Shown piece by piece: positions 1 to 28,260 of a DNA stretch of 28,260 nucleotides. This DNA is from an uncultured Bacteroidales bacterium (lineage in GTDB: Bacteria > Bacteroidota > Bacteroidia > Bacteroidales > Lentimicrobiaceae), in assembly GCA_937864935.1 (NCBI GenBank), contig CALMDN010000321.1:1-28260 (forward strand), given 5' to 3'. Each line of letters opens with the position of its first letter. Position 1 is the stretch's first letter. Both the position numbers and the translations under genes were made by a program. The notes below the pieces were generated by a model. The model saw nothing but the letters and a program-made list of their open reading frames with translations, was not told the origin of the DNA and searched no databases.

Positions 1-98
1 ACTTCATACTCCGGCTTAAGCGACAAATGGTGCGACATAATCCTGGCAAAGATTACATCATCCTCAACAATAAAAATCCTGAGTGGTTCCTGAGACAT
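1..98 (-). CDS. Response regulator, N-terminal fragment (partial)
   Basis: The reverse strand from 98 reads MSQEPLRIFIVEDD followed by VIFARIMSHHLSLKPEYEV and then leaves the window. A hydrophobic strand ending in V-E-D-D is the beta-1 and acidic-pocket signature of a CheY-like receiver domain, where the paired acids bind Mg2+ beside the phosphoacceptor Asp, which lies outside the window. Only 32 codons are visible, so the output domain (NtrC-like, LytTR, DNA-binding or none) cannot be told. The ATG at 98 is the only sensible start because the receiver fold begins five residues later. It is transcribed in the same direction as dusB, 114 nt downstream of the dusB stop. No perfect -7 box is visible in that gap, so its promoter is unclear. 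Confidence 0.75.
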   Translation of the reverse strand, partial: MSQEPLRIFIVEDDVIFARIMSHHLSLKPEYE

Positions 99-212
99 CC
101 TGTCCTGAAATTTTATCCGAAGTTACAAACTTTTTATAATTCCGGGCTGACTGCCATCGCTGAAAAAGGCATCACAATATATCCTGAAAAATGCCCATAG
201 TAATCCCATAAA

Positions 213-1193
213 TCATGAATTTCTGTAGATTTTTTCTATTTGTTCAAGCGTTTCTGACACCTGCTGGATGGTCGTGGCCGTAAGCAAGCTGAGCTTGAAG
301 GGTTTGAAGTCAGGCAGTCCGCTGAAATAACGCGCATAATGACGCCTGGTTTCGAGCAGTGCGGTGGTCTCGCCTTTCCATTGTGCCGACAAAAACAGGT
401 GTTCGCGGCATATTTCTACCCTTTCTGCCACACCAGGCATTGGCAGAATACAGCCGGTAGCCAGAAATTGCTTCACCTGACCGAAAATCCATGGATTGCC
501 GATGGCACCACGGCCAATCATGATGCCGTCTGCTCCGGTTGATAGTTTCATCTGCAAAGCGGAAGGCCCATCGGTAACATCGCCGTTCCCGACAATGGGA
601 ATGTGGATTCCGGGCGTGTTTTTAACCTCACCTATCAGTGTCCAGTCGGCCTTACCCCCATAAAGCTGGGCTCTTGTGCGGCCATGTATGGTCAGTGCGG
701 CAATTCCGCAATCCTGTAACCGGGGCGCCAGGTCAACAATAATTCTCGATTTCTCATCCCAACCCAGTCGGGTTTTAACCGTTACCGGCACTTTGACTGC
801 CTTTGCCACTGAACGGGTGATTTCAAGCATCAGTGGTATGTTTTGCAGGAGCGCTGCCCCGCCACCCTTGTTGACAATTTTCCTCACCGGGCAGCCGAAA
901 TTCAGGTCAATGAAATCGGGCCCGGCTTCTTCAGCCAGCCGTGCAGCCATGACCATCGCCTCCACATTGTTGCCAAACAGCTGTATGGCAGCCGGCCGTT
1001 CACTATCAGAAAGTTCAAGCTTCCGCCGGCTTCTGGCAACTTCCCGGATCAGTCCTTCAGAAGCAATAAACTCGGTAAAAACCACATCGGCACCCAGCCG
1101 CTTACACAACAGCCTGAACGGCGGATCGGTAATATCCTCCATCGGTGCCAGCATAACCGGAAAATCAGGCAATTCAACAGTTCCTATCTTCAT
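213..1193 (-). CDS. dusB: tRNA-dihydrouridine synthase (DusB-like)
   Basis: 326-residue flavoenzyme that reduces specific uridines in the D-loop of tRNA to dihydrouridine with FMN and NAD(P)H in the cytoplasm. Visible family motifs are MLAPMEDITD near residue 14 (FMN site), DLNFGCPVRKI around 97-106 with the catalytic acid Cys101, KTRLGW near 140, HGRTRAQLYGG near 170, and MIGRGAIGNPWIF near 225 (phosphate-binding end of the TIM barrel), followed by the helical tRNA-binding tail. The length matches bacterial DusB (about 320). The start at 1193 is supported by the conserved N-terminus. Only two nucleotides separate this start from the longest reading of the divergent protease gene, so the promoters overlap or lie inside the opposite gene. 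DusB versus another Dus paralogue is assigned on overall resemblance. Confidence 0.93.
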   Translation of the reverse strand: MKIGTVELPDFPVMLAPMEDITDPPFRLLCKRLGADVVFTEFIASEGLIREVARSRRKLELSDSERPAAIQLFGNNVEAMVMAARLAEEAGPDFIDLNFGCPVRKIVNKGGGAALLQNIPLMLEITRSVAKAVKVPVTVKTRLGWDEKSRIIVDLAPRLQDCGIAALTIHGRTRAQLYGGKADWTLIGEVKNTPGIHIPIVGNGDVTDGPSALQMKLSTGADGIMIGRGAIGNPWIFGQVKQFLATGCILPMPGVAERVEICREHLFLSAQWKGETTALLETRRHYARYFSGLPDFKPFKLSLLTATTIQQVSETLEQIEKIYRNS

Positions 1194-1199
1194 TTATGT

Positions 1200-1207
1200 T
1201 ACTTTTG
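1200..1207 (+). promoter_or_regulatory. Bacteroidota -7 box for the CPBP protease gene
   Basis: TACTTTTG is a perfect match to the TAnnTTTG element read by the Bacteroidota primary sigma factor. It lies 51 nt before the ATG at 1259. No clear TTTG -33 element is visible 19-21 nt upstream, so the assignment rests on the -7 box and its position. Confidence 0.45.
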
Positions 1208-1258
1208 ATGGGGGAAAAACCTGTAACCAAGCGCAAAATAACGAATTTTTATCCTGCC

Positions 1259-2182
1259 ATGCTCCGCCAGCCGCTTTTCAGCAATCTTACCATGGGTTCA
1301 AGGATATTGCTACTGGTTTTGGTAATCCTGCTTTCCGGGGCTGTTTCGCTTTCCCTCTCTTACCTGATCTCTCTGGTGGTCTGGGGTAACGACATTTTTA
1401 TGACCTCCGGCGATCCCGCAACGGCCAACATTGTGTTTTTACGCTTTGTGCAGATGTTCAACCAGTTGGGGTTCTTTCTCCTGCCCCCCCTGCTTTATGC
1501 CTGGCTGAGTGAGCAATCACCCTCAGATTTTCTGGGCTTTACACGTCCTGCACCATTCACCCTGGTTTTAAGCCTGGCTCTGATTCTCTCAGTTATTCCA
1601 CTGATGGGTGAACTGTCGAGGTGGAACGAACAGCTCGATCTTCCCGGCTGGCTTTCCGGCATAGAAAAATGGATGATTGATTCAGAGGAATCAGCCATGG
1701 AACTCACCCTGCGCTTTCTCGGTGAACCGGGAGTTTCCTCATTGCTCATCAACCTTGTCATGATCGCGTTGCTGCCGGCACTGGGCGAAGAACTGCTCTT
1801 CAGATCCGCTTTGCTGGGTATTTTCAGAAAAATGTTCAGAGGGATTCACTGGCCGGTCATCCTCTCTTCTGTCATTTTCAGTGCCCTGCACCTCCAGTTT
1901 TTTGGCTTTCTGCCCCGCTTTATGCTTGGACTGGTATTCGGGTATCTTTACCTCTGGTCCGGATCAGTATGGGTACCGGTCAGCATGCATTTTGTCAACA
2001 ATGCCAGTGTGGTTATCGCAGCTTATCTTTACAACAACAACCTTTCCCCTATTCCGGCCGAAGAATTCGGAACAACTTCTTCAACACTATTGATAGTCAG
2101 TTCTTTTATCATCTGTTTGGTTATTCTTTTTTTGATCTTCCGCAACAGCAGGAAACCAGACACGCTTGACAATTTCAGCTGA
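1259..2182 (+). CDS. CPBP-family (CAAX-type) intramembrane metalloprotease
   Basis: Integral membrane protein of about 307 residues with seven or so hydrophobic segments. It carries the Abi/CPBP signatures: GEELLFRSAL (E177-E178 and R182 counting from 1259), SALHLQFFGF (H211), and MHFVNN (H244, N248). These Glu and His residues form the metal site in Rce1-type proteases. Family members process prenylated proteins in eukaryotes and have bacteriocin-immunity or unknown roles in bacteria; the substrate here is unknown. I prefer the ATG at 1259 (MLRQPLFSNLT) because a perfect -7 box, TACTTTTG, sits at 1200-1207, so a transcript would begin near 1212. Longer in-frame starts exist at 1196 and 1208 and would add 21 or 17 polar residues. 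The gene is divergent from dusB, and cysS follows with its own promoter box. Confidence 0.85.
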   Translation: MLRQPLFSNLTMGSRILLLVLVILLSGAVSLSLSYLISLVVWGNDIFMTSGDPATANIVFLRFVQMFNQLGFFLLPPLLYAWLSEQSPSDFLGFTRPAPFTLVLSLALILSVIPLMGELSRWNEQLDLPGWLSGIEKWMIDSEESAMELTLRFLGEPGVSSLLINLVMIALLPALGEELLFRSALLGIFRKMFRGIHWPVILSSVIFSALHLQFFGFLPRFMLGLVFGYLYLWSGSVWVPVSMHFVNNASVVIAAYLYNNNLSPIPAEEFGTTSSTLLIVSSFIICLVILFLIFRNSRKPDTLDNFS

Positions 2183-2261
2183 AAGCAAGGGTTTAGCAAA
2201 ACATTCCATGGTCCAAAATGAGTTTTAGCTTTGCTTTACCGGCTATGTTGACGGGTTTTAA

Positions 2262-2269
2262 TAATTTTG
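2262..2269 (+). promoter_or_regulatory. Bacteroidota -7 box for cysS
   Basis: TAATTTTG matches TAnnTTTG exactly and ends 21 nt before the ATG at 2291. It overlaps the in-frame ATG at 2267, which would lie upstream of the predicted transcript start. This decides the start codon in favour of 2291. A -33 TTTG at the right distance is not obvious. Confidence 0.5.
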
Positions 2270-2290
2270 TACGCAGCAATTCTGATGATC

Positions 2291-3760
2291 ATGGAACATA
2301 AACTGGTTGTTCACAATACACTTAGCCGGCGTAAAGAAACTTTTGAGCCCATCAATCCTCCACATGTGGGTATGTATGTTTGCGGGCCAACCGTATATGG
2401 CGATGCCCACCTTGGACATGCCCGCTCGGCCATCGTCTTCGACCTGGTATTCCGTTATCTTCAGCACCTGGGCTACAAAGTGCGGTATGTGCGCAACATC
2501 ACCGATGTTGGACACCTTGAAAACGATGCCGATACAGGGGAAGACAAAATTGCCAAAAAAGCACGGCTTGAACAGCTTGAACCCATGGAGGTGGTACAAT
2601 ACTTTACCGATCGTTACCATTCCGACATGGCCCGGCTCAATACGCTCAGCCCCAGCATTGAACCAAGGGCTTCCGGACATATCATTGAGCAGATCGGGAT
2701 GATTGAAAACATCCTCGACAACGATCTGGCCTATGAAAGCGAAGGTTCAGTGTACTTTGATGTTGAAAAATACAACAAACAATACCATTACGGAAAGCTA
2801 TCGGGTCGGGTACTTGAAGACCTGATGACCAATACACGTGACCTTGACGGGCAGGGTGAAAAACGCAATCCGTTTGATTTTGCCCTCTGGAAAAAGGCGC
2901 AGCCAGAGCACATCATGCGCTGGCCCTCGCGCTGGAGCAAGGGATTCCCCGGATGGAACCTCGAGTGCTCTGCCATGAGTGCACGCTACCTCGGCGAACG
3001 CTTCGATATTCACGGGGGTGGCATGGACCTGCTCTTCCCGCATCACGAATCGGAAATCGCACAGAGCGTTGCCGCCAACGATACCGATCCGGTCAAATAC
3101 TGGCTGCACAACAACATGATTACGGTCAACGGACAGAAAATGGGGAAATCGCTGGGCAATTTTATCACCCTCAGCGAATTCTTTACGGGGAACCACCCTT
3201 CCCTTGAAAAAGCCTACAGCCCGATGACCATTCGGTTTTTCATCCTGCAGGCCCACTACCGCAGCACCCTCGATTTCTCTAACGAAGCCCTGCTGGCTGC
3301 CGAAAAAGGCTACGAACGCTTTATGAATGCCTGGAATACCCTGGTAAAACTTCAACCATCGCAGGTCTCCTCGGTTCAGATTGAACCAATCAGAAAAAAC
3401 TGCTATGATGCCATGAACGATGACTTCAACAGCCCAATGGTGATTGCCAGCCTCTTTGAAGCCGTCAGAATCATCAACTCGGTGAACGATAAGAAGGAGA
3501 CACTCTCAAGCACTGATCTTGAGCTGCTGCGCGACACCTTCAATACCTTTACCGGTGCCATTCTCGGACTGAAACCTGAAAATGAGTCGTCGGCCGACAA
3601 TGCAACCCTCGATGGCCTGATGCAGCTGATTCTTGATCTGAGGATGAACGCCAAATCAGCCAAAGACTTTGCTACCGCAGATAAAATCAGAAATGAACTT
3701 TCAAAAATCGGCATTTCGGTAAAGGATACGAAAGATGGGGCAACCTGGGAAATAAACTGA
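2291..3760 (+). CDS. cysS: Cysteinyl-tRNA synthetase
   Basis: Class I aminoacyl-tRNA synthetase of 489 residues that charges tRNA-Cys with cysteine in the cytoplasm. Visible signatures are [19 protein letters not shown] (residues 28-46), containing the zinc ligand Cys31 and the HIGH-type motif HLGH at 40-43; [12 protein letters not shown] with the second zinc cysteine; the zinc-proximal [20 protein letters not shown]; and the KMSKS-type loop KMGKS at 283-287. The C-terminal DALR-like helical bundle follows. The protein keeps the very conserved Bacteroidota form of the region after HLGH ([31 protein letters not shown]). The start at MEHKLVV is chosen because family members begin there and because the upstream ATG at 2267 overlaps the -7 box. 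The next gene starts 65 nt downstream and may be co-transcribed. Confidence 0.97.
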
Positions 3761-3825
3761 TTCTCCACATTCCCTCAACATTGCCGGATAACCGGCTATT
3801 GCATTCACCAATAAACATCGTGCGT

Positions 3826-5514
3826 ATGAAACGAACAATTCACCTGCTGCTGTCGTTAACAGCGCTTGCAATCATCACCTTTGCTTGCAGCAATAAAAAA
3901 GAACAGATGGAAAACGAACTCAAAACATTTATTGCCCGGTGGGAACAAACCATTGAACCACTTCAGAAAGAAGCCTACACCGCCTATTGGAATGCATCGA
4001 TATCAGGAAAAGATGAAGATTATGCTGTTTCTGAGCAGCTGCAACTGAAGCTGAACAGCATTTTCACCAACAAGGAAGATTTTGCCCTGCTCAGGAAAAT
4101 CAGGGAATCGGGCGCAGTTACCGATACGCTGCTCAGACGTCAGCTCGAAGTGCTCTACAATCAGTACCTGGGAAATCAGATCGATACAAGCCTGCTGGCA
4201 AAGCGTATCAAAATGGAAGTTGAAATCGAGAAGAAATACTCGAATTTCAGGGCAGAGGTAAATGGCAAAAAACTCAGCGATAACGATGTCGAAGAGATTC
4301 TTAAAACCTCTGCCAACAGTGCAGAATTACAGGCAGCCTGGGAAGGGCACAAAAAGATCGGCGAACTCGTAGCCGATGACATCATCGCGCTGGTGAAAGT
4401 GCGCAACCAGATTGCCAAAGAACTCGGGTTCAGCAATTACCACGCCATGAGTCTGGAACTGAGCGAGCAGAATCCCGATGACATCAGTACGCTGTTCGAT
4501 GAACTCGACAACCTGACCCGCGATGCCTTTGCCGGCCTGAAAGATGAGATTGACACCTACCTTTCTGCCAGACTCAACATCCCCAAAGACGGGCTGATGC
4601 CCTGGCATTACCAGAACCGCTTCTTCCAGGAGGCTCCGGCCATCTACAGTGTTGACCTCGACAAATACTACAAAAGTCAGAACATCGAAAAACTGACCTC
4701 CGATTATTACACCAGCATCGGGCTCGATATTTCTGATATGCTCGCCAGCAGCGATCTGTACGAAAAACCGGGGAAGAACCAGCATGCCTATTGCATCGAC
4801 ATTGACAACGCCGGCGATGTCAGGATTCTCTGCAATATCAAACCCAATTACAGCTGGATGAATACCATGCTGCATGAATTCGGCCATGGTGTTTACGACA
4901 AGTATATCGACAGAAATCTGCCCTTCAGCCTGCGCAACCCGGCCCATACTTTTACCACCGAAGCCATTGCCATGTTGTTTGGACGTATGGGATCAAATCC
5001 ACAGTGGATGAAGGATATGGGACTGATCGACTCTGTTGAACAGGCTGCAATTACCGCAGAGAGCAACAGGGTGCTCCGCCTTGAACAACTTACCTTCAGC
5101 CGTTGGGCACAGGTAATGTACCGCTTCGAAAAGTCGCTCTACGAAAACCCCGATCAGGATCTGAATGGCCTCTGGTGGAACCTTGTAGAAAAGTACCAGA
5201 TGATAAAACGTCCTGCAGGCCGCGATCTCCCCGACTGGGCAAGTAAAATTCACATTGCCACCTCACCCTGCTACTACCACAACTACCTGCTGGGTGAATT
5301 GCTGGCTTCGCAACTGAACCATTATATTTCAACCCAGGTCATCGGTTCGGGAAACATCATGAACCAGAGCTTCTTTGGCAACAAGGAAACAGGGCACTAT
5401 CTGACCGAAAAAGTTTTTGAGCCCGGAGCGCGCCTCTATTGGAACGATATGATTGAAAAAGCCACCGGAGAAAAGCTGACTGCCCGCTATTACGCCGAAC
5501 AGTTTGTGAACTGA
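3826..5514 (+). CDS. M2-family (ACE-like) metallopeptidase lipoprotein
   Basis: 562-residue predicted lipoprotein. An N-terminal hydrophobic stretch ends in ITFAC, so Cys21 is a likely lipidation site and the mature enzyme would face the periplasm or cell surface. The zinc signature HEFGH lies at 350-354, and TTEAIAM supplies a candidate third ligand at Glu379. The 29-residue spacing from His350 is close to that of angiotensin-converting-enzyme-type peptidases (H-E-x-x-H then E about 28 residues from the first His). Members of this family are peptidyl dipeptidases or carboxypeptidases; the substrate here is unknown. A TTG at 3781 could extend the frame, but the ATG at 3826 gives a clean signal peptide. 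A strong intrinsic terminator follows 23 nt after the stop. A small hairpin (GCCGG-ataa-CCGGC, 3783-3796) sits between cysS and this gene. Confidence 0.88.
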   Translation: MKRTIHLLLSLTALAIITFACSNKKEQMENELKTFIARWEQTIEPLQKEAYTAYWNASISGKDEDYAVSEQLQLKLNSIFTNKEDFALLRKIRESGAVTDTLLRRQLEVLYNQYLGNQIDTSLLAKRIKMEVEIEKKYSNFRAEVNGKKLSDNDVEEILKTSANSAELQAAWEGHKKIGELVADDIIALVKVRNQIAKELGFSNYHAMSLELSEQNPDDISTLFDELDNLTRDAFAGLKDEIDTYLSARLNIPKDGLMPWHYQNRFFQEAPAIYSVDLDKYYKSQNIEKLTSDYYTSIGLDISDMLASSDLYEKPGKNQHAYCIDIDNAGDVRILCNIKPNYSWMNTMLHEFGHGVYDKYIDRNLPFSLRNPAHTFTTEAIAMLFGRMGSNPQWMKDMGLIDSVEQAAITAESNRVLRLEQLTFSRWAQVMYRFEKSLYENPDQDLNGLWWNLVEKYQMIKRPAGRDLPDWASKIHIATSPCYYHNYLLGELLASQLNHYISTQVIGSGNIMNQSFFGNKETGHYLTEKVFEPGARLYWNDMIEKATGEKLTARYYAEQFVN

Positions 5515-5537
5515 ATATAAGCTTTAAAAAGTATACC

Positions 5538-5572
5538 ATGCCCGGCACCAAAATATGCCGGGCATTTTTTTT
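5538..5572 (+). terminator. Intrinsic terminator after the M2 peptidase
   Basis: Perfect 10-bp stem ATGCCCGGCA / TGCCGGGCAT with an 8-nt loop (ccaaaata), running directly into eight T residues. It would end the cysS-peptidase transcription unit. The rest of the 5515-5791 gap holds no clear gene. CAATTTTG at 5698-5705, one mismatch from TAnnTTTG, is a weak promoter candidate for the next gene. Confidence 0.9.
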
Positions 5573-5791
5573 GACAGGCATTTCGGCAACGACGGTATGC
5601 ACACATACATTTTGCTGTTTAACTGACTTTTTCAACAGCTCACCACCCTTTTTCCACAGTTCACAGCTTTTTATTTTCCGGTACAGAAATTCCGTTGCAA
5701 TTTTGCCTCGTTAAAAAGTTAATAGAACCGGATTCCTTTTGGCACGGTTTTTTCAATTGACATCAGACAAGAAATCAAAAAACGCAAAATC

Positions 5792-6526
5792 ATGAAACGC
5801 ATTCACAAAACCTCCCTGCTGCTCTCTGCAATAGCCCTTACTTTATTCATGACCTCCTGCGAAGTGGATTCATGGCACAACATCCGCGGAAGCGGTCCGG
5901 TGGTGAGTGAAACCCGTGAGGTACCCATTCACCGCGACATTTACATTTCAGTACCGGCAGAAGTATACATTTATCAGAGTCCCTACCAGGAACTCACGCT
6001 CGAAGCCCAGTCCAATGTACTCGATGCTATTGAGACCTATGTTGAAGGCAGTGAGCTGAAAATCAGGCTCGAAGATGGTGCCGGCCTCGGTTCGCATGAA
6101 ACCATCAGAATTTATATCTCTTCGGCTATGTTCAACACCATCCGGCTCTCAGGTTCTGTTGACCTCTATTCCGAAACCTCCATTGTAACTGACGTACTTG
6201 ATATCAGTATCTCCGGATCAGGAAAGGTAGACCTTGCAGTGGTTGCCAACGAAGTCAGGGCATCCATTTCAGGCAGTGGCAACATGTGGCTTGAAGGATC
6301 AACCATTTATCAGGAACTGACAATTTCCGGATCGGGCGATATCAGCAGCTTCGGACTCCTCAGCGAAACAGCCGATATCAACATCAGCGGATCAGGGGAA
6401 GCCGAAGTGCGGGTAGAAGAATATATGAAAGCACGGATCAGCGGAAGTGGAAGTGTATACTACAAAGGCTATCCCGAGATTGACGGAAAAGTTTCCGGCT
6501 CAGGTAACATTGTGAATGTCAATTAA
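5792..6526 (+). CDS. DUF2807 (head GIN domain) lipoprotein
   Basis: 244-residue predicted lipoprotein: the signal peptide ends in FMTSC with Cys23. The mature part has the DUF2807 / putative auto-transporter adhesin head GIN pattern: an early segment VPAEVYIYQSPYQELTLEA, then regularly spaced ISGSG motifs (five or more between about 145 and 240), as expected for turns of a right-handed beta-solenoid. The family is abundant in Bacteroidota and its function is not established; export to the cell surface is plausible. It is flanked by intrinsic terminators on both sides and is therefore probably monocistronic. The ATG at 5792 is the only start that gives a full signal peptide. No sign of truncation is seen. 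Confidence 0.88.
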   Translation: MKRIHKTSLLLSAIALTLFMTSCEVDSWHNIRGSGPVVSETREVPIHRDIYISVPAEVYIYQSPYQELTLEAQSNVLDAIETYVEGSELKIRLEDGAGLGSHETIRIYISSAMFNTIRLSGSVDLYSETSIVTDVLDISISGSGKVDLAVVANEVRASISGSGNMWLEGSTIYQELTISGSGDISSFGLLSETADINISGSGEAEVRVEEYMKARISGSGSVYYKGYPEIDGKVSGSGNIVNVN

Positions 6527-6614
6527 TACGCTTGGTTTACTCAGTGCCGGACAGGAGATTTCACCTCAGGGTGCCGGCACACCCGATCTCATTTTTGGTT
6601 AATATATATTCCCC

Positions 6615-6645
6615 CTCCCGGTAATTCTGCCGGGAGCTTTTTTTT
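6615..6645 (+). terminator. Intrinsic terminator after the DUF2807 gene
   Basis: Stem CTCCCGG / CCGGGAG (6615-6621 and 6630-6636) with an 8-nt loop, followed after one C by eight T residues. An additional inverted repeat, GTGCCGG / CCGGCAC (6544-6550 and 6574-6580), lies between the stop codon and this terminator. No T-run supports termination in the reverse direction. Confidence 0.85.
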
Positions 6646-6701
6646 ACCGGGATAAAAAATTCATGAGGATTCAGCACCTGCATTCATCCACCATCTTATC
6701 A

Positions 6702-8114
6702 TCAATTGGCACCACTGCTGAACATGAGTTTGATCCTGCCCTCTGCTCCGAGAAATGGCTTCACACCTTCCGGGGTAATCAGAATACGACCGATGGCCAG
6801 CCTGTTCACCTGCCCGGAAAGAGTAACACCTTCTGCAATCCTGTATGACCTGAGGTTGTTGTTGAGTTCGGCCTGCAGGGCTTTCAAATCCTTTGCCAGC
6901 GGCCATACCATTTGTTTAGCTACCATATTGCGGAAACCTCCCTGGTAAATCCAGGCTGCTGACTTAATAAGTACATTCCTGGTTGAAAGATCGAAATCAA
7001 AATCATTGAGCACCAGGGTTGAATCCTGCGCCCGGAAGGCTGGTACTCCTTTGAAATAAATCGTCCCCCTGAAACTTCCTGAGAGGGTTGTTGCTGCCAC
7101 AAGCTTTCCGTCGCTGCCATATATTTCAATGTCTTCAACGCGCACGCTGCGCCGTCCTTCGGTAAATGTCTGCCCTGCAAGATACTTTTTTACCTGTGTG
7201 TTGATTTCATTGAACGGTATATCAACTGAAGTATTGATAATCACTTTGTCATCAATATCATTGCTGATCTGCAGCTTCGGCAAGGGAGCCGACGGCAGAA
7301 CTGCCGGCTTTTGCCCTATGTAGGATTCAATTACCGATTTCACCCCGCTCCTGTGCCTGATCATCCCTCCCGAAGCGGTAACCGGAGATGCATAGAAACC
7401 CTCAGGTTGAATCTTAAGCCAGACATTGTATTCTTCATTGAGACAAACCGGCTGATTCAATGTTCTCCAGGCCTCGAGTGCAGTTGTTTTCAGATCAAAA
7501 TAATCCTTAACACTTTCGTCGATGGTATTACCCATGGATTTGAGATTGCTCTGAAGGATCAGATCAGCTACAAACTTCACCGGGATGTTCAATCCGCCGA
7601 CTTTAACCACCGGATCCGTCAGCCATTCATAACCATCACTTTCTGTTTTCGTCGTGAGGCTCCAGTCGGGATTGAGGGTGACCGCTGTTCGGAATTTCAG
7701 TGCCAGAGCGCCGTTCAATTCCCGGTAATCTGAAAGGGAAATACCGAATTTATCAACTTTAAATCCTGCTTTGATCCATATTTTAAGCGGAACGCGGTAA
7801 CTCAGGATATTGTTGGTCATGTTTAACGAAATCTCACCCTGCTTCCAGGCCTTTACCATCAGGTTATCGCCTCCGTTGTCTTCAAGGCTGTTGTCTTCAT
7901 ACACCAGGCCGGTGAATTGTTTGTTGACTTCGCGCTGAATATCCGAAATTCTTGCTTCTGTGGTAAATCCGATCACCGAAGGTGATGTTCTGATTACATC
8001 CGGAAGGTAAGATTCCGTGGGTTTTTCAACTTTTACGGTAGAACAGGATGTAATGCCCAGCAACAGCATTGCTGCTGTGTGAATGCAGGCAATGTGGATG
8101 ACCTTTTTAATCAT
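6702..8114 (-). CDS. DUF4403-family lipoprotein
   Basis: 470-residue protein with a lipoprotein signal peptide ending in GITSC (Cys24). The mature sequence begins with a DUF4403-like region (S-Y-L-P-D-V-I, then alternating strands such as LNMTNNILSYRVPLKIWIKA) and ends in a second repeat-like part with QVNRLAIGRILITPEGVKPF near 440. DUF4403 proteins are found in Bacteroidota and some Proteobacteria and resemble lipid-binding BPI/TULIP-like proteins; I give that resemblance as a possibility only. The molecular role is unknown. It starts four nucleotides after the stop of the exonuclease/GIY-YIG gene on the same strand, so the two are very likely co-transcribed from the promoter box at 9472-9479. 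The functional link between them is not obvious. Confidence 0.82.
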   Translation of the reverse strand: MIKKVIHIACIHTAAMLLLGITSCSTVKVEKPTESYLPDVIRTSPSVIGFTTEARISDIQREVNKQFTGLVYEDNSLEDNGGDNLMVKAWKQGEISLNMTNNILSYRVPLKIWIKAGFKVDKFGISLSDYRELNGALALKFRTAVTLNPDWSLTTKTESDGYEWLTDPVVKVGGLNIPVKFVADLILQSNLKSMGNTIDESVKDYFDLKTTALEAWRTLNQPVCLNEEYNVWLKIQPEGFYASPVTASGGMIRHRSGVKSVIESYIGQKPAVLPSAPLPKLQISNDIDDKVIINTSVDIPFNEINTQVKKYLAGQTFTEGRRSVRVEDIEIYGSDGKLVAATTLSGSFRGTIYFKGVPAFRAQDSTLVLNDFDFDLSTRNVLIKSAAWIYQGGFRNMVAKQMVWPLAKDLKALQAELNNNLRSYRIAEGVTLSGQVNRLAIGRILITPEGVKPFLGAEGRIKLMFSSGAN

Positions 8115-8118
8115 GGGT

Positions 8119-9465
8119 TCACGAAAAATCTAGGTTGCTTATTCTGAGGATTTTGGTCCGGGGATTCTTTTTCAGATATATCCGGATAATCTGCCGCGTA
8201 TCGCGGTTATCATCGTAATGGCTGATGCATTCGTGCAGGCCGTCAACGCCGGAACCGGCATTATCGGTAAACCCGAATCCAATGTACCTGCCTCCGGCAA
8301 TTTTTACCACCGCGGCCTCTTCCTTGCTGCGTCCCTTTTCTACGATAAAAAAGTCGGGATGATTGAATCCGGAAAGCCGGATGGCGGCTTCTGCCCTGCG
8401 GTTGTAACTTTCAGGAGTCTCTATGCCTGTGCAGGCCCCCCGGCATTGCCTGATTCCAAAATGAAAACAGGGCCCCTCGGTATCATAAAGGCCGCAGAGT
8501 TTCTGACAGAGTTCAAACTTTGAAACAAGGTTGTGCAGATAGTTCCGGGCATGTTCATGGGTAGTAAAAGAGGTAACCGGCTGATGCCCGTTCAGGTTTT
8601 TCCCGATGTACAGCCTCAGGTATCCCTGATCGTCGGTATAACTGAACAGCCCGGAACTGAAAACTGACCTTCGCTGGGTCCGGTTAAATACTGGCTTGTG
8701 TTTTTTGATTTCCGCTGATTCAAGCAGCAAAGCAATCAGCTCACTTCCTGTAACCTCGTAGCTAACTGAAGCAATGCGGCTGCGCATTTCAACGGCTTTT
8801 ACCGTATCGTTGTTGCGGAAATGCTGCAACAAACGCTCGTATATGTTTTTACTCTTGCCGATATAGATCACTTTGCCATGCTCATCGTGAAGATAGTAAA
8901 CCCCCGTTTCTTCCGGAACATCCTTAATCATATCGGGTACCGAATCGCCTTTCTGTTTCTCAATAGCAGTCCGGTCTTCCTGGAGCAACAACTCCAGCAG
9001 TCGGGTAGTGGCCAGTGCATCTCCGGCAGCACGATGTCTGTTTTCTATCTTGATTCCCAATTCCTGACAAAGCTTCCCGAGACTGTAAGACTGTTTGCCA
9101 GGCAACAGCTTACGGCTCATTTTTACGGTACAGATCGTCGGTTTACGGTAATTGTATCCCAGCCGTTTGAATTCATGCCGTATAAAATTGTAATCAAAAG
9201 CAGCGTTGTGCCCGACAAAAGTTGCTCCCTCTGTCATTTCAACAATCTTGCGGGCCACTTCAAAAAAACGCGGGGCTCCGGCAACCATCTCATTGGTGAT
9301 GCCGGTGAGGCGGGTGATCATATACGGAATGGGTTGCTCCGGATTGATGAGGGTGCTGAACTCATCAACAATCCGGGTGCCATCGTGCAGGTAAATGGCA
9401 ATTTCTGTCAACCTTTCGCTGACAAAACTCCCGCCTGTTGTTTCAACATCAATTACCGCATACAT
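8119..9465 (-). CDS. DEDDh exonuclease fused to GIY-YIG (UvrC-like) nuclease
   Basis: 448-residue two-nuclease protein. Residues 1-165 are a DnaQ-like 3'-5' exonuclease: YAVIDVETTGG with D6 and E8, GHNAAFDYNFI with D91, and HRAAGDA with H144 and D149 complete the DEDDh set. Residues 186-265 are a GIY-YIG domain (TGVYYLHDEHGKVIYIGKS). A UvrC-like cysteine cluster follows (C320, C324, C333, C341, C345), of which C333-x7-C341-x3-C345 has the spacing of the UvrC iron-sulfur region. The UvrB-binding, RNase H-like and helix-hairpin-helix parts of UvrC are absent. Such fusions occur in several phyla, and a DNA-repair role is inferred. The start MYAVID at 9465 begins directly at the fold; a 13-residue upstream extension to 9504 would span the promoter box. 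Confidence 0.88.
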   Translation of the reverse strand: MYAVIDVETTGGSFVSERLTEIAIYLHDGTRIVDEFSTLINPEQPIPYMITRLTGITNEMVAGAPRFFEVARKIVEMTEGATFVGHNAAFDYNFIRHEFKRLGYNYRKPTICTVKMSRKLLPGKQSYSLGKLCQELGIKIENRHRAAGDALATTRLLELLLQEDRTAIEKQKGDSVPDMIKDVPEETGVYYLHDEHGKVIYIGKSKNIYERLLQHFRNNDTVKAVEMRSRIASVSYEVTGSELIALLLESAEIKKHKPVFNRTQRRSVFSSGLFSYTDDQGYLRLYIGKNLNGHQPVTSFTTHEHARNYLHNLVSKFELCQKLCGLYDTEGPCFHFGIRQCRGACTGIETPESYNRRAEAAIRLSGFNHPDFFIVEKGRSKEEAAVVKIAGGRYIGFGFTDNAGSGVDGLHECISHYDDNRDTRQIIRIYLKKNPRTKILRISNLDFS

Positions 9466-9471
9466 ACGCTG

Positions 9472-9479
9472 CAAATGTA
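9472..9479 (-). promoter_or_regulatory. Bacteroidota -7 box for the exonuclease-DUF4403 operon
   Basis: The reverse strand reads TACATTTG, a perfect TAnnTTTG match, with only six nucleotides between the box and the ATG at 9465. If used, the transcript would have almost no leader. No TTTG -33 element is seen at the expected distance, which lowers confidence. Confidence 0.4.
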
Positions 9480-9628
9480 AATACCTTTCGGGGTTTCTCT
9501 GCACATGGAGGCAACAATTATCTCAGTTAAACTCATGCTTGCCCGGTTTAAGGTTTCCCTGGTATCAGCCTGCGGGTGATTCTCCTTCGGGCAGAATTAA
9601 AACAAGAATTCCTGATTGACTTTAATCA

Positions 9629-9666
9629 AAACCAGAGGGGCTGCTGCCATGGCAACAGCCCCTCTG
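9629..9666 (-). terminator. Intrinsic terminator after hsp20
   Basis: Long GC-rich hairpin: CAGAGGGGCTG (9633-9643) pairs with CAGCCCCTCTG (9656-9666), with one mismatch and an inner TGCC/GGCA stem. On the reverse strand it is followed by GGTTTTGATT, a moderate T-run. It lies 24 nt past the hsp20 stop codon. The rest of 9466-9690 holds no gene that I can support. Confidence 0.75.
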
Positions 9667-9690
9667 TAAATTTAATCAGCGAAAGCAGAA

Positions 9691-10122
9691 TCAGTTGATT
9701 TCAATCTGCTTTGCCGGCTTCACTTTGGCTTCTTCCCTTTTGGGGATAGTGATGTTCAGCACTCCATTGCTGTGGGTGGCCGCAATCTTATCCGGTTCTA
9801 CCGATTGAGGCAGGCTGAAAGAACGGCGGAATGAGGTGTAGCTGAACTCGCGGCGCATGTAACGCTCTTCCTTCTCCTCATTTTTAGATTCTTTCTCCGA
9901 TGAAATGGTCAGCACATTGTTTTCAAGATGAATGTTGAAATCACCTTTTTCGAGGCCAGGTGCCGCTACTTCAATGCGGAAATCCTCTTTGCCTTCTATG
10001 ATGTTGACAGAAGGCATGTTGATACCGGTCTGAAATTCAAAAAGATTGGGTAAATAATCCCTTCCGAAAAATTCATCCACAATGCTTGGGAAGAAACTTT
10101 TGCTTTTCAAAATTGGTAACAT
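9691..10122 (-). CDS. hsp20: Hsp20 / alpha-crystallin small heat-shock protein
   Basis: 143-residue ATP-independent holdase chaperone of the cytoplasm. The alpha-crystallin domain spans about 35-130: it starts at PSVNIIEGKEDFRIEVAAPG, continues through LENNVLTISSEKE, and ends with the family hallmark NGVLNITIPKRE. A short C-terminal tail carries VKPAKQIEIN, where I-x-I at the end is the usual oligomerisation motif. The length is typical. A strong Shine-Dalgarno-like GGAGGG lies 7 nt before the ATG (10130-10135), which is rare in this phylum and suits a highly translated stress gene. The gene is bracketed by hairpin terminators and so is likely monocistronic. No perfect -7 box is seen upstream; a GTTAAACC direct repeat lies there instead. 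Confidence 0.95.
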   Translation of the reverse strand: MLPILKSKSFFPSIVDEFFGRDYLPNLFEFQTGINMPSVNIIEGKEDFRIEVAAPGLEKGDFNIHLENNVLTISSEKESKNEEKEERYMRREFSYTSFRRSFSLPQSVEPDKIAATHSNGVLNITIPKREEAKVKPAKQIEIN

Positions 10123-10150
10123 GGTTTAACCCTCCATTTTTTGGTTTAAC
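10123..10150 (-). promoter_or_regulatory. hsp20 leader: ribosome-binding site within an 8-nt direct repeat
   Basis: On the reverse strand GTTAAACC occurs twice, at 10143-10150 and 10123-10130, exactly 20 nt apart. The second copy abuts the ATG. GGAGGG (10130-10135) lies between them, overlapping the second copy by one base, and is a good ribosome-binding site. The repeat could be a regulator site or an RNA element; this is inferred from position only. Confidence 0.4.
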
Positions 10151-10244
10151 TTAGGTTTTCGACCCAAGATTTTCAAAATCCGTACCAGAGGAAAAAAAAG
10201 GTACTTGTAGCGTAAGCAACTGTCAATTTGTCTGGATATTTAGA

Positions 10245-10291
10245 TTGTAACAGCAAAAAGGCGCCATATTGGCGCCTTTTTGCTGTTACAA
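10245..10291 (-). terminator. Perfect 22-bp hairpin terminator after udk
   Basis: Two 22-nt arms (10245-10266 and 10270-10291) are perfectly complementary around a 3-nt loop (tat). The core is GGCGCC with flanking AAAAA/TTTTT, so the T-run follows the GC core in both directions. It sits 25 nt beyond the udk stop and would insulate hsp20 from read-through. Confidence 0.85.
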
Positions 10292-10316
10292 AGTATTTTC
10301 CGGAAGATCTGCAGAC

Positions 10317-10931
10317 TCAGGTAAGCTTGAGATTCATCTTTATGCGGGAGGTAAGGATGTCGATGGCTACATGGTTGGCTCCGCCCTGAGGCACAATGAT
10401 ATCGGCATAGCGCTTTGTGGGTTCGATAAACTGGAGGTGCATCGGTTTCACATATTTATCGTAATGATCCAATACCTGGGTAAAGGAACGCCCCCTTTCC
10501 TCAATATCGCGGCGGATAATCCGCATCAGGCGGTCGTCGGCATCAGCATCCACAAACACCTTGATGTCCATGCGTTCACGAAGCCGGGGGTTCGACATAA
10601 TGAGGATCCCTTCTACAATCACCACTTCGCGCGGCGCCACAGGAATTGTTTCCTTCGCCCTGGCACAGGTCAGGTAACTGTAGATCGGCATTCCGACTGT
10701 TTCACCTTCCCTGAGCATATCGAGGTGTTTGATCAGCAGGTTAAACTCAATGGACGATGGATGGTCGAAATTGATTTTCGCCCTTTCTTCAGGGCTGAGA
10801 TGGCCATTGTCTTTGTAATAGGAATCCTGAGGAAGTATTGAAACCGAATCTTTCGGCAGCTTTTTTACGATCTGCTTAACGACGGTTGACTTACCGCACC
10901 CGGATCCTCCGGCAATTCCGATAATGAGCAT
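10317..10931 (-). CDS. udk: Uridine kinase
   Basis: 204-residue P-loop kinase that phosphorylates uridine and cytidine to UMP and CMP with ATP or GTP in pyrimidine salvage. The Walker A motif GGSGCGKST occupies residues 8-16. Further family features are LPQDSYYKD near 33 (nucleoside-binding Asp), NFDHPSSIEF near 54, EGILIMSNPRLRE near 109 (Walker B region), and RDIEERGRS with the lid arginines, followed by PTKRYADIIVPQGG. The start at 10931 (MLIIGIAGGSG) is the family start; a longer in-frame ATG at 11051 would add 40 unrelated residues. TATATTTA on the reverse strand at 10955-10962, one mismatch from TAnnTTTG, is a weak promoter candidate 23 nt upstream. A perfect hairpin terminator follows the gene. 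Confidence 0.95.
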   Translation of the reverse strand: MLIIGIAGGSGCGKSTVVKQIVKKLPKDSVSILPQDSYYKDNGHLSPEERAKINFDHPSSIEFNLLIKHLDMLREGETVGMPIYSYLTCARAKETIPVAPREVVIVEGILIMSNPRLRERMDIKVFVDADADDRLMRIIRRDIEERGRSFTQVLDHYDKYVKPMHLQFIEPTKRYADIIVPQGGANHVAIDILTSRIKMNLKLT

Positions 10932-10987
10932 GCTAGAAGGTATTGGATTGGGGGTAAATATAGAAAAAAAAGCGTCCGGAAAAGCTG

Positions 10988-11560
10988 GAATGTTGGAAGA
11001 ACAGAAGGATATGGCGGACTTGCGCTCACGAATGGCATGGTTGCCACTCATGAGCCCGCAGCCCGTATCCTACCCAAATCCCTCCGCTTTAAAGCTGGTC
11101 ATCCCAGGTTCCTTCCTTGAGCTTTACCTGCAAAGATTTAATCAATTGAATTAATTCATTCTCCATTTTGTAATGAAGTTCATCCATTTCCTCAAAAGAA
11201 TCCTCAGAAATCTGCCGGGCTTTTAAAAAACTTGTAATACAAGAATGAAACTCCCCGGAAGAAGCAAGTGCAATGTTGCAAAAATGTAGATATTCCTTAA
11301 TGCTTTTCCTGCAGTAACCTTCCGCAATATTCCTGCTGATACTATGAGCTGAATCAATACAATTTGAAGCGGTTTTCTTAAGTTCCCAAGGGAAATTAAG
11401 CAATTCCCTGCATGTAAGAATATATAAATCCACAGCATCCTGCCATACCCTAAGTTGTTTAAACCCACGGTTGATGTTCTTTCTTTGCGACATGTGTGAA
11501 TCCTGTATTGATCAAACTCCATCATTCCATCCTTCCATCCTTCCAACAACCCATCATTCC
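10988..11560. repeat. Low-complexity and imperfect inverted flanks around the four-helix-bundle gene
   Basis: The left flank has GGAATGTTGGAAG at 10988-11000. The right flank (11519-11560) has CCATCATTCC twice (11519-11528, 11551-11560), with CCATCC/TTCC units and CTTCCAACA (11540-11548) between them. CTTCCAACA is the exact reverse complement of TGTTGGAAG at 10992-11000, and GGAATG occurs on both sides in opposite orientation. The flanks therefore form a loose inverted pair enclosing the gene at 11089-11493. Whether this is a mobile unit is inference. Confidence 0.4.
11089..11493 (-). CDS. Four-helix-bundle protein (S23 / IVS-encoded protein family)
   Basis: 134-residue protein of the family first met in open reading frames of 23S rRNA intervening sequences. 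The sequence shows the typical order FKQLRVWQDAVDLYILTCRE, then PWELKKTASNCIDSAHSISRNIAEGYCRKS, then EYLHFCNIALASSGEFHSCI, and a final amphipathic helix. It is almost entirely helical and has no catalytic signature. The family also includes the Avd accessory protein of diversity-generating retroelements, but no reverse transcriptase or template repeat is nearby, and there is no rRNA here. The function of free-standing copies is unknown. The gene is flanked by low-complexity repeats and by eye is richer in A+T than its neighbours. It stands alone between udk and the decarboxylase operon. Confidence 0.88.
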   Translation of the reverse strand: MSQRKNINRGFKQLRVWQDAVDLYILTCRELLNFPWELKKTASNCIDSAHSISRNIAEGYCRKSIKEYLHFCNIALASSGEFHSCITSFLKARQISEDSFEEMDELHYKMENELIQLIKSLQVKLKEGTWDDQL

Positions 11561-11612
11561 AATCACTTTCCTTTTAGTCAGAAGTCCTGTTTCCGGCCTT
11601 CCTGCTGTTAGC

Positions 11613-12776
11613 TTACGATAGGAACCCCAGGATGATACCGGCGGCAACTGCACTTCCGATCACTCCGGCAACATTGGGTCCCATGGCATGCATCAGCAGG
11701 TGGTTGGTTTTGTCGTATTCAAGACCCACCACCTGAGAAACGCGGGCACTGTCGGGAACGGCCGATACACCTGCATTTCCGATAAGGGGATTCATTTTAT
11801 TCCCTTCTTTCAGAAAAAGATTTATGATTTTCACAAACATTACCCCACCAAAAGTGGCAATTACAAAGGAGGCAGCTCCGAGGGCAAAAATACCTACTGA
11901 TTTTGCTGTAAGGAAGGTAGTTGCTTGTGTTGAAGCTCCAACGGTAAGACCGATCAGTATTGTTACAATATCGATCATGGGTCCCTTGGCTGTATCAGCC
12001 AATCGTTTGGTTACACCACTTTCTTTGAGGAGATTCCCAAAGAAGAGCATTCCGAGCAACGGTAAACCGGATGGAACAATAAAGCATGTAAGCAACATCC
12101 CGATGATGGGGAACAAAACCTTTTCAACTTTTGAAACACTGCGTGGCGGTTTCATGCGGATTAGGCGCTCCTTTTTTGTGGTGAGCAGGCGCATTACCGG
12201 AGGTTGGATTACCGGTACCAATGCCATGTAGGAATAGGCTGAGATCGCAATCGCCCCCAGCAATTCCGGGGCCAGTTTGGATGAAAGGAAGATAGCGGTC
12301 GGGCCATCCGCACCACCGATAATCCCGATGGCTCCAGCCTCAGAAGGCGAAAAACCCAGAAGCAGCGCTATGGCATAGGCGCCAAAGATTCCAAGCTGGG
12401 CAGCAGCCCCGATCAGCATCAGTTTGGGATTGGAGATCAGCGCAGAAAAATCGGTCATAGCCCCGATCCCAAGAAAAATCAACGGCGGGTAAATTCCTTG
12501 TAAAACACCAAAATACAGGTAGTTTAGCACACTACCCGATTCATAGATCCCGATTTTCAGTCCAGGCATAAAGGCAATATTGCCAACCAGAATTCCAAAT
12601 CCAATAGGGATCAGCAACATAGGTTCGTATTCCTTCGCAATGGCCAGATAAATAAAAATCAGACCTATGCATATCATAATCAGGTGCCCGCTGGTTACAT
12701 TGGCAAAAGCGGTGTAAGTGAAAAACTGGTTCAGGTGATCACTCACGAAGCTCAGAAAACTTCCGGAATGTTCCAT
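11613..12776 (-). CDS. mmdB: Na+-translocating decarboxylase beta subunit (MmdB/OadB family)
   Basis: 387-residue polytopic membrane protein that decarboxylates the carboxybiotin of the carrier protein and couples this to Na+ export. Key family features are GIIGGADGPTAIF around 151-163, with Asp157 corresponding to the essential Na+/proton-coupling Asp of OadB, and GNAGVSAVPDSARVSQ around 333-348, with the conserved Asn, Gly, Ser and Arg345. About nine to eleven hydrophobic segments are visible, starting after a short N-terminus (MEHSGSFLSF). The gene starts three nucleotides after the biotin-carrier stop and is the last member of the operon. No clear terminator is seen downstream. From sequence alone the substrate could be oxaloacetate, malonate or glutarate, but the mce neighbour favours methylmalonyl-CoA. 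Confidence 0.93.
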   Translation of the reverse strand: MEHSGSFLSFVSDHLNQFFTYTAFANVTSGHLIMICIGLIFIYLAIAKEYEPMLLIPIGFGILVGNIAFMPGLKIGIYESGSVLNYLYFGVLQGIYPPLIFLGIGAMTDFSALISNPKLMLIGAAAQLGIFGAYAIALLLGFSPSEAGAIGIIGGADGPTAIFLSSKLAPELLGAIAISAYSYMALVPVIQPPVMRLLTTKKERLIRMKPPRSVSKVEKVLFPIIGMLLTCFIVPSGLPLLGMLFFGNLLKESGVTKRLADTAKGPMIDIVTILIGLTVGASTQATTFLTAKSVGIFALGAASFVIATFGGVMFVKIINLFLKEGNKMNPLIGNAGVSAVPDSARVSQVVGLEYDKTNHLLMHAMGPNVAGVIGSAVAAGIILGFLS

Positions 12777-12779
12777 CGA

Positions 12780-13223
12780 TTATTCTCCTATCACGATTAA
12801 TACATCCCCTTCCATCACCGAATCTCCTTTACTGACTTTCAGACTGACGACTTTGCCTTCTTTGTCAGCATTGATGTTATTCTCCATCTTCATGGCTTCA
12901 AGGGTGATCAGTTTCTGTCCGACTTTGACCACGTCCCCTTCACGTACATGAAGGTCGAGAATTACCCCGGGCAAAGGAGATTTAATACTTCCGGTTCCCT
13001 TGGGTGCCGATGGACTGGAGGTTTTGGCAATGCTCGGGGCTGAATCGGTTGAAGGAACACTCACTGACCTTACCAGCTTTGGTGTTTTGGTCGTCTGAAT
13101 GGCCTTGTCAACTTCAACCTTGTACGAAGTTCCGTTTACTTCTACTTCGGCAATGTTTTCTTCGATATTCTGAATCTCAACCTCGTAAACATTCCCGTTT
13201 ATGGTGAATTTAAATTTTTTCAT
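12780..13223 (-). CDS. mmdC: Biotin carboxyl carrier subunit of the decarboxylase
   Basis: 147-residue carrier protein. Residues 1-40 form a small beta-rich domain (MKKFKFTINGNVYEVEI) also found in pyruvate and oxaloacetate carboxylase carriers. An alanine/serine/proline-rich linker covers about 45-77. The biotinyl domain covers 78-147, with the biotinylation motif EAMKMEN; Lys112 would carry biotin. GSIKSPLPGVILDLHV and GDSVMEGDVLIVIGE frame the domain. It moves the carboxyl group from the MmdA carboxyltransferase to the MmdB membrane subunit. The gene starts 42 nt after the lamin-tail/OadG gene and ends three nucleotides before mmdB. The symbol follows the Veillonella naming; many annotations would call it an acetyl-CoA carboxylase carrier-like protein. 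Confidence 0.92.
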   Translation of the reverse strand: MKKFKFTINGNVYEVEIQNIEENIAEVEVNGTSYKVEVDKAIQTTKTPKLVRSVSVPSTDSAPSIAKTSSPSAPKGTGSIKSPLPGVILDLHVREGDVVKVGQKLITLEAMKMENNINADKEGKVVSLKVSKGDSVMEGDVLIVIGE

Positions 13224-13265
13224 TTTGCAGATATTTTTAAAACTATTGTTCTTTTCTGGTCCGGA

Positions 13266-14165
13266 TTAACGGGGCTGGTTCCGCAATCCATAGATTTTTG
13301 AACTCCAGGGTGAATAAGTCCGGGAAACTTTTTTAATCGTTAAAATGGCTTCCTCGTGATCATGCAGTTCGCTGATATAGAGATGAATCGCCATGGCAAT
13401 GGCAGCATTTACTTCGCCGGTTATTTCAATACCCGGTAAGGATTCTTCCTGCGGCTCTTTTTTACACTCACGGCAGAACAGCCTCTTCAGGTTAATGCTG
13501 TAAATCCTTTTGGTATTCTTGAATACTATATATAAAAGTATCAATGCGGCAAATACCACAGACATAGCAATAACAGCCATCCCGACACCATAAGGATCCA
13601 TTTCAACAAACTTTTCACCTGCTGATTCAACTGTTCCGGTGAAATTGTTGGCCATTGGAGTTGTTTTTTCAAGAAATCCCCACTCATGATTTCCGTCTGT
13701 TAGGCGCCCGAAAGATACATCTGGCTTCTGGGGGCCGAACTTTACTGCATCAATTAAGCCTTTTCCATTGCCTTCATAGATTGCTACATAATCCGTCTCT
13801 TCAAGGGTAAAGTTCAAATGCAGAATTCCCCTGGTAGGAACATTATCAGCAAAAAACACAAGATAATTCCTCGGAGCAATCTGCGTTATGGGGTCACCTT
13901 TGGGAATATAATACTTGGTTGGGTTCAACGGGTCATTGGTCAGGTATGACCCCCCGATATCCACCGTGTTATAGGCTGAATTGAAAATTTCAATCCACGC
14001 ACTGTGCTGCCCGTAATCGTCAACGTAGTTTGAATCGTTGAGTACCAGTATCTCATTGATCTTCAGGTCACGCGTGCTCTGGGCTAGCAGGCTGCCCGGA
14101 AAAAGCAGCGCTACCAGAATGAAGCATGCAAGGGCCCATCTGATGACAGTTCTTATTGTCTTCAT
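13266..14165 (-). CDS. Lamin-tail domain fused to OadG-type gamma subunit
   Basis: 299-residue fusion. Residues 1-29 are a signal peptide (cleavage likely after SLLAQ). Residues 33-175 resemble a lamin-tail (LTD) immunoglobulin-like domain: LKINEILVLNDSNYVDDYG, then AWIEIFNSAYNTVDIGGSYL, and LNFTLEETDYVAIYEG. A single membrane helix covers about 193-216 (VGMAVIAMSVVFAALILLYI). The cytoplasmic tail has CREC (231-234) and ends in the OadG-like stretch EVNAAIAMAIHLYISEL and SPWSSKIYGLRN. OadG subunits help assemble the Na+ pump and normally have only a short outer segment, so the large outside domain is the unusual part. It lies between mmdA (10 nt) and the biotin carrier (42 nt), which supports membership of the pump. 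The LTD ligand is unknown. Confidence 0.85.
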   Translation of the reverse strand: MKTIRTVIRWALACFILVALLFPGSLLAQSTRDLKINEILVLNDSNYVDDYGQHSAWIEIFNSAYNTVDIGGSYLTNDPLNPTKYYIPKGDPITQIAPRNYLVFFADNVPTRGILHLNFTLEETDYVAIYEGNGKGLIDAVKFGPQKPDVSFGRLTDGNHEWGFLEKTTPMANNFTGTVESAGEKFVEMDPYGVGMAVIAMSVVFAALILLYIVFKNTKRIYSINLKRLFCRECKKEPQEESLPGIEITGEVNAAIAMAIHLYISELHDHEEAILTIKKVSRTYSPWSSKIYGLRNQPR

Positions 14166-14175
14166 CTCTACCGGT

Positions 14176-15735
14176 TTATAAAGGTAAATTTGAATGTTTC
14201 TTCGGAGGATTCACATCCTTTTTGGTGGCCAGTGCCTGAAATGCCCTGATTACCCTGAACCGGGTGTTGCGAGGTTCAATCACATCATCAATGTAACCAT
14301 ATTTGGCTGCATTGTAAGGATTGGCAAATTTATCCTTGTATTCATCCTCACTCTCACGGATAAACTCTTCTTTCTCCTCAGGACTTGTAAACTCAGACAG
14401 TTTCTTGTTATGCAGCACCTCAATGGCACCCTTGGGCCCCATAACCGCGATTTCAGCTCCCGGCCATGCATAATTAATATCCCCGCGCAGGTGCTTGGAG
14501 CTCATTACACAATAGGCACCGCCATAGGCTTTGCGCAGCACTACCGTAACTTTCGGCACAGTGGCTTCACCATAGGCATACAGAAGTTTCGCTCCGTGAA
14601 TGATGATTCCTCCGTATTCCTGAGCAGTTCCCGGCAAAAAGCCCGGAACATCCACCAGGGTCAGGATCGGAATATTGAAAGCATCGCAGAACCGCACGAA
14701 ACGGGCAGCTTTGCGCGAAGCATTGATGTCGAGCACTCCGGCCAGGTAATTGGGCTGATTGGCCACAATACCTACCGACATCCCATTGAAACGCGCATAG
14801 CCCGTTACAATATTCGGAGCATAGTGCCGCTGTATTTCAAGAAACTCACCGCAATCCACGATTGAATGAATCACATCCTTGACATCGTAGGGTTTGTTCG
14901 GGTTGTCGGGGATGATATAGTTCAAGGAATCTTCAAGCCTGTCGATGGGGTCGGGGCAAGTTGCCAGTGGTGGCTCTTCCAGGTTATTCTGCGGAAGGAA
15001 ACTGAGCAGTTTCCGTATCAGTGCAATCCCTTCTTTTTCATCATCGGCTACAAAGTGGCTGATTCCTGATTTGGTTCCATGTACCATGGCACCTCCCAGT
15101 TCCTCCTCAGTCACCACTTCACCGGTAACCGTTTTTACCACTTTGGGGCCGGTAACAAACATATTGCTTGTTCCTTTGCTCATGACGATAAAATCGGTAA
15201 GTGCCGGAGAATAAACAGCTCCCCCTGCACAGGGACCAAAAATGGCCGAAATCTGGGGAATTACCCCGGAAGCAAGAATGTTGCGTTCAAAGATTTCGGC
15301 ATAGCCTGCCAGACTGTTAACCCCTTCCTGTATCCTGGCACCTCCGGAGTCGTTGATCCCAATCACCGGAGCTCCAACCTTCATGGCCTGGTCCATGACT
15401 TTGCAGATTTTGTTGGCGAAGGTTTCAGACAGCGATCCTCCGAAAACAGTAAAGTCCTGTGAAAAGACATATACCACCCTTCCGTCGATGGTGCCATGTC
15501 CGGTCACTACCCCATCAGAGAGAAACTCCTGTTTTTCAATCCCGAAATTGGTACAGCGGTGGGTGACAAACATGTCGAACTCTTCAAAACTGCCCTCATC
15601 CAGAAGCAATTCTATCCTTTCGCGTGCAGTAAGTTTACCTTTGGCGTGCTGTGCATCAATCCTTTTCTGGCCGCCACCCAGTTTGGCCTGTTCCCGCTTG
15701 TCGAGAAGTCCCTTGATTTTGTCTTCAAAAGCCAT
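14176..15735 (-). CDS. mmdA: Methylmalonyl-CoA decarboxylase alpha / acyl-CoA carboxyltransferase subunit
   Basis: 519-residue biotin-dependent carboxyltransferase that moves the carboxyl of (S)-methylmalonyl-CoA to biotin, releasing propionyl-CoA. The two crotonase-like halves carry the oxyanion-hole motifs: [19 protein letters not shown] and [18 protein letters not shown] in the N-half, and [24 protein letters not shown] and [17 protein letters not shown] in the C-half. The C-terminus [23 protein letters not shown] is typical. Length and motifs are shared with the propionyl-CoA carboxylase beta chain. The operon with a Na+-pump beta subunit and epimerase supports the decarboxylase direction. 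It starts 77 nt after mce, and the ATG at 15735 ([17 protein letters not shown]) is the family start. No separate promoter box is seen before it. Confidence 0.93.
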
Positions 15736-15812
15736 TTAGCATTTAATTTAGCGCGAAAAACCCGAAAAATCAGAGTTTCCAGTTGTTTTCCGCAGTGATT
15801 ATCTGGTGTGAT

Positions 15813-16223
15813 TTACTTGTTTTTATTCTCACAGAATTCCGTCAAAACTCCAAAGGTGGATTTCGGATGAAGAAAGGCAATGTGCAATCCTTCAGCTCCT
15901 GCCCTTGGTTTCTGATCAATCAGTTGGATTCCCTTTTCCGCCGTTTCACTCAGTGCCTCTTCAAGATTCTCGACTGCAAAAGCCAGGTGATGGATTCCCT
16001 CACCTTTCTTTTCGATGAATTTCCCGATCGGACCCTCAGGGTCGGTTGACTCAAGCAATTCTATTTTGGTTTGCCCAACCATAAAAAAGGCGGTCTTAAC
16101 CCGCTGATCTTTAACTTCTTCTACGGCATAGCACTTTAGTCCGAGTACATTTTCGTAGTAAGGAATACTCTCCTCCAGACTCCTGACTGCAATGCCAATG
16201 TGTTCAATATGTGTAGGTTTCAT
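15813..16223 (-). CDS. mce: Methylmalonyl-CoA epimerase
   Basis: 136-residue vicinal-oxygen-chelate fold enzyme that interconverts (R)- and (S)-methylmalonyl-CoA, linking the B12-dependent mutase to the decarboxylase encoded next. The metal ligands are readable: His8 in IEHIGIAV, Gln51 in VGQTKIELLE, His79 in GEGIHHLAFAVE, and Glu129 in GVLTEFCE. The length is typical. The start at 16223 (MKPTHIEHIG) places the first ligand at the expected position; an ATG at 16337 would add 38 unlikely residues and lie upstream of the -7 box at 16240-16247. It is the first gene of the decarboxylase operon. The mutase genes are not in the window. Confidence 0.95.
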   Translation of the reverse strand: MKPTHIEHIGIAVRSLEESIPYYENVLGLKCYAVEEVKDQRVKTAFFMVGQTKIELLESTDPEGPIGKFIEKKGEGIHHLAFAVENLEEALSETAEKGIQLIDQKPRAGAEGLHIAFLHPKSTFGVLTEFCENKNK

Positions 16224-16239
16224 AGCTTTAAATTTCCGG

Positions 16240-16247
16240 CAAAAGTA
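16240..16247 (-). promoter_or_regulatory. Bacteroidota -7 box for the mce-mmd operon
   Basis: The reverse strand reads TACTTTTG, a perfect TAnnTTTG match, with 16 nt between the box and the mce ATG. It is the natural promoter for the five-gene operon. A perfect inverted repeat ATATATAG-aa-CTATATAT lies about 90 nt further upstream (16338-16355). Confidence 0.5.
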
Positions 16248-16410
16248 TATACTAATTTGGTTACGGGGAAGCATTTCAGACAATTTATAATGCCGTTTAC
16301 AATAAATAATGATTCTAATTAAGCTTTTGAAATTCAAATATATAGAACTATATATGTTACATAGATTATACTTAATGTTTCCTCCCTGCTACGGCAACCA
16401 TTCTCATTGT

Positions 16411-16473
16411 AAAAAGCAGGCAACGTGCCCCCTGTGCCGGAAAACTCCCTGGCACTGGAACCACGTTGCATGC
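16411..16473 (-). terminator. Extended hairpin terminator after the VIT-VWA gene
   Basis: GCAACGTG (16420-16427) pairs with CACGTTGC (16462-16469), and an inner stem GTGCC/GGCAC (16434-16438, 16451-16455) lies within, separated by 6-nt internal loops on each side. One mismatch beyond the outer stem, GCA/TGC adds three more pairs. On the reverse strand a TTTTT run follows at once. It lies 23 nt past the stop of the VIT-VWA gene. The rest of 16224-16495 holds no gene that I can support. Confidence 0.65.
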
Positions 16474-16495
16474 TTCCGGATTTCATGATTTCTGG

Positions 16496-18817
16496 TCAGA
16501 AGCCGATACTGATCACGATTTCTGCCCTGACCGGTTTACCGTTTCTGGTGGCCGGTTTCCAGGCAGGCATGGCCCTGGTTATCCGGATGGCTTCTTCATC
16601 ACAGCCAAAGCCCAGCGATCTCATTACCCTGATGCCTCCGATCTTACCGTCTTCCCCAATGGTAATCTTCAGCACTACTTTTCCTTTAATCCCGTTGCGT
16701 TTAGCAGATTCGGGCATCACCAGCTTTTCTTTCAGGTATTTCTTCAGGGCGGCTTCGCCTCCCGGAAATTCCGGTGAAGAGCTGTTCTCTGTCAGCAAGA
16801 CCTCTTCCTGGTAAACCTGTTCCATGTCCATATTTGTTTCGCGGCATTCCACGGGCGATGATGGTGAAATTATCCCCATAATCCTTTTCCCGGGCATACT
16901 GCTTCCGATGGCCAGGTTGCTCACCCCTTCGGGCAAGGGCAGCGGCTGGTTCACCGTTACATATCCTCCCTGATTGTTGCGCTTACTGCTGTCGATGGCT
17001 ACAAAAGAAGTATAGGCGGTAAGCAGGTTGTGGCTGATTCCCAGCTGGGTGACCCTTTCCCTGAGATTGTCCGGGACTCCGTTAAAATCGCCCTGATAGT
17101 CATCCAGCATGCGGATCTGTTCCCTGGCCCATAAATAACGGATGGCTTTATTGTCAGCTGAAGTTGTTGCATCTGACAAATCAAGCGCCCGGGTGTATGG
17201 TCCGGTACCATTGCTGCCCTTCAGCACAATGCTTCCCTGCGCTTTTCCGCGGAACTTCCCGGTAATCATCACCGGCCGCGACTGAAACACATCCGGTACG
17301 GCTGAAGGCTGTACATCAAAGGCATCAAAGTTTTGAAAATCAATTTCTATTCCGGTAAGTACCGGCGTACTGATGTATTTTCTGAACGTTGAAGCAATTT
17401 CTCCGGCCTCTTTCTCGCCGGTAACCACGAATGCTTCTCCTGACCCTGCCCGCGCAATGCCTTCAATCAGGTAGCGGTTTACAGAACTTCCTATTCCGAA
17501 AGCGAAAAAGCTCGCTTCTCCAAGACTAGAGCGAATGAGTGAGAAAGCTTCTTTCTCCACGGTGACATACCCATCGGTTGCAACCACGAAGGTGCGTGCA
17601 AAATCATCGCTGACTTCTAGCGATAGCGCCCTTTGGAGTGCCGGAAGGAGCTCTGTGCCACCACCTCCGCTCTGGGAACTAAGCATATTCATTGCCCTGG
17701 CGATGTTCTCGGGGCTGGCCTGTACCGAGCTCTCAGAAAGCAGGTTGCTTCCACCCGCAAAAAACAGAATGTTAAAACGGTCGGTCCTCTTCAGCCCGCT
17801 GAGCAAATCTGAAATCAGCTTTTTTGACACCTCAAGCGGAAATCCGTACATCGATCCGGAAACATCCACGATGAATATGTACTCTCTGGGCGGAATCAGT
17901 TCAGGCTTCACCACGTCGGGTGGCTGTATGCAGGCAAGAAAGTAATTCTCCTTTCCGTCGTTGTATAGCCAGACTCCCGATTCAATGCGGTTTCCGCCCA
18001 GGGTATAATGAAGAATGAAATCCCGGTTTCCACCGGAGGTTTCAGATTTGCCGAGAGATACAGATGCCGTATTTTTATCAATGAACTCTGTATTGATCTG
18101 GTGTGAGGTGCTCCGGATATTTTTTACCGGGATCCCGGATGAGATGTTGCAGCGGAGCTCAAAGGTGTATGCAGGCAATTCACCTTCATTTGTGTAAGGG
18201 TTCTGTGTCCAGCCCTCTGCTGGCCTGCCGGTATCTGTTTTCCCGGTATACCGCGGTCCGACAACAGCCGGAAAAACAAATTCATAGCGACCCTCTGATG
18301 GCTGCAGGGTTTCTGTATACTGCAGTTCAACCTCAATGCGATCGCCCGGCAGTATATTTCCCACGCTCATCTGAAAAACATTCGGCCTGTGCTGTTCAAG
18401 CAGGCTGGCTGTCTGGCCCTGCTGAACTGCCTGGGTGTACTCCTGCCTGGCTTTGTTGCGTTCTTCGATTTTCGCAACAACAACCCTTTCGCCAACCGTC
18501 ATTTTCAAGGCATGAACCGCTGCCCTGGTGGAACCCGGGAATACATAGACCGCCTCAATGGGTTTACTGCCACGGTTCCGGTAAACCTGCTTTACGGTTA
18601 CATGGGCAATAATGCCGGCAATATCCACTTCGGAAACAACTGACAAAAGCGGAAATGATTCAGCATCGGTATTTTCAGGGAGTATAAAGCAGGGCGCCCC
18701 CGGCTTTTCAGCAGTCTGGGCCATTCCTGATGGATGAAGGGAAAACAGAAACATCAATAAATTACTGATAATAAATAAACAGTAAGGATGTAAGCGAAAG
18801 AAGCTGGTTGGTTTCAT
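16496..18817 (-). CDS. Secreted VIT-VWA protein with C-terminal TonB_C domain
   Basis: 773-residue exported protein. Residues 1-34 are a signal peptide ending in GMAQ. A VIT domain covers about 50-175 (VDIAGIIAHVTVKQVYRN, EAVYVFPGSTRAAV, SVGNILPGDRIEVELQY). A von Willebrand A domain covers about 310-490, with the MIDAS elements DVSGS (318-322), a GGGTEL loop and VATDGYV. After a linker, a TonB C-terminal domain covers about 675-773 (SSPEFPGGEAALKKYLKEKL, GIKGKVVLKITIGEDGKIG, GFGCDEEAIRITRAMPAWKP). The ATG at 18817 gives a clean signal peptide; an upstream in-frame ATG at 18904 does not. It lies 162 nt downstream of tonB on the same strand. VIT-VWA proteins bind other proteins through metal; the partner here is unknown. 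The TonB_C tail without a membrane anchor is unusual. Confidence 0.9.
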   Translation of the reverse strand: MKPTSFFRLHPYCLFIISNLLMFLFSLHPSGMAQTAEKPGAPCFILPENTDAESFPLLSVVSEVDIAGIIAHVTVKQVYRNRGSKPIEAVYVFPGSTRAAVHALKMTVGERVVVAKIEERNKARQEYTQAVQQGQTASLLEQHRPNVFQMSVGNILPGDRIEVELQYTETLQPSEGRYEFVFPAVVGPRYTGKTDTGRPAEGWTQNPYTNEGELPAYTFELRCNISSGIPVKNIRSTSHQINTEFIDKNTASVSLGKSETSGGNRDFILHYTLGGNRIESGVWLYNDGKENYFLACIQPPDVVKPELIPPREYIFIVDVSGSMYGFPLEVSKKLISDLLSGLKRTDRFNILFFAGGSNLLSESSVQASPENIARAMNMLSSQSGGGGTELLPALQRALSLEVSDDFARTFVVATDGYVTVEKEAFSLIRSSLGEASFFAFGIGSSVNRYLIEGIARAGSGEAFVVTGEKEAGEIASTFRKYISTPVLTGIEIDFQNFDAFDVQPSAVPDVFQSRPVMITGKFRGKAQGSIVLKGSNGTGPYTRALDLSDATTSADNKAIRYLWAREQIRMLDDYQGDFNGVPDNLRERVTQLGISHNLLTAYTSFVAIDSSKRNNQGGYVTVNQPLPLPEGVSNLAIGSSMPGKRIMGIISPSSPVECRETNMDMEQVYQEEVLLTENSSSPEFPGGEAALKKYLKEKLVMPESAKRNGIKGKVVLKITIGEDGKIGGIRVMRSLGFGCDEEAIRITRAMPAWKPATRNGKPVRAEIVISIGF

Positions 18818-18918
18818 GGTGAGTTTGTTTTGAGTTGATGATGATGGTTGGTTCAGTAAGGCACACGGAGGGTGGACCTGCAAAAGGTTATGGCTGATAT
18901 TCAAAACTTTAAGAGTTC

Positions 18919-18940
18919 TTAACCTGAGATTACAGGTTAA
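18919..18940. promoter_or_regulatory. Perfect inverted repeat upstream of the VIT-VWA gene
   Basis: TTAACCTG and CAGGTTAA are perfect 8-nt inverted repeats with a 6-nt spacer (agatta), lying between the tonB stop and the VIT-VWA start. No T-run follows on either strand, so a protein-binding operator is more likely than a terminator. AAGTTTTG on the reverse strand (18902-18909), one mismatch from TAnnTTTG, lies just downstream. Confidence 0.4.
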
Positions 18941-18979
18941 TGAAAATGGGAAGAAAACTAGTTAAATACGGAGGAAAAT

Positions 18980-19660
18980 TTATCCGACCAGGGTGAAGCG
19001 TACCGGCAAGCTGAGTCTGACCCTGACGGGTTTTCCCCTTTGTTTGCCCGGATTCCATTTGGGCATCTGAGAAATTACCCTTACGGCTTCTTCGGTACAA
19101 CCGCCGGCCAGTTCCCTCTGCACGGTAACTGTAGATATGCTGCCATCTGCTTCCACAACAAAGCCAATGTACACTACGCCACTGATTCCGGCCTCCCTGG
19201 CCTGAACAGGATAATCAATGTTCCGGCGAAGGTAGTCGAATAACGCGGATTCCCCACCTGGGAATGACGGCATTTCTTGAGCAATGTAAAGAATTTCAGG
19301 ATCTGAGTTGTCGGGAACTTCCTCTGTATATTTAGGCAAAACATAGGGTTCCAGTTTCTCATCCAGGCCTATTTCAGTTATAATATCGATCTCAGGAAAA
19401 TCGTCGGTAGAAGTATCAACGATTTTAAGCAGGGTAACATTCTGAGGTTTGGGAGGCTCCGGTTTTTTCATGGGAACGATCTCAATGAAATCAGTTTCGG
19501 GTTCAATCCCTCCTGAATCAGGAAAAACAACCGGATTTCCGTAAGGAGTTCTCCATTCAAAAGCAACCAGCGCAAGGCTGATCGCGATGATTAATCCTGT
19601 CTGCAGGAAGAAGGTGCGTTTCTTTTCCAGATCGGCTTTGGGTGATTTGCGTGTTTCCAT
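18980..19660 (-). CDS. tonB: Energy transducer TonB
   Basis: 226-residue inner-membrane protein. A short basic cytoplasmic start (METRKSPKADLEKKR) precedes one membrane helix at about 17-34 (FLQTGLIIAISLALVAF). A short proline-rich stretch, KKPEPPKPQ, lies near 65-73, and the TonB C-terminal domain covers about 128-226 (MPSFPGGESALFDYLRR, GVVYIGFVVEADGSIS, MPKWNPGKQRGKPVRVRL). TonB transmits proton-motive-force energy from ExbBD to outer-membrane TonB-dependent transporters. No exbB, exbD or receptor gene is in the window. Its C-terminal domain matches that of the anti-sigma-like protein at 20503-21759 at about 56 of 97 positions in my ungapped by-eye alignment. It is transcribed away from the sigma factor gene, across a 241-nt intergenic region. 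Confidence 0.9.
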   Translation of the reverse strand: METRKSPKADLEKKRTFFLQTGLIIAISLALVAFEWRTPYGNPVVFPDSGGIEPETDFIEIVPMKKPEPPKPQNVTLLKIVDTSTDDFPEIDIITEIGLDEKLEPYVLPKYTEEVPDNSDPEILYIAQEMPSFPGGESALFDYLRRNIDYPVQAREAGISGVVYIGFVVEADGSISTVTVQRELAGGCTEEAVRVISQMPKWNPGKQRGKPVRVRLSLPVRFTLVG

Positions 19661-19901
19661 GGCTTTTGGTTTTAAAATGAAACTTTATATTGAAGATGCA
19701 GGGATGATCACATTTCCATAAAGCACAGGCGAAAAATCTGTCAAAGAATGCAAGGCTCCGGTGTTATCGGCTTGCTGATGAAATACATTATGCAGAATCA
19801 GCAAAGGATTGACGGCACAAAGAAGCTCCTGTAGAAATTACGCCCATCGTGCAGAAATATTGTATTTTAGTGCAGGTTTGAATAAAACTATTCCATCGCT
19901 G

Positions 19902-20501
19902 ATGTTTATCCCTGCACCTGAAGAAAAACATTTCGATCGTCTTTCCGATGAAGAACTGGCCGGTTTGTTCAGGCAGTCTGGGAATCAGGAGATTATCGGC
20001 GAACTTTTTTCAAGGTATTCACCGCTGGTTCTGGGGGTTTGTTATAAATACCTCAACGAACGCGAGACAGCCCGGGATACAGCCATGGGTGTTTTTGAGA
20101 GCCTTTTCAGCACGTTGAAGAAGTATGAAGTCAGCAATTTCAGGTCGTGGTTACTCACTGTTACCAAGAGCCATTGTGCACAGGTGCTGCGTAAACAGAA
20201 AAAGGAGTCTGCCGGCCTTCTGACAAGTGCGGATTTTATCTCTGAGGTTATGGAAAATCGTGATTTTCTGCATCCTTCTGATGAGAATGAATCGACAAGA
20301 CACCTTGAAAAACTGGATGAATTGCTAGGGAAACTACCACCCGGACAACAGCAATGCCTGCTGATGTTTTACTTTGAAAACAGATCGTATCAGCAGATCA
20401 GTGAGGCGACAGGGCACAGCCTGAATGAAGTTAAAAGTCACATTCAGAACGGAAAACGAAATCTGAAGATCAATCTGGAAAGATATTTTGCCGACAGTTA
20501 A
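19902..20501 (+). CDS. ECF-type sigma-70 family sigma factor
   Basis: 199-residue alternative sigma factor. Region 2 covers about 19-85 (LFRQSGNQEIIGELFSRYSP, then VFESLFSTLKKYEVSNFRSW with a region 2.3/2.4-like WLLTVTKSHCAQVLRK). Region 4 covers about 130-190 (LDELLGKLPPGQQQCLLMFY, then the helix-turn-helix YQQISEATGHSLNEVKSHIQ). Regions 1 and 3 are missing, as in ECF factors. The start at 19902 (MFIPAPEEKHF) precedes the conserved LSDEELAGLFR; an upstream ATG at 19809 would add 31 residues. TATTTTAG at 19863-19870 is one mismatch from the -7 box. The downstream gene starts one nucleotide after its stop, so the two proteins are translated together, as usual for a sigma/anti-sigma pair. Confidence 0.9.
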   Translation: MFIPAPEEKHFDRLSDEELAGLFRQSGNQEIIGELFSRYSPLVLGVCYKYLNERETARDTAMGVFESLFSTLKKYEVSNFRSWLLTVTKSHCAQVLRKQKKESAGLLTSADFISEVMENRDFLHPSDENESTRHLEKLDELLGKLPPGQQQCLLMFYFENRSYQQISEATGHSLNEVKSHIQNGKRNLKINLERYFADS

Positions 20502-20502
20502 G

Positions 20503-21759
20503 ATGGAACATCAGAAACAAAATACGCTGTTTACACCATCGGGGTGTTTTACCGGAGATACTCTTTTGCGGTATGGAAACGGTTTGCTTTCCCCCGGTGA
20601 AAAAAGTCTGGCTGACGCTCATCTGGACCACTGTGAACTATGTTCACTTGCACTGGAGGGGCTTCTGGTTTCTGATAGGAATGCCTTTTCTGAAGATGTT
20701 GATTGGCTGAACCAGCAATTTTTATCCGATGATTCCGGTCTTGAAATGTCGGATGCTGGTGATGCTGATACTGCCAGATCTGTCAGAGGATTTGAAGGGC
20801 CACGATTCCCCCGGTTGAGCCCCGGAGAAATGGAGGAATTTACCCGAAGAATCAAAAAGCAGGCTGAAAAACAGGAAAAAGATCGTCGTGCAGCATCTGC
20901 TGGTCAAACTAATGCAGGAAAAAATGGCAAGCGCAGTTTTCTTTCAGGGAAATATGCCCTGATTGCAGCCGGTATCCTGGTGTTGCTGACCATAGGAGGC
21001 ATTCAGTTTTACCTGTCACGCCTTGGTAAGGAAAATCTGAACCCTCAGACAGCTGATCAAACCGGGACGGAAACATCTGCAGATACCCGGGCATTCGTAC
21101 CTGTACCCCATCAACAATCAGGCGAACAAAGGGTGGAAGAGTCGCTGAAAGCCAAACCGATTCAATCCGGTAAACCACCATCAGTGACAGTGCTTCATGA
21201 GATGGACCTGGAAATCGTGAATGATGAATCCATCGGGAAGGCTGCTGCCCAGACAGAAACAATAACAGACAAAAAAGAACAAACAGTAGCAGCTCCGGCC
21301 GAAACTTTACCGGTTAACGTAAATTCTTATGATAAGGAAGAAACCAATGCTTTTGTTGATGGTATATCGGTAGTTTCAAGTCGTGAAGCTGTCAGCCGGA
21401 AACGCAGCAGTGCTGAATCAATAGAAGAAGAGGTGGAAGCAGATATTTTTACCGTTGTGGAAGAATCTCCACAGTACCCCGGAGGGGAGGAGGCCAGGCA
21501 AAAATTTCTGGCTGAAAATCTTAACTACCCTCAGGCAGCCAGGGAAGCTTCCATACAGGGAACCGTATACGTTGCTTTTACTGTTGAGAAAGATGGAAGT
21601 ATCACTGAACCAGCTATTTTAAGGGGAATCGGAGCGGGATGTGATGAAGAGGCTTTGCGGGTAATAAAGAAAATGCCACCCTGGACACCGGGAAAGCAGC
21701 GGGGTAAAGCAGTAAGGGTCAGGCTTACCTTACCCGTAAAATTTACACTGGCAGGATAG
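20503..21759 (+). CDS. Anti-sigma-like membrane protein with TonB_C periplasmic domain
   Basis: 418-residue protein. The N-terminus resembles a zinc-finger anti-sigma domain (zf-HC2 type): Cys15, then His40-x3-Cys44-x2-Cys47 in AHLDHCELC. A charged cytoplasmic linker covers about 95-148 and one membrane helix about 150-172 (KYALIAAGILVLLTIGGIQF). A long acidic and polar periplasmic linker runs to about 315, and a TonB C-terminal domain covers 316-418 (SPQYPGGEEARQKFLAENL, MPPWTPGKQRGKAVRVRL). The ATG at 20503 follows the sigma-factor TAA by one nucleotide; an upstream in-frame TTG/GTG start is less likely. In the usual FecI-FecR pair the periplasmic part is a FecR domain, so TonB_C here suggests a different sensor. 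Anti-sigma activity is inferred from the zinc finger and position; it has not been shown. Confidence 0.85.
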   Translation: MEHQKQNTLFTPSGCFTGDTLLRYGNGLLSPGEKSLADAHLDHCELCSLALEGLLVSDRNAFSEDVDWLNQQFLSDDSGLEMSDAGDADTARSVRGFEGPRFPRLSPGEMEEFTRRIKKQAEKQEKDRRAASAGQTNAGKNGKRSFLSGKYALIAAGILVLLTIGGIQFYLSRLGKENLNPQTADQTGTETSADTRAFVPVPHQQSGEQRVEESLKAKPIQSGKPPSVTVLHEMDLEIVNDESIGKAAAQTETITDKKEQTVAAPAETLPVNVNSYDKEETNAFVDGISVVSSREAVSRKRSSAESIEEEVEADIFTVVEESPQYPGGEEARQKFLAENLNYPQAAREASIQGTVYVAFTVEKDGSITEPAILRGIGAGCDEEALRVIKKMPPWTPGKQRGKAVRVRLTLPVKFTLAG

Positions 21760-21928
21760 TTGCTGAAGTTTATTATAAAGTTCTTAAGCTCCATATATTT
21801 ACTTTGCAGGGCTTTTTCAGGGGTTAAAGCAGTTTAAATGAGTACGGATTGTTAAATTTAAGTTAAGAAACCTTCAACGTGAGTTTCATTTTTTTGTGTT
21901 CACTGATTAAAGAATAAGATAATTGCCG

Positions 21929-23728
21929 ATGAGATTAAACAACTTCACCATGATGCTGATCACCGCCGGGCTGGTGATGCACGTCTGCTTTTCTTCTGCA
22001 CAAACAATTTCCACCACCATCGGAAGTGATTCATCCAGATATAGCCTGGAGTTTGTGAAAGATGATTTCATCGCTGCGTCGCTCGACAGTCTGGCCAACC
22101 TGAAGTATTTCGATGGCTATGACTGTGCATCAGCCAGTGAAATTGAGAATATCTTTGGATTTTCAGCCGGATTTGTTCCGGTTTATGCAGATTCTGTTTA
22201 TTACAACAGAATTAAAAAACTCAGGGCACAGTCTTCAATCAATCTAACATATAACCAGTATGTTAAAGATTATATTGAGCTGTATGCGGTTAAAAAGCGT
22301 GGGCTTACTGAGCGGGTTATGGGTCTGGCCCAGATTTATTTTCCGCTTTTCGAGGAGCAGCTCGACCGCTTCAATATGCCCCTTGAGTTAAAGTATCTGG
22401 CCATCGTTGAATCGGCCCTGAATCCTGTTGCCAAATCTCCGGTCGGTGCTTCAGGTTTATGGCAGTTTATGTATGGCACAGGGAAAGCCTACAACCTGAA
22501 TGTTACTTCGCTGGTTGACGACCGCCGTGATCCGATCAAATCGACCATCGCTGCCTGTCAGCACATGAACGATCTGTATAAAATGTACCACGACTGGCTG
22601 CTGGTGCTGGCAGCATACAATTCCGGAGCAGGAAATGTCAACAAAGCCATCCGCAGGTCAGGCGGAAAAATGGATTTCTGGCAGATCAGGCCTTTTCTGC
22701 CCCTGGAAACCCGTGGATATGTCCCCGCATTTATAGCTGTCAATTATGTGATGAGTTATGCTGCCGAGCACAACCTGCGGCCGGTTCAGCCAAGATTTTA
22801 TCATTATGAAATAGATACAGTTTTGGTTAAAGACGTGCTATCATTCAGCCAGATCTCCACCATGCTGAACCTTCCCATCGAGGAGATACAGTTTCTCAAT
22901 CCATCTTTCAAAAGCGGTGTTATTCCGGCAACCAAAGGAAACCACTATGCATTGAGACTGCAGAAGAAGAATATCCCTGATTTTGTCAACAACGAAGCAC
23001 AATTGTATGCCTTCAGGGCTCAGTCTGAAAATGAAAAAGAGCAACTGCTCAGCATGATGAAATCTGTAACCCAGGCTGAGTATCACAAAGTCCGCAAAGG
23101 TGAAACCCTCGCTTCTGTTGCGAAAAAATACCGATGCTCAACCAGTGAACTGAAGCGCTGGAACCGATTAAAATCAACCCGTCTGAAGGCCGGACAACGC
23201 CTGATTGTAAGACCGGAAAGCACCATGCCGGTTCAACTGGCAAACAAAGTTGAGAAAGCAGATTCAACCACTGTTGCGAAAGCAGAAACCTCCAAAGAAA
23301 CAGTAAAGCCTGTTTCCGGTAATGAAGACAATAAACCCGCATCTTCAACCCGGGTCGAAAATAAATATCACAAAGTTAAACCGGGTGAATCGCTCGGAAA
23401 AATTGCCGATAAATACAACACTTCACTGGCCAACCTGAAAAAGTGGAATAAAATCAAAGGTACAACCATTCATCCGGGGGATAAACTGATTGTCGGAAAA
23501 ACTGAAATTACAGAGCAACTGGCTGAAGCTAAAGTAGAAAATACCCCGAAAACCAAAGCTGGCAATAACCTGGATTTTATTTATTACACGGTAAGACAAG
23601 GGGATACGCTTTGGAAAATAGCCCAGAAACACAACAGCGATGTTGAAGAAATTAAGAAACTAAACAATATTTCAAACGAAAAATCGATCAAACCCGGACA
23701 GAAGATAAAGGTGGGGGTTGTCTCCTGA
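21929..23728 (+). CDS. mltD: Membrane-bound lytic transglycosylase (MltD-like) with three LysM domains
   Basis: 599-residue exported peptidoglycan-cleaving enzyme. The signal peptide ends near CFSSAQ (about residue 25). The SLT/GEWL-type domain covers about 147-255: LKYLAIVESALNPVAKSPVG contains the catalytic Glu161, followed by GLWQFMYGTGKAYNL and WLLVLAAYNSGAGNV. A linker region covers about 260-380. Three LysM repeats lie at about 384-428 (HKVRKGETLASVAKKYRCST), 479-522 (HKVKPGESLGKIADKYNTSL) and 551-598 (YTVRQGDTLWKIAQKHNSDV), which bind glycan chains. It would cut the glycan backbone to form 1,6-anhydro ends during growth or recycling. The ATG at 21929 is preferred over a TTG two codons upstream. 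No lipobox is evident, so the membrane-bound label is by family only. An intrinsic terminator follows. Confidence 0.93.
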   Translation: MRLNNFTMMLITAGLVMHVCFSSAQTISTTIGSDSSRYSLEFVKDDFIAASLDSLANLKYFDGYDCASASEIENIFGFSAGFVPVYADSVYYNRIKKLRAQSSINLTYNQYVKDYIELYAVKKRGLTERVMGLAQIYFPLFEEQLDRFNMPLELKYLAIVESALNPVAKSPVGASGLWQFMYGTGKAYNLNVTSLVDDRRDPIKSTIAACQHMNDLYKMYHDWLLVLAAYNSGAGNVNKAIRRSGGKMDFWQIRPFLPLETRGYVPAFIAVNYVMSYAAEHNLRPVQPRFYHYEIDTVLVKDVLSFSQISTMLNLPIEEIQFLNPSFKSGVIPATKGNHYALRLQKKNIPDFVNNEAQLYAFRAQSENEKEQLLSMMKSVTQAEYHKVRKGETLASVAKKYRCSTSELKRWNRLKSTRLKAGQRLIVRPESTMPVQLANKVEKADSTTVAKAETSKETVKPVSGNEDNKPASSTRVENKYHKVKPGESLGKIADKYNTSLANLKKWNKIKGTTIHPGDKLIVGKTEITEQLAEAKVENTPKTKAGNNLDFIYYTVRQGDTLWKIAQKHNSDVEEIKKLNNISNEKSIKPGQKIKVGVVS

Positions 23729-23756
23729 TTCTAACTGAATTGTATTAGGAAAGAAT

Positions 23757-23788
23757 AAGCCGGTACGCAATGCTGCCGGCTTTTTTTT
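23757..23788 (+). terminator. Intrinsic terminator after the transglycosylase gene
   Basis: Stem AAGCCGG / CCGGCTT (23757-23763, 23776-23782) with a 12-nt loop, continuing into eight T residues (23781-23788). It lies 28 nt past the stop codon. Confidence 0.88.
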
Positions 23789-23818
23789 ATGTTTTCTTTC
23801 TGTATACTAAAGAAGCAA

Positions 23819-23826
23819 TATCTTTG
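23819..23826 (+). promoter_or_regulatory. Bacteroidota -7 box for the DUF4837 gene
   Basis: TATCTTTG is a perfect TAnnTTTG match ending 26 nt before the ATG at 23853. Upstream, around 23796-23800, CTTTC is only a partial -33 match. Confidence 0.5.
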
Positions 23827-23852
23827 TTATTGATAAATAACCGACAAGCCAC

Positions 23853-24860
23853 ATGAAAGCATCACTGAAATTCCCGGGTATGAGTTTGCTAAGCCTGGCT
23901 ATTCTGCTTTTTCTTTCTTCATGCAACGAAGAATCCAGATCCACCAAAGCAGAATCCACAGGCAAACCTTCTGAAATTCTGGTAGTTACGAGCAAGCCAC
24001 TCTGGAAGAGTTCAGCAGGTGATTCGGTCAGGTCCTTTTTCAGCGGTCCTGCGGTTGGTCTGCCTCAACCCGAACCCCTGTATAAACTGGCTCAGGTAGA
24101 AATCGACGAGTTTAACAGGATATTGCAACCCCACCGGAACATTTTCATTATTGAAATTGATAGCAGCATCTCGGTACCACAGATTGAAATGAGGCGCGAT
24201 GTATGGGCTGCACCACAACGGGTCGTAAAAATTACAGGTGCTTCTATTGAGGGAATAAAGAGTATTTTCGAACAGAAAAAATACGAAATCCTGAATCTTT
24301 ATGACAATGCAGAAATCGAAAGACAGCAGAGCCTATATTCCAAATCATTAAATATCAAAGCGATTGAACTGGTTAAGAAGAAGTTCAATCTGAAAATAAA
24401 TATTCCCGCAGACTATTACGTGGCTGTTGACAAAGACAATTTTCTGTGGATCAGAAGGGAAGCGAATAAACTCAGTCAGGGACTCATCCTCTATTCCTAT
24501 CCTTATACAGACACAAACGCTTTTAACAGGAATAAGATAAAAGCGGTAAGAAACCAGTTTACAGAACTGTTTGTCCCAGGTCCCAGCGATAGCTCCTACA
24601 TGATTGTGGCTGATGAATTTATCCAACCAGTGAGCCGGAGTATTAAACTAAAAGATGAACTGGCGGTTGAAACCAGGGGATTGTGGGAAGTCAGAAAAGA
24701 TTTCATGGGTGGTCCCTATATCAGTTACACCTTTGTTGACAGAAAAAACAACATGGTTGTTACCCTCGACGGGTATGTATATGCCCCCAACGAAGACAAA
24801 AGGGATCTGCTCAAACAGGTTCAGGCAGTCCTGCTTTCGTTCGAATTTATTGAAAAATAG
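23853..24860 (+). CDS. DUF4837-family lipoprotein
   Basis: 335-residue predicted lipoprotein whose signal peptide ends in FLSSC (Cys24), followed by the acidic run NEES. The mature part opens with GKPSEILVVTSKPLWKSSAG and ends with FMGGPYISYTFVDRKNNMVV and YVYAPNEDKRDLLKQVQAVL, matching the DUF4837 pattern common in Bacteroidota. No catalytic motif is recognisable and the function is unknown; the family is often found as a single chromosomal gene. It has its own promoter box and a terminator on each side, so it is likely monocistronic. The ATG at 23853 gives the full signal peptide. Surface or periplasmic lipoprotein localisation is inferred. Confidence 0.85.
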   Translation: MKASLKFPGMSLLSLAILLFLSSCNEESRSTKAESTGKPSEILVVTSKPLWKSSAGDSVRSFFSGPAVGLPQPEPLYKLAQVEIDEFNRILQPHRNIFIIEIDSSISVPQIEMRRDVWAAPQRVVKITGASIEGIKSIFEQKKYEILNLYDNAEIERQQSLYSKSLNIKAIELVKKKFNLKINIPADYYVAVDKDNFLWIRREANKLSQGLILYSYPYTDTNAFNRNKIKAVRNQFTELFVPGPSDSSYMIVADEFIQPVSRSIKLKDELAVETRGLWEVRKDFMGGPYISYTFVDRKNNMVVTLDGYVYAPNEDKRDLLKQVQAVLLSFEFIEK

Positions 24861-24868
24861 GTGTTTAT

Positions 24869-24915
24869 AAGCACAATGAATTTTTTTTCAAAAAACTTGC
24901 ATTGTGCTTTTTTTT
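24869..24915 (+). terminator. Intrinsic terminator after the DUF4837 gene
   Basis: Perfect 10-bp stem AAGCACAATG / CATTGTGCTT (24869-24878, 24900-24909) closing a 21-nt A/T-rich loop, followed by a T-run to 24915. The right arm borders the -33 element of the next promoter. Confidence 0.85.
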
Positions 24916-24927
24916 GTTCTACTTTTG
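24897..24927 (+). promoter_or_regulatory. Promoter of the tetR-tolC-hlyD operon
   Basis: TTG at 24897-24899 and a perfect -7 box TACTTTTG at 24920-24927 are 20 nt apart, within the 19-21 nt spacing of Bacteroidota primary promoters. This is the best two-part promoter in the window. The -33 element overlaps the end of the preceding terminator hairpin loop, so the two units share this short stretch. Confidence 0.65.
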
Positions 24928-24934
24928 ACCACCT

Positions 24935-24956
24935 GGTTAAACTATTTGATTAAACC
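24935..24956. promoter_or_regulatory. Candidate TetR-family operator
   Basis: Imperfect palindrome GGTTAAA-N8-TTAAACC, with six of seven positions symmetric per arm, spans the expected transcription start just after the -7 box and lies 17 nt before the tetR ATG. Its position and 22-bp size fit autorepression by the TetR-type protein. A partial direct repeat, ATTTG(A)TTAAA, recurs at about 24945-24975. Confidence 0.5.
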
Positions 24957-24973
24957 ACATAGTTATTTGTTAA

Positions 24974-25585
24974 ATGACTGATTCTGATAAAAATACAGAA
25001 AAAACGATTCTTCTTTCAGCCCGGAAGATTTTCACCATTAAGGGGTTTGACGGAGCAAGGATGCAGGAAATTGCCGATGATGCGGGCATCAATAAGGCAT
25101 TGCTGCACTATTACTACCGGACGAAAGACAAGCTTTTTGAAGCTGTTTTCAAAGAAGTACTCAACCTGATCTTCCCGAAAATAATATCTATTCTACAATC
25201 ACCCATCCCGGTATTTGAAAAAATTGAGAAAATCAGCCTGACCTATATTGAGATGTTGAAACAAAATCCCGATCTGGCCATTTTCGTTTTCCATGAGATC
25301 AGCCGCAACCCCAGGCGTTTGGTCGAGAATTTCAGAAATGCCGGGATCGATTTTGAAATTATCAGAAGCCAGATATCCCTTGAAGCTGCCCGGGGGATTA
25401 TTGTTCCAATTAAAGCTGAACACCTGATTACCAACCTGATCAGTATGTGTGTATTCCCGTTTATCGCCAAACCAGTGCTTAAAGGAATGATGGGAATGGA
25501 TGAAGAAGCTTTTCAGCAATTTATTGAAGAAAGAAAATCGGTAATACCGCATACCCTGATCTTATCCTTAACACCCGACAAATGA
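24974..25585 (+). CDS. TetR/AcrR-family transcriptional regulator
   Basis: 203-residue repressor-type regulator. The N-terminal helix-turn-helix covers about 10-58: TILLSARKIFTIKGFDGARM, then IADDAGINKALLHYYYRTKD with the recognition helix in ALLHYYY, then KLFEAVFKEVL. The remaining helical domain would bind a ligand and form a dimer; its ligand cannot be read. It is the first gene of an efflux operon: the stop overlaps the tolC-like ATG in the sequence ATGA (4-nt overlap), implying coupled translation. Autorepression, relieved by a compound exported by the pump, is inferred from the operator-like palindrome at the promoter. It resembles the regulators placed before YbhG/HlyD-type efflux genes. 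Confidence 0.92.
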   Translation: MTDSDKNTEKTILLSARKIFTIKGFDGARMQEIADDAGINKALLHYYYRTKDKLFEAVFKEVLNLIFPKIISILQSPIPVFEKIEKISLTYIEMLKQNPDLAIFVFHEISRNPRRLVENFRNAGIDFEIIRSQISLEAARGIIVPIKAEHLITNLISMCVFPFIAKPVLKGMMGMDEEAFQQFIEERKSVIPHTLILSLTPDK

Positions 25586-26859
25586 AAGCAATGAAAAAAG
25601 GACTGGTCTGGCTGGTTTTATTCACCAGCACTGCAAGCGCTCAGGTTTCCGGTCCGCTCACACTCGATACATGCTATAAGCGTGCACAGGCCAATCACCC
25701 TTTGAGCAGACAAGCTCCTCTTTTTGAAGAAAGCACCCGGATGCAGGAATCGGTATTGTCATCCAACTATCTGCCCCAGGTATCCATAGGCGGACAAGTC
25801 AGCTGGCAATCCGATGTTACCGCTCTGCCCATCTCCATTCCCAATGTCAGTATCCCTTCTCTGGATAAAGACAGTTACAAAGTGAATCTCGATGTTAACC
25901 AATTGATCTGGGATGGTGGAATGATCTCCAGGCAAAAGGAGCTTGAAGAAGCCGGACTCCTGGTCAATCTGCAGACTGTGGAAATAGAAAACCATCGCCT
26001 GCGCGAAACAGTGAATCAGGTGTTCTTCACCATCCTGATCTATCAGGAAAGGGAAAAGCTACTCAGGCTCAGCATGTCTGAACTTCAGTCCAAGCTTCGA
26101 AAGATCCGTTCGGGAGTCGCCAATGGTACTGTTCTGCAGTCCAATGCTGATGTACTGGATGCCGAAATCATACACATAGAACAATCGCTTACAGAACTGG
26201 TGCACAGCAAGGCATCTGCCATCTATAAGCTGGGTGAATTGACCGGTACAAGTTTCAGTAACAACATTGAACTGGAGATTCCGGTTACCGACAGCCTGCC
26301 GCCAATGCTTACCGACTTAAGGCCTGAATACCGCTTGTTTGAGCTTCAGCAGGAAAAATTCGGCGTCCAGAAATCAATGACCGGGATCAGAATGCTGCCC
26401 CGGATATCCGCATTCGGTACAGTGGGCTACGGTAAACCCGGTTTAAACATGTTGTCAAATCAATTTGATGGTTTTGCCATGGTGGGAGCCCGTTTCTCAT
26501 GGACAATCTGGAACTGGAGTCAGCGCAGGAAAGAAACCAGGATTATAGAAATTCAGCAGGAAATTATAGAAACACAAAAGCAGAACTTTGAGAAAAACCA
26601 GCGTATCCTGCTGAACAGTCTGAAACAGGACATCCTCAAAACCGAAAATATGATTGCTGCTGACTTCAGAATTGTCAGTCTCCGTGATGCAGTAGAGAAG
26701 TCTGCAGCAGCCTTGCTTGATCAGGGAATGATTACTTCAACGGAATACCTGACTGAAAAGAACCAGCAGACACAGGCTCAGCTGAACCTGCAGCTTCATA
26801 AGATTCAGCTTCAGTTGGCCCGCATCAATTATATCACAGCATCAGGCATGTTAAAATAA
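25582..26859 (+). CDS. TolC-family outer-membrane efflux protein
   Basis: 425-residue exported protein with a short signal peptide (MKKGLVWLVLFTSTASAQ). It has the TolC/OEP organisation of two repeats, each with long amphipathic alpha-helical stretches (for example KLLRLSMSELQSKLRKIRSG and QEIIETQKQNFEKNQRILLN) and beta-rich porin strands such as GMISRQKELEEAGLLVNLQT preceded by LNVNQLIWDGG-type segments. It would trimerise to form the outer-membrane channel for the adaptor encoded next. The ATG at 25582 overlaps the tetR stop; an in-frame ATG at 25591 gives an equally good signal peptide. The adaptor gene follows after 28 nt. Substrate unknown. Confidence 0.9.
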   Translation: MKAMKKGLVWLVLFTSTASAQVSGPLTLDTCYKRAQANHPLSRQAPLFEESTRMQESVLSSNYLPQVSIGGQVSWQSDVTALPISIPNVSIPSLDKDSYKVNLDVNQLIWDGGMISRQKELEEAGLLVNLQTVEIENHRLRETVNQVFFTILIYQEREKLLRLSMSELQSKLRKIRSGVANGTVLQSNADVLDAEIIHIEQSLTELVHSKASAIYKLGELTGTSFSNNIELEIPVTDSLPPMLTDLRPEYRLFELQQEKFGVQKSMTGIRMLPRISAFGTVGYGKPGLNMLSNQFDGFAMVGARFSWTIWNWSQRRKETRIIEIQQEIIETQKQNFEKNQRILLNSLKQDILKTENMIAADFRIVSLRDAVEKSAAALLDQGMITSTEYLTEKNQQTQAQLNLQLHKIQLQLARINYITASGMLK

Positions 26860-26887
26860 TCCGGAAACAAAGAAAAACGTCAATCCA

Positions 26888-27778
26888 ATGAACACTTTCA
26901 AAACAATAATAATTCTGACAATGACCTCTTTACTGATGGGATCGTGTAAAAACAACCAAACAGTTTCTGATGCTTACGGGAATTTCGAAGCCGAAGAAAC
27001 TACAATTTCGAGCGAAGCCAACGGACGAATCATCTGGCTGGATGTTTCCGAAGGCCAGTTGCTGAAGAAAGGAGATACCATTGGGTTAATCGATACCACC
27101 GACCTCCATTACAGATTGCTCCAGCTGCAGTCGCAGAAGACAGCAATTCAGAGCAGGACTGCCGGGATACATGCCCAGGCTGCAGTTTATCAGCAACAGA
27201 AAGCCAACCTGAACAACGACCTGCAGAGGATTGAAAACCTGTTGAAAGCACAGGCAGCTACACCAAAACAGCTGGATGATATCACCGGATCTATCAGGGT
27301 GATTGATCAGCAGATTCTCAGCGTAAAAACACAGCTGGAGTCTGTTTCAGATGAGATAAAGGTGGTTGAAGCCCAGATTTCACAGGCTAAGGAAAACCTG
27401 AAACGATGCTATATAGTCAATCCGGTCGAAGGCTCAGTGCTGTCGAGTTTTGCTGAGGCCGGAGAGGTTACTGCTTTTGGAAAGCCGCTTTATAAAATTG
27501 CGGATCTCAGCACCATGGAGCTCCGGGTTTATGTGAGCGGTGATATGCTATCGTCCATTAAAACCGGTCAGAAAGCAAGGGTTTTCATCGACAATCAGGA
27601 GGGGCTGGAAGAACTGACAGGCTCTGTAACCTGGGTCTCCCCTTCAGCAGAATTCACTCCAAAAATCATTCAGACCCGGGAGGAAAGGGTCAACCTGGTT
27701 TATGCAGTAAAACTGCGTGTGGTGAACGATGGCAGACTCAAAATAGCGATGCCGGCTGAAGTTATTTTCGTCAAATGA
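26888..27778 (+). CDS. HlyD/YbhG-like efflux periplasmic adaptor lipoprotein
   Basis: 296-residue membrane-fusion protein. A lipobox MGSC (Cys20) suggests lipid anchoring in the inner membrane. The first lipoyl/barrel-sandwich half is TTISSEANGRIIWLDVSEGQ and KKGDTIGLID. A long coiled coil covers about 80-178 (LQLQSQKTAIQSRTAGIHAQ through EAQISQAKENLKR). The second half YIVNPVEGSVLSSFAEAGEV and a beta-barrel LRVYVSGDMLSSIKTGQKAR follow. It would link an inner-membrane pump to the TolC-like channel. ABC-type or RND-type pumps use such adaptors; the pump itself is not in the window, because the next gene is a DUF2147 protein. Operon with tetR and tolC is clear. Confidence 0.9.
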   Translation: MNTFKTIIILTMTSLLMGSCKNNQTVSDAYGNFEAEETTISSEANGRIIWLDVSEGQLLKKGDTIGLIDTTDLHYRLLQLQSQKTAIQSRTAGIHAQAAVYQQQKANLNNDLQRIENLLKAQAATPKQLDDITGSIRVIDQQILSVKTQLESVSDEIKVVEAQISQAKENLKRCYIVNPVEGSVLSSFAEAGEVTAFGKPLYKIADLSTMELRVYVSGDMLSSIKTGQKARVFIDNQEGLEELTGSVTWVSPSAEFTPKIIQTREERVNLVYAVKLRVVNDGRLKIAMPAEVIFVK

Positions 27779-27818
27779 AGTATCTTCGGCTCATATTCAC
27801 CAATTAAACTATGTAAAC

Positions 27819-28260
27819 ATGAAGCAGGTATTTATTGCAGCCATTCTTGGCATCGGGTTCCTTTTACCTTCAGTGGTTATCGGACAATCCAGTAAAGCAG
27901 ACCGCATCTCAGGCATTTATTTAACCTACGATGACGAAACAGGGAAAGAGAAATCCCAGGTCAAGATACACAAGGCCTCCAATGGCCGGTATGTGGGTGA
28001 AATTGTCTGGTTGAAAGAACCCAAAGAGACCAATGGAAAAGAAAAGCTGGATAAAAACAATCCGGAAACCAAACTACAGTCCAGAAAGATTATGGGATTG
28101 CAGATACTTAAGGATTTTACTTACGATGCTGCGAATGATGAATGGAGCGGAGGCACCATCTACAATCCTTCGAGTGGCAAGACCTACAACTGCTATATGA
28201 AATTTGAGAGTGGCAAGTCGCTCAAAATCAGGGGATACATCGGTAAAGCCTGGATGGGTC
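27819..28260 (+). CDS. DUF2147-domain exported protein (partial, runs off the window)
   Basis: 147 codons are visible from ATG 27819 to the window end with no stop. A signal peptide (MKQVFIAAILGIGFLLPSVV, cleavage near IGQSS) precedes the DUF2147 core: ISGIYLTYDDETGKEKSQVK, VGEIVWLKEPKE, MGLQILKDFTYDAANDEWSG, GTIYNPSSGKTYNCYMKFES and LKIRGYIGKAWMG. The family is a small lipocalin-like beta-barrel found in exported proteins of unknown function. Only a few residues should be missing, since members end soon after the GxxxxxG strand. It starts 40 nt after the hlyD-like stop; TATCTTCG at 27781-27788, one mismatch from TAnnTTTG, may give it its own promoter. Confidence 0.85.
   Translation, partial: MKQVFIAAILGIGFLLPSVVIGQSSKADRISGIYLTYDDETGKEKSQVKIHKASNGRYVGEIVWLKEPKETNGKEKLDKNNPETKLQSRKIMGLQILKDFTYDAANDEWSGGTIYNPSSGKTYNCYMKFESGKSLKIRGYIGKAWMG

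Follow-up and report, generated by a model that had tools for sequence, protein, structure and literature searches.

A TonB-tailed anti-sigma factor encoded beside tonB in Bacteroidales and a candidate sigma factor motif at its locus

Gene content and conservation of the locus

The window, that is the whole stretch of 28,260 nt analysed here, belongs to an uncultured Bacteroidales bacterium of the Lentimicrobiaceae. A sequence-only reading had described four adjacent genes, and our scans recovered all of them: genes for a VIT-VWA-TonB_C protein and a TonB protein on one side, and genes for an ECF sigma factor and a zinc-finger anti-sigma factor that has a single membrane helix and ends in a TonB_C tail on the other (Table 1). 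The identity of 56 of 97 positions between the TonB_C domains of TonB and the anti-sigma factor was likewise reproduced. Scanning the window for Rfam families and tRNA genes gave no matches.

Table 1. Features of the locus, with positions in the window
Feature	Position	Strand	Evidence
VIT-VWA-TonB_C protein	16496..18817	-	Pfam VIT 122.4 bits, VWA_3 54.4, TonB_C 58.6; ATG 18817
TonB_C of the VIT-VWA protein	about 16499-16789	-	
TonB: one N-terminal membrane helix, linker, TonB_C	18980..19660	-	Pfam TonB_C 61.2 bits; hydrophobic window
TonB_C of TonB	about 18983-19273	-	
ECF-type promoter-like motif before tonB, ATGGAAATGTGATCATCCCTGCATC	19695..19719	-	conserved position and spacing within the genus and the order
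ECF sigma factor	19902..20501	+	Pfam; NCBIfam TIGR02937 88.4 bits, cut-off 42.9
Motif copy within the sigma gene, ATGGAAAATCGTGATTTTCTGCATC	20250..20274	+	synonymous-codon tests
Anti-sigma factor: zinc finger, membrane helix, linker, TonB_C	20503..21759	+	
Anti-sigma C-H-C-C zinc finger	20545-20643	+	
Anti-sigma membrane helix	about 20959-21015	+	
Anti-sigma TonB_C	about 21439-21756	+	
MltD-like lytic transglycosylase with LysM	21923..23728	+	Pfam, NCBIfam

The sigma factor, whose reading frame opens at TTG 19809 with an ATG at 19902, contains only Sigma70 regions 2 and 4, as is expected of an ECF protein, and both exceed their curated Pfam cut-offs (Sigma70_r2, 38.6 against 24; Sigma70_r4_2, 53.8 against 25.7). 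Class I or ZAS anti-sigma domains carry a Cys or His followed by H-x3-C-x2-C, and the corresponding residues C15, H40, C44 and C47 are invariant in an alignment of 61 sequences, although the Pfam zf-HC2 score of the window protein, 15.3, lies under the cut-off of 22.2. The partnership of the two proteins is seen as gene adjacency, and the pair is best explained as an ECF sigma factor with its zinc-finger anti-sigma factor, belonging to a sigma clade that spans the class of the host genome. According to the part of a survey available to us, only 6% of the ECFs of this phylum adjoin a class I anti-sigma domain (PMC7406223).

The proposal that the C-terminal domain of the anti-sigma factor is a TonB_C domain held up, with a Pfam score above the cut-off and a structure model that adopts the fold of TonB C-terminal domains. 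Database relatives of the tail include M56-TonB_C proteins; the window anti-sigma factor has no Pfam match to the M56 peptidase family PF05569, and no FecR family was found in it at E 0.1 in Pfam and NCBIfam. The VIT-VWA-TonB_C protein has a signal-peptide-like N-terminus and, by eye, lacks a lipobox; its score of 415.4 for the marine sortase target family TIGR03788 is below the cut-off of 551.65.

The gene order, whose conservation the sequence-only reading had made its own test, is kept in 9 of 19 genomes of the same genus and, with TonB present or absent, in nine further families of the Bacteroidales; the search for related loci also returned two distant loci. At a sister type of locus the VWA protein is YfbK-like and carries a CarboxypepD domain. 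Thirteen YfbK-type loci have an anti-sigma factor that bears a domain, and at 4 of these the anti-sigma factor contains CarboxypepD as well. One type II anti-sigma tail was modelled and resembles TonB C-terminal domains (best Foldseek match, E 2.3e-3, probability 1.00), with no match at E <=0.001. The domains of the VWA protein and the anti-sigma factor thus match only in part, and a strict pairing of VIT-VWA with an intact anti-sigma TonB_C is ruled out by genomes G002, G008 and G014, in which the anti-sigma TonB_C is intact and no VIT-VWA match was found, a result that we count against our main reading. A tree of 95 TonB_C domains proved too short for resolution. In pairwise comparisons uncontrolled for composition, cognate domains are slightly more similar than non-cognate ones (anti-sigma/VIT, P 0.0095, n=10; anti-sigma/TonB, P 0.007, n=7; VIT/TonB, P 0.12, n=4), the cognate partner being the best match in 1 of 10, 2 of 7 and 1 of 4 cases, respectively.

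A promoter-like motif before tonB and within the sigma gene

The motif TTATGGAAW-N12-TGCATC lies 35 nt upstream of the tonB ATG in the window, and its core precedes the divergent tonB or VWA gene at a single fixed spacing in 29 of 41 loci. The suggestion that the tonB-VIT-VWA genes are a target of the sigma factor is thereby strengthened, and on the strength of this conserved motif we regard them as a likely target. A second copy of the core is embedded in the sigma gene, 228 nt before the anti-sigma ATG in the window and about 230 nt before it generally; among 29 relatives that fall outside the order, 28 have it too. Synonymous codons keep the embedded core in 42 cases where 6.9 are expected, its GAA codon being used in 54 of 54 sequences (39.7 expected) and its CAT codon in 53 of 54 (37.4 expected); the codon test was also run on a set in which each 60%-identity cluster contributed a single sequence. 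Following these tests, we dropped the idea that the embedded copy is merely a conserved peptide. Relatives within the same sigma clade have anti-sigma factors with TPR tails, and these loci carry the embedded motif as well; the embedded motif is therefore independent of the TonB tail, which counts against our main reading.

In the genome of the window, the strict pattern occurs at three sites, namely before tonB, within the sigma gene and before a gene for an alpha-2-macroglobulin-like protein. The embedded motif, the macroglobulin-like target and the YfbK-like/CarboxypepD sister type all go beyond the sequence-only reading. Eight macroglobulin loci were selected because similar sites appeared in the list of loose-pattern matches, so their number is no test; at a ninth and a tenth locus nothing was found, and both were left out.

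Several further observations also count against our main reading. Genome G013 retains the macroglobulin motif, and the clade sigma factor was not found in its assembly, which is 96% complete. The loose pattern yields 5-12 sites in genomes without the clade sigma factor (0-3 with the reversed control), and in the window's own genome a spacer of 13 accounts for 11 of the 102 matches obtained with 21 spacers, about 2.4 times as many as the other spacers have on average. Of 30 strict-pattern loci examined in other genomes, 20 were classed as intragenic outside sigma genes, one of them (L187) being a VWA gene whose frame is over-long, as were 11 of 19 in a further set of sites. Among VIT-VWA genes without an adjacent sigma gene, 3 of 16 have the motif, and 8 of the 13 that lack it are in genomes with the sigma factor among the matches listed. 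We abandoned genome-wide regulon counts by the loose pattern as too noisy, since genomes without the sigma factor match as well; given this noise and the many strict matches in unrelated coding sequence, we based the predicted regulon on conserved position and not on counts. A different box, TAnnTTTG, is found upstream of 42 of 94 sigma genes, compared with 186 of 700 background sequences and 2 of 41 targets; the window has no exact copy.

A possible sensor of Ton occupancy and its alternatives

Bacteroidota rely on many Ton-dependent outer-membrane receptors, and we know of no answer to the question of how cells match scarce Ton machinery to them. Comparison across loci gives, as its best reading, a circuit in which the sigma factor would drive expression of TonB, of a soluble TonB_C protein and of its own anti-sigma factor, while the TonB-fold tail of the latter would sense Ton occupancy; we lean slightly towards this reading as a whole, and Ton-system occupancy is probably what the tail senses. 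In this circuit, the housekeeping polymerase could perhaps transcribe the sigma gene, and the zinc finger of the anti-sigma factor would tether the sigma factor to the inner membrane, as its family and fold suggest. The periplasmic tail may dock at sites used by TonB, the simplest being the exposed TonB boxes of outer-membrane receptors or the N-terminal domains of these receptors, and would thereby sense docking sites unserved by TonB. Docking would lead to proteolysis or to release of the sigma factor. The free sigma factor is then predicted to bind the motif and activate tonB together with the genes for the soluble VIT-VWA-TonB_C protein and the alpha-2-macroglobulin-like protein, and the embedded copy to direct transcription of the anti-sigma gene alone. 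Additional TonB and soluble TonB_C would fill the docking sites and additional anti-sigma factor would end the response, giving two nested negative feedbacks. The fuller version, a sensor of Ton demand in which the anti-sigma factor competes with TonB for receptors and the sigma factor responds by inducing TonB, a soluble decoy in which a VIT-VWA scaffold carries TonB_C, a protease trap of the macroglobulin-like kind and, from a class-wide promoter in the sigma codons, its own inhibitor, is tentative and on balance rather doubtful.

The tail could instead bind one dedicated TonB-dependent receptor and report its substrate, and not general Ton occupancy, as in FecIRA-type surface signalling. 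The tail model resembles solved complexes of TonB_C with receptors (6i97, 2gsk, 2grx), and signalling from receptor to anti-sigma factor is established, as the available part of one account describes (PMC9249621). However, a Pfam scan found no receptor gene among the 23 window proteins, nor was one found in a sample of 10 neighbours scanned at five other type I loci, and the targets predicted for the sigma factor comprise TonB, VWA and macroglobulin-like proteins; we consider this explanation unlikely. Less easily set aside, although still rather improbable, is an envelope anchor, in which the tail holds peptidoglycan, an outer-membrane protein or another TonB_C domain and the system responds to proteolysis or to damage of the envelope, the VIT-VWA protein, the macroglobulin-like protein and MltD protecting or repairing the envelope. 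The macroglobulin-like target, the TPR tails of same-clade relatives and the MltD-like gene, which lies 3' of the anti-sigma gene in the genus and is only a candidate regulon member, fit such a role. Against it, the first gene after the motif is tonB in the window and at other loci, and within the anti-sigma factor conservation is highest in TonB_C (0.73, compared with 0.56 for the zinc finger), which fits a specific contact.

The embedded motif might also reflect a constraint at the codon or RNA level, such as translation or mRNA structure, that mimics a promoter, as every copy occupies the same reading frame above a loosely conserved [MV]E.....H peptide. Yet the kept bases are those common to the intergenic motif, at equal spacing, 44 of 54 sequences (22 expected) have G as the last base of the codon preceding the His even though its amino acid varies, and the motif is missing from all four other sigma genes of the loci, a small sample; this explanation seems quite improbable to us. 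Neighbourhood by descent alone, with no common circuit, would be in keeping with a genus rich in TonB_C proteins and with the many VIT-VWA-TonB_C genes that have no sigma gene alongside, but the association extends over ten families, including that of the window, with the motif at a fixed spacing, and we give it very little credence.

With an anti-sigma factor that carries a TonB docking domain and a sigma factor that seemingly drives tonB, the matching of Ton machinery to receptors becomes testable in cultured relatives. In addition, the promoter-like element in sigma codons, kept within and outside one order, is a clear overlap of coding and regulatory constraint, and the motif provides a ready consensus for one ECF sigma clade.

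Comparison with known systems

We found no description in the literature of a TonB-tailed anti-sigma factor or of such an embedded promoter. MecR1/BlaR1(M56)-TonB_C fusions, reportedly described by Chu, Peacock and Vogel in 2007, are likewise membrane signalling proteins with a C-terminal TonB_C domain, but they use a metallopeptidase sensor where the present protein is a zinc-finger anti-sigma factor. Other Bacteroidota anti-sigma factors also reach towards the outer membrane; compared by the partial descriptions available, they span from the outer membrane to the cytosol, whereas here the tail is globular and of the TonB type. vWA and YfbK folds and a receptor carboxypeptidase domain have been linked to Ton-type machinery in work on vWA force transducers, which the available part of that source presents as proposed motor-driven membrane proteins (PMC12204202); the window VWA protein, in contrast, looks exported and soluble, and its gene lies opposite the sigma factor.

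The feedback design is already known from SigH-RshA of Corynebacterium glutamicum, also a sigma factor with a zinc anti-sigma factor. As far as the available part of that study goes, the sigH-rshA operon is transcribed from housekeeping promoters and a sigma-dependent promoter with TGGAAGA in its -35 region transcribes rshA alone (PMC3489674), an arrangement that is here predicted. In the same excerpt, RshA is a protein of 89 residues without a TonB tail and rshA transcription starts 62 and 66 nt upstream (PMC3489674), whereas the present motif is written in codons at a distance of about 230 nt and is kept both within and outside the order. The FecI-FecR-FecA system shares with the present locus an ECF sigma factor and a membrane anti-sigma factor whose periplasmic domain is linked to the Ton system, and surplus free signalling domain competes there, according to the portion of the source available (PMC9249621). 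It differs in its FecR domain, which was not found in the present anti-sigma factor, and in its adjacent receptor with a signalling domain, absent here among the 23 window proteins scanned with Pfam. As described in that portion, FecR reads the signalling domain of the receptor (PMC9249621), whereas at the present locus it is the TonB side of the contact that sits on the anti-sigma factor.

Gene content and conservation of the locus

According to the sequence-only reading, three of the four adjacent genes of the divergent locus end in homologous TonB_C domains. This is borne out by Pfam, with the domains of the VIT-VWA protein, TonB and the anti-sigma protein all scoring far over the cut-off, and the proposed identity between those of TonB and the anti-sigma protein holds at 56 of 97 positions. 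A Pfam scan found no receptor gene among the 23 window proteins; genes for a TetR regulator, an outer-membrane efflux protein and an HlyD-type protein are among those lying downstream.

Genes of the divergent locus, with window positions
Feature	Position	Strand	Remark
VIT-VWA-TonB_C protein	16496-18817	minus	behind tonB
tonB	18980-19660	minus	
ECF sigma gene	ATG 19902-20501	plus	
anti-sigma gene	20503-21759	plus	

The source assembly, at 72.5% completeness, consists of 589 contigs totalling 3.0 Mb. Among the 120 anti-sigma relatives listed, the three full-length sequences with an organism name are from Lentimicrobium sp., and we therefore place the source in the Bacteroidales as a Lentimicrobium-like organism. 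The anti-sigma protein consists of a C-H-C-C site, which is invariant in 61 aligned sequences, a single membrane helix, a linker of low conservation and the TonB_C domain. The mean frequency of the commonest residue is highest in TonB_C (0.73), followed by the zinc finger (0.56) and the linker (0.28). Residues 321-410 reach AlphaFold2 pLDDT values of 92-96 by blocks of ten, and the modelled tail resembles TonB C-terminal domains, including those solved with FoxA, BtuB and FhuA (Foldseek, VIA-align), so that the earlier assignment of a TonB_C fold is supported at the level of the model. Frames of 560-860 aa with two to four tandem TonB_C copies occur in several same-genus genomes; in genome G000, a single 741-aa frame carries three (G000:C166:3763-4755, locus L042).

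The gene order, whose conservation had been suggested as a check, was recovered in related genomes: it is complete with tonB and VIT-VWA in 9 of the family group's 19 genomes (here referred to as the genus; own genome included), and VIT-VWA, sigma and zf-TM-TonB_C genes lie together in nine further families. Sigma and anti-sigma genes followed by the MltD-like lytic transglycosylase gene are found in 15 of the 19 (own included), the latter gene being about 1.5 kb further downstream in genome G002. The VIT-VWA frame is split in G005, and G003 and G017 have a weak anti-sigma TonB_C and lack VIT-VWA. Sigma factors of the window's clade (clade sigma) are absent from G006, G013, G015 and G018, where the best sigma matches reach only E 9e-23 to 1.8e-16. 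In G015 and G018, tonB is located immediately before mltD (L056, L058), as if the sigma and anti-sigma genes had been lost from between them. In most of the same-genus loci read, synteny extends to both window flanks, 14176-16337 (MmdA-like and methylmalonyl-CoA epimerase genes) and 21923-27778 (MltD, DUF4837, TetR, efflux and HlyD-type genes). A glyoxalase/epimerase-like gene also lies 3' of VIT-VWA in L064, from another family.

A promoter-like motif upstream of tonB and within the sigma gene

Inspection by eye of the genus intergenic regions revealed the boxes TGGAAW and GCATC at a constant distance 5' of tonB. A search with looser boxes and free spacing (13-17) placed the motif ahead of the divergent gene in 10 of 13 regions from the genus and 23 of 29 from the order. 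In equal-length upstream windows, the strict core TGGAAW-N13-GCATC (Nn, spacer of n nt) was present in 29 of 41 targets (12 genus, 29 order) and at N12 in three; no other spacing from 6 to 22 gave any. Background upstreams contained the N13 core in 38 of 700 cases, 36 of which come from loci whose sigma gene contains the core; one of the other two is the VIT-VWA locus L074, with a site 57 nt before the VIT-VWA gene. The extended consensus of 28 sites is tTTTATGGAAT-N12-TGCATCcT. Scored over 15 fixed positions, the tonB site was placed at a distance of 35-44 nt from the start in 12 of the 14 upstreams of genomes with the sigma factor, the exceptions being G003 and G017 with spacing N12. The four tonB upstreams from G013, G015 and G018 are all at chance level; these copies of tonB are possibly not orthologs. 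The sigma genes themselves are preceded by the motif in only 1 of 94 cases, and it occurs upstream of 3 of the 16 VIT-VWA genes that have no adjacent sigma gene. These three genes (L143, L145, L152) encode VIT-VWA-TonB_C proteins and carry it at 44-67 nt.

The core is also present inside 45 of the 95 sigma coding sequences, in one constant frame and at a distance of 233-305 nt from the end of the sigma frame (230-265 nt for 40 of the 45). Among the 54 sigma genes encoding the peptide [MV]E.....H at this site, 42 full DNA motifs were seen versus 6.9 predicted from codon usage (maximum of 200,000 simulations, 19); when each 60%-identity cluster is represented by a single gene, 37 genes have the peptide and 28 the motif, with 4.8 expected. 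When third-codon-base bias was scanned given the amino acids (674 tests), the internal site took ranks 1, 2, 3, 4 and 6 (z 8.5, 7.9, 7.4, 5.6 and 5.3). A second set comprised the first 29 non-own loci from a class-level protein-alignment search, in which 158 of 295 genomes matched; these loci are from the same class outside the order and cover 11 families, with seven loci from one genus. Here, the exact motif was found in 28 of 29 (4.7 expected among the 28 with the peptide) and in 10 of 11 cluster representatives (2.0 expected among 10). In the column scan of this smaller set, the base before the motif ranked first (z 7.3) and the motif G third (z 5.3), ranks 2, 4 and 5 being unrelated columns. 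Motif excess and codon bias in two sets therefore indicate that the DNA, and not the protein alone, is under selection. The bases under selection coincide with those of the intergenic motif, and the simplest reading is that the internal copy is a predicted sigma-dependent promoter for the anti-sigma gene.

Searching the own genome with ATGGAAW-N12-TGCATC gave three sites (reversed control, 0): one before tonB, one inside the sigma gene and one 77 nt upstream of a macroglobulin-like gene. Eight genus relatives of the latter, chosen from the motif list, have the motif 50-137 nt upstream, and one in another family (G188) at 31 nt. The two macroglobulin-like proteins scanned score 62.0 and 49.4 for MG2 (cut-off 32.8) and 25.9 and 22.0 for A2M_BRD (cut-off 22.7). 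A strict link between sigma factor and motif is disfavoured because G013 keeps the macroglobulin site with no clade sigma found there. In L176 and L200, further motifs lie 29 and 23 nt upstream of genes for exported-like proteins and mark possible extra targets; the L200 gene has a CarboxypepD match (local model).

VWA-linked locus types across the order

Sigma matches at E 1e-20 occur in 84 and VIT-VWA matches at E 1e-40 in 35 of 247 order genomes. The survey covered 94 loci, namely 80 fetched from 95 listed non-own places and 14 genus loci. Type I, in which VIT-VWA-TonB_C, sometimes behind tonB, adjoins sigma and zf-TM-TonB_C genes, comprises 20 loci, of which 12 lie outside the genus and represent nine families; two of these 12 (L072, L093) have a weak anti-sigma TonB_C. 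In type I locus L074, the VIT-VWA gene is on the anti-sigma side, but a second locus from this family has the facing arrangement. An additional type I-like locus, L080, has its anti-sigma gene cut by the contig end. In type II, a VWA protein (CarbopepD_reg_2, vWF_A, VWA and YfbK_C in four proteins, Pfam) faces a sigma factor and an anti-sigma that, in most cases, is of a non-zinc kind and carries CarbopepD_reg_2, a weak TonB_C or both; the model of one of these tails likewise resembles a TonB C-terminal domain.

Most other same-clade sigma loci lack a VWA neighbour, and all four scanned anti-sigmas of such loci have TPR matches. A VWA gene lies within three genes of 33 of 53 TonB_C/CarboxypepD anti-sigmas versus 3 of 40 others, where one row without an anti-sigma was excluded and the contig-cut L080 is one of the three. 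In L065, L079, L083 and L088, the clade sigma is paired with an anti-sigma that has TPR matches in its periplasmic part, and no VWA lies within three genes; the first three contain the internal motif. In 16 fetched VIT-VWA loci, no sigma gene adjoins VIT-VWA. One 1623-aa frame (L157:2408-7279) combines CarboxypepD and VIT-VWA matches.

Proposed wiring and comparison with known systems

Sequences and models show the domain make-up, fold, neighbourhood, motif positions and codon constraint; we consider the proposed regulatory wiring quite probable. The motif would be a putative promoter of the window's sigma factor, and tonB and VIT-VWA, separated by 162 nt with no exact motif between them, presumably form one operon. 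The zinc domain would hold the sigma factor, and the TonB tail could dock on TonB boxes or N-terminal domains of receptors; that the anti-sigma thereby senses Ton occupancy is a more tentative idea, which we rate slightly below even. The carboxypeptidase domain of Bacteroidetes receptors has reportedly been implicated in the interaction with TonB (PMC12204202, in excerpt), and because of this, one might speculate that type I (TonB_C) and type II (CarboxypepD) anti-sigmas both touch the Ton system.

In the open-licence literature, as far as accessible, we found no description of a TonB_C-tailed anti-sigma, which the 2021 ECF classification or the 2007 TonB family paper may already list as an ECF group, or of a promoter embedded in a sigma gene as here. 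Related work includes the B. thetaiotaomicron network paper (PMC12596196, in excerpt). The ECF motif of F. psychrophilum, as given in excerpts of the start-site paper (PMC9723704), has a CGT box, unlike the window motif. The predicted wiring follows the same design as sigH-rshA of C. glutamicum, where primer extension and Northern blotting (PMC3489674) showed that the sigma gene is transcribed from housekeeping promoters and the anti-sigma gene has an extra sigma-dependent promoter.
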